From NCBI GenBank assembly GCA_945609985.1, contig CALYZQ010000001.1:1-64000 (forward strand): a stretch of DNA of 64,000 nucleotides, read 5' to 3'. This DNA comes from an uncultured Lachnospiraceae bacterium (GTDB lineage: Bacteria > Bacillota > Clostridia > Lachnospirales > Lachnospiraceae). The notes beneath the pieces are model-generated. The model made no database searches, was not told the DNA's origin, and was given only the letters and a program-made list of their open reading frames with translations. Position numbers and translations under genes: made by a program. Shown piece by piece: positions 1 to 64,000 of this stretch (within the stretch, counting starts at the first letter, position 1; each line of letters opens with the position of its first letter).

Positions 1-294
1 CAGGATTTCTTCCTTGTTTGGAATCAAGATTGCGGACTTGTTTCGCAATTACCTATACTATGTAAAATCTATTTGAATTCCTAAACATGTTCATGGATGC
101 TTGTATATACAAGCTGATTATAAGCCAATGATTTCACCACTTCAACACATAAATAGTTATCACTATTTCCGTTTCGTCAAAATAACCATACTAAATCTCG
201 ATGAATTTTGCCTGTATTTCAAATGCTATAACAACATCTTGTAGCGGTCTTGAAATATTCGTTATAACGTCAATTACTTTTCTCTGTTTTATCT

Positions 295-1035
295 TTAATA
301 ATCTCTGTTCCTGCCACTGCAGAACATTCCTCCGCTGCCACAGCACAAATTACATATCAGATTTGCAATACAAAGCTTCATGCAGATATTTCCGCTTCCC
401 ATAGTGGGATAGCCGTAGCTTGCCTGCCTTGCTGTATACCAGGTTCCGCCATTTTCAAATCTTGACAACAGACTTCTATACTCTGCATTGCCCGGTTCTA
501 ACGCAACCGCTCTCTTGGCATGCTCCAATGCAGCCACATTATTGCCCAAACCCGAGTTTGTAATGGCACTGTAGTAATACCAGCGAGCATTTCTTCCTGC
601 CTCACCGATACCATCCAAAGTAGTCCTTGCCTCTCTATAATAACCGCTTCGGATATAGTTTCCTGCCGCACGGATATAGGGTTCTTCCTCATATCCGGTA
701 TTCTGCCAGCCAAAACCTCCAAAATTGCCAAAGCCACCGAAACCGCCATAGCCGGCACCTCCGTAACCGGTACCCTGTCTATAACCGCCTGTTCCGCCAT
801 ATCCACCGTTTCCGTAATTTCCGCTTCCCCCATAACTGTAGCCTTCCGTGCGCTCCTTCATAATCTGCTGATACGCAGCCTGAATTTCCTTGAATTTCTC
901 TTCCGCCTGCTCCTTGTTGGGGTTATTGATATTGGCATCCGGATGATATCTTCTGCTGAGTGCCTTATATGCTTTCTTTATTTCTTCTTCGGACGCATTC
1001 CTGCTTACGCCCAAAACTGAATACGGATCATACAT
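295..1035 (-). CDS. J-domain (DnaJ-like) protein with Gly/Tyr-rich linker, TPR-like region and Cys-rich tail
   Basis: N-terminus [35 protein letters not shown] is a J-domain with HPD motif; GYGG repeats; C-terminal [22 protein letters not shown]. Confidence 0.9.
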
Positions 1036-1044
1036 TATCCATAC

Positions 1045-1875
1045 CTACTCTTTCCCGTTTCTCTTTTCCCTTACGATTTCATATCGCGTCCAAACACCGG
1101 AATACAATATATTTCTCAAAATCTCTACATTATCTAATATCGGCAGTTTTTCAAATTCCTTACAGCACTCCGACATCATTATGGTAAGAATCGTCCGACA
1201 TTCCTCTTCAAAATCAGTCCTTTGATACATCTCCTTCAGCGGATTAAAAGTATTTTTGCGAATATCCTCTTCCACGTCCTCATAGGCATCCAAAAGATAG
1301 ATGAACTTACCCAGATAAAAACCAAGTCTGCCTAAATTATCGCTCCATTCATCATCCTTGTAAATCATAATCTGTGCCATCACCTGTCCAAACAATCCGG
1401 ACAGCGCATCAATATCTCCACTGCCGTCTGCCTCCGCCTCAGTGAACTCTCTCATCCGTTTGCTGATATTATTGATTTTTTCCGCATACTTTTCCTTCAG
1501 ATGTTTCCCTTTTCCCTTCACCATTCTGCCATAAAGCATGCGGAAAAACTTTTTCTCATCCTGCCAATCATCCTGACACTTATAGTAGGTAAGTAAGAGA
1601 TTCATATCCGCAATATACTCTGTTATCTCCGTTGTCCTGATTTCATGCTTTTCAAAAGGATGTGCTATACATTTACAGTTTCCCTGTGTTACCGGCGGCT
1701 CGTACAGACTGCTCAGCAACATTAGGACAAAGGTCATGTCATAGCTTAAGGACAGTTGTCCTGTTTTCCCATATTTTTTGCGCAAGATCTGACACAGACC
1801 GCAGTAATAAGAATGGTATATATCAAATTCCTTGAATTTCATCTCCGCCTTGTTGACAATGATATATCCGAACAT
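1045..1875 (-). CDS. DUF5685-like family protein
   Basis: 276 aa ORF just upstream of the J-domain gene on the same strand; MFGYIIVNKAEMKFKEFDIYHSYYCGLCQ N-terminus resembles this family. Confidence 0.65.
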   Translation of the reverse strand: MFGYIIVNKAEMKFKEFDIYHSYYCGLCQILRKKYGKTGQLSLSYDMTFVLMLLSSLYEPPVTQGNCKCIAHPFEKHEIRTTEITEYIADMNLLLTYYKCQDDWQDEKKFFRMLYGRMVKGKGKHLKEKYAEKINNISKRMREFTEAEADGSGDIDALSGLFGQVMAQIMIYKDDEWSDNLGRLGFYLGKFIYLLDAYEDVEEDIRKNTFNPLKEMYQRTDFEEECRTILTIMMSECCKEFEKLPILDNVEILRNILYSGVWTRYEIVREKRNGKE

Positions 1876-1884
1876 AGCTTGCTC

Positions 1885-2277
1885 CTAACTGTTTTTCATG
1901 AACTCCATACCGCATTTTCTGCAGCTTACCACAATTTTTCCTCTGCCTCTGGGCACCCTTAATTTCTGCTTACAGCTTGGGCACTTATAAATATGATATT
2001 GCTTACGCTGCGACCATTCCTTTCTCTTTTTCTGAAAAAAGCCTCTAAGCTTCATCTCCTTTTTCAAATACCATTGATTCTCTGCCGCACGCTTGCCAAT
2101 TTGTCTGGAAAGCATACGGTAATAGGTATAAAAAAGGATGAGTACTGCAACTATATAAGCATAGGGCACTCTAAAAATGGAGAGTACCAAAAATACCATT
2201 GACACTGTCATTAATACACGATTTAATCTGTCCACTCCATATCTTCCATACATAAACCGCTGTAATTTTTCTCTCAT
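1885..2277 (-). CDS. small membrane protein with C-terminal zinc ribbon (CPSCKQKLRVPRGRGKIVVSCRKCGMEF)
   Basis: Two CxxC pairs, hydrophobic segment; SD-like GGAAGG upstream of internal ATG at 2277. Confidence 0.65.
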   Translation of the reverse strand: MREKLQRFMYGRYGVDRLNRVLMTVSMVFLVLSIFRVPYAYIVAVLILFYTYYRMLSRQIGKRAAENQWYLKKEMKLRGFFQKKRKEWSQRKQYHIYKCPSCKQKLRVPRGRGKIVVSCRKCGMEFMKNS

Positions 2278-2431
2278 AGCAAAACATCCTTCCATAACAC
2301 ATTTTTCTATAAATATCACCTTATGGATACCTCTATGTACCAGTACCATTATCAGCTAAACCGCAGGAAAGTGCAATAAAATAAATATAAACTTTTCTAA
2401 AAGAATATTTTTAAAAGAGTAAATTTTCTTC

Positions 2432-2460
2432 TTGACAGTCGCCTGCACTTGTGATATAAA
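2432..2460 (+). promoter_or_regulatory. sigma70-type promoter of the T-box/trpB2 unit
   Basis: TTGACA (2432-2437), 17 bp spacer, TATAAA (2455-2460). Confidence 0.75.
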
Positions 2461-2467
2461 TTTCTTA

Positions 2468-2727
2468 AACCAATGATGGAGAGTAAGTAATCTATTGTCC
2501 GCTTCGTTTCAGAGAGCTGTAGGTGGTGGAATTACAGCATGAATGACTTAGATGAATGGGCTCCTGAGGGCGCGCTGAATGCAGTAGGCTAGCCGGAGAA
2601 GATACTCCGTTATCAAAAATCAGCATATGTTGGTATGCGTGAGTGGGTGTGTTATACACCAAGCCGGGTGGCACCGCAGGAGCTAATGTACTCTTGTCCC
2701 AGCAGAGATTGGGATAAGAGTTTTTTT
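2468..2727 (+). ncRNA. T-box riboswitch leader, probable tryptophan (UGG) specifier
   Basis: Stem I-type start GATGGAGAGTAAGTAAT; T-box sequence GCCGGGTGGCACCGCAGG at 2663-2680; terminator CTCTTGTCCCA..TGGGATAAGAGTTTTTTT; candidate UGG at 2557-2559; precedes trpB-like gene. Confidence 0.92.
2691..2727 (+). terminator. T-box regulatory intrinsic terminator
   Basis: CTCTTGTCCCA-loop-TGGGATAAGAG followed by T7. Confidence 0.9.
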
Positions 2728-2757
2728 ATTGCAAATTTTAAGAAAGGATGTATTACT

Positions 2758-4143
2758 ATGAATGAAGAAAAGAAAATCCCTTACAAAATTTATTTGACCG
2801 AAAATGAGATGCCCACACAATGGTATAATTTACGTGCAGACATGAAAATAAAGCCTGCTCCCCTTTTGAATCCTGAGACCTTAAAGCCCATGACCTACGA
2901 GGACTTACGTCCCGTATTCTGTGATGAATTGATTAAGCAGGAGCTGGATGAGAATACCGCATATATCGATATTCCTCAGGAAATTTTAGACTTTTACAAG
3001 ATGTACCGTCCCGCTCCCCTGGTACGTGCGTATTGTCTGGAGAAGGCTCTGGATACTCCCGCAAAGATTTACTATAAGTTTGAAGGAAACAATACCAGCG
3101 GAAGCCATAAATTGAACTCTGCCATTGCGCAGGCTTATTATGCAAAGAAGCAGGGCTTAAAGGGTGTTACCACCGAGACCGGTGCCGGTCAGTGGGGTAC
3201 TGCTCTTTCCATGGCATGTGCGTACCTTGACCTTGACTGTAAGGTATTTATGGTAAAGGGTTCCTATGAGCAGAAGCCCTTCCGCCGTGAGGTTATGAGA
3301 ACCTATGGTGCATCCGTAACCCCCTCTCCTTCCGAAACAACTGAGGTTGGACGCAAGATTTTGGCAAAATACCCCAACACCACCGGAAGCTTAGGCTGTG
3401 CAATCTCTGAAGCCGTTGAAGTGGCAACTAATACAGAAGGCTACCGCTATGTGCTTGGAAGCGTACTCAACCAGGTACTGCTCCACCAGTCCATTATCGG
3501 TCTGGAGGCAAAAGCAGCTATGGATAAATACGGTATCGAACCCGACATTATCATCGGCTGTGCAGGTGGCGGTTCCAACTTAGGCGGTCTGATTTCTCCC
3601 TTTATGGCAGAAAAGCTGAAAGGCAATAAGGACTACCGCTTTATCGCTGTTGAGCCTGCATCCTGCCCTTCCCTCACCAGAGGAAAATATGTATACGATT
3701 ACTGCGATACCGGTATGGTATGTCCTTTGGCTAAGATGTACACCTTGGGAAGCGGATTCATTCCCTCCGCAAACCACGCAGGCGGACTTCGTTACCACGG
3801 CATGAACTCCGTATTATCCGAGCTGTATCATCAGGGTATGATGGAGGCTGTATCCGTAGAGCAGACCAGCGTATTTGCAGCAGCTCAGCAGTTCGCTAAA
3901 ATTGAAGGTATTTTACCTGCACCGGAAAGCAGTCACGCTATCCGCGTTGCAATTGACGAAGCTATGAAGTGTAAGGAAACCGGTAAAGAAAAGACCATTC
4001 TCTTTGGCCTTACCGGAACAGGTTATTTCGATATGGTGGCTTACCAGAAATTCAATGATGGTGTTATGAGCGACTATATTCCTACCGATGCTGATTTGCA
4101 GCAGGGCTTTGACGGACTTCCGGATATTAAGCGTGCGCAATGA
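2758..4143 (+). CDS. trpB: TrpB-like (TrpB2-type) tryptophan synthase beta chain
   Basis: GSHKLNSAIAQAYYAKKQG PLP-lysine region and GCAGGGSNLGG; start ATG at 2758 follows AAGAAAGGATG; the track ORF start at 2635 lies inside the T-box. Confidence 0.92.
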   Translation: MNEEKKIPYKIYLTENEMPTQWYNLRADMKIKPAPLLNPETLKPMTYEDLRPVFCDELIKQELDENTAYIDIPQEILDFYKMYRPAPLVRAYCLEKALDTPAKIYYKFEGNNTSGSHKLNSAIAQAYYAKKQGLKGVTTETGAGQWGTALSMACAYLDLDCKVFMVKGSYEQKPFRREVMRTYGASVTPSPSETTEVGRKILAKYPNTTGSLGCAISEAVEVATNTEGYRYVLGSVLNQVLLHQSIIGLEAKAAMDKYGIEPDIIIGCAGGGSNLGGLISPFMAEKLKGNKDYRFIAVEPASCPSLTRGKYVYDYCDTGMVCPLAKMYTLGSGFIPSANHAGGLRYHGMNSVLSELYHQGMMEAVSVEQTSVFAAAQQFAKIEGILPAPESSHAIRVAIDEAMKCKETGKEKTILFGLTGTGYFDMVAYQKFNDGVMSDYIPTDADLQQGFDGLPDIKRAQ

Positions 4144-4150
4144 GCCATGC

Positions 4151-4214
4151 ACAGGTGAACACAATATGCCTGCCGTGAGCTTGCTCACAGGCGGGCATAT
4201 TTGTGTTCACCTGT
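4151..4214. repeat. long inverted repeat / hairpin (about 29 bp stem)
   Basis: ACAGGTGAACACAATATGCCTGCCGTGAGC-TT-GCTCACAGGCGGGCATATTTGTGTTCACCTGT. Confidence 0.85.
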
Positions 4215-4223
4215 ATACGGCGA

Positions 4224-4264
4224 ATGCCGCGACACCGAGCAACTTGTTGCGAGGTTGTCGGCAT
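4224..4264. repeat. second adjacent imperfect hairpin
   Basis: ATGCCGCGACACCGAGCAAC..GTTGCGAGGTTGTCGGCAT. Confidence 0.7.
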
Positions 4265-4338
4265 GGCCCGTTCCAAACAAAATTGAAATTTAAAGATATT
4301 TAATTGCTCTGCATCATTTACAGTTGCTATTCTTACCA

Positions 4339-4869
4339 TTACTCCCTCCACAAATATGCTTGCTTTAATATTTTCTCAATTAATTCATGCTTTCCAGCCG
4401 TATAATTTCCCCGATCGTTTGCAAATTCCAATGCTAGTTTTTTCTTTAAGTCATCGTATTCTTTTACATATTCAGGAAATGTATTCAAATAATCTCGGAA
4501 ATTTATATAGTTATTCCAAGCCATACCGTTCCATTCAACAACATGGATGTGATGTGTGCGAAGGTCTTTTTCAAAATCTCCAATCACAAACAATAATTGC
4601 TCTTTCACATCCTCTTTCCGAAATATTATTTCATTTTCCTCCAACAACCTGATATAGGGCTTTATGCTATCTAAAGTCTTAACTCCTACGACAATATCAA
4701 TAATCGGTTTTGCACATACATTTTGAATGGATGTGCTACCAACATGTTGAATATCAATAGCTATATCATTCAATAAAGATTTCAACAAAATAATCGTTTT
4801 AGCTGCCACATCTTCCCACAATGGCTGGTGGGGTAGTAATTTAACCGTACCTCTTTTCAAGCCAATCAT
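4339..4869 (-). CDS. GrpB family protein (nucleotidyltransferase-like)
   Basis: IQHVGSTSIQNVCAKPIIDIVVGV motif; SD GGAGG before ATG at 4869. Confidence 0.85.
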   Translation of the reverse strand: MIGLKRGTVKLLPHQPLWEDVAAKTIILLKSLLNDIAIDIQHVGSTSIQNVCAKPIIDIVVGVKTLDSIKPYIRLLEENEIIFRKEDVKEQLLFVIGDFEKDLRTHHIHVVEWNGMAWNNYINFRDYLNTFPEYVKEYDDLKKKLALEFANDRGNYTAGKHELIEKILKQAYLWRE

Positions 4870-4897
4870 TGCGATACCTCCATTAAACATTTTGGAT

Positions 4898-5332
4898 TTA
4901 CAAATATTCTCTCCGCACTGCCTCCTCCAACAGCTTCGGTTGAATGAGCGGGTAGGTCCAATTCTCTACCAATTCATCGCATATAATGATTTTTTCAATT
5001 TCACTGTGAATCTCTTCAAAGGAAAAAATATCAGCTACAAATAGCATTCCAAATGTCTCTTCATCAACATTTTCATTTGCCCTTGTTTGACCTTTAACCG
5101 AATATACACAGATCGGTGAAATTGTAAATTCAACTGCTCCCGTTTCTTCACGCAGCTCTCGTTTAGCAGTCTCCTCAATTGTTTCGCCCGGCTCCCTATG
5201 ACCGCCCGGTACTTCTACGGTGTCTCTCTCTTTATGCTTGCAAAATACCCACTTACCGTTTGTCTTAGAGATAATCACTGCAAATTTTAAAAGGGAATCC
5301 TCTATTTCGTCATAAAAACGAACCTCAATCAT
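4898..5332 (-). CDS. NUDIX hydrolase
   Basis: Nudix box GGHREPGETIEETAKRELREETGA. Confidence 0.92.
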   Translation of the reverse strand: MIEVRFYDEIEDSLLKFAVIISKTNGKWVFCKHKERDTVEVPGGHREPGETIEETAKRELREETGAVEFTISPICVYSVKGQTRANENVDEETFGMLFVADIFSFEEIHSEIEKIIICDELVENWTYPLIQPKLLEEAVRREYL

Positions 5333-5365
5333 ACTGAATCCTCTCATTGTATCTTACGTTGTATC

Positions 5366-6115
5366 CTACCTTGCATACAATTCTTTTCTTGCATTTTCTA
5401 ACTGCTGCGGTGAATAGGTTTGGGACAAAATCATATGTACAAACTCATCCTCCAGAGTCTGTAAACTTTTTTCATAAATACTTTGGAAGGCCTGCTCCCA
5501 CTCATCATCGTAACATCGACATAGTCCCTTATATTTATCAATCCCGTAGTTGTCTAGTAAAAACGCTGTGAATGCACCCATAATCGGATAGGATATCTTA
5601 TCCTCAATGCCGTAAAAATACTCATCCGCTAAAATCATTAATACAGGCTTTTCATATTTCTCATCTTCTATGTACACACGTGTACATAGTTCATTCGGAA
5701 TCTTCCACCACTCCTTGTCAAAATACATTGCAAGTCCTTCAAAAAGCGCAATGGAACCCGACCATGCACATTCACAGGAAATCGCATGTACGTCTTCATG
5801 GAAACCCACACACTTTACTTCTTCATTATACACTGCATAGATTGTCGGATTCTCACGGTCTAAAAAAGTCACTCCATTTGTCTCGTACTCAAAACCGCTT
5901 ATCTGCATAACTTCTACTCTGGTGTCACACAACCAATAGATTAATTTTTTCTCTGGTATAAATTTCAACTTATCCGTAATCTCTTTATAGCAATTCTCTT
6001 GTAATTCAACTACCTGTTGCAGCTCCTTCTCTGCCACAGATCCTGCCTTGTAATGAAAAGTATAATGCTCTGTTTCTACTTCTTTCCATACCGCTTCCAC
6101 AATCGTTTCCTCCAT
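5366..6115 (-). CDS. putative gluzincin-like zinc metallopeptidase-domain protein
   Basis: HEDVH (HExxH) followed by EGLAMYFD, the downstream Glu motif of peptidase MA clan members. Confidence 0.55.
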   Translation of the reverse strand: MEETIVEAVWKEVETEHYTFHYKAGSVAEKELQQVVELQENCYKEITDKLKFIPEKKLIYWLCDTRVEVMQISGFEYETNGVTFLDRENPTIYAVYNEEVKCVGFHEDVHAISCECAWSGSIALFEGLAMYFDKEWWKIPNELCTRVYIEDEKYEKPVLMILADEYFYGIEDKISYPIMGAFTAFLLDNYGIDKYKGLCRCYDDEWEQAFQSIYEKSLQTLEDEFVHMILSQTYSPQQLENARKELYAR

Positions 6116-6120
6116 TCACT

Positions 6121-7206
6121 TTATGCTCTTATCGCCCAGCGCATTTTGGTGCTCTTGGCGCGGGAATTTCTGGCACATTCCTCAGCAGACGGGCGTATGA
6201 AGTCCCGGGCAATTTCCCTATATATACCGGCCTTCTCCAGTTCCTTAAAGGAGCGCTTCACCAAACGATCCTCACCGGAATGGAAGGTCAGAATCGCAAC
6301 CCTGCCGTTAGGTGCCAATACCTTGGGCAATTTTTCCAAAAAGCTATATAATACCTCAAACTCACTGTTTACATCAATACGAAGTGCCTGAAAGGTTCTG
6401 GCACAGGATTTTTTCACAGCCTCATCACGCTCTGCCTTCGGAACATAACAAAGAGCCTGTTCAATCACCTCTCTCATATGGGTGGTTGTTTCAATAGATT
6501 TTCCTTTACGAAACCACTTCATAACAGTAGCCGCGATTTCTTCTGCATAGGGCTCGTCCGCATTTTCCCTGAGCATTCCAACCAATTCTTCTTCCGTAAC
6601 TTCCTTCAAACGCTCGGCGGCACTGGTCCCTTTTTGTGGATTCATGCGCAAATCAAGGGGACCCTCTACCTTATAGGAAAACCCTCTGTCCGGATTATCA
6701 ATCTGCATGGATGATACACCCAAATCTGCCAACACAAAATCAAACTTTCTGCCAGTTTCCTTTACAACCAGGTCCATATCTGCAAAGTTCTGCAAACGAA
6801 TCGTCAGAATCTCCTCGCCATATCCCTGCTTTGCCAAGCGTTCCCTGGTCTTGGCAGACTCTATCGGGTCCACATCCAATGCATAGATATGTCCCTCTCC
6901 CTTTAAACACTCAAGCATGGCCTTCGTATGACCACCATATCCCAATGTGGCATCCAAGCCGACCTGTCCCGGCTGAATTTGCAGAAACTCAAGTATTTCT
7001 TTGACACAAATAGAAATATGCATTCCGGCAGGCGTACTGCCTTTTTGAATAACCTTTTCGATGGTATCTGCATACTTTTCCGGATTATGTTCTTTATACT
7101 TTTCTTTATAGCTTCGCGGATGTGTCCCCGCGTAACGCACGCGGCGCTTATGGGGCTTTTCCTGTTCCGCATGATTTTCAAAATTAGGTTGTGTGTTATT
7201 ATTCAT
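6121..7206 (-). CDS. rsmH: RsmH/MraW-like 16S rRNA (cytosine-N4)-methyltransferase with N-terminal extension
   Basis: GLDATLGYGGHTKAMLE, DLGVSSMQIDNPDRGFSY, ILTFHSGEDRLVKRSFK motifs. Confidence 0.88.
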   Translation of the reverse strand: MNNNTQPNFENHAEQEKPHKRRVRYAGTHPRSYKEKYKEHNPEKYADTIEKVIQKGSTPAGMHISICVKEILEFLQIQPGQVGLDATLGYGGHTKAMLECLKGEGHIYALDVDPIESAKTRERLAKQGYGEEILTIRLQNFADMDLVVKETGRKFDFVLADLGVSSMQIDNPDRGFSYKVEGPLDLRMNPQKGTSAAERLKEVTEEELVGMLRENADEPYAEEIAATVMKWFRKGKSIETTTHMREVIEQALCYVPKAERDEAVKKSCARTFQALRIDVNSEFEVLYSFLEKLPKVLAPNGRVAILTFHSGEDRLVKRSFKELEKAGIYREIARDFIRPSAEECARNSRAKSTKMRWAIRA

Positions 7207-7220
7207 CTTTGTCCCTTTCG

Positions 7221-7982
7221 TTATACAATCGTACTGGTATCTGCGAGAAATCTCAACATAAGTTCATTCACTTCCTTACACTTCTCAGTAGGAAAATGTG
7301 GGCCGTGTCCACAGTCTTTTATAATATGAACTTCTGCCTGTGTACAGATTTCCTTTATCTCTTCTAATCGTTCCCTTGAGGCAGCGGCATCCCTCTCTCC
7401 TGCAATTAACATCATGGGCCTGGTAATTTTCTCCCATTCCTCCTTTGAAAGTCGGGGATGCATGCGCCAATCCTTTACTTCCTGTCTAAGGTACTCCTCA
7501 ACGTTGCCGCCATGTGCCTGTGCATGACGATGCTTCATTTTCTCAATAAAATCCGTCTCTCCATTTTTCACCAAATTCTCCGGCTCATAGTCCTCGGAAT
7601 TCTCCGTATCAATAACGCCGCCGTTTCCAATACTTATCAGACTCTTTACTCTCTCCGGATGTTTTGCCGCAATATAATAAGCAACACCGCCTCCCGTACT
7701 GTAGCCTATCAAATGTGCCTGCTTAATCCCCATACAATCCATAAATTTCACAATATCGTCCGCAAGCCTCCCGGAATCCCACGTCAAATCCTCGCACACA
7801 CTTCGCCCATGTCCTCTGAAATCCGGATAATAGCAATGATATCCTGCTCCTGAAAACGGCAAAATCTGTCCGCTGAACGCCAGAATTCCACGACTGTAAG
7901 CACTGTGCAAAAAAATGACAGGTTCTCCGTACCCAAACTCCTCATAAAACATGTTCAGATTATCAATTTGTATGTATGGCAT
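7221..7982 (-). CDS. alpha/beta hydrolase
   Basis: GYSTGGG nucleophile elbow, D and H of triad (GERDA, DCGHGPHF). Confidence 0.9.
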   Translation of the reverse strand: MPYIQIDNLNMFYEEFGYGEPVIFLHSAYSRGILAFSGQILPFSGAGYHCYYPDFRGHGRSVCEDLTWDSGRLADDIVKFMDCMGIKQAHLIGYSTGGGVAYYIAAKHPERVKSLISIGNGGVIDTENSEDYEPENLVKNGETDFIEKMKHRHAQAHGGNVEEYLRQEVKDWRMHPRLSKEEWEKITRPMMLIAGERDAAASRERLEEIKEICTQAEVHIIKDCGHGPHFPTEKCKEVNELMLRFLADTSTIV

Positions 7983-7999
7983 TTCTTTTCCTCTCAATA

Positions 8000-8428
8000 C
8001 TAAGTCAACTCTTCTATGGTAAAGCTTTCGTTTTTCAAATCGCAATAATATCGGCCCTTTTCCGCAGTAAATTTCAACACACAGTAATCCGGCTCTGTAA
8101 CACCCTCTCTGTAATAAATAATGTCACCTTTACTCCAAATTTCTCTCTTTATCCCTTCATCCTGTAACACTTCCATGGTACCTACCATCATAACTCCCAC
8201 ATACCGGAATATGCCCTTACGATAAAAATAGGCACTCGCTTTGGGATTCTCCATGAATTGCTTTGCTCTTAACGAGGAAGTGTTCGTTGAAAAATAGAAT
8301 TGATTTCCCTCAATCTTCTTCGGTGCAAACATTGCCTTTATATTAGGATATCCTTCCGCGTCAACAGATGCTACCATCGCAAGCTTCTGTCTCTTAATAA
8401 AATCAAAAATGTGATTTCTTGTCATCAT
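8000..8428 (-). CDS. pyridoxamine 5'-phosphate oxidase family protein
   Basis: MVASVDAEGYPNIKAMFAPKKIEGNQFYFSTNTSS; SD GAGGAGAGG before ATG at 8428. Confidence 0.85.
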   Translation of the reverse strand: MMTRNHIFDFIKRQKLAMVASVDAEGYPNIKAMFAPKKIEGNQFYFSTNTSSLRAKQFMENPKASAYFYRKGIFRYVGVMMVGTMEVLQDEGIKREIWSKGDIIYYREGVTEPDYCVLKFTAEKGRYYCDLKNESFTIEELT

Positions 8429-8861
8429 ACCTCTCCTCAAATGCTGTTAACGTATCCAGTATTCTAAACAGATACGCTTCAAACTCCTTTTGCTCCTTTT
8501 CCGTAAAACCCCGATAAAAAATCTCTCCCATCTTATCTGACATCATAGCAAACTCTTCCTCTAAAGATTTTGCATAGTCCGTGAGGGAAATAATGATTTG
8601 ACGGCGGTTATTGGGATTTACGGTTTTTACTACAATCCCCTTTTCTACCATCCCATCAATTATAATTGACACTGTGTTTTTGGCAAGTGATGTTTCCTTA
8701 CTGATTTCACTCATGAGCAAATTATCCTTTTTCCACAGTACAAACAAAATACGGCCCTGACCACCACCGATTTCTATTCCTTTTTCATGCAGCAGTTTTT
8801 CAAAAATCCTATCCTGCAATTGCTTAATTCTTGAAATATAAAATCCGCCTCTTGTCTCCAT
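8403..8861 (-). CDS. MarR family transcriptional regulator
   Basis: winged-helix LLMSEISKETSLAKNTVSIIIDGMVEKGIVVKTVNPNNRRQIIISLTD. Confidence 0.92.
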   Translation of the reverse strand: METRGGFYISRIKQLQDRIFEKLLHEKGIEIGGGQGRILFVLWKKDNLLMSEISKETSLAKNTVSIIIDGMVEKGIVVKTVNPNNRRQIIISLTDYAKSLEEEFAMMSDKMGEIFYRGFTEKEQKEFEAYLFRILDTLTAFEERYDDKKSHF

Positions 8862-8965
8862 TGCAAACCTCTCCAGCGCAAATACTTCTATATAGAACTA
8901 TTTGCAGTATAACATATGCTTACATAATATGCAAGCATGCATTCTCTTTATTGTGAGGAAGCGAC

Positions 8966-9134
8966 AACGTGCAGGGGAAGAGATACCATAACACAAGCAG
9001 TGCAATGTGAGCACGCCGGCACTTAGCGAGGTATGATGCGCAATACATTGCGCATTCGAGCTTAGTACCGCTGCGATGCGAACCTTAGCGAGAGCGTGCC
9101 TGCGGTGGTTATGGTATCTCTTCCCCTACACGTT
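8966..9134 (-). repeat. long intergenic quasi-palindromic element, copy A
   Basis: 27-bp outer arms with one mismatch (AACGTGCAGGGGAAGAGATACCATAAC / GTTATGGTATCTCTTCCCCTACACGTT) plus conserved core shared with 14934-15127 and 44326-44531 (minus orientation). Confidence 0.9.
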
Positions 9135-9146
9135 ATTTTTCATTAC

Positions 9147-9178
9147 AAAAAAGAGGCTGCATACCGTGCAACCTCTTT
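9147..9178 (-). terminator. intrinsic terminator of pnp
   Basis: minus strand AGAGGTTGCACGGTATGCAGCCTCTTTTTTG. Confidence 0.85.
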
Positions 9179-9193
9179 CATCTTCATATATTA

Positions 9194-11284
9194 TTACTGC
9201 TGTGCTACATCCTTCATGGAGAAGCTCATTCTGCCCATCTTATCCTTGCCTAAGCAAACAACGGTAACCTTGTCACCTAATGTCAGAACATCTTCTACAT
9301 GGTTGATTCTTTCCTTAGCAATCTTGGAAATGTGTACCATTCCCTCCTTACCGGGAGCGAACTCAACGAATGCACCGAATTCCTTAATGCTTACTACCTT
9401 GCCCTTGAAAATCTGACCTTCTTCAAAGTCTGTAGTAATAATCTTAATCATCTCAACAGCCTTGTCCATCATTTCCTTATCGGTACCGCATACTGATACA
9501 TTACCGTCATCAGTGATATCAATCTTAACGCCGGTACGTGCAATAATCTCATTGATGGTCTTACCACGCTGTCCCACAACATCACCAATCTTCTCAGGAT
9601 CAATCTGGATGGAGATAATCTTGGGAGCGTACTCGCCAACCTCAGGTCTGGGAGCTGCAATTGCAGGCTTCATACAGTTGTCCATAATGAACATTCTAGC
9701 TTCACGACATCTTGCAATAGCACCTTCAACGATAGGTCTGGTCAAACCGTGAATCTTAATATCCATCTGAATAGCGGTAATACCCTTGGTAGTACCGGTT
9801 ACCTTAAAGTCCATATCTCCGAAGAAGTCCTCGAGACCCTGAATATCGGTAAGGAGTACGAAATCTTCGTCTGCATCACCGGTTACCAGACCACAGGAAA
9901 TACCTGCTACCATAGCCTTGATAGGAACACCTGCAGCCATCAGGGACATACAGGATGCACAGGTAGATGCCATGGAGGTAGAACCGTTGGACTCAAAGGT
10001 CTCGGATACGGTACGGATTGCATAAGGGAATTCCTCTTCGCTGGGAAGTACGGGAATCAATGCTCTCTCTGCAAGTGCACCATGACCGATTTCACGTCTT
10101 CCGGGTCCTCTGGAGGGCTTTGTCTCACCTACAGAGTAGGAAGGGAAGTTGTAATGATGCATATATCTCTTACTTACTTCGTTCTCATCCAAACCGTCAA
10201 TCTTCTGCTGCTCGGACAAAGGAGCCAAAGTACATACGTTACAAATCTGAGTCTGACCACGGGTAAACATAGCAGAGCCATGTACGCGGGGAATCAAATC
10301 AACCTCTGCTGCAAGAGGACGAATCTGATCGATAGCACGGCCATCAGGACGCTTGTGATCCTTCAAAATCATCTTGCGCACAGTCTTCTTCTCATACTGG
10401 TATACAGCTTCACCTAAGATTGCAAGCCATTCTTCCTTTTCAGCAAATGCCTCTTCCAGCTTTGCGGTGATCTGACGGATATTCTCCTCACGGGTCTGCT
10501 TGTCATCAGTAAATACTGCTTCCTCCATCTGCTCGGGAGTAACGATAGCTTTCATCTCCTCAAACATCTCAGCAGGAATAGCGCAGCTTGTATACTCATG
10601 CTTCGGCTTGCCAACCTCAGCAACAATCTGCTCAATAAATGCAATGATTGTCTGGTTGATTTCATGAGCCTTATAAATAGCCTCAATCATCTTATCCTCA
10701 GGCACTTCGTTAGCACCTGCCTCAATCATGATAACCTTCTCCTTGGTAGAAGCTACGGTCAGATTCAAATCACCGTTCTTCCACTGCTCCTGGGAAGGGT
10801 TCACAATGAACTCGCCATCGATAAGTCCCATCTGAGTCATAGCACAGGGACCATCAAAAGGAATGTCTGAAATGCAGGTTGCAATTGCGGAACCAATCAT
10901 AGCAACGATCTCGGGACGGCATGCAGGATCCACGCTCATTACCATATTGTTCAGGGTAACATCATTGCGGTAATCCTTGGGGAACAAGGGACGCATAGGT
11001 CTGTCAATTACACGGCTGGTAAGAATTGCATTCTCACTTGCCTTACCCTCTCTTTTGTTAAAGCCTCCGGGAATCTTACCTACCGCATATAACTTCTCCT
11101 CATACTCAACGCTCAAAGGGAAAAAGTCGATACCGTCTCTGGGCTTCTCAGAAGCGGTTGCAGTACAAAGTACTGTAGTGTCGCCATAGTGCATAAATGC
11201 ACAACCGTTTGCCTGCTTACCCACACGATTGATATCAACGCTTAAGGTACGGCCTGCAAGGTCCATTTTGTAAGTCTGATACAT
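9194..11284 (-). CDS. pnp: polyribonucleotide nucleotidyltransferase
   Basis: Full-length PNPase with KH (VVGQRGKTINEIIARTGVKIDI) and S1 (GKVVSIKEFGAFVEFAPGKEGMVHIS) domains. Confidence 0.98.
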   Translation of the reverse strand: MYQTYKMDLAGRTLSVDINRVGKQANGCAFMHYGDTTVLCTATASEKPRDGIDFFPLSVEYEEKLYAVGKIPGGFNKREGKASENAILTSRVIDRPMRPLFPKDYRNDVTLNNMVMSVDPACRPEIVAMIGSAIATCISDIPFDGPCAMTQMGLIDGEFIVNPSQEQWKNGDLNLTVASTKEKVIMIEAGANEVPEDKMIEAIYKAHEINQTIIAFIEQIVAEVGKPKHEYTSCAIPAEMFEEMKAIVTPEQMEEAVFTDDKQTREENIRQITAKLEEAFAEKEEWLAILGEAVYQYEKKTVRKMILKDHKRPDGRAIDQIRPLAAEVDLIPRVHGSAMFTRGQTQICNVCTLAPLSEQQKIDGLDENEVSKRYMHHYNFPSYSVGETKPSRGPGRREIGHGALAERALIPVLPSEEEFPYAIRTVSETFESNGSTSMASTCASCMSLMAAGVPIKAMVAGISCGLVTGDADEDFVLLTDIQGLEDFFGDMDFKVTGTTKGITAIQMDIKIHGLTRPIVEGAIARCREARMFIMDNCMKPAIAAPRPEVGEYAPKIISIQIDPEKIGDVVGQRGKTINEIIARTGVKIDITDDGNVSVCGTDKEMMDKAVEMIKIITTDFEEGQIFKGKVVSIKEFGAFVEFAPGKEGMVHISKIAKERINHVEDVLTLGDKVTVVCLGKDKMGRMSFSMKDVAQQ

Positions 11285-11330
11285 AATATCCTCCATTCCA
11301 CCGTTTATACGGTTACTATTTATTTGGTAA

Positions 11331-11417
11331 AGGTGGAACAGCTGTCTCCGAAACTACTGAAAAAAGCACGTGCTGCTTTCACACATATTCTTTTCAGCAA
11401 TCTCGGGATGTACACCT
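11331..11417 (-). promoter_or_regulatory. extended imperfect hairpin in the pnp 5' leader
   Basis: AGGTG..CCGA..ACTGAAAAAAG..CTTTTCAG..TCGG..CACCT pairing across about 87 nt, about 45 nt upstream of pnp start. Confidence 0.5.
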
Positions 11418-11470
11418 GTCCCACTAAACCTTCAACATGTAACTGCTTGTCCAAGTACAAATAAACAGCA

Positions 11471-11504
11471 AGCGGAGAGGTTGGAATACCAACCTTGCTC
11501 CGCT
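11471..11504 (-). terminator. rpsO intrinsic terminator or rpsO-pnp intercistronic hairpin
   Basis: AGCGGAGAGGTTGGAATACCAACCTTGCTCCGCT palindrome just downstream of rpsO stop. Confidence 0.75.
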
Positions 11505-11515
11505 AACGTTCTGCA

Positions 11516-11782
11516 TTATTTTCTTAAGCCAAGCTTCTCAATAAGTGCACGATATCTCTCGATATCTTTCTTCTTCAGGTAATCCAAAAGACCACGTCTC
11601 TGACCTACCATCTTGAACATACCGCGACGGGAGTGATTATCCTTGGGATTCTCCTTCAAGTGCTCGGTTAACTCCTGAATTCTTGCAGACAATACTGCAA
11701 CCTGAACCTCAGGTGAACCGGTATCGCCGGGTGTTCTTGCGAACTCGTTCATAATAGCTGTTTTCTTTTCCTTAGAAATCAT
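11516..11782 (-). CDS. rpsO: 30S ribosomal protein S15
   Basis: [37 protein letters not shown]. Confidence 0.98.
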
Positions 11783-11792
11783 TTTTTCTTCC

Positions 11793-11866
11793 TCCTTAAT
11801 TTAAAACCGCCTGACACTAAGACCGGGTCGGAGTCTCCCTTGTCCGAGCGTCGGCTAATCATACCT
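11793..11866 (-). promoter_or_regulatory. candidate rpsO (S15) structured leader
   Basis: GC-rich self-complementary leader GCCGACGCTCGGACAAGGGAGACTCCGACCCGGTCTTAGTGTCAGGCGG between promoter and SD. Confidence 0.45.
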
Positions 11867-11870
11867 AGGT

Positions 11871-11899
11871 ATCATAACATATTCTGTGCGGAATGTAAA
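11871..11899 (-). promoter_or_regulatory. rpsO promoter
   Basis: minus strand TTTACA - 17 bp - TATGAT. Confidence 0.75.
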
Positions 11900-11928
11900 C
11901 TACAAAAATATAAAATTTGCAAAACAGC

Positions 11929-11955
11929 AAGACCACCGGTCATCCCGATGGTCTT
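11929..11955 (-). terminator. intrinsic terminator downstream of the NlpC/P60 gene
   Basis: AAGACCACCGGTCATCCCGATGGTCTT hairpin. Confidence 0.7.
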
Positions 11956-11960
11956 TCATC

Positions 11961-13001
11961 TTAATCTTTTAATATTCTTACATACTTAACCGGTGTACGA
12001 TAATTGTACTTGCTAATCATAATACCGTTCTTCGGACTGCTTGCGTGAATTACCTGATTGTTTCCTATGTACATGGTAACGTGATTGATTACACCATCAC
12101 TGTCCGCATAGAAAATCAAATCGCCGGGCTGAATCTCAGAAAAACTGATTTTGGTACCGGAATTTGCCTGTGAACCGGAATAATGAGGCAGCTTCACACC
12201 AAACTTCTTATATACACTGAGTATAAATCCGGAACAGTCAGCACCCTTCGTCAGGCTGGTACCACCCCATACATAGGGATTCCCCAAGAACTGCTTTGCA
12301 TACTCTACCATCTCTACACGCACATCAGAAACACCTTCACCATATAAAAGCTCCGTCATGGTAACCGCGGTATCCAGCTTTTCCTTTACCGTAACATATT
12401 CAGCAGAAACATATGCCTCCTGATCATCCAACTCAATCTTGATCCAATCTTCTACGGTTTCAACATAGTCAAGCTCTGCATCCTTAGGGACCTGGGTTAA
12501 TACTTTACTTTCCTCAGATGCTTCATCTCTTACATTCAGAGCATCCACATTAACTACGGCAACGGTACGCACCAAATCATTTGCCTTAAGCTTGGCATCC
12601 GGACCTGTCAGCAGATAATCCATACTCACATAACCTTCTACTTCACCGGACTTAATATGCGCCCAACCGTCTTCCTCTTCCAAAATCTCGCAGGCAGCAC
12701 CATTTTTCATCTTACCTACAAGTTTTCCTTTTGTGGAAGGTGTTTCTCGGACGTTGAGATTGGCATCCTCCACATTGGCAATACCCAGATTGGTATAGCC
12801 CCAAAGAGAACCCTCTGCTTCCTTTGCAATCTCCATATACTCCTCAACAGAAAAATTGGTCTCCAAAAAAGAAGCAATTCCTGCGGAAGGAAGAACTGAA
12901 GCACTTACCTGTACAGATTCCATGGCCAGACTTAACAACAGTCCGGCAGACAGTACAGCCGCTCCTCTATGTAGTTTTTTATATATAGAATGACTCTTCA
13001 T
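11961..13001 (-). CDS. secreted SH3b-NlpC/P60 cell-wall hydrolase
   Basis: signal peptide, two SH3b repeats (LNVRETPSTKGKLVG, LNVRDEASEESKVL), NlpC/P60 YVWGGTSLTKGADCSGFI..H.. Confidence 0.93.
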   Translation of the reverse strand: MKSHSIYKKLHRGAAVLSAGLLLSLAMESVQVSASVLPSAGIASFLETNFSVEEYMEIAKEAEGSLWGYTNLGIANVEDANLNVRETPSTKGKLVGKMKNGAACEILEEEDGWAHIKSGEVEGYVSMDYLLTGPDAKLKANDLVRTVAVVNVDALNVRDEASEESKVLTQVPKDAELDYVETVEDWIKIELDDQEAYVSAEYVTVKEKLDTAVTMTELLYGEGVSDVRVEMVEYAKQFLGNPYVWGGTSLTKGADCSGFILSVYKKFGVKLPHYSGSQANSGTKISFSEIQPGDLIFYADSDGVINHVTMYIGNNQVIHASSPKNGIMISKYNYRTPVKYVRILKD

Positions 13002-13143
13002 AATAAGTACCTTTATCACTAATCACAATATTGTTACAAAATTATTACACTGTGATTATACCGACACTTATCAATTCTGTCAACCTTTTCCTAAATTTTC
13101 TTTAAGATTCTTATTTTTTTGTTAATATTTACCATAAATATGA

Positions 13144-14802
13144 TTAATGAACAATCATATCCTCATCCTCGGCATCCTTCTCACCGTCTTTGATAGCAAA
13201 AGCAATATTGGTAGCATGATCAGATACCCGCTCCAGACCGGAAACTATGTCAGAGAAAATCATACCTGCCTCAGGAGTACACTCTCCTCTGGTCAATCTC
13301 TCAACATGTGCACGCTGCAGCTGTCTCTCTTTCTCATCCACGCTATCCTCAAGAGCAATAATCTCCTGCATATGGGCTTCATCGCTTCTTGCAAACATAT
13401 CAATGGAGTACTGGATAATCTTATTTACCATCTCCAGCATTTCACCCAATTCTTCCTGGGCAACCTTACTGATGGAAATGCCTTCTTCTTTACGCTGTCT
13501 TGCCGCATCAGCTACGTTTTCCGCATGATCACCGATTCTCTCGATATCATTTACCACATGGAACAGCGCACCAATACTCTTCAAGTCCTCAATGGGAAGG
13601 GTTGTCTGATTAATCTTTACCAAATAATCCGTAATTCCGTGATTCAGGAAGTTGATATTCTTTTCTACTTCATAAACCTCGTTAATATCATCCTCATCCA
13701 GCGTAATCAGCGCATTCATGGCACGATTTAAGTTCTCATTTGCAAGAGATGCCATACGCTCTAACTCATTTACAACCTCTACCACTGCAGTTGCAGGGTT
13801 AAACACAACTTTCTCACCGATATATTTTAACTGATAGCTTTCACGATAGTTAATCTTCTTGTCCTCACCGGGTACACACAGGCATGCCAGCTTCACAATC
13901 AGCTTGGAGAACGGGAACAGAATTACTACCTGGAATACTTTAATAATCGTATGTGCATTCGCAACAAATCTGCCGTTGTCGGAAGAAATGGACTGAATCA
14001 GATTTACCACATGGTCCTGAGCAACAAGCAGAATAATATACATAATAAATGTACCGATTACATTAAACCAAAAATGAATCAATGCCGCTCTCTTCGCATC
14101 CTTTTTACCGGACAGGGATGCCAAAAGTGCCGTAGCACAGGAACCGATATTACAGCCCATAATGATGTACAAAGTAATCGGAAGTGCAAGCAAATCCTGT
14201 GTCGCAAGCAAAAGGACAATACTTACCGTTACGGAAGAACTTTGAATAATGGAGGTAAGCACAAGTCCAACCAAAGTTCCCAAAAACGGATTCGTAAGGG
14301 AACCAAGCAGATTAACAATCATTGGCTCTTCCTTCATTCCTGCCATGGCCTGAGACATGGTACTTAATCCCACAAACAGAATACCAAAACCAATAAATAC
14401 CTCAGCAACCTTTCTCACACTGGGTTTCTTAACAAACATTACTACTACTACACCTGCTAAAAGAATTGCAGGTGCATATTCTGACAAATTAAAGGAAATC
14501 AGCTGCGATGTAACGGTCGTACCGATATTAGCACCAAAAATAACTCCTGCTGCCTGGAACAGATTCATCAGACCGGAGTTTACAAAGCTGACAACCATAA
14601 CGGTACATGCTGAGGAAGACTGTACAATACCCGTAAAGATAATACCTACCAGCATACCCATAAAACGGTTGTTTGTGAAGATTTCCAAAATGCGTCTCAA
14701 TTTAGCACCGGCAACCTTCTCAATGGAATCACTCATCTGGCTCATACCGAATAAAAACAGACCCAGACCACCAGCCATCTTTAATATAATCTCTGCACTC
14801 AT
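13144..14802 (-). CDS. Na/Pi cotransporter family protein with C-terminal PhoU-like domain
   Basis: GLGLFLFGMSQMSDSIE..QSSSACTVMVVSFVNSG, repeated IIQSSSVTVSIV, PhoU-like C-terminus. Confidence 0.93.
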   Translation of the reverse strand: MSAEIILKMAGGLGLFLFGMSQMSDSIEKVAGAKLRRILEIFTNNRFMGMLVGIIFTGIVQSSSACTVMVVSFVNSGLMNLFQAAGVIFGANIGTTVTSQLISFNLSEYAPAILLAGVVVVMFVKKPSVRKVAEVFIGFGILFVGLSTMSQAMAGMKEEPMIVNLLGSLTNPFLGTLVGLVLTSIIQSSSVTVSIVLLLATQDLLALPITLYIIMGCNIGSCATALLASLSGKKDAKRAALIHFWFNVIGTFIMYIILLVAQDHVVNLIQSISSDNGRFVANAHTIIKVFQVVILFPFSKLIVKLACLCVPGEDKKINYRESYQLKYIGEKVVFNPATAVVEVVNELERMASLANENLNRAMNALITLDEDDINEVYEVEKNINFLNHGITDYLVKINQTTLPIEDLKSIGALFHVVNDIERIGDHAENVADAARQRKEEGISISKVAQEELGEMLEMVNKIIQYSIDMFARSDEAHMQEIIALEDSVDEKERQLQRAHVERLTRGECTPEAGMIFSDIVSGLERVSDHATNIAFAIKDGEKDAEDEDMIVH

Positions 14803-14933
14803 TTTCTTATCCCTTCGCTTTACTTTTGTATTTTCCCTTCATTCAATTCAATATTTTACGGGAAAAGCCAAAAACTTACAATATCTTTTTATGTAATTTA
14901 CATATTTTTTACATAGAAGTACAGTAGCACTTT

Positions 14934-15127
14934 GCGTGAAGGGAAGGGAGCAGGGCAGGGCGGGGATACCATGACACCGCAGGCACGCTTCCGCTAAAGT
15001 TCGCAACGCAACGGTACTAAGCTCGCTTAATTGCATCTTACGACGCAATTACCTCGCTAAGGACCGGCGTGCTCACATTGCGCTGCTTGTGTCATGGTAT
15101 CCCCTCCCTGCCCTGCTCCCTTCACGT
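14934..15127 (+). repeat. long intergenic quasi-palindromic element, copy B
   Basis: outer arms GCGTGAAGGGAAGGGAGCAGGGCAGGGCGGGGATACCATGACAC / GTGTCATGGTATCCCCTCCCTGCCCTGCTCCCTTCACGT; conserved core shared with copies A and C. Confidence 0.92.
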
Positions 15128-15172
15128 AAAAAGCCCTGTAAACGATTACTCCTCTCGTTTACAAGGCTTTAC
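15128..15172 (-). terminator. intrinsic terminator adjacent to copy B
   Basis: AAAAGCCCTGTAAACGA..TCGTTTACAAGGCTTT. Confidence 0.8.
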
Positions 15173-15362
15173 AATTACTTCTTTTTCCGACTATCAATGC
15201 AAATAATTATTTTAATTATAACAAAATATACCCCCATTACAATTGCAATGACTATCATTTTTTCGATACCTGTTATAGCCGCTATTATTTCACTAAGCCG
15301 ATAACAATCATTGTAAGTCCCAGTATTATCAGCCTAAACAATATCTTTTTATTTCCTCTCAT

Positions 15363-15581
15363 TTATGATGAAATCCGCCTCTTACGTATAAACCACCCCA
15401 AAAACAATAGTACCAATGCGATAACCGCAACCCAAAATCCGGAGTACCAGATATTTGTAAATTCTACTTTAAACAGCATTCCACAAATAAATAGCGTTAA
15501 TGTGCCCATACCGGTAAAGACTGCCAGAAGCAGAATGCCTAAAATCAGATATCGCAATCCCTTCAATACTATCGTTTTCAT
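15363..15581 (-). CDS. small two-TM membrane protein
   Basis: 72 aa hydrophobic ORF directly downstream of an ABC permease gene on the same strand. Confidence 0.55.
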   Translation of the reverse strand: MKTIVLKGLRYLILGILLLAVFTGMGTLTLFICGMLFKVEFTNIWYSGFWVAVIALVLLFLGWFIRKRRISS

Positions 15582-15595
15582 ACTGTAACCTTTCT

Positions 15596-16927
15596 TTACG
15601 CCTTCTTTTTCTTTCTTGTAAGTCTTTCCTTCAGGGTCTTGCCTTTGTAGAATACTTCATTCTTGTACACGCGTCCTGCAAGCAATGCCAAAATCAATGT
15701 GGAAACAAGTAAGATTAACATTTCAACAAAGCCAATCCAAATATTTACGTTTCCTACCAAAATGTCCGCAGGAAGCTTGAATGCACTGGTGATTGGAATC
15801 ACTCTGACGATGCCGTCAAGCAAAGGACTTTCTTTCATAGGGACGAAGTATGATGCATAGAAGCCTACCAACAAAATTAATGAAAAATAGCTCATTACCT
15901 GTGAAAGTTCTTCTGCTTTGCTTGCAAAGGATGCCACAAGGCTTGCAATCATGCAGTAGAACAGGAAACCAAGGAAAAGTGTTACAAGTCCAAGGATTGC
16001 TGCACCGATACTGAATGCTGCGCTTCCCTCTGCACTGCCAAGCAGTTTAAATACTTCCAAAAGCACATTGTTATATTCTGTATAAATATAGTTGCCTGCC
16101 ACAAAATGTCCCAGGAAAAATCCCACTACAAGAGATGCAATCCAAATAATCATCTGCAAAATAGCAGATACTGCAATAGCAGATACCTTACCAAGAATTA
16201 GGCCGTAAGGTCTTGTCAGCGTGAGAATCATCTCCATCAGTTTGGAGGATTTCTCGATGCTTACTACATTTCCGATGCTCATACCATAGGACATTACCAT
16301 AAAGAACATAAACACGATTACCAGCATGGGAAGTAACATGGCTACCAATTCTTCTCCTAAACTCTTCTCCTGCTCTCCTGCATCCAAGTCGGTGGTATTC
16401 ACACCACTCATTGCTATCACTAAATTCTCCATAGGGATACCAGAAGACAACAGCTTACTCTGCTCCATGGAAAGCATCAGCGCATCACACAAATCTTCGG
16501 CTTCACCTTCACTTACTATGCTACCGTAAGGAAGAATTGCCATAAGCAGATAACTGTCTTCCTCATGAGTAATCTTCAAAATAATATCATTGGGAGCATT
16601 TTCGCCCAATTCTTTTGCCAGAGTCTGTACGTCCTTATCAGTACTCTCAAAAGTCACATCCGGGAACTTCTCTGCCTGTGTTTCCTTAAAGCCATCCAGA
16701 TACAAAACAGCGAGTTCACTTTCATCCACCAGATATACCTTTGCAATAGGGGAAACTTCGTTTGCCTCATCCTTTTGTACCAATGCCATGATTACACTGA
16801 TTGCCATACCGATAATCAGCAAAATTACCGCAAAAATAATGGTTAATGATTTATATTTCTTGTCTGTTCCCTGCTTGAAGGTGAAGGAAAAGACATCTTT
16901 CCAGCCGTAAAACAATCCTTTTTTCAT
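15596..16927 (-). CDS. ABC transporter permease (NatB/ABC-2 type)
   Basis: N-terminal TM, large extracellular domain, ABC-2 membrane core; overlaps upstream permease gene. Confidence 0.85.
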   Translation of the reverse strand: MKKGLFYGWKDVFSFTFKQGTDKKYKSLTIIFAVILLIIGMAISVIMALVQKDEANEVSPIAKVYLVDESELAVLYLDGFKETQAEKFPDVTFESTDKDVQTLAKELGENAPNDIILKITHEEDSYLLMAILPYGSIVSEGEAEDLCDALMLSMEQSKLLSSGIPMENLVIAMSGVNTTDLDAGEQEKSLGEELVAMLLPMLVIVFMFFMVMSYGMSIGNVVSIEKSSKLMEMILTLTRPYGLILGKVSAIAVSAILQMIIWIASLVVGFFLGHFVAGNYIYTEYNNVLLEVFKLLGSAEGSAAFSIGAAILGLVTLFLGFLFYCMIASLVASFASKAEELSQVMSYFSLILLVGFYASYFVPMKESPLLDGIVRVIPITSAFKLPADILVGNVNIWIGFVEMLILLVSTLILALLAGRVYKNEVFYKGKTLKERLTRKKKKA

Positions 16928-18309
16928 GCCTGTTTCTCCTCCTTAACCACAGTCTTTTTCTTTGTCTTTGCAAGCATAATAATATCCTTTGTCTTAAGTA
17001 CCTTGCCGTTGTGGAAAATCAATGATTCATATACTCTGGAAGCAAAGAAGAACAATGCCAACACAAGTACCCACAAAATCACAAGGCTTATCAGTGTATA
17101 ACCGATTCCGATATTACCCAAAAGCAGATTGGCAGGGGTAATAAAGGGAGCTGATAACGGGAATATACAGAAGATGGTGGTAAGAAGCTCACTTTTGGAA
17201 CCATTCAGCTGCATAATGCAGAGGAAGATACCTATATAAGAACCTACAATCATCAGCATATTTAAGGTCTTGAGACCCTCTGCCATTTCTTCCATCTTGC
17301 TGACAGACGCACCTGCCACACCTGCAAGAATACTGAAGAACAACACACCTGTAAGAATAAATACAATTGCAATCAAAATGGTTAACGGATTTACCTGTGA
17401 AAGCAACCCTGCCACTTCTCCTGCCTGCTCCATGGTTTTGTTAAGACTTTCAAAGCCAAAAATTAAACCGTTAATGATGCAGGAAACCAGATAACTTATA
17501 ATAATCGCACCAAACTGAATAGCTACCATTAAAAGACTTGCTAAGATCTTGCCGATAATGAGTGCCAGGGGACGTACATTAATCATAAGATACTCCACAA
17601 CTCTGGTAGATTTCTCCGTAACAATGGAGGTTGCAATACTACTGCTGCTGAATGCTATAATCAGCATAACAATCATAAGTCCTCCCAGCAGTACAAAGTA
17701 CTCTGTCATGGAGATACCCTCTTCCTTCACCTGCTCAGGTGCAATCTCTCCGGTTTCTGTAGTGCCCTTAACCTTGGTCGCCACTTCCTGACTAATAAAT
17801 GCAAGCTGTTCCTCCGTAACATCTACCGCACGAAGCTTTGCCTCCGTAAAGAAATTAGTAAAATCATCTGTAAGCAGATTGTAATCATCGCTCTTAATAT
17901 CTGCATCTGCGGACTTCACATAAGTTATACTGAAATAACCTGTTTCTTCATAAGTGATATGTACTGCTACTTCAGTACTGTCTTCGCTCTCTTCCAGTTT
18001 CTTTGTATGTTCCTCAAATTTGCCGGCATCACCGGATACAATCTTTACATCCTGATATCTCTCATCTGCAAGTGCCTGGGCATAATCAATGTTAAGACCG
18101 GACTCATCATATACGGTTACCGTGGAAACACCGGACTTTTGCGGTCCTTCATCCTTTGACAGGCTCTGAATCAAAGAGAGCACCGGCATAGATGCTAAGG
18201 TAAGGATACACATAAAGATAATGAATCCCTTATATGCCTTCTGTTTCGTTCCCTGTTCAAAGGCGAATCGAAAAACCTCTCTCCATCCTGTAAAATCACT
18301 CTTCTTCAT
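16924..18309 (-). CDS. ABC transporter permease (NatB/ABC-2 type)
   Basis: homologous layout to 15596-16927; EKSTRVVEYLMINVRPLALIIGKILASLL. Confidence 0.87.
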   Translation of the reverse strand: MKKSDFTGWREVFRFAFEQGTKQKAYKGFIIFMCILTLASMPVLSLIQSLSKDEGPQKSGVSTVTVYDESGLNIDYAQALADERYQDVKIVSGDAGKFEEHTKKLEESEDSTEVAVHITYEETGYFSITYVKSADADIKSDDYNLLTDDFTNFFTEAKLRAVDVTEEQLAFISQEVATKVKGTTETGEIAPEQVKEEGISMTEYFVLLGGLMIVMLIIAFSSSSIATSIVTEKSTRVVEYLMINVRPLALIIGKILASLLMVAIQFGAIIISYLVSCIINGLIFGFESLNKTMEQAGEVAGLLSQVNPLTILIAIVFILTGVLFFSILAGVAGASVSKMEEMAEGLKTLNMLMIVGSYIGIFLCIMQLNGSKSELLTTIFCIFPLSAPFITPANLLLGNIGIGYTLISLVILWVLVLALFFFASRVYESLIFHNGKVLKTKDIIMLAKTKKKTVVKEEKQA

Positions 18310-19237
18310 TCTGTGTTCCTGCCTTTTCTACAAAAATCTCGTGCAATGAGGGCTCACGGAGCTCAAACTTTATAACCTGCTTGTCATTAGCCAAAAGGTC
18401 CTTTAAGAAGTCTGTTGCCTGTGCCTCACCGGTTACCTTGTACTGTGTACCGTCGGGGGTCTGTGTAACAACGGGAAGTCCGTGCTTCTCTGCAATATCA
18501 TTAAATGCCTGGTCGCATTTTACAAACATATTTACACGGCCGTAGCTTTTCTTAATCTCATTTAAGTTACCCTGAAGTACTGCCTTACCACGATTCAAAA
18601 TAGTGATATCCTCACAGAACTCCTCTATGGTAGCCATCTGATGGGAAGACATAATCAGGTGTTTGCCCTTCTCCATCTCTTCTCTTATGATACCCTTGAA
18701 CAAATCAGTATTTACAGGGTCAAGACCACTCAAAGGCTCATCCAGAATCAAAAGCTCAGGGTCGGAAAGCAGTGCAGCCATCAGCTGAATCTTCTGCTGA
18801 TTACCCTTGGAGAGCTGGTCTGCCATCTTAGGCTTCTCCTTCTTCTTACCCTTAACAGCCTTGGGATACAGATACTCTTCTACCTCAAGACGCTTTGCCC
18901 AATAAGCAATTCTCTCCTTTGCAACCTTTCTGGATACTCCCTTAAGCTTTGCAAAGTAAAGCAGCTGATCCATCAGCTCATACTTAGGATAAAGGCCTCT
19001 CTCCTCTGCCAAGTATCCTACATTCATATTCATGGCATCCATAGGCTTACCGTTCCAAAGGATTTCTCCGCCATCCTTTGCAAGCATTCCCAGAATCATA
19101 CGAAGGGATGTGGTCTTACCTGCGCCGTTGGTACCAAGCAGTGCGTACACACCCGGCTTCTCCAATTTAAACGATAAATTATCAACTACTGTTTTGTCTC
19201 CATATTTCTTTGTTAAATTCCTAACTTCCAGTGACAT
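18296..19237 (-). CDS. ABC transporter ATP-binding protein (NatA type)
   Basis: Walker A GTNGAGKTTS, signature LSKGNQQK, Walker B LLILDEPLSGLD. Confidence 0.95.
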   Translation of the reverse strand: MSLEVRNLTKKYGDKTVVDNLSFKLEKPGVYALLGTNGAGKTTSLRMILGMLAKDGGEILWNGKPMDAMNMNVGYLAEERGLYPKYELMDQLLYFAKLKGVSRKVAKERIAYWAKRLEVEEYLYPKAVKGKKKEKPKMADQLSKGNQQKIQLMAALLSDPELLILDEPLSGLDPVNTDLFKGIIREEMEKGKHLIMSSHQMATIEEFCEDITILNRGKAVLQGNLNEIKKSYGRVNMFVKCDQAFNDIAEKHGLPVVTQTPDGTQYKVTGEAQATDFLKDLLANDKQVIKFELREPSLHEIFVEKAGTQNEEE

Positions 19238-19312
19238 ATTCGTCCTCCTCTTATTACTGTATTAGCGGTTTAATACAATAATACATAAGTATTCCTAATT
19301 TGTCAACAAAAA

Positions 19313-19343
19313 AATTTGCACGATATTAAAATTTATCGTGCAA
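19313..19343 (-). terminator. intrinsic terminator downstream of ribF
   Basis: minus strand ATTTGCACGATA-AATTTTAA-TATCGTGCAAATTTTTTT. Confidence 0.85.
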
Positions 19344-19347
19344 ATCT

Positions 19348-20265
19348 TTATAAATCATATTCTTTACCTTCTTCTATATCCCGAAAAAGCTGCATTTTAA
19401 GGGCTTCCACGCTCTCAAACCGCCTCTCCGGACGCTTGAATTTTAATAGGGATATTTCTACATACTCCCCATAAATTTCCTCATCAAAATCATACAGATA
19501 GGTCTCAACTCCACAGATATGCTCCTGTGTCACTGTGGGCTTGTAGCCGATATTGCTGATTGCCCTGTACTCTTTTCCCTTATACAGAACCTTTGCATAG
19601 TACACTCCGTTTGGAGGTAACAGTTTTTTCTCATCAGGCAAAAGGTTGATGGTAGGAAATCCCAGATTCCTTCCCAGACGCTTTCCATGCACCACTTCAC
19701 CCACAATCATATAAGGCATGTCCAGATATTGGGAAAGTGCTTCCATCTCTCCCCGCTCCAAAAGCTCCCTTGCATAGGTGGAGCTTACTACATTTCCCTC
19801 CACAGATACCTTATCAATTGTTTCCACCGTAAATCCGAGCTTCTCCTGAAGAGAATACAATAAAGCCGCATTGCCCTTTCCGCCCGCGCCAAAGGACAAA
19901 TCTGTCCCTGCACAAATGTAAGCTGCCTGCAGACTGTTCTTCAACACCTCCTCAGCAAAAGCTTCGGGTTCCATGGACGCAGTTATCTTTGTCATGGGAA
20001 ACTCAACCACCACATCAATTCCCATGCGTTCAAACAGCAGATACTTTTCTTCCCTTGTGGTAAGCTCCCGTCCTTCCGACCATCCGAAGAATACCGCCGG
20101 TGCCGGGTCAAAGGTAAGCACGCAGGCCATAAGTCCCTGCTCCTTCTTACGGATAATCTCTGAAAGCAGTCTTCTGTGTCCCTTGTGTACACCGTCAAAC
20201 TTACCGATGGCTACCGCAGTTTCCCTATCCAGTTTTAATTCCTTAGTATATGTTATTATTTCCAA
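19348..20265 (-). CDS. ribF: bifunctional riboflavin kinase/FAD synthetase
   Basis: AIGKFDGVHKGHRRLL, GKRLGRNLGFPTINLLPDEKKLLPPNGVYYAKV. Confidence 0.95.
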   Translation of the reverse strand: MEIITYTKELKLDRETAVAIGKFDGVHKGHRRLLSEIIRKKEQGLMACVLTFDPAPAVFFGWSEGRELTTREEKYLLFERMGIDVVVEFPMTKITASMEPEAFAEEVLKNSLQAAYICAGTDLSFGAGGKGNAALLYSLQEKLGFTVETIDKVSVEGNVVSSTYARELLERGEMEALSQYLDMPYMIVGEVVHGKRLGRNLGFPTINLLPDEKKLLPPNGVYYAKVLYKGKEYRAISNIGYKPTVTQEHICGVETYLYDFDEEIYGEYVEISLLKFKRPERRFESVEALKMQLFRDIEEGKEYDL

Positions 20266-20275
20266 CTACATTTCC

Positions 20276-21175
20276 TCATTCCAAAAACATTTTTATGGGC
20301 TTGTACCAGTGCCTGTCGGGAGCATATGCATACACGCCCATAAAATGATTATCATCCCGATAAACCTTCACCCACTGTCCAGCTTCGTAGGTTTTGTTCT
20401 CCACTGTCTGAGAGGGATAAAAAGAGTTACCGTTGTCAATAAGCTTCCGAAACTCCTGCTTTACATGGAGCGCTGGACAATCCTCAAAGGCGCTCTCCAC
20501 CGGAAAGAGAATTTCTTCCAATCGTCCTTCATCCCGAATCTTCTCAAGCTCTGACAGCGTATAGGCATCTGCTATGGAAAAACCGCCTACGCGGGTGCGC
20601 TTAAGACTTTTCATGGTACCACCACAGCCCAGTTTTTCTCCGATGTCTGCACAAAGTGTACGGATATACGTGCCCTTGGAGCATGCCACACACATCTTTA
20701 CCACCGGCAGACTGATTTCTAAAATCTCAATATCCAAAATCTTAACCGGGCGAGCCTTCCGCTCCACTTCCTTGCCTTCTCTGGCAAGCTCATACAGCTT
20801 CTTGCCATCCACCTTGAGCGCCGAATACATGGGAGGAACCTGCATATAATCACCTATAAAGCTAAGTACCGCTTCTCTGACCTCTTCCTCCTGTACGGTT
20901 ACATCCCGTTGTGTCAAAACCGTCCCTGTGGTATCCTGAGTATCCGTTGTCACGCCAAGTAAAAGCTCTGCAACATATTCTTTATCCTTGTCTGTCAGCA
21001 TATCGCAAAGCTTAGTTCCGCTTCCTAAGCATACAGGAAGTACTCCGGTTGCCTCAGGGTCTAAGGTTCCCGTGTGACCTATTTTTTTTTGCCTGCAAAT
21101 GCCCCGCATTTTCGCAACTACGTCATGGGAGGTAAAGCCGACTTCCTTGTATATATTGATAATACCATTTAACAT
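20276..21175 (-). CDS. truB: tRNA pseudouridine(55) synthase
   Basis: KIGHTGTLDPEATGVLPVCLGSGTKLC. Confidence 0.97.
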   Translation of the reverse strand: MLNGIINIYKEVGFTSHDVVAKMRGICRQKKIGHTGTLDPEATGVLPVCLGSGTKLCDMLTDKDKEYVAELLLGVTTDTQDTTGTVLTQRDVTVQEEEVREAVLSFIGDYMQVPPMYSALKVDGKKLYELAREGKEVERKARPVKILDIEILEISLPVVKMCVACSKGTYIRTLCADIGEKLGCGGTMKSLKRTRVGGFSIADAYTLSELEKIRDEGRLEEILFPVESAFEDCPALHVKQEFRKLIDNGNSFYPSQTVENKTYEAGQWVKVYRDDNHFMGVYAYAPDRHWYKPIKMFLE

Positions 21176-21181
21176 GATTGT

Positions 21182-22141
21182 TTATTCCTCTGTCGTATTC
21201 TTAAGCTGCTCCTCGATATGCAGGGAAAGATTATTCACGCAATCATGGAAGGTACCCTTCATGGTACATCCTGCAGCTCTGGCATGACCGCCACCGTTAA
21301 AGTAAGATGCCACCTTTGCCACATCCACCTTCTCATTGGAGCGCATACTCACCTTGTATTCCAGGCAGTCCGTCTCGTACATAAAAATGGCACAATCCAC
21401 GCCGTTAATATTTCTAAGCTGATTTACAATACCATCCAAATCCTTGGGACCTACCTCATAAAAGCCCATTGTCTTTTTATCTACCACACTGACAATGCAT
21501 CTGCCGTCCAAAAAACGAACGCTTTCCATCAACGCACGTCCCATGATCTGAGTTTGTACATAAGTCCTCTGGTAAAAGGTTTCCTCGATAAGCCTTGGAA
21601 AATCAAAACCATAGGTTATCAGATGTGCTGCCACTTTCAGGGTTTCGGGTCTTACATTGGAATACTGGAACACACCGGTATCATGGATAATACCGATATA
21701 AAGTGCCATCGCTATATCCCTGTCCAAAAGTTCCTTATCCATCAAATCATAAAGTACCTCACAAACAGAACCCACCTCAGACCTTACCACACTGATATCT
21801 CCGCAGCCCGCATTGCTTATATGATGGTCAATATTGATTTTCTTATTTGCTCCCTCAAAATATTTCTGTGCCCCGCCCAAACGTTCTGCACCGCAGTCCA
21901 GGGCAAAAAATACATCAAAGGGCTTTTGCTCCTCAAAGGTACTATCTATCAATTCATATCCTGTAAGCTCTGAAAAAATATCTGCGGGCTTTTCCAAAAA
22001 CACGGTTACCTCCGCGTCGGGAAGTGCTTTCTTTAAATATTGCCACAGTGCCAGACATGAGCCTACGCAGTCGCCGTCAGGTCTGATGTGGCCGCTGATA
22101 CCGATTTTCTTTGCATTCATACATTCCTGCAATATGTTCAT
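21182..22141 (-). CDS. nrnA: DHH-family oligoribonuclease/pAp phosphatase
   Basis: GHIRPDGDCVGS, DHH motif NIDHHISN, DHHA1 GGGHARAAGC. Confidence 0.93.
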   Translation of the reverse strand: MNILQECMNAKKIGISGHIRPDGDCVGSCLALWQYLKKALPDAEVTVFLEKPADIFSELTGYELIDSTFEEQKPFDVFFALDCGAERLGGAQKYFEGANKKINIDHHISNAGCGDISVVRSEVGSVCEVLYDLMDKELLDRDIAMALYIGIIHDTGVFQYSNVRPETLKVAAHLITYGFDFPRLIEETFYQRTYVQTQIMGRALMESVRFLDGRCIVSVVDKKTMGFYEVGPKDLDGIVNQLRNINGVDCAIFMYETDCLEYKVSMRSNEKVDVAKVASYFNGGGHARAAGCTMKGTFHDCVNNLSLHIEEQLKNTTEE

Positions 22142-22205
22142 AAAATCCCCGCCTTTCCTAGTTCACTCGCTCTTATTCATTCATCACCTGATGAAATACT
22201 TTAAC

Positions 22206-22280
22206 TTGCCAAGCCGCACCAAAAGGTACTGCTGTGACTCAGAATGCGCACAGGCAGTATCCTTTTGTGTGGTCTGGCAA
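22206..22280. repeat. long imperfect inverted repeat
   Basis: TTGCCAAGCCGCACCAAAAGGTACTGCTGTG ... CACAGGCAGTATCCTTTTGTGTGGTCTGGCAA. Confidence 0.85.
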
Positions 22281-22318
22281 CTTATATACTGACAGATGAT
22301 ACACAATGAAATCTTAGA

Positions 22319-22349
22319 TAAAAAGCCTCCCCCGGGAGGCTTTTTATCA
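22319..22349 (-). terminator. intrinsic terminator downstream of rbfA
   Basis: AAAAAGCCTCCCCCGGGAGGCTTTTT. Confidence 0.9.
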
Positions 22350-22359
22350 ACATATGCAC

Positions 22360-22764
22360 TTATTCTTCCATATCGTCTTCAGGCTGTGCCTGCTTTGTCT
22401 GGGCCTGCTCGTCCTGTGCAATGACCTCGTCAATCTTGTGGGACATGTTCACACCATACTCAATGGACTGGTCCATCACAAAGGTAATTTCCGGTGTATT
22501 GCGCAGGTTGATGGTTTGGGCAAGCTTTCTCTTGATAAAGCCTTCCGCACTTTTCAATCCCTGAAGGGTTGCCTCCCTTACCTCCTCGCCGCCAAGCACA
22601 CTGATCCATGCTTTACAGCTCTTTAAATCCGGTGCCACCTCAACGGCCACCACGCTTGTCCAGGGACTGATCCGGGGGTCTTTTATTTCCCCACGGATAA
22701 TCTCTGCAAGCACACGGTGAACCTCGCCGTTGACACGGGTATTCTTCACACTATTTTTTCTCAT
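22360..22764 (-). CDS. rbfA: ribosome-binding factor A
   Basis: INGEVHRVLAEIIRGEIKDPRI context; located directly after infB. Confidence 0.93.
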   Translation of the reverse strand: MRKNSVKNTRVNGEVHRVLAEIIRGEIKDPRISPWTSVVAVEVAPDLKSCKAWISVLGGEEVREATLQGLKSAEGFIKRKLAQTINLRNTPEITFVMDQSIEYGVNMSHKIDEVIAQDEQAQTKQAQPEDDMEE

Positions 22765-22765
22765 T

Positions 22766-25660
22766 CTATCTTGGTACCTCCACCATGATATAAGCCTCTA
22801 CAATATCAAGCTCCTGCATCTGGTCAAAGCCTTCAAATACAAGACCGCACTCGAAGCCTGCCTTTACTTCCTTTACATCGTCCTTGAAACGCTTTAAGGA
22901 TGCCAGCTGTCCTTCAAATATCTGGTCGCCCTCACGGGTAATGCGAACCTTACAGCCTCTCTGGAATACGCCGTCAAGCACATAGGAACCTGCAATGTTT
23001 CCGATAGCGGATGCCTTGAAAATCTGACGTACCTCTGCATGACCGATAACCTTTTCCTCGAATACGGGATCCAGCATACCCTTCATAGCAGCCTCGATAT
23101 CTTCAATTGCCTGATAGATAACTCTGTACAGTCTCACATCCACGCCTTCACGCTCTGCAGTAGCCTTTGCAGTTACATCAGGTCTTACATTGAAACCAAT
23201 GATAATTGCATTGGATGCACTTGCCAGAGTAACATCGGACTCGTTGATGGCACCTACGCCGCCGTGAATACACTTAACGACTACTTCATCATTGGAAAGT
23301 CTGAGCAGGGACTGCTTAACAGCCTCTACACTACCCTGAACATCGGCCTTGACAATCAGGTTAAGCTCCTTCAAATTACCTTCCTTAATCTGGGAGAACA
23401 AATCATCCAAGGACATCTTAGACTTGGTCTCTTCCAGCATCTTCTCTTTATTTTGTGCAAGATAAGTCTCTGCAAAGTTCTTTGCAGTCTTGTCATTGTC
23501 ATGAGCAATAAATACTTCACCTGCACTGGGCACATCGGATAATCCCAAAATCTCTACGGGAGTAGAAGGACCTGCTTCCTTTACTCTTCTGCCCTTATCA
23601 TCCACCATAGCTCTTACCTTACCATGGCATGCACCTGCTGAAATAAAGTCTCCCACATGCAGTATACCCTTCTGTACCAGTACGGTTGCCACAGGGCCGC
23701 GTCCCTTATCAAGCTCAGCCTCAATAACAAGACCTCTTGCACGTCTCTTGGGATTTGCCTTAAGCTCCAGAATATCTGCGGAAAGCAGAATCATCTCCAA
23801 AAGCTCTTCAATACCGTCTCCTGTCTTTGCGGAAACCGGTGCAAACACAGTACTTCCGCCCCAATCCTCGGGAATCAGCTCATACTCAGAAAGCTCCTGC
23901 TTTACACGGTCAATGTTTGCAGAGGGCTTATCAATCTTGTTTACTGCTACGATAATTTCAATGCCTGCTGCCTTAGCATGGTTAATTGCCTCAATGGTCT
24001 GGGGCATAACACCGTCATCTGCAGCAACTACCAAAATTGCGATATCGGTTGCATTTGCACCACGCATACGCATAGCGGTAAATGCTTCATGTCCGGGTGT
24101 ATCTAAGAAGGTAATCTTTCTGTCTCCCACATTTACAGTATACGCACCGATGTGCTGTGTAATACCGCCTGCCTCCTTATCGGTGACATTGGTCTTACGG
24201 ATAGCATCCAGAAGGGATGTTTTACCATGGTCAACGTGACCCATTACGCAGATAATGGGAGGTCTCTCTACAAGATTCTCCTCTGCTTCCTCATCCTCTT
24301 TAAGAAGCTCTTCAATCACGTCAACCTTAACTTCCTTCTCACACAGAATCTCGTATTCCATAGCGATATTCTCTGCATCCTCATAGGAAATCTCCTGGTT
24401 AACGGTTACAATCTTGCCTTCCATAAACAGCTTCTTTACAATAGCGGAAGGCTGTATCTTCATCTTATCAGCCAAATCCTTGATAGTGATGGTCTCCGGA
24501 AGTACAATAACCTTGATAACCTCCTCAACTACCTCTTCCTTCTTCTTTTCAGGCTTGATGAATCTGCCGGGCTTGTTCTTTAAATTCTCGTCCTCTTCAT
24601 ACATCAAGTCCTTTTTGTTGCGCTTATCCTTCTCTTGGCTTAAACGTCTCTTGTCTTCACCGCTCTTCTTTTCAATATCCTTAACGGGCGCAGCATCTCC
24701 GCCAAAATTCTTGGAGGCTTTGTTGTCTCTGTCTCTGAACTGACCGCCTCTGTTATCTCTGCCGTCTCTGCCATCACGTCCATCCTTACCGTCACGTCCG
24801 CCGCCGTTAAAGCCACGTCCGCTGCCTGCATTATTACCGAAACGACGGTCTGATTGACCTCCTTCAAAGCCGGGTCTTGCAGGTCTGTTGTTAAAGCCTC
24901 CCTGTCTGTCTCCCTGAGGTCTGTCTCCCTGGGGACGATTACCCTGAGGTCTGTCGCCCCTGTTTGCATTCTGACCAAAGCCGGGACGGTTTCCTCTGTC
25001 TCCCTGAGGGCGCTCACCCTGGGGTCTGTCTCCCTGAGGACGGTTACCCTGCTGACGATTGTCAATGCGATTGTCTCTTCCGGGTCTTGCCTGTGCCTGA
25101 CCGTTCTGTGACCTGGTCTGCTGTTCTTTCTGTACCTGTTCTGTCTGTACCTTCTCCACCTGTTCAGGTGCCTCCTGAACGGGACGCTTCGGTTGCTGCT
25201 TCTGCGTATCAGGAACCATCTGTACACTGGGTGTAGGGGAAGGAGGTGTCAAAGGCTTAATAGGACGCACCGGCGCCTGTGCCTGCGGTCTGTTGCCGTT
25301 CATTCCACCTTGGGGACGCTTCTGCTGTCCCTGTCCCTGAGGGCGCTGCTGATTATTGCCGGAGTGCTGACCGGGCATTTTAGAGTTCTGGGGGTTACTT
25401 ACGAAGATAATTTTCTTTTTCTTCTTGGGTGCCTCCTCAGAAGCCTCCTCCTTAACGGGCTCAGCTGCCTTCTTTTCCGGAGCAGGAGCAGGCTTTTCTT
25501 CCTTCTTCCCGAAAGCCTTTCTGGTCATCTGCGCAGCATCCTCCTCAACAGAGCTCTGTGCAGCCTTTGCCTCTATTCCTTTCTCCTGTAAAAAGCTCAA
25601 TATATCTTTACTTTGCATTCCTAATTCTTTTGCGAGTTCATGTACCTTTATTTTCGCCAT
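22766..25660 (-). CDS. infB: translation initiation factor IF-2
   Basis: IF2_[35 protein letters not shown]1, [14 protein letters not shown]; start ATG at 25660. Confidence 0.97.
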
Positions 25661-25691
25661 GCTTTCCTCCATTTCTGCCTCCTGCGGCATC

Positions 25692-26030
25692 TTACCTGTT
25701 TTCCAGTTGTGTGATAATTGCATTTGCCAAGCCTTCATCGCACACACCTACCGAAGACCGCAGGTCCTTTCCGATTGCCCGACCCAAATCTTCCTTTGTT
25801 CCATATTCATATACCGGAATCTCATAAAAAGAACATTTATTGTGAAACAGCTTTTTGGTATTGTCCGAAGCATCCTCCGCTATGATGACTACCATTACAT
25901 CACCGCATTTTACGGCTTCAATCGTCTGAAACTCACCACTTACCAGATTTTTGCCTCTCATCGCCAATCCCAATAATGCCAATACTTTACTGCGCTTCAA
26001 TTGTGTCAAACTCCTTTTCCAACTCCTCAT
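25692..26030 (-). CDS. L7Ae-family RNA-binding protein (YlxQ-like)
   Basis: [43 protein letters not shown]; overlaps ylxR. Confidence 0.85.
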
Positions 26031-26259
26031 ATACTTCCTGAGGGATACTGATCTTAAAGGAGCGCTCCAGACCCTTGTTCTTTCTGGCTGCCTGTAAACA
26101 CCCAAGGCTTTTACAAACATATGCGCCTCTTCCGTTCTTTTTGCCTGTTACATCCAGACAAATTTCTCCTTCTGCGGTCTTTAAGACTCTCATCATTTCT
26201 TTTTTGCCCTTCATTTCACCGCAGCCAACACACTGTCTCAAAGGAATCTTTTTAGCCAT
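25987..26259 (-). CDS. ylxR: YlxR/RnpM family RNA-binding protein
   Basis: PLRQCVGCGEMKGKKEMMRV..GRGAYVC. Confidence 0.93.
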   Translation of the reverse strand: MAKKIPLRQCVGCGEMKGKKEMMRVLKTAEGEICLDVTGKKNGRGAYVCKSLGCLQAARKNKGLERSFKISIPQEVYEELEKEFDTIEAQ

Positions 26260-26267
26260 TGCAAATC

Positions 26268-27386
26268 TTACTCCTCATATTCTTCTTCGTAATCATCGTC
26301 ATAGTCATCATCAATATAGTCTTCGTAACGGAAGCCTTCCGCATCCTTAGCCTGTGTCTCAGACTTAATATCGATCTTATAGCCTGTCAGTCTTGCTGCC
26401 AGTCTTGCATTCTGTCCTTCCTTACCGATAGCCAGTGACAGCTGATAATCAGGAACGACTACCTTTGCAGTCTTCTCATCAGGATCTGCAAATACAGCTA
26501 CAATCTTTGCAGGAGACAGCGCATTCTGAATCAGATTACCGGGGTTCTCGTCCCAGTTTACAATATCAATCTTCTCGCCTCTAAGCTCTTCTACGATTGC
26601 ATTTACTCTGGCACCGTTCATACCTACACATGCTCCCACTGCATCCACATTGGGGTTATTGCTCCAAACGGCAATCTTGGTACGGCTTCCGGCCTCTCTT
26701 GCAATACTCTTAATCTCTACGGTACCATCCTTTATCTCGGTAACCTCAGACTCAAACAGTCTCTTAACAAGTTCGGGATGAGTACGGCTTACATTGATTC
26801 TGGGTCCCTTGGGAGTGCTCTTAACCTCAAGCACATATACCTTGATACGCTCTGTGGGACGGAACACCTCACCCTTTACCTGCTCATTCTCAGTCAGCAT
26901 GGCATCGGCCTTACCTAAGTTAATACTGATATTCTTACCGATATAACGCTGAACCACACCGGTTATCACATCCTTTTCCTTCTCGAAATACTGGTTGTAA
27001 ATAACACTTCTCTCTTCCTCACGGATTTTCTGCAAAATAACGTTCTTTGCATTCTGTGTGGCAATACGTCCAAACTCCTTGGACTTAATCTCTACATTTA
27101 AGATATCACCAACCTGTACCTTCTTGGAAAGCTCCTTGGCATCATCAAAGGCAATCTGCAGGCAATCGTCCTCTACCTCCTCAGCGGTAGCAACAACTTC
27201 CTTTTCTGCATATACCAGAAAATCACATGTTTCACGGTTGATTTCAACCTTTACGTTATCAGCCTTACCAAAATGGTTCTTGCAGGCTGTCATCAAAGAA
27301 TTCTCAATCGCTTCAAACAGTGTCTCTTTGCTGATTTCCTTCTCCTTTTCTAAAATGTCAAGTGCCTCCATTAATTCCTTGTTCAT
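26268..27386 (-). CDS. nusA: transcription termination/antitermination protein NusA
   Basis: S1-KH-KH architecture, VDAVGACVGMNGARVNAIVEELRGEKIDIV; acidic tail DDDYDDDYEEEYEE. Confidence 0.97.
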   Translation of the reverse strand: MNKELMEALDILEKEKEISKETLFEAIENSLMTACKNHFGKADNVKVEINRETCDFLVYAEKEVVATAEEVEDDCLQIAFDDAKELSKKVQVGDILNVEIKSKEFGRIATQNAKNVILQKIREEERSVIYNQYFEKEKDVITGVVQRYIGKNISINLGKADAMLTENEQVKGEVFRPTERIKVYVLEVKSTPKGPRINVSRTHPELVKRLFESEVTEIKDGTVEIKSIAREAGSRTKIAVWSNNPNVDAVGACVGMNGARVNAIVEELRGEKIDIVNWDENPGNLIQNALSPAKIVAVFADPDEKTAKVVVPDYQLSLAIGKEGQNARLAARLTGYKIDIKSETQAKDAEGFRYEDYIDDDYDDDYEEEYEE

Positions 27387-27426
27387 CATTTCCTCCATTT
27401 CCGGCGCTTACGCCTGTCATTTTCCT

Positions 27427-27891
27427 TTAGAAATCTAACGCTAATCTTATCAGTGCTATTTCTGCCCGATTAAAAGTTCGCGGTGCATTTTCTTCCATAA
27501 TGGTAATACTTTCCTCATCAAAGCTCTCCAGCACACCTGCAAACTCCTTGCATTTATCAATGGGCTTAAAAAGCTTGACTTCCACTTTCTGTCCGATACT
27601 CTTTTGCAGATGCTTATCCTTTTTAAGGCTTCTTCCAAGTCCCGGACTGCTGACCTCCAAAATGTAGGCTTCCGGTATGAAATCCTCTTTATCCAGAGCT
27701 TCTGAAAGTGCTCTGCTCACATTCTCGCAGTCGATAATGTTTACACCCTCCGGCTTGTCGATGTAGGCACGCAGGTAATAATCACTGCCCTCCTTTGCAT
27801 ACTCCACATCGTAAATCTCCACGCCGAATTTTTCTGTGATTGGCAAAAGAAGCTGTTCGCACTTTGCCTCATAGGTTTCCCGTTTTGACAT
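27427..27891 (-). CDS. rimP: ribosome maturation factor RimP
   Basis: VNIIDCENVSRALSEALDKEDFIPEAYILEVSSPGLGRSLK. Confidence 0.96.
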   Translation of the reverse strand: MSKRETYEAKCEQLLLPITEKFGVEIYDVEYAKEGSDYYLRAYIDKPEGVNIIDCENVSRALSEALDKEDFIPEAYILEVSSPGLGRSLKKDKHLQKSIGQKVEVKLFKPIDKCKEFAGVLESFDEESITIMEENAPRTFNRAEIALIRLALDF

Positions 27892-28051
27892 GTAAATCCT
27901 CCGTTATTTTTCATTGGTGGTAAATTGGCATCAGCATAAAGGAAACTGCTATCGCCAATTCCGACCCACACCAAATTCTCGCCTTGGTTTACAAGGCAAA
28001 TAAGAAAGAGTGGCGCGCGTCCACTCTTACTCTAGTATCATTATTTAGCTA
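27892..28051 (-). promoter_or_regulatory. structured 5' leader of the rimP-nusA-infB operon
   Basis: three hairpins on the minus strand: AAGAGTGG..CCACTCTT (28006-28028), GCCTTG..CAAGGC (27981-27997), AATTGGC..GCCAATT (about 27923-27961), between a strong promoter and rimP. Confidence 0.6.
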
Positions 28052-28057
28052 TATTGT

Positions 28058-28086
28058 AGTATAGTACCTATTTCTCCATATGTCAA
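28058..28086 (-). promoter_or_regulatory. rimP operon promoter
   Basis: minus strand TTGACA - 17 bp - TATACT. Confidence 0.8.
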
Positions 28087-28094
28087 GGGGTATT

Positions 28095-29861
28095 TTACAT
28101 TCTCTCAGGTGCAGAGAATCCCAAAACATCAATACAGGTCTCCAGAATATCTCTGGTGAGAGCAAGCAGTGCAATCCAGCCCGCCTTCTTCTCTTCATCC
28201 TCCTCAGTAAGAATCTTGGTCTCATGGTAAAAATGATTGAAGGCATTTGCCAAATCATAGATATATGCACAAATCTTGTGAGGTGCCGCCTCGTCACAAG
28301 CCGCCTGCATCATGGCATTGAACTGTGCAAGCTGCATCATCAGAGCCTTCTCGGAATCGTTTACCGCCTCTTTAAGAGCCGCCTCTGCTACCTTACCGCC
28401 CTGCTCTACATATTTTGCCAAAATAGATTTGATACGCACGATAGTGTACAAAATATACGGACCGGTATCTCCCTCAAAAGAGGTAAATCTCTCAATATCA
28501 AACACATAATCCTTGGACGCCTGATTGGACAAATCACCGTACTTAAGCGCAGAGATTGCCACCATATCCGCAACCTGCTTTGCCTCTTCCTCTGGCATAT
28601 CGCGTCCCTCCAATATCTTGCGGTACATCTCTTCCCTGGTCTCGCTGATAAGATTCTCCAGGCGCATTACACCGCCGTCCCTGGTCTTGAAGGGCTTTCC
28701 ATCCTTGCCGTTCATGGTACCAAAGCCAATCCAGAGAAGCTTGGTATCCTCAGTTACCAGCTTGGTCTTTCTTGCACAGCGGAATACCTGGTCAAAATAC
28801 AAATCCTGACGCTTATCGGTCAGATAAATCAACTCGTCGGGCGCATACAGCTTCATACGCTCCATAATGGTAGCCAAGTCTGTGGTATTATAAAGAGACG
28901 CTCCGTCTGATTTTAAAATCATACAGGGAGGTACTTCCTTGGTGTCAGTCTCTTCCTTGACATCCACAACCAGCGCACCGTCACTAATATAGGCATAGCC
29001 CTCCTCCTTCATGTATTTTACCATGTCAGGAATCAGGTCATGCACGTCGCTTTCGCCCTTCCAAAGGTCAAACTCCACGTTCAGACTGCCGTAATTTTTC
29101 TTAAGGTCAGTGACAGATACATCCAAAATATGTTTCCAAAGAGCGCGATATCCTCTCACACCGCTTTGCAGCTTAAAGGTTGCCTCCATGGCACGGGCTT
29201 TGTACTGCGGGTCCTCCTTGGACTTTGCACTTGCAGCAGGATAGATTTCCTCCAGTTCAGAAATAGTGAATGGTGCCTCTTTTGGATATTCTCCCTCAAA
29301 GCTTTCATCAAAATAAACCAAATCCGGCTGTCTGTCCTGCACACCGGTAATCACCAGACCCATCTGGAGACCCCAGTCACCCAAATGCACATCACCGATT
29401 GCCTCATGTCCTGCATAGCGGTAGATACGCTTAATACTTTCACCGATTACTGCAGAACGGATATGTCCCACATGCAGGGGCTTTGCCACATTGGCTCCAC
29501 CATAATCTACCATTACCTTCTTAGGTCTTTCAGGCATGTCCAGACCAAACTTTGCATCCCCGCGCATACCCTTGATATATTCTGTCAGAAAGCTCTCCGT
29601 AATCTTTAAATTAAGAAAGCCCGGAGTAACTGCCTGCACATCACCAAACACTTTGCTGTCTTTAAGCTTGTCTGCCACTTCATTTGCAATCATAATGGGA
29701 GCCTTTTTGTACTGCTTCGCTCCTGCCATAGCACCGTTACACTGATACTCACACAAGTCAGGTCTGTTGGAAATGGTCACTCTTCCCAAAGTCTTATCAT
29801 AGCCTGCTGCCTCAAAGGCACTTTGCATTTCTTCTGTCAGCATATCCAAAAGCTTTTTCAT
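28095..29861 (-). CDS. argS: arginyl-tRNA synthetase
   Basis: GGANVAKPLHVGHIRSAVIGES (HIGH) and DALR-type anticodon-binding C-terminus. Confidence 0.96.
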   Translation of the reverse strand: MKKLLDMLTEEMQSAFEAAGYDKTLGRVTISNRPDLCEYQCNGAMAGAKQYKKAPIMIANEVADKLKDSKVFGDVQAVTPGFLNLKITESFLTEYIKGMRGDAKFGLDMPERPKKVMVDYGGANVAKPLHVGHIRSAVIGESIKRIYRYAGHEAIGDVHLGDWGLQMGLVITGVQDRQPDLVYFDESFEGEYPKEAPFTISELEEIYPAASAKSKEDPQYKARAMEATFKLQSGVRGYRALWKHILDVSVTDLKKNYGSLNVEFDLWKGESDVHDLIPDMVKYMKEEGYAYISDGALVVDVKEETDTKEVPPCMILKSDGASLYNTTDLATIMERMKLYAPDELIYLTDKRQDLYFDQVFRCARKTKLVTEDTKLLWIGFGTMNGKDGKPFKTRDGGVMRLENLISETREEMYRKILEGRDMPEEEAKQVADMVAISALKYGDLSNQASKDYVFDIERFTSFEGDTGPYILYTIVRIKSILAKYVEQGGKVAEAALKEAVNDSEKALMMQLAQFNAMMQAACDEAAPHKICAYIYDLANAFNHFYHETKILTEEDEEKKAGWIALLALTRDILETCIDVLGFSAPERM

Positions 29862-29925
29862 CTTTATCATACCTCTTATCAAAAATAATGTTCTTGTAAC
29901 AATTACCAATCCACTATAACTTATT

Positions 29926-30573
29926 TTACGCTTTCACGCAAGTGCGTTCTTGTGACATTCGTTCCGCTTTGGAAAAGCTACAACCACAGAAGTCCTGTCT
30001 GTAAAGCTCATACTGTACTGACAACTCTACAGAACGCTTATAGCCGTTTTTCTTTTTAAAATCAGAAGGAAGCCACGGCATCTTAAACTCCCAAGAAAGT
30101 TCTAGGCCGATCTCATTTAATTTTGCCGCATTTTTCAAAGGGCTTATGGTGAGTGTGGTACCGAAATAGTCAAAGCCCTGCTCTTTTGCCCTCCGGGCAG
30201 TCTCCCTTAGGCGTAAGTCAAAGCATCGAAAACACCTTTCCGAACCTTCACCACACTGCTCGTATCCATTAACTGCTTCATAAAACCTCTCCGGCTCATA
30301 GTCCCCTTCCACAATTTTGATAGGATGCCCTTTCCCCTCCGCATTGTATGCAGCTATGAGGCGCTTCTGCTCCTCCACCCGCTTTTTGTACTCCGCGGAG
30401 GCTGAAATATTGGGATTATAATAAAATACAGTAATGTCAAAAAAGGGACAAAGATATTCCAGCACATAGCTGCTACAGGGGGCACAACAGCTGTGAAGAA
30501 ACAGCCTGGGTACCCTTCCCTGCAGCTTTTGTATGATGTTATCCAATTCCTTCTGATAATTCTTTTGATTCAT
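29926..30573 (-). CDS. queH: epoxyqueuosine reductase QueH
   Basis: LHSCCAPCSSYVLEYL, YYNPNI, CFRCFDLRL, CGCSFSK cysteine motifs. Confidence 0.9.
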   Translation of the reverse strand: MNQKNYQKELDNIIQKLQGRVPRLFLHSCCAPCSSYVLEYLCPFFDITVFYYNPNISASAEYKKRVEEQKRLIAAYNAEGKGHPIKIVEGDYEPERFYEAVNGYEQCGEGSERCFRCFDLRLRETARRAKEQGFDYFGTTLTISPLKNAAKLNEIGLELSWEFKMPWLPSDFKKKNGYKRSVELSVQYELYRQDFCGCSFSKAERMSQERTCVKA

Positions 30574-30595
30574 AACCTTCCTCTTTTCAACACCA

Positions 30596-32167
30596 TTATG
30601 TCCGTATCTTAAAGGTCTTTGCTGCTAATTTGTACACCAAAATACTTGCCACAATACAATACAGAACACTGAACACAATGGTTATCAGACAAAAATACAA
30701 TGTGGGCGTTTTCATCTGCATAACACTGTAACAAACCCCATAGGTCACGAAGGTAATTATCTGATACATACCGCTTTTTATCTCGGTTCCTTCATTATAG
30801 GGCTGTAACAGATAATAAATTGTAAGGTAGTGCACGGAGAAGAAAATACTCTGGCAAAGAACAGAAGCAATCATCACTACATAAATCACCGGCTTCTCTG
30901 TTCCACCCGATACAAACAATAACAGTGCCAGCCCCGCACTGATAACTGCTGCCGGAAGAAGATTTACCTTGATAATCTCCCGCAGCCTTATCTGAAACAG
31001 TTGTAAAATGTAACCCGGTTTCTTGTAAAAGGAGTAGGTAAGCAGACTGTGGTCACAATTGATAAACAACACACTGGTAAAACGCGTTCCCCTGTTAATG
31101 GCATACATAAAAAACAGAGTCATGGGAAATGCGTTTAAAAGCAAATCATTTACTTCTGCTTTAGCCTCCGGGAAGTACCAGAGAAGTCCCAATGATACCA
31201 CAAACAATGCCGCACTGATTGCCGCTATCTTTTTTACTGACTTCCAAAGAATTTTCCGGTGTCTTTTGATAAAGAGCTCATTTAAGTATTCAAAGCCCTT
31301 GCGTTTACTCTGAATGGTAACATCCGTACTGATTTTTTTGAAGCTTTGCTCTTTTACCGCATCCTGGGCATTCTGCCTTATCGTTATGGTCTCGGACAGT
31401 ATCTGTCTGTATACCTCTCTGTAATAGGAAAATCTCAATATTTTCCTTACACTAAAAAGTCCGGTAATAACGCATACTGTCATTATCACACCGCACACAA
31501 ACTTAGGAATCAAAATCCCCAATGCCGGTAATCCGTATGCCGCAGCCAGAAACAGCACTATCGCAATCCACTGGAACTTTCCCAACAAGTTCTCATTGGT
31601 TGCTTCTCCTGTTCTTTCATACTTCCATAAAGATGTTACCGCCACGGTTATTTTGATACCGGCAACAAAGAACGGAATCAGAATACACTGCCACAAAGGA
31701 AGTCCCGCCCCCAGTCCGAATATTATACCAAACAGTGTAAATCCTACCAATACCTTTATGATGGCATATCCGTAATTGACAAGCGTATATTCTCTGGCGT
31801 TCATATTCAGACTCATCAGGGCATAAAACTTATCCCTGGTAGGATCAAACATATAGGTATTTACAAAGGAACCCAACATGGTAAGCAGCACTAACAAATG
31901 CAGGAACAGTCCTTCTGAAGATTCCGTTTTATATAGTGTGGATGCCAGTACAATCATCAGCAGAAAATATAAAAATTTTCCCAAAAACACACAGATAACT
32001 TCCCATATCACAGAAAGCACATTCGCCAGAATTTTAAAGCCTCTTACCTGATACAAAGAGGAGGGCAAAATCTTTTTGAGCAGCGGAATCTGCTTTAATG
32101 CATATAAAATGCTGTTTACCCGGTAGGTATTCTTTAAAGCAAACGAGATACGCAGTGTCTTATTCAT
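30596..32167 (-). CDS. multi-TM ABC exporter permease-like protein
   Basis: 523 aa, many hydrophobic segments; overlaps adjacent ABC ATPase gene. Confidence 0.7.
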   Translation of the reverse strand: MNKTLRISFALKNTYRVNSILYALKQIPLLKKILPSSLYQVRGFKILANVLSVIWEVICVFLGKFLYFLLMIVLASTLYKTESSEGLFLHLLVLLTMLGSFVNTYMFDPTRDKFYALMSLNMNAREYTLVNYGYAIIKVLVGFTLFGIIFGLGAGLPLWQCILIPFFVAGIKITVAVTSLWKYERTGEATNENLLGKFQWIAIVLFLAAAYGLPALGILIPKFVCGVIMTVCVITGLFSVRKILRFSYYREVYRQILSETITIRQNAQDAVKEQSFKKISTDVTIQSKRKGFEYLNELFIKRHRKILWKSVKKIAAISAALFVVSLGLLWYFPEAKAEVNDLLLNAFPMTLFFMYAINRGTRFTSVLFINCDHSLLTYSFYKKPGYILQLFQIRLREIIKVNLLPAAVISAGLALLLFVSGGTEKPVIYVVMIASVLCQSIFFSVHYLTIYYLLQPYNEGTEIKSGMYQIITFVTYGVCYSVMQMKTPTLYFCLITIVFSVLYCIVASILVYKLAAKTFKIRT

Positions 32168-32873
32168 TGCCGTCCTCCCTGAGTGCTTCGATAATCTTTT
32201 CTTTAAACTCTCTGCTGCCCAAATCGGCCTTATCTACAATTTCCAGCTCACCATGACTTAACAACACGATTTCATCGCAAAGATCCAGTGCCAAATCCAG
32301 AATATGCGTAGAAAAAATCGTGATACGTCCCTCCTTTAAGGAGCGCAAAAGCTGTTTCATCTCCTCAGCAACCACTACATCGAGAGACGTAAGAGGTTCA
32401 TCCAAAAGAAGAATGTTGGGTTTGGCAATGATATTGATAAGCATCTGCATCTTGTTTTTCATACCATGGGAGTAATCCTTCAACAGCTTATCCCTGTCCT
32501 CCGGTGCAATGCTCATGGAATCAAAATATTCATCCAGTGGTCTGAGATCCTTGATGGATTCCTCATGGATATCTACAAAAAACTTCAAAAACTCCCTGCC
32601 GGTGAGAAACTCCGGTACTGTAGGTGTGGACAATACGTACCCGATATCCTCCGGCACAGTCTCCCTGCGCTGTCCGTCCTCACTTATGTAAAAGCTTCCT
32701 CCGTCACTCTTTAAATCCTTGTTCAGGCAATTAAAAAGCGTAGTTTTACCTGCTCCGTTTCTCCCCAGAAGACCATAAATTTTGCCGGCTTCAAAGGTAA
32801 AGCTGATGTCCTTAAAAACCTGCTTTTTCTCAAAATTCTTTTCAAGGTGTTCAATAATAAATTTCACTTTCAT
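32160..32873 (-). CDS. ABC transporter ATP-binding protein
   Basis: GRNGAGKTTLF, YSHGMKNKMQ, NILLLDEPLTSLD. Confidence 0.95.
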   Translation of the reverse strand: MKVKFIIEHLEKNFEKKQVFKDISFTFEAGKIYGLLGRNGAGKTTLFNCLNKDLKSDGGSFYISEDGQRRETVPEDIGYVLSTPTVPEFLTGREFLKFFVDIHEESIKDLRPLDEYFDSMSIAPEDRDKLLKDYSHGMKNKMQMLINIIAKPNILLLDEPLTSLDVVVAEEMKQLLRSLKEGRITIFSTHILDLALDLCDEIVLLSHGELEIVDKADLGSREFKEKIIEALREDGNE

Positions 32874-32955
32874 TCCCTCCTTCACCCTTATATACAGCGA
32901 TTATATCATTCAAAGAAAAAAAGAGCAAGTTTCTTTCCTGCTCCCTTTCACACAT

Positions 32956-33582
32956 TTATTGTCTTTCTTCGTAACGCTTCAATGCCTTTTTCCAATTAAT
33001 CAGCAAAAACCAGCCCTCCACGTAATCTGCTCTTCTGTTCTGATACTGCAAATAGTATGCATGCTCCCATACATCCACTAAAAAAATAGGTGTGAAGAGT
33101 GTCAAATCAGGCACCTCCTGATTTGCCGTCTGCACAATGGATAATTTACCATCCTCGTCCGTTACAAGCCATGCCCAGCCGGAGCCGAATTTGGAAACTG
33201 CTGCCTGTTTCATCTGCTCCTTACAATTGTCATAAGAGCCAAAATCTCTAACGATGGCATCTGCCAGACTTCCCTCAGGCTGCTGACCGTCCACGCCCTT
33301 CATGGAATCAAAATATAATTCATGGTTATACACACCGCCGCCGTTATTGCGGATAGGTGTCTGTGCTGCCTTAGGAAGGCTGTCAATATCTGTCAGTAAC
33401 TCTTTTAAGGTCATCTTCTGTAACTCAGCATAATCCGCCAATGCTTTATTCAGATTATCTACATAGGTTTTATAATGCTTATCATGATGAAACTTTAAGG
33501 TTTCTTCGTCCAGCACGGGACATAGCACATCATACGCGTAAGGTAAGGGACGTACCAAAAAAGGATATGTTTCTTTATTCAT
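32956..33582 (-). CDS. Fe/Mn superoxide dismutase
   Basis: FHHDKHYKTYVDNLNKAL, YNHELYFDSM, FGSGWAWLV, DVWEHAYYLQYQNRRADYV; true start ATG at 33582 (track ORF is extended through a palindrome). Confidence 0.95.
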   Translation of the reverse strand: MNKETYPFLVRPLPYAYDVLCPVLDEETLKFHHDKHYKTYVDNLNKALADYAELQKMTLKELLTDIDSLPKAAQTPIRNNGGGVYNHELYFDSMKGVDGQQPEGSLADAIVRDFGSYDNCKEQMKQAAVSKFGSGWAWLVTDEDGKLSIVQTANQEVPDLTLFTPIFLVDVWEHAYYLQYQNRRADYVEGWFLLINWKKALKRYEERQ

Positions 33583-33638
33583 AGGAACACCTCGTTTTAT
33601 ACTTATTGATTCCTTTTTATGCTGGCGTGCACGCATCC

Positions 33639-33881
33639 GTGGATGGCGGAAGCCAGCGGGGAGACTTTTTCGTTCGTTGTGAAGGATGGTTGCATTTTCA
33701 AGCATTGTGCGAAGTGATACAGGGGAAATCAGCTCATGGATGAGCGATTTAGGCGCGCTCGCACAGGGATGTGTCTTGCGCGCCGACCCGTAAGATACGA
33801 AATCCATTCCGCAATGCTTAGAAAATACCCATCCGCAACTCCGAATCGAAAAAGTCTCCCCCGCTGGCTCCCGCTATCCAC
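33639..33881. repeat. giant intergenic quasi-palindrome (about 75-nt arms), copy D, distinct sequence
   Basis: GTGGATGGCGGAAGCCAGCGGGGAGACTTTTTCG..GGATGGTTGCATTTTCAAGCATTG pairs with CAATGCTTAGAAAATACCCATCC..CGAAAAAGTCTCCCCCGCTGGCTCCCGCTATCCAC. Confidence 0.9.
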
Positions 33882-33904
33882 AACTACGTACTCTCCTCAT
33901 ACAA

Positions 33905-33940
33905 AAAAGGAACCTGCACATATTATATGCAGATTCCCTT
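33905..33940 (-). terminator. intrinsic terminator downstream of the nhaC-family gene
   Basis: minus strand GGGAATCTGCATATAATATGTGCAGGTTCCTTTTTT. Confidence 0.8.
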
Positions 33941-33946
33941 GAACTT

Positions 33947-35425
33947 TTATACCATATTCACATTTTTCTTTTTGAAGAATAACAATCCTGCCAGTATCAA
34001 TACTATACCGATGGCCCAACATATCCAAAAACTTTTTACAAAGCCTGCCACGATATACACTACAAAGGATACCACTGCCACAAAGATTGCATAGGGTAGC
34101 TGTGTGGAAACATGGCTTACATGGTCACAGTCAGCACCTGCCGATGCCATGATTGTCGTATCTGAAATGGGTGAACAGTGGTCACCGCACACCGCACCTG
34201 CCATACATGCGGAAATCGCAATAATCATCAGTGTATAGTCGGTTGAGCTGAATGCATCTACCACGATAGGAATTAAGATTCCAAAGGTACCCCAGCTGGT
34301 TCCGGTTGCAAATGCCAGGATGCAGGCAATCACAAAGATAATCGCAGGAAGCAATCCCATCAGACCTTCTGCACTTCCTTCAATCAGAGCTGCTACATAC
34401 TCCTTTGCGCCCAAGCTGTCTGTCATACCCTTCAAGGTCCATGCCAGAGTCAGGATCAAAATTGCAGGAACCATTGCCTTAAAGCCTTCAGGAATACAAC
34501 TCATTGCTTCCTTCAGATTCATGGAGCGTCTGATTAGGTAATAAATAATAGTAATCACCATTGCGCAGAAGCTTCCAAGCATCAGACTCACATCAGCATC
34601 ACTGTCTGAGAAAGCAGTGATAAAGTTTGTGCCGCTGAAGAAACCGCCGGTATATAACATACCTATAACACAGCTGATAATTAAAACAATGATAGGGAAT
34701 ACCAGGTCAATAACCTTACCCTCTTTGTCCTTCTTCTCCACAGCCTCTACCTTTGCGGCAAGTGCCACAAAAGCATCTTCCTTCTTTCTCATGGGACCGA
34801 AATCCACCTTCATAACAACCACCATAATCATAAAGAAAATGGTAAACAATGCATAGAAGTTATACGGAATTGCTTTTAAAAATAAGACAAAACTATCCTC
34901 ACCATCCACAAAACCTGCAACTGCCGCAGCCCAGGACGAAATAGGAGCGATAATACAAACCGGAGCAGCCGTTGCATCAATCAGATATGCCAGCTTTTCC
35001 TTGGAAATCTTATGTTTCTCTGCTACGGGACGCATAACACTGCCTACTGTCAGACAGTTGAAATAGTCATCAATGAAAATCATAACACCCAAAAGAATGG
35101 TTGCCAGCTGTGCTCCCACTCTTGACTTGATTTTCTCACCGGCAAAACGTCCGAATGCAGCGGAACCTCCCGCTTTATTCATCAGGCATACCATAGCTCC
35201 CAAAATTACCAGAAATACCAAGATACCCACTTTACTTTCGTCCGTAAGCGAACCTACAATACCATCCTGGAAAATGTGGAGTATCGTACCCTCCGGGTTA
35301 AAGTTCGCATAGAACAAACCACCCACCAATATTCCTATAAACAGGGAACTGTAAACCTCTTTTGTCAGTAGCGCCAACACAATTGCGATAAGTGGCGGTA
35401 CCAACGCCCAAAATGTTGCATACAT
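33947..35425 (-). CDS. NhaC-family Na+/H+ antiporter
   Basis: ATGTSWGTFGILIPIV, GDHCSPISDTTIMASAGADCDHVSHVSTQLPYA. Confidence 0.9.
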   Translation of the reverse strand: MYATFWALVPPLIAIVLALLTKEVYSSLFIGILVGGLFYANFNPEGTILHIFQDGIVGSLTDESKVGILVFLVILGAMVCLMNKAGGSAAFGRFAGEKIKSRVGAQLATILLGVMIFIDDYFNCLTVGSVMRPVAEKHKISKEKLAYLIDATAAPVCIIAPISSWAAAVAGFVDGEDSFVLFLKAIPYNFYALFTIFFMIMVVVMKVDFGPMRKKEDAFVALAAKVEAVEKKDKEGKVIDLVFPIIVLIISCVIGMLYTGGFFSGTNFITAFSDSDADVSLMLGSFCAMVITIIYYLIRRSMNLKEAMSCIPEGFKAMVPAILILTLAWTLKGMTDSLGAKEYVAALIEGSAEGLMGLLPAIIFVIACILAFATGTSWGTFGILIPIVVDAFSSTDYTLMIIAISACMAGAVCGDHCSPISDTTIMASAGADCDHVSHVSTQLPYAIFVAVVSFVVYIVAGFVKSFWICWAIGIVLILAGLLFFKKKNVNMV

Positions 35426-35447
35426 TGCTTTTGTACCTCTCTTTTAT

Positions 35448-36704
35448 TTATTTTGTTCCGGTCATAATCTTTTGATACCAGCATAAGGAATCCTGATAAG
35501 CATCATTTATCACATTCATATGAATATCTTTCAGCACCATCTGTCTGGATACCTCCGGCCAGTTGGCAGCCTCATACTGTTTGATAAAGTCAAGCACCGG
35601 TGCCAGCTCTCCCTGACCATGAATCAGAGCATCGCTGATTTTCTTGGATACCTGTACAATCTCCAATGCCTCAGTCATACTCTTGTCCAAAATCACATCC
35701 AGCACTGAGAATATACCCATAAGGAACAACTCGTCCGCATTCATTGCAAGTCCAAATGCCACCGCCAGATTCTCGGCAAACTTTGCACGAAGCAGGGACA
35801 CTCTCGTAATTTCGCTGGGTTTGTCCGCATACAGTTCATTTACCACTGCAGTATTTATCCATTTCTTAAGCTCTCGCTGACCAAGCATTGCCGCTGCATG
35901 ACGGATAGAAGTAATTTCAGAATTGATTGCAATTCTGTTAACTATCTTTAGAAGCGAAATCGTAAGTGCCGTATCCCGACCGATAATATCTGCCGCCTGA
36001 GTCAGCTCGAAATTCTTATTGTTTACAATATTCAACAAATCAATGTAATTCACCTTAAGGGGAGCCACTTCATTCTGCCCCTTTGTCACCGGCATACGAT
36101 AGAAATTACCTTCAAACAGGTCATAGCCACCCTGCGCTTTCACTGCTTCAAAGGCTTCCACGGATTCCAGATTGCCCGCACAAAGCTTTGCATCAGGATA
36201 CAACTTTTCAAAATAAATCTTCGCCTTGTCAAGCGCCACCTTACGGCTGTTTATAAAAACATAGTCCATCAGCTGTAAAATCGGTCTATGCGCCTCAAAT
36301 TCAGAAACCGCAAGCTTTCTCACCGCAAGCTTATAGCCTCTCTCTTTCAATTCCTTAAGTCTGTTCAAATACATCTCCACCGGCGGAATCGTATTGTCAA
36401 ACAAAAGCACAATCTTGGAGCGGGGCGCGTCGCACTGACTCTCTATATCTGCAAACACAGCCATATTATTGACCGGCACAAATATCTCCTTGCCTCCGGA
36501 CATAGTCTCAAGGCCGACCTTCTGAATCATTTCAAGCCCCGTAACTCTCATGGCACCATCATTTTGCCCTGTTCCCAAAAGCATGGGATTTAATAAATAG
36601 TTGTTCTTCTGAGAGAAAATGGAGTAAGCACATACTGCCATATTCTCATCAAATAACGGAATTAATGCCATTAACATGTCATCCACCCTTACGATGTCTC
36701 CCAT
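35448..36704 (-). CDS. HDOD-domain signalling protein with EAL-like N-terminus (YuxH-like)
   Basis: YDLFEGNFYRMPV; NNKNFELTQAADIIGRDTALTISLLKIVN HDOD region. Confidence 0.8.
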   Translation of the reverse strand: MGDIVRVDDMLMALIPLFDENMAVCAYSIFSQKNNYLLNPMLLGTGQNDGAMRVTGLEMIQKVGLETMSGGKEIFVPVNNMAVFADIESQCDAPRSKIVLLFDNTIPPVEMYLNRLKELKERGYKLAVRKLAVSEFEAHRPILQLMDYVFINSRKVALDKAKIYFEKLYPDAKLCAGNLESVEAFEAVKAQGGYDLFEGNFYRMPVTKGQNEVAPLKVNYIDLLNIVNNKNFELTQAADIIGRDTALTISLLKIVNRIAINSEITSIRHAAAMLGQRELKKWINTAVVNELYADKPSEITRVSLLRAKFAENLAVAFGLAMNADELFLMGIFSVLDVILDKSMTEALEIVQVSKKISDALIHGQGELAPVLDFIKQYEAANWPEVSRQMVLKDIHMNVINDAYQDSLCWYQKIMTGTK

Positions 36705-36767
36705 CGCCCTTTCTCTTAAGATATTTTAACATATTTCGATAGGGTTGACTATAGTTAGTTTCAAAAA

Positions 36768-36809
36768 ACAACCTCAAAACAGGCATCTGTATGCCCATTT
36801 CGAGGTTGC
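36768..36809 (-). terminator. purL intrinsic terminator
   Basis: minus strand CAACCTCGAAATGGGCATACAGATGCCTGTTTTGAGGTTGTTTTTTG. Confidence 0.8.
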
Positions 36810-36831
36810 TGATTTTACATTCATATTCTAA

Positions 36832-39800
36832 TTACTTAAAGTACGCTACACCGGACTCGAAGATCTTCAAATCCTGCTCGCCGTAGATATTCATGGCTAC
36901 TGCCACATCACGTCTCTCGGAATGTGCCATCTTACCGAAGCAACGTCCGTCGGGAGAGGTGATACCTTCGATTGCACAGTAGGAACCGTTGATGTTGTAC
37001 TCCTCATCCATGGATATATTACCATTCTGGTCGCAATACTGGGTAGCTACCTGGCCGTTTGCAAAGAGCTTATCCAGCCATTCCTTGGGAGCTACGAAAC
37101 GTCCCTCGCCGTGGGATGCGGGATTACAGTAGGTTGCTCCAAGCTCTGCGCCCTGTAACCAGGGAGACTTATTGGAAACCACCTTGATGTATGCCATCTT
37201 GGAGATATGGCGGTTGATGGTATTGAAGGTCAGGGTAGGAGAATCCTCCTTCTGTCCCACAACCTCGCCGTAAGGTACCAGACCCAGCTTAATCAAAGCC
37301 TGGAATCCGTTACAGATACCAAGTGCCAGACCATCGCGCTCGTTAAGAAGCTTCATAACTGCTTCCTTCATCTTTGCATTCTGGAATGCAGTTGCAAAGA
37401 ACTTCGCACTACCATCGGGTTCATCACCTGCGGAGAAGCCGCCGGGGAACATGATAATCTGTGCCTGTGCGATTGCCTTCTCAAACTCGTCTACTGATTC
37501 TCTGATATCCTGTGCGCTCAAATTCTTAAATACCTTGGTGATTACATTTGCACCGGCTCTCTCAAATGCCTTGGTACTGTCGTATTCACAGTTGGTACCG
37601 GGGAATACGGGAATAAATACGGTAGGCTTAGCAATCTTGTTCTTGCATACATAAATGCTGTCTGCCTTGTAAAGAGGGCTCTCTACGGGAGTGGTCTCCT
37701 TCACAGCCTTTGTAGGGAATACCTTCTCAAGCTTAGATGTCCATGCTTTCAAAGCCTCGTCCATGGAAATCTTCACGTCACCGTATACAAACTCAGCCGC
37801 ATCAGTAACGGTACCGATTACAGTGTAAGCAAGCTTCTTCTCTGCAAGAAGTGCAAGCTTATCTACAGGTATTTCCACGATAATATCGCCAAGTCCGTTG
37901 CCGAACAATGCCTCTTTGCTCACGGAAGCATCTACAGTCACACCCATCTTATTACCGAATGCCATCTTGGATACGGCTGCTGCCACACCCTTTGCATCCA
38001 GCGCATAAGCGGATACAATTGCCTTATTTACAATCAACTCATGAATTGCATCGTAAAGCGCTGCTACTGCCTCATATACAGGTACATCGAATTCATCCTT
38101 CTCAATTGAGAAACGAACCAGCTTATTACCTGCCTCCTTAAGTTCAGGAGTCACTACCTCACCGTGCTTTGCAATATCCACTGCAAAGGAAACCAATGTG
38201 GGAGGTACATCAATATCATTGAAGGTACCGGACATGGAATCCTTACCACCGATGGAAGGAAGTCCAAATCCCATCTGTGCATCATAAGCACCGAGAAGTG
38301 CTGCAAAAGGCTGGCTCCAACGCTCAGGCTCGTTTGACATTCTGCGGAAATACTCCTGGAAGGTGAAACGAATCTTGCTAAAGTCACCACCGGAGGCTAC
38401 AATCTTCGCCATGGATTCCACTACTGCATACACTGCTCCGTGGTAAGGGCTCCAGCTTGACAGATAAGGATCAAAGCCGTAGCTCATCATGGTCACGGTA
38501 TCGGTCTTACCCTTTAATACGGGAAGCTTTGCAATCATGGACTGAGTCTCGGTGAGCTGATATTTACCACCGTAAGGCATCAGTACACTGGCTGCTCCGA
38601 TGGAGGAGTCAAACATTTCTACCAGACCCTTCTGGGAGCATACGTTCAAATCATTTAACAAGGTAAGCCATGCAGCCTTTACATCACCTGCCGCAAGCTT
38701 CTCACCCACTGCGGGAACGGACCATTTTTCAAAGTAATTGTCTTCCTTTGCAGGAATATCAACCTTAACGGTAGTCTCCTGATGAGCACCGTTGGTGTCG
38801 AGAAATGCACGCTTTAAGTCTACAATCTTCTTACCTCTCCAATTGAGAACCAGTCTGGGCTCCTCGGTTACCACTGCAACGGATACTGCCTCCAGGTTCT
38901 CCTCTGCGGCATATCCTAAGAAAGCGTCTACATCCTTAGGGTCAACCACTACTGCCATACGCTCCTGAGACTCGGAAATGGCAAGCTCGGTACCGTCAAG
39001 ACCCGCATACTTCTTGGGCACCTTGTCCAAATCTACGGTAAGACCGTCTGCAAGCTCACCGATTGCCACAGATACACCGCCTGCACCAAAATCATTACAC
39101 TTCTTAATTAACTTACTAACTTCCTCTCTGCGGAACAGTCTCTGAATCTTACGCTCGGTAGGCGCATTACCCTTCTGTACCTCAGCACCACAGGTCTCAA
39201 TGGAGGCCTCTGTATGTACCTTGGAGGAACCGGTAGCACCACCGCAGCCGTCACGTCCGGTACGTCCGCCGAGCAGGATAATGATATCGCCGGGATCGGA
39301 GGTCTCACGGATAACGTTCTTTCTGGGAGCAGCGCCCATAACGGCACCAATCTCCATTCTCTTAGCCACATAATTAGGATGATAAATCTCTTTTACAAAG
39401 CCGGTAGCAAGACCAATCTGGTTACCATAGGAGGAGTAACCGCTAGCCGCACCGCGTACAAGCTTCTTCTGGGACAACTTACCCTTTAAGGTATCTGCAA
39501 CAGGAACGGTAGGATCAGCCGCACCGGTCACACGCATTGCCTGATATACATAGCCACGTCCGGAAAGAGGATCACGGATAGCACCCCCCAGACAGGTAGC
39601 CGCACCACCGAAGGGCTCAATCTCAGTAGGATGGTTGTGGGTCTCGTTTTTGAAGAATACAAGCCACTCCTCAGTCTCTACGTGATCACCATAATCCATT
39701 TCCACAGGTACTACTACGGAACAAGCATTGATTTCATCGGATTCCTCCATATCTGCGAGCTTTCCGTCCTTCTTAAGCTTTCTCATCGCCATAAGAGCCA

Positions 39801-40629
39801 AATCCATCAGGCAGACAAACTTGTCCTTTCTGCCTGCAAAAATTTCAGCTCTGGTATCCAGATAGTTCTGATAGGTCCCCTCAATGGGAGCACGATAATA
39901 ACCGTCTCCGAAAGCCACATCTGTAAGCTCGGTGGAGAAGGTGGTATGACGGCAATGATCAGACCAATAGGTATCAAGCACGCGTATCTCTGTCATGGAA
40001 GGATCACGCTTCTCATCATTCTTAAAATAATTCTGGATATGCAAAAAGTCCTTGAAGGTCATAGCAAGACCAAGGGAATCATACAATTCCTTTAACTTGT
40101 CCTCTGCCATATCTGCAAAGCCGTCGAATATGGACACATCCGCAGGCTCATCAAATACGGTAACCAGGGTTTCGGGCTTCTCCATATCGGTCTCTCTGGA
40201 ATCCACAGGGTTGATACAGTAGGACTTAATCTTTGCAAATTCTTCCTCTGTAATATCTCCCTCAATCAGATAGGTAACTGCTGTTCTGATAATAGGTTCC
40301 TCATTTTCATTCAAAAACTGCACACACTGAACAGCAGAATCTGCACGCTGGTCAAACTGACCGGGCAGAAACTCTACGGAAAACACCTTTCCGTTTGCAG
40401 GAATAGCGATTTCCTCTTCATACAAATCATCAACAGGCGGCTCTGAAAATACCGTCTTACAAGCCTTGGCAAAAACCTCATCTGAAATATTTTCCACGTC
40501 ATAGCGGATAAACTCGCGGACATTGTCCACACTGATACCCAGATAATTCTTAAGCTCCTCGTGCAGCTCTTTTGCCTTGACTGCAAAGGGTTCTTTCTTT
40601 TCTACGTAGATACGTCTTACGTTTCCCAT
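36832..40629 (-). CDS. purL: phosphoribosylformylglycinamidine synthase (single-chain)
   Basis: VLDTYWSDHCRHTTFSTEL, FKNETHNHPTEIEPFGGAATCLGGAIRDPLSGRG, C-terminal GATase PGGFSAGDEPDGSAKF / GICNGFQALIKLGL. Confidence 0.97.
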   Translation of the reverse strand: MGNVRRIYVEKKEPFAVKAKELHEELKNYLGISVDNVREFIRYDVENISDEVFAKACKTVFSEPPVDDLYEEEIAIPANGKVFSVEFLPGQFDQRADSAVQCVQFLNENEEPIIRTAVTYLIEGDITEEEFAKIKSYCINPVDSRETDMEKPETLVTVFDEPADVSIFDGFADMAEDKLKELYDSLGLAMTFKDFLHIQNYFKNDEKRDPSMTEIRVLDTYWSDHCRHTTFSTELTDVAFGDGYYRAPIEGTYQNYLDTRAEIFAGRKDKFVCLMDLALMAMRKLKKDGKLADMEESDEINACSVVVPVEMDYGDHVETEEWLVFFKNETHNHPTEIEPFGGAATCLGGAIRDPLSGRGYVYQAMRVTGAADPTVPVADTLKGKLSQKKLVRGAASGYSSYGNQIGLATGFVKEIYHPNYVAKRMEIGAVMGAAPRKNVIRETSDPGDIIILLGGRTGRDGCGGATGSSKVHTEASIETCGAEVQKGNAPTERKIQRLFRREEVSKLIKKCNDFGAGGVSVAIGELADGLTVDLDKVPKKYAGLDGTELAISESQERMAVVVDPKDVDAFLGYAAEENLEAVSVAVVTEEPRLVLNWRGKKIVDLKRAFLDTNGAHQETTVKVDIPAKEDNYFEKWSVPAVGEKLAAGDVKAAWLTLLNDLNVCSQKGLVEMFDSSIGAASVLMPYGGKYQLTETQSMIAKLPVLKGKTDTVTMMSYGFDPYLSSWSPYHGAVYAVVESMAKIVASGGDFSKIRFTFQEYFRRMSNEPERWSQPFAALLGAYDAQMGFGLPSIGGKDSMSGTFNDIDVPPTLVSFAVDIAKHGEVVTPELKEAGNKLVRFSIEKDEFDVPVYEAVAALYDAIHELIVNKAIVSAYALDAKGVAAAVSKMAFGNKMGVTVDASVSKEALFGNGLGDIIVEIPVDKLALLAEKKLAYTVIGTVTDAAEFVYGDVKISMDEALKAWTSKLEKVFPTKAVKETTPVESPLYKADSIYVCKNKIAKPTVFIPVFPGTNCEYDSTKAFERAGANVITKVFKNLSAQDIRESVDEFEKAIAQAQIIMFPGGFSAGDEPDGSAKFFATAFQNAKMKEAVMKLLNERDGLALGICNGFQALIKLGLVPYGEVVGQKEDSPTLTFNTINRHISKMAYIKVVSNKSPWLQGAELGATYCNPASHGEGRFVAPKEWLDKLFANGQVATQYCDQNGNISMDEEYNINGSYCAIEGITSPDGRCFGKMAHSERRDVAVAMNIYGEQDLKIFESGVAYFK

Positions 40630-40775
40630 GTTGAATCCTCCGATTATTTAATATTTATATGCACCCTTAACGGGTAATTACCATTCGCTTCTATGATACA
40701 ACGAAAGTTTCTCTATCACAATAGCACAAAACAACAAAATTGGGTAAAATTTAAGAAAATTCTACCCAAATTCTA

Positions 40776-41360
40776 CTAATCCTCCACGCCGAGTCCGTTT
40801 AAGATGTAAAGTATTTCTCTGTCCACCGCCTCGGATGTGATACCGATGGTCTGAGCGGAAATCTTTAAGCCCTCCAGTACGAACATGATATTGCGGGCCG
40901 TCCCTTCGCAATCCTCACAATAGAACTCTCCGTTCTCAACACCTGTCTCAATCAACTTTTCAATAATCTTTACAGCTGAATCAAACTGCTTTTTCAACAC
41001 ATTATCCTTCTTGGGCAGATTGTTTTCAAAATAAAATTCGTACACTGCCTGTGTGAGGGTATCCTTCTTGCGTAAAAGCTCCTTTTTCTGCTCTCTTAAG
41101 AAGAGTAATAAAATATCTGCAGCTGTGGCATCCTCCTTGATGCTGTCGGAAAAGACATCGTCCGTCTCCTCGCTCTCTAATCTGAGAACCTCCATAAATA
41201 TCTGGCTGGTGCTCTCAAAATAAAGGTATAAACCACCTCTACTGATATCGCAGGCTTCCACAATGTCCTTCATGGTAACTTTTTTAAAGCCCTTTTCCAC
41301 AAAGACCTTTCTGGCAGTCTCCACTATATATTTCTTCTTCTGTACCGATTTCTCGCCCAT
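40776..41360 (-). CDS. TetR family transcriptional regulator
   Basis: IVETARKVFVEKGFKKVTMKDIVEACDISRGGLYLYF. Confidence 0.93.
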   Translation of the reverse strand: MGEKSVQKKKYIVETARKVFVEKGFKKVTMKDIVEACDISRGGLYLYFESTSQIFMEVLRLESEETDDVFSDSIKEDATAADILLLFLREQKKELLRKKDTLTQAVYEFYFENNLPKKDNVLKKQFDSAVKIIEKLIETGVENGEFYCEDCEGTARNIMFVLEGLKISAQTIGITSEAVDREILYILNGLGVED

Positions 41361-41377
41361 TACTTCCTCCGCGCCTC

Positions 41378-41854
41378 TTACACGTTCCCTTGAACGTATA
41401 TAGGCTGATCCCAATACTCTATAATTTCCTTCATCTGCTTTAATATCAGATAAAAGATTTCTTCCTGCATCGCTTCATTCCACAGGGTGCCTTTTACTCT
41501 TCCACCCAGCACATACTTGGAAAGAATCCCTTTTAACAAGTCCCACTCTCTCCAGCCGGCCTTTATAATGGCCTTGCGCTCATCCTCATGGGTCTTTAAG
41601 CGATTGCGCGTAAATACATACTGATAATTTTTCTCCATGAGAGAACTCTTAGAGGCCTCTCTCACAAAATTCATTAACGTGCCATCATACACAGGAAACT
41701 TTAACGTTCCTTCGCCTATGTTGTCACCCTGATAGGTTGCACTCACCGATTTTCCCGCATGCTGCTCAAGCCAGGGTAAATATCGAAGCAATGGCATAAC
41801 CGCTTCCTTATACTCTGCGATTATTCTCTGTCTGTACTCCAAATCCTTCTCCAT
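41378..41854 (-). CDS. conserved hypothetical protein (DUF6508-like)
   Basis: MEKDLEYRQRIIAEYKEAVMPLLRYLPWLEQHAGK; upstream of and same strand as tetR. Confidence 0.5.
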   Translation of the reverse strand: MEKDLEYRQRIIAEYKEAVMPLLRYLPWLEQHAGKSVSATYQGDNIGEGTLKFPVYDGTLMNFVREASKSSLMEKNYQYVFTRNRLKTHEDERKAIIKAGWREWDLLKGILSKYVLGGRVKGTLWNEAMQEEIFYLILKQMKEIIEYWDQPIYVQGNV

Positions 41855-42003
41855 AATGACACCTCCCAACAAAAAATGACACATATGTATTTTTATTTTA
41901 TCACATTTTTATTAAAAGTACAGTAATAATTTCATATACTTTATGAAAATTTTGTAGTATAATGTTATTACTATATATATGTAAGGGTAAAGTGGAGAAA
42001 GAT

Positions 42004-44286
42004 ATGGCTGATATTACACTGGAAAAATCAAAATATATCTACAAAAGCGGTCAACCCATGACCGCACTGCACCTGATTACGAAGGGGCAGGTTCGCGTAA
42101 CCTATCCGGGGGGAGAATACCGCATCGGCAAAGGCGATGTTATCGGTATTTGTGAGGTCTGCTCAGAAATACATTTCTTAAATTACATAACAGCTGAGAA
42201 CACCAGCATCCTGACTTATCCCCTTGCCAGCATGGAGTCCTTGGATGACTTATTGCAAAAGCATCCGGATGTAGCCAGACTGTTTTTGTTGTCTGCCTTC
42301 AGACAGACCAATACCCTGTTGGAAAACTGGTCCCTGTCAGAAATAAATTGCAGTTCTTCTTATTATACATTGGCTGAGGATTATGAGAAATACAAAACTC
42401 TCTGTAATCGTTACCATGTCTCCTTCCGGGATTTGCCGGGTTTTGATACACTGACTGCTTATCTGAATGAGGATTTACCGGATATCTGGTTAAATAATTA
42501 TTATCTGGGACTCTTACACATATACGGCACCGAAAGCTACAAAGCCGTAATACAGGAGCCTGCGGTTTCCCTCGGTCTTTTGAGAAAATGTAGTCTGGAT
42601 TACCGCAAAACCTTTATGTGTATGGAAGAACAGCATAATTATATGCAAAAGCTTGCAGGATTTTATTTTCACGAATCCGGCAACGATTTGTTTGATTTTT
42701 ACACTACACTGTTTTATAAGCTTGGAAAAGACAGCGCTGACATCGAAGAATTATCTGAAAGCATCAACCGCATGATTTCACAATTCAAAGATTTGACTTC
42801 GTGTAATGCGGAGCTTCTCAATTCCCGCATAGCCGGTTACCAGAATCATGTAGTACATCTGGATAATCACAAAGCGGTTATGGACGACCCTTCCACGGAA
42901 TCCGATATCGTTTCCCAGCTCGCAGGGTCCCTGAATACTATTTTGGAATTTGCTGCCGTCGACGCTGATTTATCTACAGCCTTCAGACAGCATGTTCACA
43001 GCTATAAAGCATTACCCGATAAATCCTCTATGGATGATTTGTCCTGCACTTTACGCCGTGCATTGACGGAAGAATTTTATGTACTTTACTCTGCACTGTT
43101 TGAGAAAGCATTAGACTCGCCGCTCCTCCCTATGCCGGTTCGAATGTTTTTATACTTCGGATATGTGGACGAGGAATTAGCCGGTAGGGAAAATGCTGTT
43201 GCGCTCTTTAAAATTGCAAGTAATCTGGGCAATTACAGCGACTTTGGTTTGTACACCTTTTTTGACTGGCTTCTTGCCATCTACAACGGCAAAAAAACTC
43301 CCAGCCGCAATGAGTTTGATTTAGATTATTCCGACTATATTCACAAACAAAAGCTCAGCGGTTACATTTCTGATGCGGAGCTTCGCAATCTGGAACAAAA
43401 TGCCATGAGCAAGGTATCCTACGAATTGCGCAATATGTTCCCCGTGGTAAACAAGATTACCTTCGGACGTCTCACCACATTCTGCCCATTGTTTTGTGCG
43501 GACAATGTATTAAAGAAACTGGAGGATTGTCTGGTAACTGTTACCAACTTAGGCAAAGCCATGGAGCTTGTGCGTAAGACCGATTATTCCGCATTTTACA
43601 GAGAAAGTCTGGACACCAAGAACTATGAAGTTCTCGGCAAGGAAATGATACATACCGAATATCTTCCGGATGTCATCCTAATGCCAAACGTAGGTATCCG
43701 CGGTGTCATGTGGCAGGAAATTGAGGGAAAGCACCGAAACAGCCCCGGACGAATGGTATTCTCCATCTTCCATATGGAAGATCTGACCACCACCTTCATC
43801 CGCCTGACCGGTGAATTCCGTTGGGAAATGTGTAAACGTATCCAGGGTACCCGCTGGAATGACATCAGCGACCGTTCCCTGACCAGTGAATACTTTGACT
43901 ACATACAATTCTACCGCAAGAACCATGAACTTAGCAACGATGCCAAGGACCGTGTCCGCGTCGGCATGCAGCGTGCGAAGAACAGCTTTAAAGAAATGTT
44001 TGTGCGTGACTATATTGTATGGGTATTATTTGAAGGAAACGGTTCTCCCAGACTGAATAAAGTGGCCCGAAGAATATTGTTTACATACTGTCCTTTCCCC
44101 AAATCCATATGCAGAACTCTTGAACAAAATCCTCTTTATACAGAGATTCTGGAGAAGCACCGAATTTACACCGCCAGAAGGATTCATCATTTGGATATGG
44201 TTATCCAAAAGCTTAGAAACAATGGCACTACTGTACCGGATACTCTGGAAAGAGAAAGAATATTTGCAGAAGGAAATGTACAATAA
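42004..44286 (+). CDS. large protein with N-terminal cyclic-nucleotide-binding-like domain and uncharacterised C-terminus
   Basis: N-terminal KYIYKSGQPMTALHLITKGQVRVTYPGGEYRIGKGDVIGICEV cNMP-binding fold pattern; about 650 aa with no recognised motif. Confidence 0.7.
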   Translation: MADITLEKSKYIYKSGQPMTALHLITKGQVRVTYPGGEYRIGKGDVIGICEVCSEIHFLNYITAENTSILTYPLASMESLDDLLQKHPDVARLFLLSAFRQTNTLLENWSLSEINCSSSYYTLAEDYEKYKTLCNRYHVSFRDLPGFDTLTAYLNEDLPDIWLNNYYLGLLHIYGTESYKAVIQEPAVSLGLLRKCSLDYRKTFMCMEEQHNYMQKLAGFYFHESGNDLFDFYTTLFYKLGKDSADIEELSESINRMISQFKDLTSCNAELLNSRIAGYQNHVVHLDNHKAVMDDPSTESDIVSQLAGSLNTILEFAAVDADLSTAFRQHVHSYKALPDKSSMDDLSCTLRRALTEEFYVLYSALFEKALDSPLLPMPVRMFLYFGYVDEELAGRENAVALFKIASNLGNYSDFGLYTFFDWLLAIYNGKKTPSRNEFDLDYSDYIHKQKLSGYISDAELRNLEQNAMSKVSYELRNMFPVVNKITFGRLTTFCPLFCADNVLKKLEDCLVTVTNLGKAMELVRKTDYSAFYRESLDTKNYEVLGKEMIHTEYLPDVILMPNVGIRGVMWQEIEGKHRNSPGRMVFSIFHMEDLTTTFIRLTGEFRWEMCKRIQGTRWNDISDRSLTSEYFDYIQFYRKNHELSNDAKDRVRVGMQRAKNSFKEMFVRDYIVWVLFEGNGSPRLNKVARRILFTYCPFPKSICRTLEQNPLYTEILEKHRIYTARRIHHLDMVIQKLRNNGTTVPDTLERERIFAEGNVQ

Positions 44287-44290
44287 ATTT

Positions 44291-44325
44291 ATAGCTCTTA
44301 CACGATTGTGTAGGAGCTGTTTTAT
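44291..44325 (+). terminator. intrinsic terminator of the cNMP-domain gene
   Basis: AGCTCTTACACGATTGTGTAGGAGCTGTTTTATG. Confidence 0.75.
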
Positions 44326-44531
44326 GTTGCGGGACGTAAGAGGGACATAGGAGGATACCATGACAGCCGCAGGCACGCTCCCGCTATGGCAGATACGCAG
44401 TGTGTGTTAAGGAGAATTGCGAAGCGATTCTCTCAGAATCGTCGCTGCTGAGCGACGATTTAGGACCGGCGTGCTCAGAATGCGCTGCTTGTGTCATGGT
44501 ATCCTCCTCTGCCCCTCTTACTTCCCACAAC
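44326..44531 (+). repeat. long intergenic quasi-palindromic element, copy C
   Basis: arms GTTGCGGGACGTAAGAGGGACATAGGAGGATACCATGACA / TGTCATGGTATCCTCCTCTGCCCCTCTTACTTCCCACAAC; conserved core shared with copies A and B. Confidence 0.9.
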
Positions 44532-44538
44532 ACAAAAC

Positions 44539-44570
44539 AGCCCACAGACTCTCAACGAATCTGTGGGCTT
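44539..44570 (-). terminator. intrinsic terminator of the OFA transporter gene
   Basis: AGCCCACAGACTCTCAACGAATCTGTGGGCTT. Confidence 0.8.
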
Positions 44571-44591
44571 CATTACTTTCTGTAAATATAC

Positions 44592-45995
44592 TTAGCTTGC
44601 CTTCTTAGCCTGCTTTGCAGCAATTGCCTTATCGGTAGGTCTTACCAGCACAAGGCTGATAATCAGGGATACGATGTAGAGTACAATGGTTGCATACAAT
44701 ACATACTGATAACCGGTAGGATTTACCGCAATCTTCTCAATGGTTCCGTCTTCCAATATATGCTCAATAAACTCTTCTTTTCCGAAAGTCTTTACAATCC
44801 ATGCTGCCATCTGGTTACCGGTAAGTCCGGCAAACGCCCATGCTGACAAGGTAATACCGTGGATTGCACTGATGCTTCCCATTCCATAATGATCGGACAA
44901 CAGAGTCGGTACGTTGGAGTAACCACCGCCGTAACCTGCATTTACTACAAAAATTAATGCTAATACCAAAATAGTTAAGAATATATTTCCTTCTCCATTC
45001 TTAATACCGCTTGTCAAGAGAACTGCTCCGGTAAACACAATGGACAAAATGAAAATCATCTTATAAATTGTATTTCTATCCTTCATGGTATCTGCCCATG
45101 CAGAGAAACCAAGACGTCCACCCGCATTAAAGATAGCAGATACAGTTGACACAATACCTACAGCGCCTGCAAGTCCGATACATTTTACAATCATCTTCTC
45201 CTGTGAAATCAATGCAAGACCACAGGTAATATTGATATAGAACATTAACCAAATACCAATATAGTTGGTCACCGGCTTGGACTTGATAACCGCGATAATA
45301 CTAGGTTTAGCTTCCTTGCCCTGAGGCTCATGCCAGCCTTCAGGTTTCTTTAATAATAAATGACCAATGAACATCAATACAAAATAAGCAATTGACAGAA
45401 TAATGAACATCTTGTAGATTCCGCCATCACCCAAACCATCAAGCATAGCCTCCATAATAGGGCTTGCGATAGCCTTTGCCGCACCAAATCCTGCAACTGC
45501 AAGACCGGTAGCCAGACCCTTTCTATCCTGGAACCAGAGCATCAGAGTCTTAACAGGGGACAAATAACCGGTTCCAAGACCGATACCCATAATAAAACCA
45601 TAGCATACATAAATACCAAGAAGTGCAATAATGCTACCCTGTACCGTACCATCAGTGAGAACCTGCTTGTTTGCACCGCCGAACCAAATAAAGAAACCGG
45701 TTCCTGCCATACCCAATGCAAAACAGATTGTTGCAATCAGGGAAGACTTGTGAATATCCTTCTCAACAACATTTCCAAGGAATGCTGCAGACATACCCAG
45801 GAAAAAGATTGCAAAGCTGAATGCCCACTCGGTCGCACCCTTGGTAAAACCGATATAATCTGCTATTTCCTGACTAAAGATTGACCAGCAGTATACAGTA
45901 CCGATACTACAGTGAAGTAACAGTGCAGGAATTGCTGCACGAATCCATTTGTTTGTGCGCCAACCGGACGCCTTCTTTACATTTGCTTCTGTCAT
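44592..45995 (-). CDS. OFA (oxalate/formate antiporter-like) MFS transporter
   Basis: 12 TM; GTVYCWSIFSQEIADYIGFTKGATEWAFSFAIFFLGMSAAFLG. Confidence 0.88.
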   Translation of the reverse strand: MTEANVKKASGWRTNKWIRAAIPALLLHCSIGTVYCWSIFSQEIADYIGFTKGATEWAFSFAIFFLGMSAAFLGNVVEKDIHKSSLIATICFALGMAGTGFFIWFGGANKQVLTDGTVQGSIIALLGIYVCYGFIMGIGLGTGYLSPVKTLMLWFQDRKGLATGLAVAGFGAAKAIASPIMEAMLDGLGDGGIYKMFIILSIAYFVLMFIGHLLLKKPEGWHEPQGKEAKPSIIAVIKSKPVTNYIGIWLMFYINITCGLALISQEKMIVKCIGLAGAVGIVSTVSAIFNAGGRLGFSAWADTMKDRNTIYKMIFILSIVFTGAVLLTSGIKNGEGNIFLTILVLALIFVVNAGYGGGYSNVPTLLSDHYGMGSISAIHGITLSAWAFAGLTGNQMAAWIVKTFGKEEFIEHILEDGTIEKIAVNPTGYQYVLYATIVLYIVSLIISLVLVRPTDKAIAAKQAKKAS

Positions 45996-46116
45996 GATGA
46001 TTCTCCTATTTTACATATTATCGTATCTGAAAACAAACATTTACATTATACACCCAGTTTTTCTATGTTTCAACATCAAAATGTAAAAATTTTAATCATT
46101 ATTTTCAAATTAAGGC

Positions 46117-46145
46117 TGGACAAATTGGACAAATTAGGCTATAAT
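46117..46145 (+). promoter_or_regulatory. promoter of orphan short transcript
   Basis: TGGACA - 17 bp - TATAAT. Confidence 0.65.
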
Positions 46146-46151
46146 TTAGTT

Positions 46152-46250
46152 ACTTGGTTGCGACACCAAGGTACTTATTTAGCGATAAGTATTAAATTCC
46201 CCTTTTACACAATTAAAGCGCCTCGGTCCCCTCCGAGGTGCTTTAATTTT
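46152..46250 (+). ncRNA. candidate small structured RNA of unknown class
   Basis: promoter, two hairpins (46151-46173; 46172-46191) and terminator TTAAAGCGCCTCGGTCCCCTCCGAGGTGCTTTAATTTT (46213-46250); no ORF in the track wholly within it. Confidence 0.5.
46213..46250 (+). terminator. intrinsic terminator of the orphan transcript
   Basis: TTAAAGCGCCTCGG-TCCCCT-CCGAGGTGCTTTAATTTT. Confidence 0.85.
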
Positions 46251-46331
46251 ATCATCAAACAACGTAGTTGGTAGAACATGTTGCCCTTTCGTTTCATTGT
46301 GTAAATTTTTATAAAAATTTTGATTTTTCAC

Positions 46332-46361
46332 TTGCCAACTATATAGCACCTATGCTATAAT
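46332..46361 (+). promoter_or_regulatory. tRNA-Trp promoter
   Basis: TTGCCA - 18 bp - TATAAT upstream of the tRNA. Confidence 0.6.
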
Positions 46362-46400
46362 ATGCTTCGTCAGTTGAATTATTGACACTATATCCTTTTT

Positions 46401-46471
46401 AGGGGAATAGTACAGCGGTAGTGCGGCGGTCTCCAAAACCGTTAACGGGGGTTCGATTCCCTCTTCCCCTG
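46401..46471 (+). tRNA. tRNA-Trp (anticodon CCA)
   Basis: AGGGGAA..TTCCCCT acceptor stem, anticodon loop CTCCAAA, T-arm GGTTCGATTCC, no encoded CCA. Confidence 0.95.
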
Positions 46472-46476
46472 CTAAA

Positions 46477-46505
46477 AGAGCCTTGAGTAATCAAGGCTCT
46501 TTTCA
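46477..46505 (+). terminator. tRNA-Trp terminator (possibly bidirectional with radA)
   Basis: AGAGCCTTGA-GTAA-TCAAGGCTCTTTTC. Confidence 0.85.
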
Positions 46506-46521
46506 TTTATGTATTTTCCCG

Positions 46522-47895
46522 TTAAAACAGTGCATCCATCACATCCTGCACATTTTTCACTCCAATAATCCGGATTCCGTCCATTCCCAGGCATTCCTTT
46601 ACAGAAGCCATCGGCAAAACGCAGGTCTCAAATCCCAGCTTACGTGCCTCTGCCACCCGCTGTTTCGCCATACTCACTGCGCGAACTTCACCGCTCAGTC
46701 CCACCTCACCGAAAGCTATCAGTTTTGAATCCATCACCTGATTGCGAAAACTGGAAATCAAAGCAAGAACTATTCCCAAATCAATGGCAGGCTCCGCAAT
46801 TTTCATACCTCCTGTGATATTTACATAAGCATCGCATCCCGAAAGCTGCATTCCAAGGCGCTTTTCAAGTACTGCAATCAATAAATTCACCCTGTTAAAA
46901 TCAGTACCGGTTGTCTGACGCCTTGGAATACCGAAATTACTGTGGCTTACCAGTGCCTGAATTTCAACAAGAAGAGGTCTGGTTCCCTCCATAGAACAAG
47001 ATACCACGGAGCCGCTTGCATCTTCCGGTCTTCCCACCAGCATAAATTCCGATGGATTCTGTACTTCTGCAAGCCCCTCTTCCCGCATTTCAAACACGCC
47101 GATTTCATTGGTTGAGCCGAATCTGTTCTTTACTCCCCGCAAAATACGGTAAGAGGCATGTCTGTCTCCTTCAAAATACAGAACAGTATCCACCATATGC
47201 TCCAAAACTCTGGGACCTGCCACGGTTCCCTCCTTTGTCACATGACCTACTATAAATATGGAAACAAGAAGGCCTTTTGCAAGCTGCAAAAGCGTAGCTG
47301 TTGCTTCTCTCACCTGTGACACACTTCCGGGAGCCGCCGATACCGCTTCACCGTACATGGTCTGAATGGAATCAATAACCACCACTTCCGGCTTCTCTTT
47401 GCGAATCACATCCTCAATAGCATCCAGACTTGTCTCGCAATAAAGGAGCATTTCCTTCGCAAAACTTCCGATGCGGTCCGCACGCATCTTAATTTGTACC
47501 TTGGACTCCTCTCCCGAAATATAAAGCACCTTATGGCCTGCCTGCGCAATCTGCCTGCACACTTGCAAAAGAAGGGTTGACTTACCAATACCCGGGTCTC
47601 CTCCAACCAATGTCAGTGAACCCTGTACGATACCGCCTCCCAACACTCTGTCAAGCTCTCCGATACCGGCGAGTAATTTATCTTCCTCCTGTATGGTAAT
47701 ATCTGCCAAAACAGAAGGCTCCTCCCTGTCAAAGGCCCTTCTTCCTGTTCCGGTCTCCTTTAACTGCGCCTTGCTTACCGTTTCTTCCACAAAGGTATTC
47801 CACTCTTTGCATCCCGGGCACTGACCCATCCATTTGGTTGATTCATGACCACAATTCTGGCAATAAAATATGCTTGTTGTCTTTCCCTTCGCCAT
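46522..47895 (-). CDS. radA: DNA repair protein RadA/Sms
   Basis: zinc finger YCQNCGHESTKWMGQCPGC, Walker A GGDPGIGKSTLL, KNRFGSTNEIGVFEM. Confidence 0.97.
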   Translation of the reverse strand: MAKGKTTSIFYCQNCGHESTKWMGQCPGCKEWNTFVEETVSKAQLKETGTGRRAFDREEPSVLADITIQEEDKLLAGIGELDRVLGGGIVQGSLTLVGGDPGIGKSTLLLQVCRQIAQAGHKVLYISGEESKVQIKMRADRIGSFAKEMLLYCETSLDAIEDVIRKEKPEVVVIDSIQTMYGEAVSAAPGSVSQVREATATLLQLAKGLLVSIFIVGHVTKEGTVAGPRVLEHMVDTVLYFEGDRHASYRILRGVKNRFGSTNEIGVFEMREEGLAEVQNPSEFMLVGRPEDASGSVVSCSMEGTRPLLVEIQALVSHSNFGIPRRQTTGTDFNRVNLLIAVLEKRLGMQLSGCDAYVNITGGMKIAEPAIDLGIVLALISSFRNQVMDSKLIAFGEVGLSGEVRAVSMAKQRVAEARKLGFETCVLPMASVKECLGMDGIRIIGVKNVQDVMDALF

Positions 47896-47969
47896 AAATA
47901 ATCTCCTAACTGTCGATAAAGAAAAAGCCCTGGTGATGGAGGTGAATATCACCTCCATCGCCCGGCTCC

Positions 47970-48383
47970 TTACGCCTTTACAATCTTTACAGACACTTCT
48001 CCTGCCGCCATAAGCTCTACGCTCATGCTGAGCTTACCGCCAAGTCCTGTTTTCATCTTACCGATGCTCTTATCAGCAATAAATACCTCATACTCGGTAT
48101 CATCCATAAGTCCTACGGTAATCTGTGCATCCTCGTCACCTTCCACAAGGAAGCTTACCTCTTCACTGCTTTCCTGAAACTCCAAAACGCTGGTACCGGG
48201 CACTGATTCATAAAGGAACATACCGTTCTTCTCAAGCTTGGTGATTTCATTAAAGGTTTTTACCTTAAGTAAATCTCCTGCATGCTCGTAATCCTCAACC
48301 TTTGCTTTGTGTGCCAATTTGTGATTGCCAAAACTGATTGCACCGTCAGCCTCGCTGCGAAGCAATTCTTCTACCACTGCCAT
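47970..48383 (-). CDS. conserved hypothetical protein
   Basis: 137 aa ORF with clean coding region upstream of radA. Confidence 0.6.
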   Translation of the reverse strand: MAVVEELLRSEADGAISFGNHKLAHKAKVEDYEHAGDLLKVKTFNEITKLEKNGMFLYESVPGTSVLEFQESSEEVSFLVEGDEDAQITVGLMDDTEYEVFIADKSIGKMKTGLGGKLSMSVELMAAGEVSVKIVKA

Positions 48384-48479
48384 TGTTGTTTCCTCCTAAT
48401 CATTTGTACTTACAGTATATTACAATTCTCAGCGTATTTCTACTTATTTTTTATAAAAATATATATTTTGTATCACACA

Positions 48480-50921
48480 TTATTTTACCGTAAAAGTAAC
48501 CTTATCATTTTTATACCCGGCAGAAACAATATTTCCCGGCACAATCTTCTTTAAGAGAATCTCCTCTGCAAGTGCATCCTCCACTACAGATTGAAGCGCT
48601 CTCTTTAGAGGCCTTGCGCCCATCTTATTGTCTGCATATTTCTTTACCAGATGCTCCTTGAGAGCCGGAGTAATGGTAAGCTTAATATCCAGCTGTGATT
48701 CACATCTCTTGTATAGACCGGACGCCAGCAGATTAACAATATTCTTCATATTCTCATCATTTAACTGATGGAACACGATAATATCATCTATTCTGTTAAT
48801 AAATTCAGGCTTAAAGTTTTTCTTTACTTCCTCCATAACGCCTGATTTCATCCGTTCATAATCCCTCTTCTCGTTTGCTTCCGCCGCAAATCCCAAATTC
48901 TTAGGATCTACAATGCGCTGTGCACCTGCATTGGAGGTCATAATCAGAATGGTATTCTTAAAGCTCACCTTTCTTCCCTTGGAATCCGTAATGTGTCCGT
49001 CATCCAACACCTGCAGCAAAATGTTAAATACATCCGGATGCGCTTTCTCTACTTCATCAAACAAAACTACGGAATAAGGATTGCGGCGCACCTTCTCGGA
49101 AAGCTGACCACCCTCTTCAAAGCCCACATATCCCGGAGGAGAACCAATCATCTTGGAAACTGAATGTCCTTCCATATACTCGGACATATCCACACGTATC
49201 ATGGCATCCTCAGAGCCAAACATAGCTTCTGCAAGCGCTTTACTGAGCTCTGTCTTACCCACACCTGTAGGTCCCAAAAACAGGAAGGAACCAATCGGAC
49301 GGTTTAGGTCCTTAAGACCCACTCTGCCACGACGCATGGCCTTTGCCACAGCAGACACAGCTTCCTCCTGACCGATTACCCGCTTATGCAGGATACTTTC
49401 CAGCTTTAAGAGCCTCTCACTTTCTTTTTCCGCAAGCTTTTGTACCGGTATTTTGGTCCACATTGCCACTACATTCGCAATATCATTCTCACCGATACTG
49501 TACTCCTTCTGACTGTTCCTGCTTTCCCTGCGCTTCTGAAGTCTATCATACTTCTTTAATAGCTGCTCCTGATTGCGCTTAATCTCTGCCGCCTGGCTAA
49601 ATGCTTCCATACGGATGGAACGCTCAATCTGCAAATCCATCTTCTTAATTTCATCCAGAAGCTCCTTTTCTTTATCAGGCGCTTCCATATTGCGAAGTCT
49701 CGCACTGGCTGATGCTTCATCAATCAAATCAATCGCCTTATCTGGCAGGTTGCGGTCATTAATATAGCGGTTGGACAATCTCACTGCTGCTTCTACCGCT
49801 TCATCGGTAATCTCTACCTGATGATGCTCTTCATATCTGCCCTTGATGCCTTTCAATATCCGGATTGCCTCCTCTTCCGTCGGTTCCTCCACACTTACAG
49901 GCTGGAAACGGCGTTCTAACGCAGCATCCTTCTCCACATATTTACGGTACTCAGCGATAGTAGTTGCACCAATCAGCTGAATCTCCCCTCTGGCCAGGGA
50001 AGGCTTCAAAATATTGGATGCATCAATAGCTCCTTCCGCACCGCCGGCACCGATAATCGTATGAAGCTCATCCAAAAAGAGAATTACATTTCCATCCTCA
50101 ATTACTTCCTTTATCAATTTCTTAATGCGCTCTTCAAACTCACCGCGATATTTGCTTCCCGCAACCATGCCGGACAAATCCAAGGTAAGCACACGCTTGT
50201 TCTGCACGGTAAACGGCACATCACCGCTTACTATGCGAAGCGCAAGACCTTCTACCACTGCAGTCTTACCCACACCGGGTTCACCGATTAAACAGGGATT
50301 ATTCTTGGTACGTCTGCTCAGTATCTGAACGACCCTCTTAATCTCATCCTCTCTGCCGATTACCGGGTCAAGCTTTCCCTCTCTAGCCAGTGCCGTCAAA
50401 TCGCGGCTGTACTGTGAAAGAGTAGATGTCTTTGCCTTTCCTGCATTCTTCTTGCCTAAATCTTCCTTGTAAAGATTACCATCCTGACCTATGGCAAGCA
50501 AGGTATCCACATAAATCTTCTGAATATTGGCACCCACAGTATTCAGCAGTCTCACTGCGACATTCTCACCTTCTTTGATAATCGCCATGAGAATATGCTC
50601 TGTTCCTGTGGCCTTCTGACCAAAACGCTCCGCCTGTGCATGAGCCTCTTCCAATACCCTAATGGCTCTGGGAGAATACCCTTCTCTTTCTCGTAGTGAC
50701 ACGCCGTTCTCGAATGCAATCAGTTCCTGAATCATATTCATCACCTGTTTTACATCCACTCCGTTATTCGCAAGCACCTTTGCCGCCACTCCGGTATTTT
50801 CCTTTATCAATCCCACCAAAATATGTTCTGTTCCCACATATCCCTGTTTTAGGCTTTTCGCACACTTCGTTGCCAGCGAAAGTGCATTTTGTGCCTTATC
50901 CGTAAACTGTGACTGCATCAT
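48480..50921 (-). CDS. clpC: ATP-dependent Clp protease ATP-binding subunit ClpC
   Basis: Clp_N repeats, two AAA modules ([31 protein letters not shown]), UVR region between them. Confidence 0.96.
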
Positions 50922-51295
50922 CTCAGCCCTCCATAATCTTCATATATTTCGTCAATCAATGCATGAACTTCCTCACGGGAAATATTTTTACAACTGCTCT
51001 TTGCAAGTATTACCCGCAATTCTCTCTTTAACTCATTCAGCGTATGCATTCTATCCACATCAATGGCAATCACTGCACCTCTTCTTCTGTCAACCTTTAC
51101 ATAACCCTCCTGTTTCAAAACAGTGTATGCCTTGTTTACCGTATGCATGTTGATACCAATTGTATCTGCCAGCTGTCGCACACTGGGAAGCGAATCGCCC
51201 TCCCGAAACTGTGCCGTAGCAATACCCATAATAATCTGATTGCGCAGCTGCAGGTACAAAGCTTCATCACTGTTAAAATCTATTTGAATTATCAT
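50918..51295 (-). CDS. GntR (YtrA-like) family transcriptional regulator
   Basis: EALYLQLRNQIIMGIATAQFREGDSLPSVRQLADTIGINMHTVNKAYTVLKQEGYV; short C-terminus; ATGA overlap with clpC. Confidence 0.93.
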   Translation of the reverse strand: MIIQIDFNSDEALYLQLRNQIIMGIATAQFREGDSLPSVRQLADTIGINMHTVNKAYTVLKQEGYVKVDRRRGAVIAIDVDRMHTLNELKRELRVILAKSSCKNISREEVHALIDEIYEDYGGLR

Positions 51296-51347
51296 ATCTG
51301 CTCCTTTCCGCACAATACGCAATCACATTTCATTTTGTTATATTCAT

Positions 51348-51375
51348 ATTATAACAGCTGTCAAAAAGCTGTCAA
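51348..51375 (-). promoter_or_regulatory. gntR-clpC promoter with tandem direct repeat
   Basis: minus strand TTGACAGCT-TT-TTGACAGCT-GTTATAAT; repeats 11 bp apart; TTGACA-16 bp-TATAAT. Confidence 0.65.
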
Positions 51376-51465
51376 CCTCACATACATAAAGTTTATAGTT
51401 TTTTATCAATTAAAAAGCGACAATAGAAGTGTATTAACTTCCATTATCGCCTTTTATTTCATGTT

Positions 51466-52875
51466 CTAGCTTTCTTCTTCGCCATCCCAGTGCAGAAATT
51501 CAAATTCAAACTCATCGTCATCCTGCATAAAATTCTTAGACTTCCATCCTGCGTTCTGGGCTCCGCCTGCCTTTACAGTTTCAGGCGCTTTTACCTCCTG
51601 AGGCTTTATGGTACTTACCGGACGTTCCTGCTTAGGCTGTGCTTCACCCGCCGGTCTTGTTCCCTGCTGCGCGCTACCATTTGCCTGCCTGGTCGGCTGC
51701 TGTGCACCGCCGCTTGCCTGTCTGGTCATCTGCGCCCCTGCATTTGCAGGACGTGCCTGTTGGGACTGGCTTCCTGCCACTCTCGCTCCCTGCGCAGGCT
51801 TTGCACCGCTTTGCTTCTCCGCACCCACTGTATGCATTACCTTCTGGTTACTTCCCTGCGGTCTGCTTTCGCTACGTCTGCGAATGGTCTCACGTTCTAC
51901 CTCTCTAATGTATGCAGAATCCATCATATCTTTGATTCTATATACCAAAAATGCGATTGCTCCACCCATGGCAATAAGTAATATTACCAAAAGAATAATC
52001 GTGGTCTTTTGACCCTTTACTTTCTTATGTTCCTTCTCCCAATCCGCGTATAGCTGCTGGTTCTGATTTGCCACATTGAACATGTCGTCAATTGCATATT
52101 TCACACCTTCCACGTTGTTAATCAGATACCACTTCTCATTGTCATAGCTTGTCTCATAATCCTTGGAAACCACCACCGGATTATCAGACGGCAGTGACGG
52201 CTCATCTGCCGGCGGAAGCACAACTGGGTCATCTGCTACCGGAGGCGTAAGCTCACCGGAAAGTTCCACATAATCCGAACGGATAAATCCTTTTACTTCC
52301 GTACCGTTATTGATAAAATTCACCTGATACCATACTTTACCGTCAGTACCATTGGCTTTACCGGTCACAGTAATTGCCATGCCTTTTTCTACCGCAGTCA
52401 CAATCTGGCTGGTGGTGGATGCATTACTTCTTACGCGCACCTTTTGGCTACCTGTAACACTGGCACTGATAGGGTTCACCGGCTCCACTGTTGCCGGTGT
52501 CTCCGGTGTGGAAGGTTCCGGTGTGGCAGTTGTAGTTGTCTCATTCACCTTAGTAGGAGGGGTAGTGCCGTCTGTAATCTGAACCAAATCTGAACGGATA
52601 TATCCCAAAGTATCCGCATCTACAAAAATCTGATACCAGATTTTTCCGTCCTCGCCAGTAGTCTGATGGTTAATGGTCACCACTGAATCTTTAAAAGCGC
52701 TGCCAAGAGCCTTACTGGAACCGTTTGGCTCCTTACGGATATTTGCACTGCTTGCCGTAACCTTTCCCTGACTCTGCGCATGGCTTAAAAGTGTAAACTG
52801 TTCCACACACAAACCCAGTGTGAGAGCCAGCAACAATGCCGATGCACACATCATAATCTTTTTCCCCAAGTGCAT
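51466..52875 (-). CDS. SH3b-domain protein with C-terminal TM and Q/A-rich cytoplasmic tail
   Basis: SH3b repeats VTASSANIRKEPNGSSKALG, VRVRSNASTTSQIV; TM segment TTIILLVILLIAMGGAIAFLVYRI. Confidence 0.8.
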   Translation of the reverse strand: MHLGKKIMMCASALLLALTLGLCVEQFTLLSHAQSQGKVTASSANIRKEPNGSSKALGSAFKDSVVTINHQTTGEDGKIWYQIFVDADTLGYIRSDLVQITDGTTPPTKVNETTTTATPEPSTPETPATVEPVNPISASVTGSQKVRVRSNASTTSQIVTAVEKGMAITVTGKANGTDGKVWYQVNFINNGTEVKGFIRSDYVELSGELTPPVADDPVVLPPADEPSLPSDNPVVVSKDYETSYDNEKWYLINNVEGVKYAIDDMFNVANQNQQLYADWEKEHKKVKGQKTTIILLVILLIAMGGAIAFLVYRIKDMMDSAYIREVERETIRRRSESRPQGSNQKVMHTVGAEKQSGAKPAQGARVAGSQSQQARPANAGAQMTRQASGGAQQPTRQANGSAQQGTRPAGEAQPKQERPVSTIKPQEVKAPETVKAGGAQNAGWKSKNFMQDDDEFEFEFLHWDGEEES

Positions 52876-52944
52876 TTTACTTACTCTTCTCATATGCCAT
52901 CCTTTCTCAACTAACCTTCTCTGTTGATATTTATCTCATAAATG

Positions 52945-54222
52945 TTATACCAAATCAATTGCCTTGCCGATATCATTACGCTTATACTTATTTGCAAAGG
53001 AAACCCATTCCGTCGCTTCATATGCCTTCGCACGCGCTTCTTTCAAGGTAGCTCCCTTGGCCGTTACACCTAACACACGACCACCGTTAGTTACGATGCG
53101 TCCCTTATCGTCAAACTTGCTTCCTGCATGGAAACAGAAGTAATCATCCTTATCATCAAAGTTCTCAAGACCGGTAATTTCAAAGCCCTTCTCATAGCTC
53201 TCAGGATATCCATCAGATGCAAGTACCACACAAACTGCCGCATTGTCTTCAAATTCCAAATCAATCTGATCCAAAGTACCGTCAATGCAGGCATCAATCA
53301 CATCCATGATGTCGTTCTTCATACGGCAGAGAACTACCTGTGTCTCAGGATCTCCGAATCTTGCGTTGTACTCAAGCACTCTGGGACCATTGGGGGTAAG
53401 CATAAGTCCGAAGAAAATAACACCCTTAAACTCTCTTCCCTCTGCTGCCATAGCATCCACGGTAGCCTGATATATATATTTCTTGCAGAACTCGTCCACT
53501 TCCGCAGTATAGAAGGGAGTGGGTGAAAAGGTTCCCATACCGCCGGTATTCAATCCCTCATCATTATCCTTTGCACGCTTATGATCCTGTGCGGAAGTCA
53601 TAATCTTAATATTTTTACCATCCACAAAGGACAACACGGAAACCTCAGGGCCTGTGATAAACTCTTCAATTACCATACGGTTTCCTGCGCTTCCGAAGTG
53701 CTTATCAAGCATAATCTCTTTTACGCCTGCCTTCGCCTCCTCTAAGGTATTGCAAATCAAAACACCCTTACCGAGAGCAAGACCATCCGCCTTAAGTACG
53801 ATAGGCATGGGCGCAGTCTCCAAATATGCCAGTGCCTTGTTGGGGTCATCAAAGTTTTCATAGGCTGCGGTGGGAATATTGTATTTCTTCATAAGGTCCT
53901 TGGAAAACGCTTTACTTCCCTCTAAGATAGCTGCCTTTTTATTAGGTCCGAAGGTACGGATACCTGCTGCCTGCAGTTCATCCACAAGTCCACCCACCAA
54001 GGGATCATCCGGTGCCACAAACACCAAATCCACTTCCTTTTCCTTTGCGTAAGCAACAACCTTATCAAATTCCATCACACCGATGGAGGGCTCACACTCT
54101 GCAATCTGTGCAATACCGGCATTGCCGGGTACACAATAAAGCTTCTCCACTCTTTTACTCTTTTTCATGCTAATTGCGATGGCATGCTCACGTCCGCCTC
54201 CGCCTACGATTAAAACCTTCAT
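52945..54222 (-). CDS. purD: phosphoribosylamine-glycine ligase
   Basis: MKVLIVGGGGREHAIA, LKADGLALGKGV, EYNARFGDPETQVVL. Confidence 0.98.
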   Translation of the reverse strand: MKVLIVGGGGREHAIAISMKKSKRVEKLYCVPGNAGIAQIAECEPSIGVMEFDKVVAYAKEKEVDLVFVAPDDPLVGGLVDELQAAGIRTFGPNKKAAILEGSKAFSKDLMKKYNIPTAAYENFDDPNKALAYLETAPMPIVLKADGLALGKGVLICNTLEEAKAGVKEIMLDKHFGSAGNRMVIEEFITGPEVSVLSFVDGKNIKIMTSAQDHKRAKDNDEGLNTGGMGTFSPTPFYTAEVDEFCKKYIYQATVDAMAAEGREFKGVIFFGLMLTPNGPRVLEYNARFGDPETQVVLCRMKNDIMDVIDACIDGTLDQIDLEFEDNAAVCVVLASDGYPESYEKGFEITGLENFDDKDDYFCFHAGSKFDDKGRIVTNGGRVLGVTAKGATLKEARAKAYEATEWVSFANKYKRNDIGKAIDLV

Positions 54223-54288
54223 GATGATACCTCACTTATATTTTAAATATGCTCTATGTATACTGCCTGTCTCGTTACAAACAGTTCT

Positions 54289-54912
54289 CTACACATGTCT
54301 TACCTTACCATCAACCACTGCAATACGGCCGTTTGCAATATCATCGATTGCCTTAGGAAGGATAATCCACTCCGCCTGCTCCATAACACGCTGCTGCAAT
54401 ACTTCTGCCGTGTCATCCTCTTCTATCATGACCGGCTTTTGGGCAATGATGGGACCCTCGTCCATGCCTTCCGTCACAAAATGAACGGTAGCTCCCGTCA
54501 CCTTCACGCCACGCTCCAATGCCTTTTCATGCACCTTCAATCCATAGTATCCCACTCCGCAGAAGGAGGGGATTAAGGAAGGATGAATATTGATAATACG
54601 GTTGCTGTATTTCTTTACCATAGCTTCCGGAATCGCCACCAAAAATCCTGCGAGCACTACCAAATCCGGTGTAAACTCTTCCACCTTGGCAAGCAGAGCG
54701 TCATTAAATGTAGCCCTGTCTGCAAAATCCTTGGGAGACACACTGACAGCCGGAATGCCTGCTGCCTTTGCCCTGTCAAGACTCTTTACGGTCTTGTTGT
54801 TGCTGATAACACCTACAAGCTCGGCATTTGTAATCTTATCAGCCTTTATGGCATCAATAATTGCCTGTAAATTGGTACCACCGCCGGATACCAAAACCAC
54901 AACTCTTAGCAT
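54289..54912 (-). CDS. purN: phosphoribosylglycinamide formyltransferase
   Basis: [28 protein letters not shown]. Confidence 0.97.
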
Positions 54913-55931
54913 AATGTTACACCCTTCTCACCAGCTTCACAGGTACCTACAATGTATGCGGTATCTCCTGCCGCCTTAATTGCTTCCATGGTCTTGTCCA
55001 CGTCAGCGGGATCAACAGCAAGCACCATACCAAGACCCATGTTGTAAGTATTGTACATCATATCCTCTTCGATATTTCCTGTCTTCTGTAATAATTTGAA
55101 GATTGCGGGAATCTCGTAGCTGTCCTTCTTTACAACGGCACGCACACCATCAGGAAGCATTCTGGGAATATTCTCCTGGAAACCGCCGCCTGTGATATGG
55201 CTGCAACCGTGCACGGTAACGCCTGCATCCTTAATGGACTTCAGCGCCTTTACATAAATTCTGGTGGGTGCAATCAGAGCCTCACCCAGAGTAGTACCAA
55301 GCTCATCATAATATGTATTCAGGCTCTCCGTGGTCATCTCAAACACCTTACGCACCAAAGAGAAACCATTGGAATGAACGCCGGAGGAAGCAATACCAAT
55401 CAGGGTATCTCCCGCTTTAATCTTCTCACCGGTAATCAAATCCTTCTCATCAACCACACCAACTGCAAAGCCTGCCAAATCATACTCATCCTCGGGCATA
55501 AGACCGGGATGCTCTGCGGTCTCGCCACCAATCAGTGCACAGCCGGACTGCTTACAGCCCTCAGCCACACCCTTAACGATGGTTGCAATCTTCTCAGGGT
55601 AGTTCTTACCACATGCAATGTAATCCAAGAAGAATAAAGGCTCACCACCTGCACATGCCACGTCATTTACACACATTGCCACTGCATCAATACCGATGGT
55701 ATCATGCTTATCCATCAAAAATGCAAGCTTTACCTTGGTACCGCATCCGTCTGTGCCTGACAGAAGAATGGGGTTCTCCATATCCTTAATTGCTGCCAAT
55801 GAAAATGCTCCGGAAAATCCGCCAAGACCACCCAATACTTCGGGGCGCATGGTCTCCTTTACATGCTTTTTCATAAGCTCCACTGACTTGTATCCTGCTT
55901 CAATATCTACTCCGGCTTTCTTGTAATCCAT
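54906..55931 (-). CDS. purM: phosphoribosylformylglycinamidine cyclo-ligase
   Basis: [42 protein letters not shown]. Confidence 0.97.
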
Positions 55932-55953
55932 TTTAAATTCTCCTCGTTTTGTA

Positions 55954-56490
55954 TTATTTCTTCATACCGTCCAGGTATGCTTTATATCCTACTTCCTTAA
56001 GCTTTGCATCCTTATTCACTACCTGATCCTTCAAAGATGCACTGTAGTCCTTAAGACGCTGTAACAAATCCGCATCAGAGGTTGCCAAAATCTTAGCAGC
56101 CAAAAGTCCTGCATTGGCACCGCCGTTAATTGCCACGGTAGCCACAGGAATACCTGAGGGCATCTGTACTATTGAGTAAAGAGAGTCACGGCCTCCGAGA
56201 GAAGTTGTGTGCATGGGAATACCGATTACCGGCATAGGGAAAATCGCCGCACACATACCGGGCAAATGCGCTGCCATGCCTGCGCCTGCAATAATCACCT
56301 TGAAGCCTTTCTCCTCTGCACTCTTCGCGTACTCGAAAAACACATCCGGTTCTCTGTGTGCACTGATAATGGTCATCTCGTAAGGGATATTCAGCTCCTC
56401 CAAAATATCTGCCGCCTTTGCCATAACAGGCATATCGGAATCACTTCCCATCACAATACCAACCTTAGACACCTTTTCTAAACTAGCCAT
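55954..56490 (-). CDS. purE: 5-(carboxyamino)imidazole ribonucleotide mutase
   Basis: [33 protein letters not shown]. Confidence 0.95.
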
Positions 56491-56638
56491 GACATCCTCC
56501 TTAATTTGCAATATATTTCCACCTTTAGTTTACTAAAATTAACAGTGGTATGCAACCTTTATCTTCTTAATTTTTTCTTTTTGTGGCAAAGTTCGAATTA
56601 TTTTGCTTCCCACACCTTTTCTCTGTGCAAATTGCTCG

Positions 56639-58711
56639 TTATGCTTCAAACGCTCTATTTAATTCCTCCGTACCCGAAAGCACAAATCTGCCCTTTTGGA
56701 TAATGGGTATCTTTACACCATCCGTTCTCACGGCATTAAGTTCTCCCAGTTCATCATAGGGAATTGTAATATCCGTGTGACAGTTAAAATATGCTTTCTC
56801 CGGTCTGCTGTTTCGAAGCAGTGACACTTCATTGTCCTTTGCCACAATCTCCTTGCCGTCCGGATTATATACTCTAATCTCCTCCGTATGGGAATAACAG
56901 GTATCTCCCACTGCAAAGTGAGGGCCCATTTTCTCAGCTATCAGGATGGGAAGCTTATCCTCCACCATAAGCTTGTTTGCAATTACATAAGCGGTGGTAT
57001 TGGTACCGATTGCAAACTCTCCTATGGGGAGGGTCTTATGGCGAAACAGCACATTTTCTTTGATAAATGCCCTATTCTCTTCTTCCTTCTCAAAATTGTC
57101 ACAGGTATAGTCCGTTATCATTCCATCCTCAAAGGTAATCGCCAGATTACGGAATTCCAGACCGTTTAAATATACCTTTTTCACATGAAGCAAACCGTTT
57201 GTCCCTTTCAGCACGGGAGAGGTAAACACTTCACCCACCGGAATATTCACATCCGCCACACAATTTTCAAATATGGTTTCCTTTGCAGGATTTGTAAGCT
57301 TGTGTAGGTTAATGCGTAAATCTGTACGATTCTCTCCACATCCCTTTATTTCACAATAATCTGCCGTATCCAGCACGTCAATCAGCTTCTGCTGAATTCC
57401 CTGATACAGCTTATAGTCCAGCGTATTAATCCGGATGGTCTCCTCAAACAGCTCCTCAAAAACATCTCCGATTTCCGGGATAGGAAAAGCTATAATGGTA
57501 AAGCTTCTCTCCTCCTCTAAAATATAATTACGCTGTAGTTCTCCCGCCTTTTGACGGTATTCTACCCAAAGAGCATTCTGCTCCTCACTAAGTCTTAAAC
57601 TCTCCGGCTTATTCACCGGTTCAAAATCCTTCTCACCGAAAGTCTCTACAAGTGCCGGCCCTGCATAGCCCAGTGCCGCATCCTTATACTCCTCAAAGGC
57701 TGTATGGCTGACCTCCAGCCTGCGGTTCATATAAATTTTGTCAAAGAACAATGCCTTGTCGTCCTTGTGGTCAAAATCATACTGCCTGTTGGGCTCCCCA
57801 CCGTAAAATCCTGTTTTGAAAATAGAGGGATTATACAAAATACTATAAGGATTTCTGTAGATAACAGGCTTAAGTCCAATTTTATCGTAATTTTCTATGG
57901 CACGTTTTATCATGCGTTCAAAGCCAAGGCGGTAACGGATATCTACCACCTTCTTTTTGGATAAATCCTTATTGCCCATCACAAAACCCATGCGATACCC
58001 TTCCGTATAAGTATCTGCCATGGTACAAATGGTTTCCTCGGGAAGAGACGCCATAAACCGTGCCATCGTAAGCTCATTTTCACTGATATACTCACCATAT
58101 GCAAACAGATACCGAACATCAGACAAATCCTGCTTCATCACAATATCTGCCGCAAAGGTTTCCTCTCCCGTCACCAGTTCCTTTGTGCGCTGCAGGGTAG
58201 CCACATCCGCATAATCACTGACAAACCAATAAATCATCTGGCGGATGCTCTCATAACCGGGAAGCATACCATTTTCCTGCCACTCATAGGAAAATGCTGC
58301 ATAAATCTCCAAAAAGAGTTCCATGCGAATTACTGTTTCAAAGGTTTTTCCTTCATAAACAAAACCAATGAGACTGCGCATTTCAGTATACAAAAATGAA
58401 AGCAGCGCTCCAAATTCTTCTCCCAGCTCTTTCACCGCGTATGTCGGGTTGGCATAACTCACTTCATAATTTTCCTCAAGTATATCCTCATACAGGGCGT
58501 GGTTTCTTTGCAGCAGTTCCTCTATAGGAGCACTTTTAAGACCGCCTGCTCCGATAAACGCCGCGGTCTCATCCATCTGTATCAAAAAGGAAGCCACCTT
58601 GACAAAGTACTTTTCAAAAGCAGGATTTCCAAAGTGCTCCTCCCTGATTTCATAAATTCTCGCCAAGGCAAGCGAATGCCTTTCCTTCATCATTTCATCC
58701 ATATCAGTCAT
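56639..58711 (-). CDS. M29-like (thermophilic) aminopeptidase family protein
   Basis: C-terminal LRINLHKL..GEFAIGTNTTAYVIANKLMVEDKLPILIAEKMGPHFAVGDTCYSHTE resembles M29 enzymes; long N-terminal extension. Confidence 0.65.
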   Translation of the reverse strand: MTDMDEMMKERHSLALARIYEIREEHFGNPAFEKYFVKVASFLIQMDETAAFIGAGGLKSAPIEELLQRNHALYEDILEENYEVSYANPTYAVKELGEEFGALLSFLYTEMRSLIGFVYEGKTFETVIRMELFLEIYAAFSYEWQENGMLPGYESIRQMIYWFVSDYADVATLQRTKELVTGEETFAADIVMKQDLSDVRYLFAYGEYISENELTMARFMASLPEETICTMADTYTEGYRMGFVMGNKDLSKKKVVDIRYRLGFERMIKRAIENYDKIGLKPVIYRNPYSILYNPSIFKTGFYGGEPNRQYDFDHKDDKALFFDKIYMNRRLEVSHTAFEEYKDAALGYAGPALVETFGEKDFEPVNKPESLRLSEEQNALWVEYRQKAGELQRNYILEEERSFTIIAFPIPEIGDVFEELFEETIRINTLDYKLYQGIQQKLIDVLDTADYCEIKGCGENRTDLRINLHKLTNPAKETIFENCVADVNIPVGEVFTSPVLKGTNGLLHVKKVYLNGLEFRNLAITFEDGMITDYTCDNFEKEEENRAFIKENVLFRHKTLPIGEFAIGTNTTAYVIANKLMVEDKLPILIAEKMGPHFAVGDTCYSHTEEIRVYNPDGKEIVAKDNEVSLLRNSRPEKAYFNCHTDITIPYDELGELNAVRTDGVKIPIIQKGRFVLSGTEELNRAFEA

Positions 58712-58733
58712 TAAAACACCCTTTCACACCAAA

Positions 58734-59051
58734 TCAGTTCATTCTTCCCAGATAGAGCAGACAGCCTATGCCTATCAGAACCACACTATTGAAAACTGTC
58801 CCCAAACAGGGAAACAGCTTGTAATTTTCCTTCTCCTTCAAGGTCACTATACCAAGAACCAGACCAACTACCGAAAAGATAGTCGAAAGCAGTCCAGTCA
58901 CTCCGTAACCGCCCTTTGCATTTCCACCGTTTTTATAGGTCAGATAAATTACAATTATCATGGAAATCAGACTTATAATGCCCAGAATCATGGACATAAT
59001 CGCCTTGTCCGAATGCTTTTTATTGGTAAAAATATAATTTTTTCTCTTCAT
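58734..59051 (-). CDS. small multi-TM membrane protein
   Basis: 105 aa hydrophobic ORF, three TM-like segments. Confidence 0.6.
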   Translation of the reverse strand: MKRKNYIFTNKKHSDKAIMSMILGIISLISMIIVIYLTYKNGGNAKGGYGVTGLLSTIFSVVGLVLGIVTLKEKENYKLFPCLGTVFNSVVLIGIGCLLYLGRMN

Positions 59052-59078
59052 ATTTACTCATTTCCATAAAAGTCTAAA

Positions 59079-59102
59079 AGGCACTCCCCTGCGGAAATGC
59101 CT
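59079..59102 (-). terminator. weak intrinsic terminator after the 50-aa ORF
   Basis: minus strand AGGCATTTCCGCAGGGGAGTGCCTTTTA. Confidence 0.5.
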
Positions 59103-59122
59103 GATAGCTCAATCTCACTTAT

Positions 59123-59275
59123 TTAGAACAAAATTTTGGACTTGCCGGAAATCAGCTTTGCGCCACTGATAATCAGAAGCACACCTGTGGCGATTCCCAC
59201 CACCAGGGAAACTACTCCCATTATAATATTTGCAACACCTGCACCGCTCATCGTTTTATAAACTTTTTCTTCCAT
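59123..59275 (-). CDS. 50-aa small membrane protein (absent from supplied ORF track)
   Basis: MEEKVYKTMSGAGVANIIMGVVSLVVGIATGVLLIISGAKLISGKSKILF*, preceded by GAGGAGGAAGCGC. Confidence 0.65.
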   Translation of the reverse strand: MEEKVYKTMSGAGVANIIMGVVSLVVGIATGVLLIISGAKLISGKSKILF

Positions 59276-59333
59276 GCGCTTCCTCCTCATCTTTTATTAA
59301 TGTAAATATTGCCTTATGCGAATTCCTCTGTAT

Positions 59334-60011
59334 TTATACACCGTATTCCTTGTAATACTCGTCAATAGCCGCCTTCAAGGTATCATCAATATAAACATTG
59401 CCGTTATACTCTTTGTTATACAGATGCTCAATAACATCGGACATGGTTACGATGGCATTTGCTTCAAAACCATACTTCTCCTTAATCTCCTCTAAAGCAC
59501 GCTTCTCACCGCCAAGGCCTTTTTCACAGCGATCCAAAGATACCATCAAACCGATGATTTCCACATTTGCCGCACCTCTTACCTTGGGAACGGTTTCCTC
59601 CATGGACTTACCGGAAGTAGTAACATCCTCAATCATCACTACGCGATCGCCGTCCTTTAACTTACTGCCCAGGAAGCTTCCCTTATCCGCACCGTGATCC
59701 TTCTCCTCCTTACGGTCGGAGCAGTAACGTATCTCCTTGCCGTAAAGCTTGCTGTATGCAATGGCAGTCACAACGCTGATGGGAATACCCTTGTATGCAG
59801 GTCCGAACAACACATCGAAATCATCTCCGTAAGTATTATGAATTGCCTTTGCGTAATACTCGCCCAGCCCCATCAACTGGCTGCCTGTCACATATGCACC
59901 CGCATTCATAAAGAAAGGTGACTTACGTCCGCTCTTTAATGTAAACTCACCAAACTTTAATACCTGACAATCTACCATAAACTCAATAAACTCCTGCTTG
60001 TAACTTTCCAT
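59334..60011 (-). CDS. pyrE: orotate phosphoribosyltransferase
   Basis: FTLKSGRKSPFFMNAG, RVVMIEDVTTSGKSMEET PRPP motif. Confidence 0.96.
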   Translation of the reverse strand: MESYKQEFIEFMVDCQVLKFGEFTLKSGRKSPFFMNAGAYVTGSQLMGLGEYYAKAIHNTYGDDFDVLFGPAYKGIPISVVTAIAYSKLYGKEIRYCSDRKEEKDHGADKGSFLGSKLKDGDRVVMIEDVTTSGKSMEETVPKVRGAANVEIIGLMVSLDRCEKGLGGEKRALEEIKEKYGFEANAIVTMSDVIEHLYNKEYNGNVYIDDTLKAAIDEYYKEYGV

Positions 60012-60146
60012 TGTTCATCCTCCTTAACATCCAATATCCCATTCATACTACCATAAAACCATGTATTTTTCAACTATCCAGTATCTATTCATCCTATAAA
60101 TTTCTTAATATCTTTTTCAATGCTTAACACATTCCATTTGCAGATG

Positions 60147-60857
60147 TTAGTCCTTCTTTATTGAATACTTCTCTCTAAATGCTTCATAATCCGCTTTTGC
60201 AATTTTATATTGTTCTCCTGCCTGCTCCTCATTCATAGAATACTCTGACTCTTGTGCCTCACCTTGCAATGCATCTGAAATAATCCTTTTCAAATACTCC
60301 TTCTGTTCATAATTCGCCATAACCAGTGAATCTCTCACATACATTGGATTGTTTCTTAGCAACGCCACTTGAAAATCTACACCTTTTCCCTTTAGATAAT
60401 GCCACAGAAATGTAATGCAAGTTCTGGTGTTTCCTTCTCTGAAAGGATGAATGCTCCATAATGCCAACAAAAAATCAGAAAGCACCTCTCCCTTTTTCGC
60501 AGTCTTCACCCAATCAATATCTGCATATTCTTGTAGTAGATTCTCTAATCGCCTCTCAATTTCATGGTAGTCCGCATACTCTGCCGAACCACCGGACAAA
60601 ACACGCTCACTCTTGTACAAATTCTCTTTTCGGAATGTTCCTGCCCATTCATAAATATCCCCAAATAAATACTTGTGGATGGATACCATGTGCTCTACAT
60701 CATAAGTATAGGCAATCCTCGTAGGCTTCACATCCAACCCTAACAGCTTTGCAAACACCTTCTGTATTTCAAATTTTCCCAAAAGTTCCTTATCACGAAT
60801 GTTATATTTATTGGTAAGAACATCACTTTCCGGGTAACAATTTCTTCCACCGCTCAT
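60147..60857 (-). CDS. Fic-domain protein
   Basis: Fic motif HPFREGNTRT. Confidence 0.93.
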   Translation of the reverse strand: MSGGRNCYPESDVLTNKYNIRDKELLGKFEIQKVFAKLLGLDVKPTRIAYTYDVEHMVSIHKYLFGDIYEWAGTFRKENLYKSERVLSGGSAEYADYHEIERRLENLLQEYADIDWVKTAKKGEVLSDFLLALWSIHPFREGNTRTCITFLWHYLKGKGVDFQVALLRNNPMYVRDSLVMANYEQKEYLKRIISDALQGEAQESEYSMNEEQAGEQYKIAKADYEAFREKYSIKKD

Positions 60858-60860
60858 ACA

Positions 60861-61220
60861 CTACACTCCCAAATACTCAAATCTATCAATTCTGACTTCC
60901 ATCTCTTCCAACGTTATTTTTCCAAAGATATAGGAGTCCAAAACCTCCATAAACAATTCATCCGGACCATTGGTGGCACTTAGCATAATAGCCATAGCAT
61001 TTTCTACGCTCTTTCTTCTCGCATCGCATGCCTCCACATAACTTTGGCTGATAATCATTCCTTTATATTGCAAAATCGTTCTCATCATATTGATAACGTA
61101 TGCCGGAGGGTTCCTTCTTTCCTGTTCCCAATCTTTCAAAGTAGAAACCGGAACATCAAACATTTTAGCAAATTTACTCTGGCTCAAGCCTGTTTGTAAA
61201 CGCAATTCTCTTACTTCCAT
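60861..61220 (-). CDS. HTH (XRE-type) DNA-binding protein, putative partner of Fic
   Basis: LRLQTGLSQSKFAKMFDVPVSTLKDWEQERRNPPAYV; 3-nt gap to fic. Confidence 0.88.
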   Translation of the reverse strand: MEVRELRLQTGLSQSKFAKMFDVPVSTLKDWEQERRNPPAYVINMMRTILQYKGMIISQSYVEACDARRKSVENAMAIMLSATNGPDELFMEVLDSYIFGKITLEEMEVRIDRFEYLGV

Positions 61221-61311
61221 GATAATTACCTCCACTCATTTCTCTATATATAGTATACGGCATTGCCTACCATTATGCAAGATTTATCCCAAAACTATCT
61301 TTTCTAAAAAC

Positions 61312-61345
61312 GCACAAAGTATTACTTTTTTCAAATACTTTGTGC
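61312..61345. terminator. AT-rich hairpin with flanking T/A runs
   Basis: GCACAAAGTATTACTTTTTTCAAATACTTTGTGCATTTTT. Confidence 0.6.
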
Positions 61346-61372
61346 ATTTTTCAAAATACCAATCACAAAAGC

Positions 61373-61405
61373 GGCGGTGAACCACAAAAACTTGTCTTCA
61401 CCGCC
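61373..61405. repeat. inverted repeat
   Basis: GGCGGTGAA-CCACAAAAACTTGTC-TTCACCGCC. Confidence 0.7.
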
Positions 61406-61538
61406 ACTTTCGAAACTTTAAAATTTTTCTATTTTTGAAACTGAAAAACCCACACACCCGCCTCCCGGCAAGCACATGGATCTCTACACTTTTTTCTTTA
61501 TGATATTTGACGTCTCCGTCCCCAAAACAGCTACAATC

Positions 61539-61580
61539 TACTACACCATTTACTACACCATTTCGGTGTGAAATCACACC
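61539..61580. repeat. 12-bp tandem repeat followed by palindrome
   Basis: TACTACACCATT x2 then TCGGTGTGAAATCACACC. Confidence 0.7.
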
Positions 61581-61718
61581 AATTTGCGATAAATTACGAT
61601 ACTTCTGTCTTTTGGGCGAAAGTCCGCAAACACTTGAAAACACGGGATTATTCGGCATTTCAGGAAGTCTGGAAATCAAGCAGGCATAAATTCAATAAAT
61701 TCCTGCTTACACAAAGTT

Positions 61719-62183
61719 CTACAGCACAACCTCCATACCAATCTTTTGCGGGACAAGCCCCATAGCCTCATAAAACCTCATGGCGGACGGATTACAGCTC
61801 CATACATTTAACGTCAGGTTATAGCAACCGCTTTCTTTTGCAAGTTTTACCGCAGCTTCATATAATTCCTTTCCCACATGTTTCCCACGGCATTTTTCAT
61901 CCACACATATGTCATCAATATAAAGGGTCTTTATATCCGTCAAAACCGAATGATTCATATGTTGCTGAAAAATGCCAAAGCAGTATCCCATCACTTCATC
62001 CTTTTCATCTACGCAAACCAGTATGGGACGTTCTTCATCCTTTAACAATTCCTTCAGTTCATCTGTCGAATATTTTCTGCCAATCTTAAAAATATCTGGT
62101 CTCCCGTTATGATGCACAAGGTCAACCTGCGAAAGTAAATCGCCTATTTTCTCTATGTCTTTTTCCATTGCATATCTAATCAT
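61719..62183 (-). CDS. GNAT family N-acetyltransferase
   Basis: ICVDEKCRGKHVGKELYEAAVKLAKESGCYNLTLNVWSCNPSAMRFYEAMGLV. Confidence 0.94.
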   Translation of the reverse strand: MIRYAMEKDIEKIGDLLSQVDLVHHNGRPDIFKIGRKYSTDELKELLKDEERPILVCVDEKDEVMGYCFGIFQQHMNHSVLTDIKTLYIDDICVDEKCRGKHVGKELYEAAVKLAKESGCYNLTLNVWSCNPSAMRFYEAMGLVPQKIGMEVVL

Positions 62184-62293
62184 ATTTTACACCTTCTCCA
62201 AGCTTTCTGCCATACAAATCCGCTTTATCGCACAATTTTATTAAGCCCCCACCCCGCTTGGGATGAAGGCTCAATTACACACTCTTTTACAAG

Positions 62294-62725
62294 TTACAGC
62301 TTGCAGATATCTGCTTCCGTTATAAGATGGAAACCGGCATCCTCAAGTACAGCTTCTGCAGCGGCATTATCCTCTACACGAAGTACCACATAGGCGTGCT
62401 TTTCTGTACGTGCCATAAACGCATACAAATACTCCACATTAATGTTTGCTTTGTCAAGCACATTAAGTGCTGCAGTAAGTTTTCCGGGCGCATCACCAAT
62501 CTTAACGCCTACCACATTAATGGCTTTTACAAGATAATCCTTTTCCTGCAATGCCTTCATTGCCGTCTCTTCATCATTTACTATCAGTCGTAAAATACCG
62601 AAATCCTGCGTCTCTGCAATAGAAAGAGCTCTGATATTAACATTGTTTTTTGATAAAACATCTGTTACGGAAACCATGGCTCCCTTTTTGTTTTCCACAT
62701 AAACGGTTAACTGCTTAATTGCCAT
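62294..62725 (-). CDS. ACT-domain protein
   Basis: MAIKQLTVYVENKKGAMVSVTDVLSKNNVNIRALSI, tandem ACT repeats. Confidence 0.9.
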   Translation of the reverse strand: MAIKQLTVYVENKKGAMVSVTDVLSKNNVNIRALSIAETQDFGILRLIVNDEETAMKALQEKDYLVKAINVVGVKIGDAPGKLTAALNVLDKANINVEYLYAFMARTEKHAYVVLRVEDNAAAEAVLEDAGFHLITEADICKL

Positions 62726-62745
62726 AATGTTATCTCCTTTCAAAT

Positions 62746-64000
62746 TTAGACTAATTTACGCTTATCAACGACACGTACTGCTTTTCCTTCGCTTCTTGCA
62801 ATACTCTTAGGCGCAACAAGATGTACGGCAGGGTTGATGCCCAGCATAGTCTTCATGGCATTTGCCAGTGACTTCTCCATCTTAAGTACATCACCAACTT
62901 TATCCGTAAACTGCTCCGGATTCATCTCCACATTTACATCAAAGGTATCTGTATTATTTACTCTGTCAACCACAATCTGATAGTTGGGCTGATAGCCTTC
63001 ATTCAAAAGAACGGTCTCAATCTGGCTGGGGAATACATTTACGCCTCTGATAATAAGCATATCATCGGTTCTACCCATAGGCTTAGCCATCTTGATCAAG
63101 GTACGTCCGCAGGAGCACTTCTTACGTGACAGAACACAAATATCACGGGTACGATAACGAAGAAGAGGGAACGCCTCCTTGTCAAGAGCCGTAAATACCA
63201 GTTCTCCCTTTTCACCCTCCGGAAGCACTTCTCCTGTATCGGGATTGATAATTTCAGGATAGAAATGGTCCTCATTGACATGCATGCCGGTCTGCTCGCA
63301 ACACTCAAATGCAACACCGGGACCGGATGTCTCTGTCAGACCATAAATATCATATGCTTTAATACCAAGAGTTTCCTCAATACCTCTTCTCATTTCTTCT
63401 GTCCAAGGCTCAGCACCGAAAATACCTGCCTTGAGAGGAATATCCTCGGGCTTGTATCCCTGCTCTTTCAAGGTTTCACCTATGTATGCCGCATACGACG
63501 GTGTACAACAGATAATAGTTGCACCAAGGTCATTCATGAACTGAATCTGACGGTCCGTATTTCCGGATGACATGGGAAGGGTTAAGCATCCCACCTTGTG
63601 AGAACCGCCATGAAGTCCCGCACCGCCTGTAAACAAGCCATATCCGTATGCCACCTGACATACATCCTCATTGGTGCCGCCTGCCGCAACAATGGCACGT
63701 GCACAGCAGTCTTCCCAAAGATCCACGTCATTTTGTGTATAAAATGCAACCACACGGCGTCCGGTTGTTCCGGACGTGGAGTGAATACGCACACACTCAT
63801 CAAGGGGCTTCGCCAAAAGCCCGTAGGGATATGCATCACGCAAATCTGCTTTTGATATAAAAGGAAGCTTATGTAAATCTTCAATTCCTTTAATATCCTC
63901 CGGCTTTACACCCTTTTCGTCCATGAGGTCACGGTAATACTTCACATTCTCATAAACATGCTTTACCTGTTTTACAATCTTTTCCGATTGAAGCTTTTTC
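62746..64000 (-). CDS. paaK: phenylacetate-CoA ligase (5' end beyond window)
   Basis: IHSTSGTTGRRVVAFYTQNDVDLW, YGLTETSGPG, GRTDDMLIIRGVNVFPSQIE; frame stays open to the window end (LQSEKIVKQVKHVYENVKYYRDL), so the track start at 63945 is internal. Confidence 0.92.
   Translation of the reverse strand, partial: KKLQSEKIVKQVKHVYENVKYYRDLMDEKGVKPEDIKGIEDLHKLPFISKADLRDAYPYGLLAKPLDECVRIHSTSGTTGRRVVAFYTQNDVDLWEDCCARAIVAAGGTNEDVCQVAYGYGLFTGGAGLHGGSHKVGCLTLPMSSGNTDRQIQFMNDLGATIICCTPSYAAYIGETLKEQGYKPEDIPLKAGIFGAEPWTEEMRRGIEETLGIKAYDIYGLTETSGPGVAFECCEQTGMHVNEDHFYPEIINPDTGEVLPEGEKGELVFTALDKEAFPLLRYRTRDICVLSRKKCSCGRTLIKMAKPMGRTDDMLIIRGVNVFPSQIETVLLNEGYQPNYQIVVDRVNNTDTFDVNVEMNPEQFTDKVGDVLKMEKSLANAMKTMLGINPAVHLVAPKSIARSEGKAVRVVDKRKLV

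What the first reader, a model, noticed from the sequence alone, without database searches (positions are those of the whole stretch)
14934..15127. Family of long intergenic quasi-palindromes with conserved core and covarying outer arms (copies A 8966-9134, B 14934-15127, C 44326-44531)
Three intergenic elements of about 170-205 bp share the core GATACCATRACA..CCGCAGGCACGC(T) ... CCGGCGTGCTCA(C/G)A(T/A)TGC(R)CTGCTTGTGTYATGGTATC. Outside the core, the outermost 15-25 bp differ between copies (A: ACGTG.AGGGGAAGA; B: CGTGAAGGGAGCAGGGCAGGG.GG; C: GTTG.GGGA.GTAAGAGGG.CA.AGGAG) but remain complementary within each copy. The 5' arm is purine-rich in all three. A transposon-type inverted terminal repeat should keep the same ends in every copy, so this looks like structure held while sequence drifts, or repeated palindrome correction. 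Central hairpins also differ in sequence but still pair (ATGCGCAAT/ATTGCGCAT in A; AATTGC..GCAATT in B; GAGAATTGC..GCGATTCTC and AATCGTCGCTGCTGAGCGACGATT in C). No protein, rRNA or tRNA explains them. They could be a non-coding RNA or RNA-processing element, a long double-stranded 3' end, or a non-autonomous mobile palindrome.
Basis: partly seen in the sequence, partly recalled or inferred. Interest (0 to 1): 0.85.

Follow-up and report, generated by a model that had tools for sequence, protein, structure and literature searches.

The report
Dispersed RNA-cored palindromes in Lachnospiraceae
Gut bacteria of the family Lachnospiraceae carry dozens to over a hundred copies of a short structured-RNA module, each held inside its own private pair of mirror-image DNA arms; between related species the module flips and is exchanged while the arms stay, an arrangement for which I found no earlier description.

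Summary
A, B and C belong to a family with about 40 copies in this genome and in its 94%-identical neighbour G060. Arms of 35-50 bp (up to ~60 elsewhere) are complementary within a copy and mostly unrelated between copies, while cores are nearly identical.

It has a GNRA tetraloop in 111 of 117 copies, an invariant U.U, tandem G.A pairs, and covariation in 11 of 17 pairs. A covariance model finds it in 33 of 80 Lachnospiraceae genomes but in none of ~190 other genomes of the class.

The arms behave differently. They show no significant G.U preference. At 20 shared sites the core is inverted in 9, and at site B the neighbour holds a C-type core between the same arms. Replication template switching, known to homogenise arms and invert spacers, fits best. 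TwoAYGGAY RNA (RF01731) has the same anatomy here, including a fourth palindrome in this window, and shares loci with the new family. The mobiliser and the origin of each private arm are unknown.

The parts
8966..9134 (+). Copy A, whole palindrome; RNA-like strand is +; arms 8966-8992 and 9108-9134
   Evidence: (I7)
9002..9098 (+). Copy A, structured-RNA core (model R1 hit, 69.4 bits)
9017..9070 (+). Copy A, helix P3 with U.U mismatch and tandem G.A (5' strand 9017-9030, 3' strand 9057-9070) capped by variable hairpin P4
9088..9095 (+). Copy A, small hairpin GC-GAGA-GC (GNRA tetraloop)
14934..15127 (-). Copy B, whole palindrome; RNA-like strand is -; arms about 14943-14977 and 15089-15123
   Evidence: (I5)
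14984..15081 (-). Copy B, structured-RNA core (model R1 hit, 65.7 bits); at the orthologous site in G060 a C-type core lies inverted between the same arms
44326..44531 (-). Copy C, whole palindrome; paired arms extend to about 44316-44372 and 44485-44541; interior replaced by two other hairpins, so P3 with U.U and G.A is missing, outer core and GNRA hairpin (44377-44384, - strand) kept
   Evidence: (I2)
33639..33881 (+). Fourth palindrome of the same anatomy: TwoAYGGAY RNA (RF01731, 33677-33841 +) inside its own G-rich complementary arms
9152..9177 (-). Intrinsic-terminator-like hairpin of the PNPase gene (9194-11296 -), directly upstream of copy A; many copies in the genome sit next to such a hairpin and T-run

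Best explanation
These are copies of a dispersed, non-autonomous, probably mobile element of Lachnospiraceae made of two layers. (1) SHOWN by comparative evidence: the inner core of about 85-110 nt is a structured RNA with a helix carrying an invariant U.U pair and tandem sheared-type G.A pairs, a variable cap hairpin, and a side hairpin with a GNRA loop. It is conserved on one strand only. (2) SHOWN: the outer arms are locus-specific inverted repeats placed mostly between convergent genes next to terminators; between two related species the core sits inverted, or is replaced by another core type, while the arms stay. (3) INFERRED: the arms are kept complementary, and the core is flipped, by replication template switching or recombination between the two arms. 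Cores are exchanged by ectopic conversion or by new insertion into an existing palindrome. The arms therefore drift to be unique per site while the cores stay alike. (4) INFERRED: the element spreads selfishly with help in trans from an unidentified host or mobile-element protein, for which the RNA fold or its hairpin form is the likely handle, and is tolerated because it lands at the 3' ends of genes. TwoAYGGAY RNA behaves in the same way in this genus.
For: RNA core: reverse-strand GNRA in 111/117 copies in six loop versions, forward 0; U.U 44/44, tandem GA 41/44 and 43/44, C-G/U-A swaps 22:22 and 32:11; 11 of 17 pairs with change on both sides, 69 cells against 18.6 shuffled, 0/500; cap-hairpin mismatches read as G.U in RNA orientation 28 against 5 A.C. 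DNA-level arms: mismatches 128 G.U against 104 A.C in RNA orientation over 70 copies; 11 double Watson-Crick changes in about 600 compared arm pairs, where about one is expected from the single-change rate (my estimate); at L114 mismatches flip as complements, so the arms inverted too. Inversion at 9 of 20 orthologous sites. Core swap at site B: G060 core 129/141 identical to window C, inverted, same arms. Dispersal: about 40 copies in G000 (41 model hits) and in G060, at least 103 at E<=1e-12 in G116; clean empty site L028/L219. Context: 19 of 34 copies between convergent genes, 1 divergent; tandem copies 7:7 for RNA strand, so no fixed relation to the neighbouring gene. Precedent for arm homogenisation plus spacer inversion by template switching: PMC8604942; PMC8794818.
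Against: Transposition was not seen, only inferred from copy number and one clean presence/absence site. At that site (L028) both arms are absent in the empty allele and no target-site duplication is visible, so how the arms arise is not explained. One P3 pair is C.A in 20 of 44 sequences, which argues against a plain RNA helix unless it is a protonated A.C pair. C-type cores lack the P3 motif yet are found at several sites, so the RNA fold may not be needed for exchange. G000 and G060 are draft assemblies with many contig ends in these repeats; some flips or swaps could be assembly errors. The purine bias of the 5' arm in this genus is not explained by template switching. No transcription data were available.
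Confidence: 0.62

Rival explanations
1. Hairpin-homing: the element inserts into the tip of hairpins that already exist (terminators, or palindromes of other families). The private outer arms would then be the stem of the target, which differs per site yet is complementary by nature, and nested insertions would build up long arms.
For: At one locus G060 has the new element and G000 has TwoAYGGAY inside the same outermost arm sequence. L300 has TwoAYGGAY inside arms that still carry the new family's inner arm GGGATACCATAG/CATGGTATCCC. L027 has the new element inside a TwoAYGGAY stem. Copies mostly adjoin terminators.
Against: No empty site with a bare, joined hairpin was found; the three short-hairpin alleles keep one-sided pieces of the element and are internal deletions, and the one clean empty site has no arms.
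Confidence: 0.25
2. Host-beneficial non-coding RNA: the whole hairpin including arms is one RNA kept by selection, for example a protein-binding sRNA or 3'-end stabiliser, with arms free to drift as long as they pair.
For: RNA core with strong covariation; long stable hairpins at 3' ends of genes; TwoAYGGAY was proposed as a CsrA-binding sRNA (PMC4333381).
Against: No significant G.U excess in arms; core orientation is not fixed relative to neighbouring genes or between species; copy number from 0 to over 100 in one family; loss by internal deletion. If both strands were transcribed the G.U test on arms would be blind.
Confidence: 0.12
3. Ordinary MITE or REP-type repeat of a known insertion-sequence family, whose terminal repeats have decayed.
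For: Short, palindromic, intergenic, high copy, no ORF; in G146 the inner arms are shared by copies and two cores face away from each other around a spacer of about 250 bp.
Against: Outer ends not shared between copies in this genome; no target-site duplication at the clean site; Y1 transposase (RAYT), IS110 transposase and reverse transcriptase are each missing from several carrier genomes.
Confidence: 0.1
4. Assembly artefact: short-read assemblies join repeat cores to the wrong arms and in the wrong orientation.
For: Draft assemblies; several copies lie at contig ends.
Against: Perfect private arms and shared flanks are not produced by misassembly; sites A and C agree between the two genomes; related elements with private arms occur in many independent assemblies.
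Confidence: 0.05

Closest known systems
TwoAYGGAY RNA (Rfam RF01731)
   Same: Structured RNA of unknown function in Clostridia with tandem G.A pairs in a stem (PMC4333381); in this genus it sits inside private, G-rich complementary arms, and occupies the same loci
   Different: Different sequence and fold; the new core has no AYGGAY loops and gives no Rfam hit
MITEs (e.g. RUP, BOX, ERIC, Correia)
   Same: Short dispersed palindromic intergenic repeats without genes
   Different: MITEs keep the same terminal repeats in every copy and usually leave a target-site duplication; here the ends differ per copy
REP/BIME elements with RAYT transposases (PMC3733652)
   Same: Palindromic, at 3' ends of genes, often between convergent genes
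   Different: REPs are 20-40 bp with conserved stem; no RAYT in most carrier genomes tested
Quasipalindrome correction / replication template switching (PMC8604942, PMC8794818)
   Same: Homogenises arms of inverted repeats and inverts the spacer
   Different: Described for short repeats and small spacers; here arms of 35-60 bp around a conserved 110-nt RNA core at many loci
attC sites of integrons
   Same: Structure kept with variable sequence; a comparison from general knowledge only
   Different: No integron context was seen; not tested by search

Membership tests
Any Rfam 15 family | Match above the gathering score | tested here: not met
   only a sub-threshold long-hairpin match (MIR1437, 39 of 168 bits)
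TwoAYGGAY RNA RF01731 | Covariance-model match of the A/B/C cores | tested here: not met
   the model hits only 33677-33841 in the window
MITE | Same terminal inverted repeat in every copy | tested here: not met
   arms of different copies only marginally more alike than shuffled sequence
MITE | Target-site duplication | tested here: inconclusive
   none at the one clean empty site (TTTTTTATT|ATAACTAC)
MITE | Autonomous parent with the same ends | tested here: inconclusive
   no phage, plasmid or viral-contig copy; spacers between paired cores that were inspected hold ribF or no obvious element gene
REP/RAYT | Y1 transposase in carrier genomes | tested here: not met
   no match in G060, G195, G279, G138, G206, G331, G387; only a 24-residue fragment in G000
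Structured RNA | Covariation beyond shuffles | tested here: met
   0/500 shuffles reach the score; slid controls far lower
Structured RNA | Transcription | not testable with these tools
   no RNA-seq data
Template-switched inverted repeat | Concerted arm changes and spacer inversion at orthologous sites | tested here: met
Integron attC | Integrase-recognised R/L boxes next to an integron | not tested
   no integrase search was made

The most novel reading that the evidence does not exclude
A class of RNA-cored hairpin elements (the new family and TwoAYGGAY) in Lachnospiraceae moves from palindrome to palindrome: cores insert into, displace and nest within each other's hairpins at shared loci, so that the host chromosome carries standing palindromic sites with exchangeable RNA cassettes. 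It would be a mode of mobility in which the target is a hairpin and the mobile part is a structured RNA module.
Probability: 0.25. Interest if true: 0.9.

Novelty: new variant of a known kind. Interest (0 to 1): 0.74.

Why it matters
It adds a high-copy structured-RNA family absent from Rfam to a major gut family (33 of 80 sampled Lachnospiraceae genomes). It separates two causes of covariation that are usually conflated: selection on RNA in the core and DNA-level palindrome correction in the arms, side by side in one element, with a simple G.U versus A.C test to tell them apart. It also suggests that TwoAYGGAY, a known RNA of unknown function, is a mobile-element component, and gives dozens of natural loci for measuring arm correction, core flipping and core exchange.

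Tried and rejected
Coding content: no ORF explains the repeats. Rfam: none. Inverted target duplication (one arm native, the other copied): not supported, since both arms are absent at the clean empty site. RAYT, IS110 and reverse transcriptase as universal mobilisers: each missing in several carriers. Phage or plasmid spread: no match. Autonomous element between paired cores: spacers inspected hold ordinary genes or non-coding DNA. RNA selection on arms: no significant G.U excess. The literature searches made gave no description of this family; most subscription papers are not in that library.

Full report
WHAT WAS CHECKED. Blasting B against the whole genome, a 2.48-Mb draft in 133 contigs, gives 44 matches, a few of which are halves or self-matches of one palindrome; a covariance model later gives 41 hits. 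The genome is a Lachnospiraceae near Acetatifactor: its PNPase is 94% identical to that of 'Lachnospiraceae bacterium RGIG5081'.

ANATOMY OF A COPY. Each copy has a core of about 110 nt that is nearly the same in most copies, and two arms of about 35-50 bp that pair with each other but mostly not with the arms of any other copy. A pairwise test of outer arms against shuffled arms shows only slight excess similarity, part of it from shared T-runs; the one strong match is two halves of the same element at contig ends. In this genus the 5' arm is G- and A-rich; in other Lachnospiraceae it is not. Arms elsewhere reach about 60 bp of near-perfect pairing (L271, L292). Of 34 copies with both neighbours assigned, 19 lie between convergent genes, 14 between tandem genes and 1 between divergent genes; in the tandem cases the RNA strand points with the genes 7 times and against them 7 times. 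A T-run or A-run of a terminator adjoins one or both sides in 37 of 40.

THE CORE IS AN RNA STRUCTURE. On that strand the 8-nt side hairpin carries a GNRA loop in 111 of 117 copies (GAAA 33, GGAA 25, GAGA 24, GGGA 22, GCAA 5, GCGA 2), and no forward-strand loop fits GNRA. The main helix has an invariant U.U (44/44), tandem G.A pairs (41/44 and 43/44), and exact C-G/U-A exchanges (22:22 and 32:11), G-C/A-U (33:11) and A-U/G-C (39:5). Over 17 pairs, 94.8% of cells pair, 11 pairs change on both sides, and no shuffle of 500 reaches the covariation score; slid controls pair at 15-37%. Mismatches in the cap hairpin read as G.U 28 times and A.C 5 times on this strand, though many are in related copies. 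One pair is C.A in 20 of 44 rows and stays unexplained. On this strand A is on +, B and C on -. C keeps the outer core and the GNRA hairpin but has a different interior and is not found by the model.

DISTRIBUTION. The model R1 finds the core in 33 of 80 Lachnospiraceae genomes, with 41 hits in this genome and counts that hit the scoring ceiling of 54 in others. In G116 at least 103 copies reach E<=1e-12, with 1222 first-look candidates of which only 150 were scored. Across the class, 5 of 196 genomes match, all from the same family (5 of 6), none of about 190 from other families. No exact-pattern match in viral contigs and no blastn match to one copy in plasmids or phages.

THE ARMS FOLLOW OTHER RULES. 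If arms were kept by selection on RNA, G.U mismatches should far exceed A.C. Over 70 copies from two genomes they are 128 and 104 in RNA orientation, close to even; this test would be blind if both strands were transcribed. Comparing G000 with G060 (94% DNA identity over the tested 7 kb) at 20 shared sites, the core is inverted at 9 and in the same orientation at 11 (L003 and L112 rest on one flank because of contig ends). At site A core and arms are nearly identical in both species. At site B the arms match but G060 carries an inverted C-type core, 129/141 identical to window copy C; at L021 the core is also replaced, and at L022, L024, L111 and L114 both arms changed. Of about 600 compared arm pairs, 63 changed on one side and 11 changed on both sides from one Watson-Crick pair to another; about one would be expected from independent changes (my estimate). 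At L114 several mismatches changed as complements (AA to TT, AC to GT), as inversion of the arms themselves predicts. Arms also decay: three alleles are internal deletions, two of them with visible 2-4 bp microhomology. Template switching between inverted repeats is known to produce both arm homogenisation and spacer inversion (PMC8604942), and to create and maintain hairpins (PMC8794818).

PRESENCE AND ABSENCE. One site (L028/L219) is clean: G060 reads TTTTTTATT|ATAACTAC where G000 has the full element with both arms, without target-site duplication. Whether this is a gain or a loss cannot be told; the arms of L028 already hold several mismatches, which suggests an old insertion.

A SECOND FAMILY WITH THE SAME HABIT. 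At G060 contig C135 the new element sits where G000 has another palindrome with the same outermost arm sequence. That second core is TwoAYGGAY RNA, RF01731. Twelve copies of it in G000 and G060, including window 33677-33841, lie inside private, mostly G-rich arms (the window copy and L166 are the same site in the two genomes). In L300 TwoAYGGAY lies inside arms that still hold the new family's inner arm, and L027 shows the reverse nesting. TwoAYGGAY was listed in 2010 as a probable RNA and probably not cis-regulatory (PMC2864571) and later proposed as a CsrA-binding sRNA (PMC4333381); its outer stem was noted there as not well conserved. That fits private arms.

WHAT IS NOT KNOWN. The mobilising protein: Y1 transposase, IS110 transposase and reverse transcriptase are each absent from several carrier genomes. 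The origin of each private arm: drift plus correction, arms travelling with the element, or insertion into existing hairpins are all still open. The cause of the purine bias in this genus. Transcription. All comparisons here rest on draft assemblies.

VERDICT. A real, widespread family with a well-supported RNA core and a well-supported core/arm dichotomy; the mode of spread is inference. I rate it a new variant of a known kind (small dispersed palindromic elements; structured RNAs), with a more novel reading, movement from hairpin to hairpin, not excluded.

Noticed in passing
window 33639-33881: TwoAYGGAY RNA (RF01731) inside private complementary G-rich arms; the same anatomy in about 12 copies of G000 and G060, which bears on the unknown function of that Rfam family.
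   Followed up: partly
L272, L290, L296 (G146); L269, L279, L353, L354; G116 C180 and C66: Where two cores lie close together, their RNA strands nearly always point away from each other; in G146 the pair with a spacer of about 250 bp is itself a repeated composite. G138 (L357) is an exception with two cores in tandem.
   Followed up: partly
L034 about 10267-10388: An uncultured Acetatifactor genome has a copy just 3' of PNPase like copy A, with quite different arms; may be an orthologous site with diverged arms.
   Followed up: no
L045 2217-2339: A copy whose GNRA side hairpin carries an extra inserted hairpin built from a repeat of neighbouring sequence.
   Followed up: no
L081 10142-10278: An Agathobacter copy with a compensated main helix (CGTTACTTAACG / GGTTAGTAACG), good material for covariation analysis.
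   Followed up: partly
window 24905-25079: Degenerate 15-bp tandem repeats (TCTGTCTCCCTGAGG) within the long ORF 22766-25747 (-).
   Followed up: no
window 2464-2704 and 46401-46471: T-box leader (RF00230) and a tRNA gene found by Rfam.
   Followed up: no
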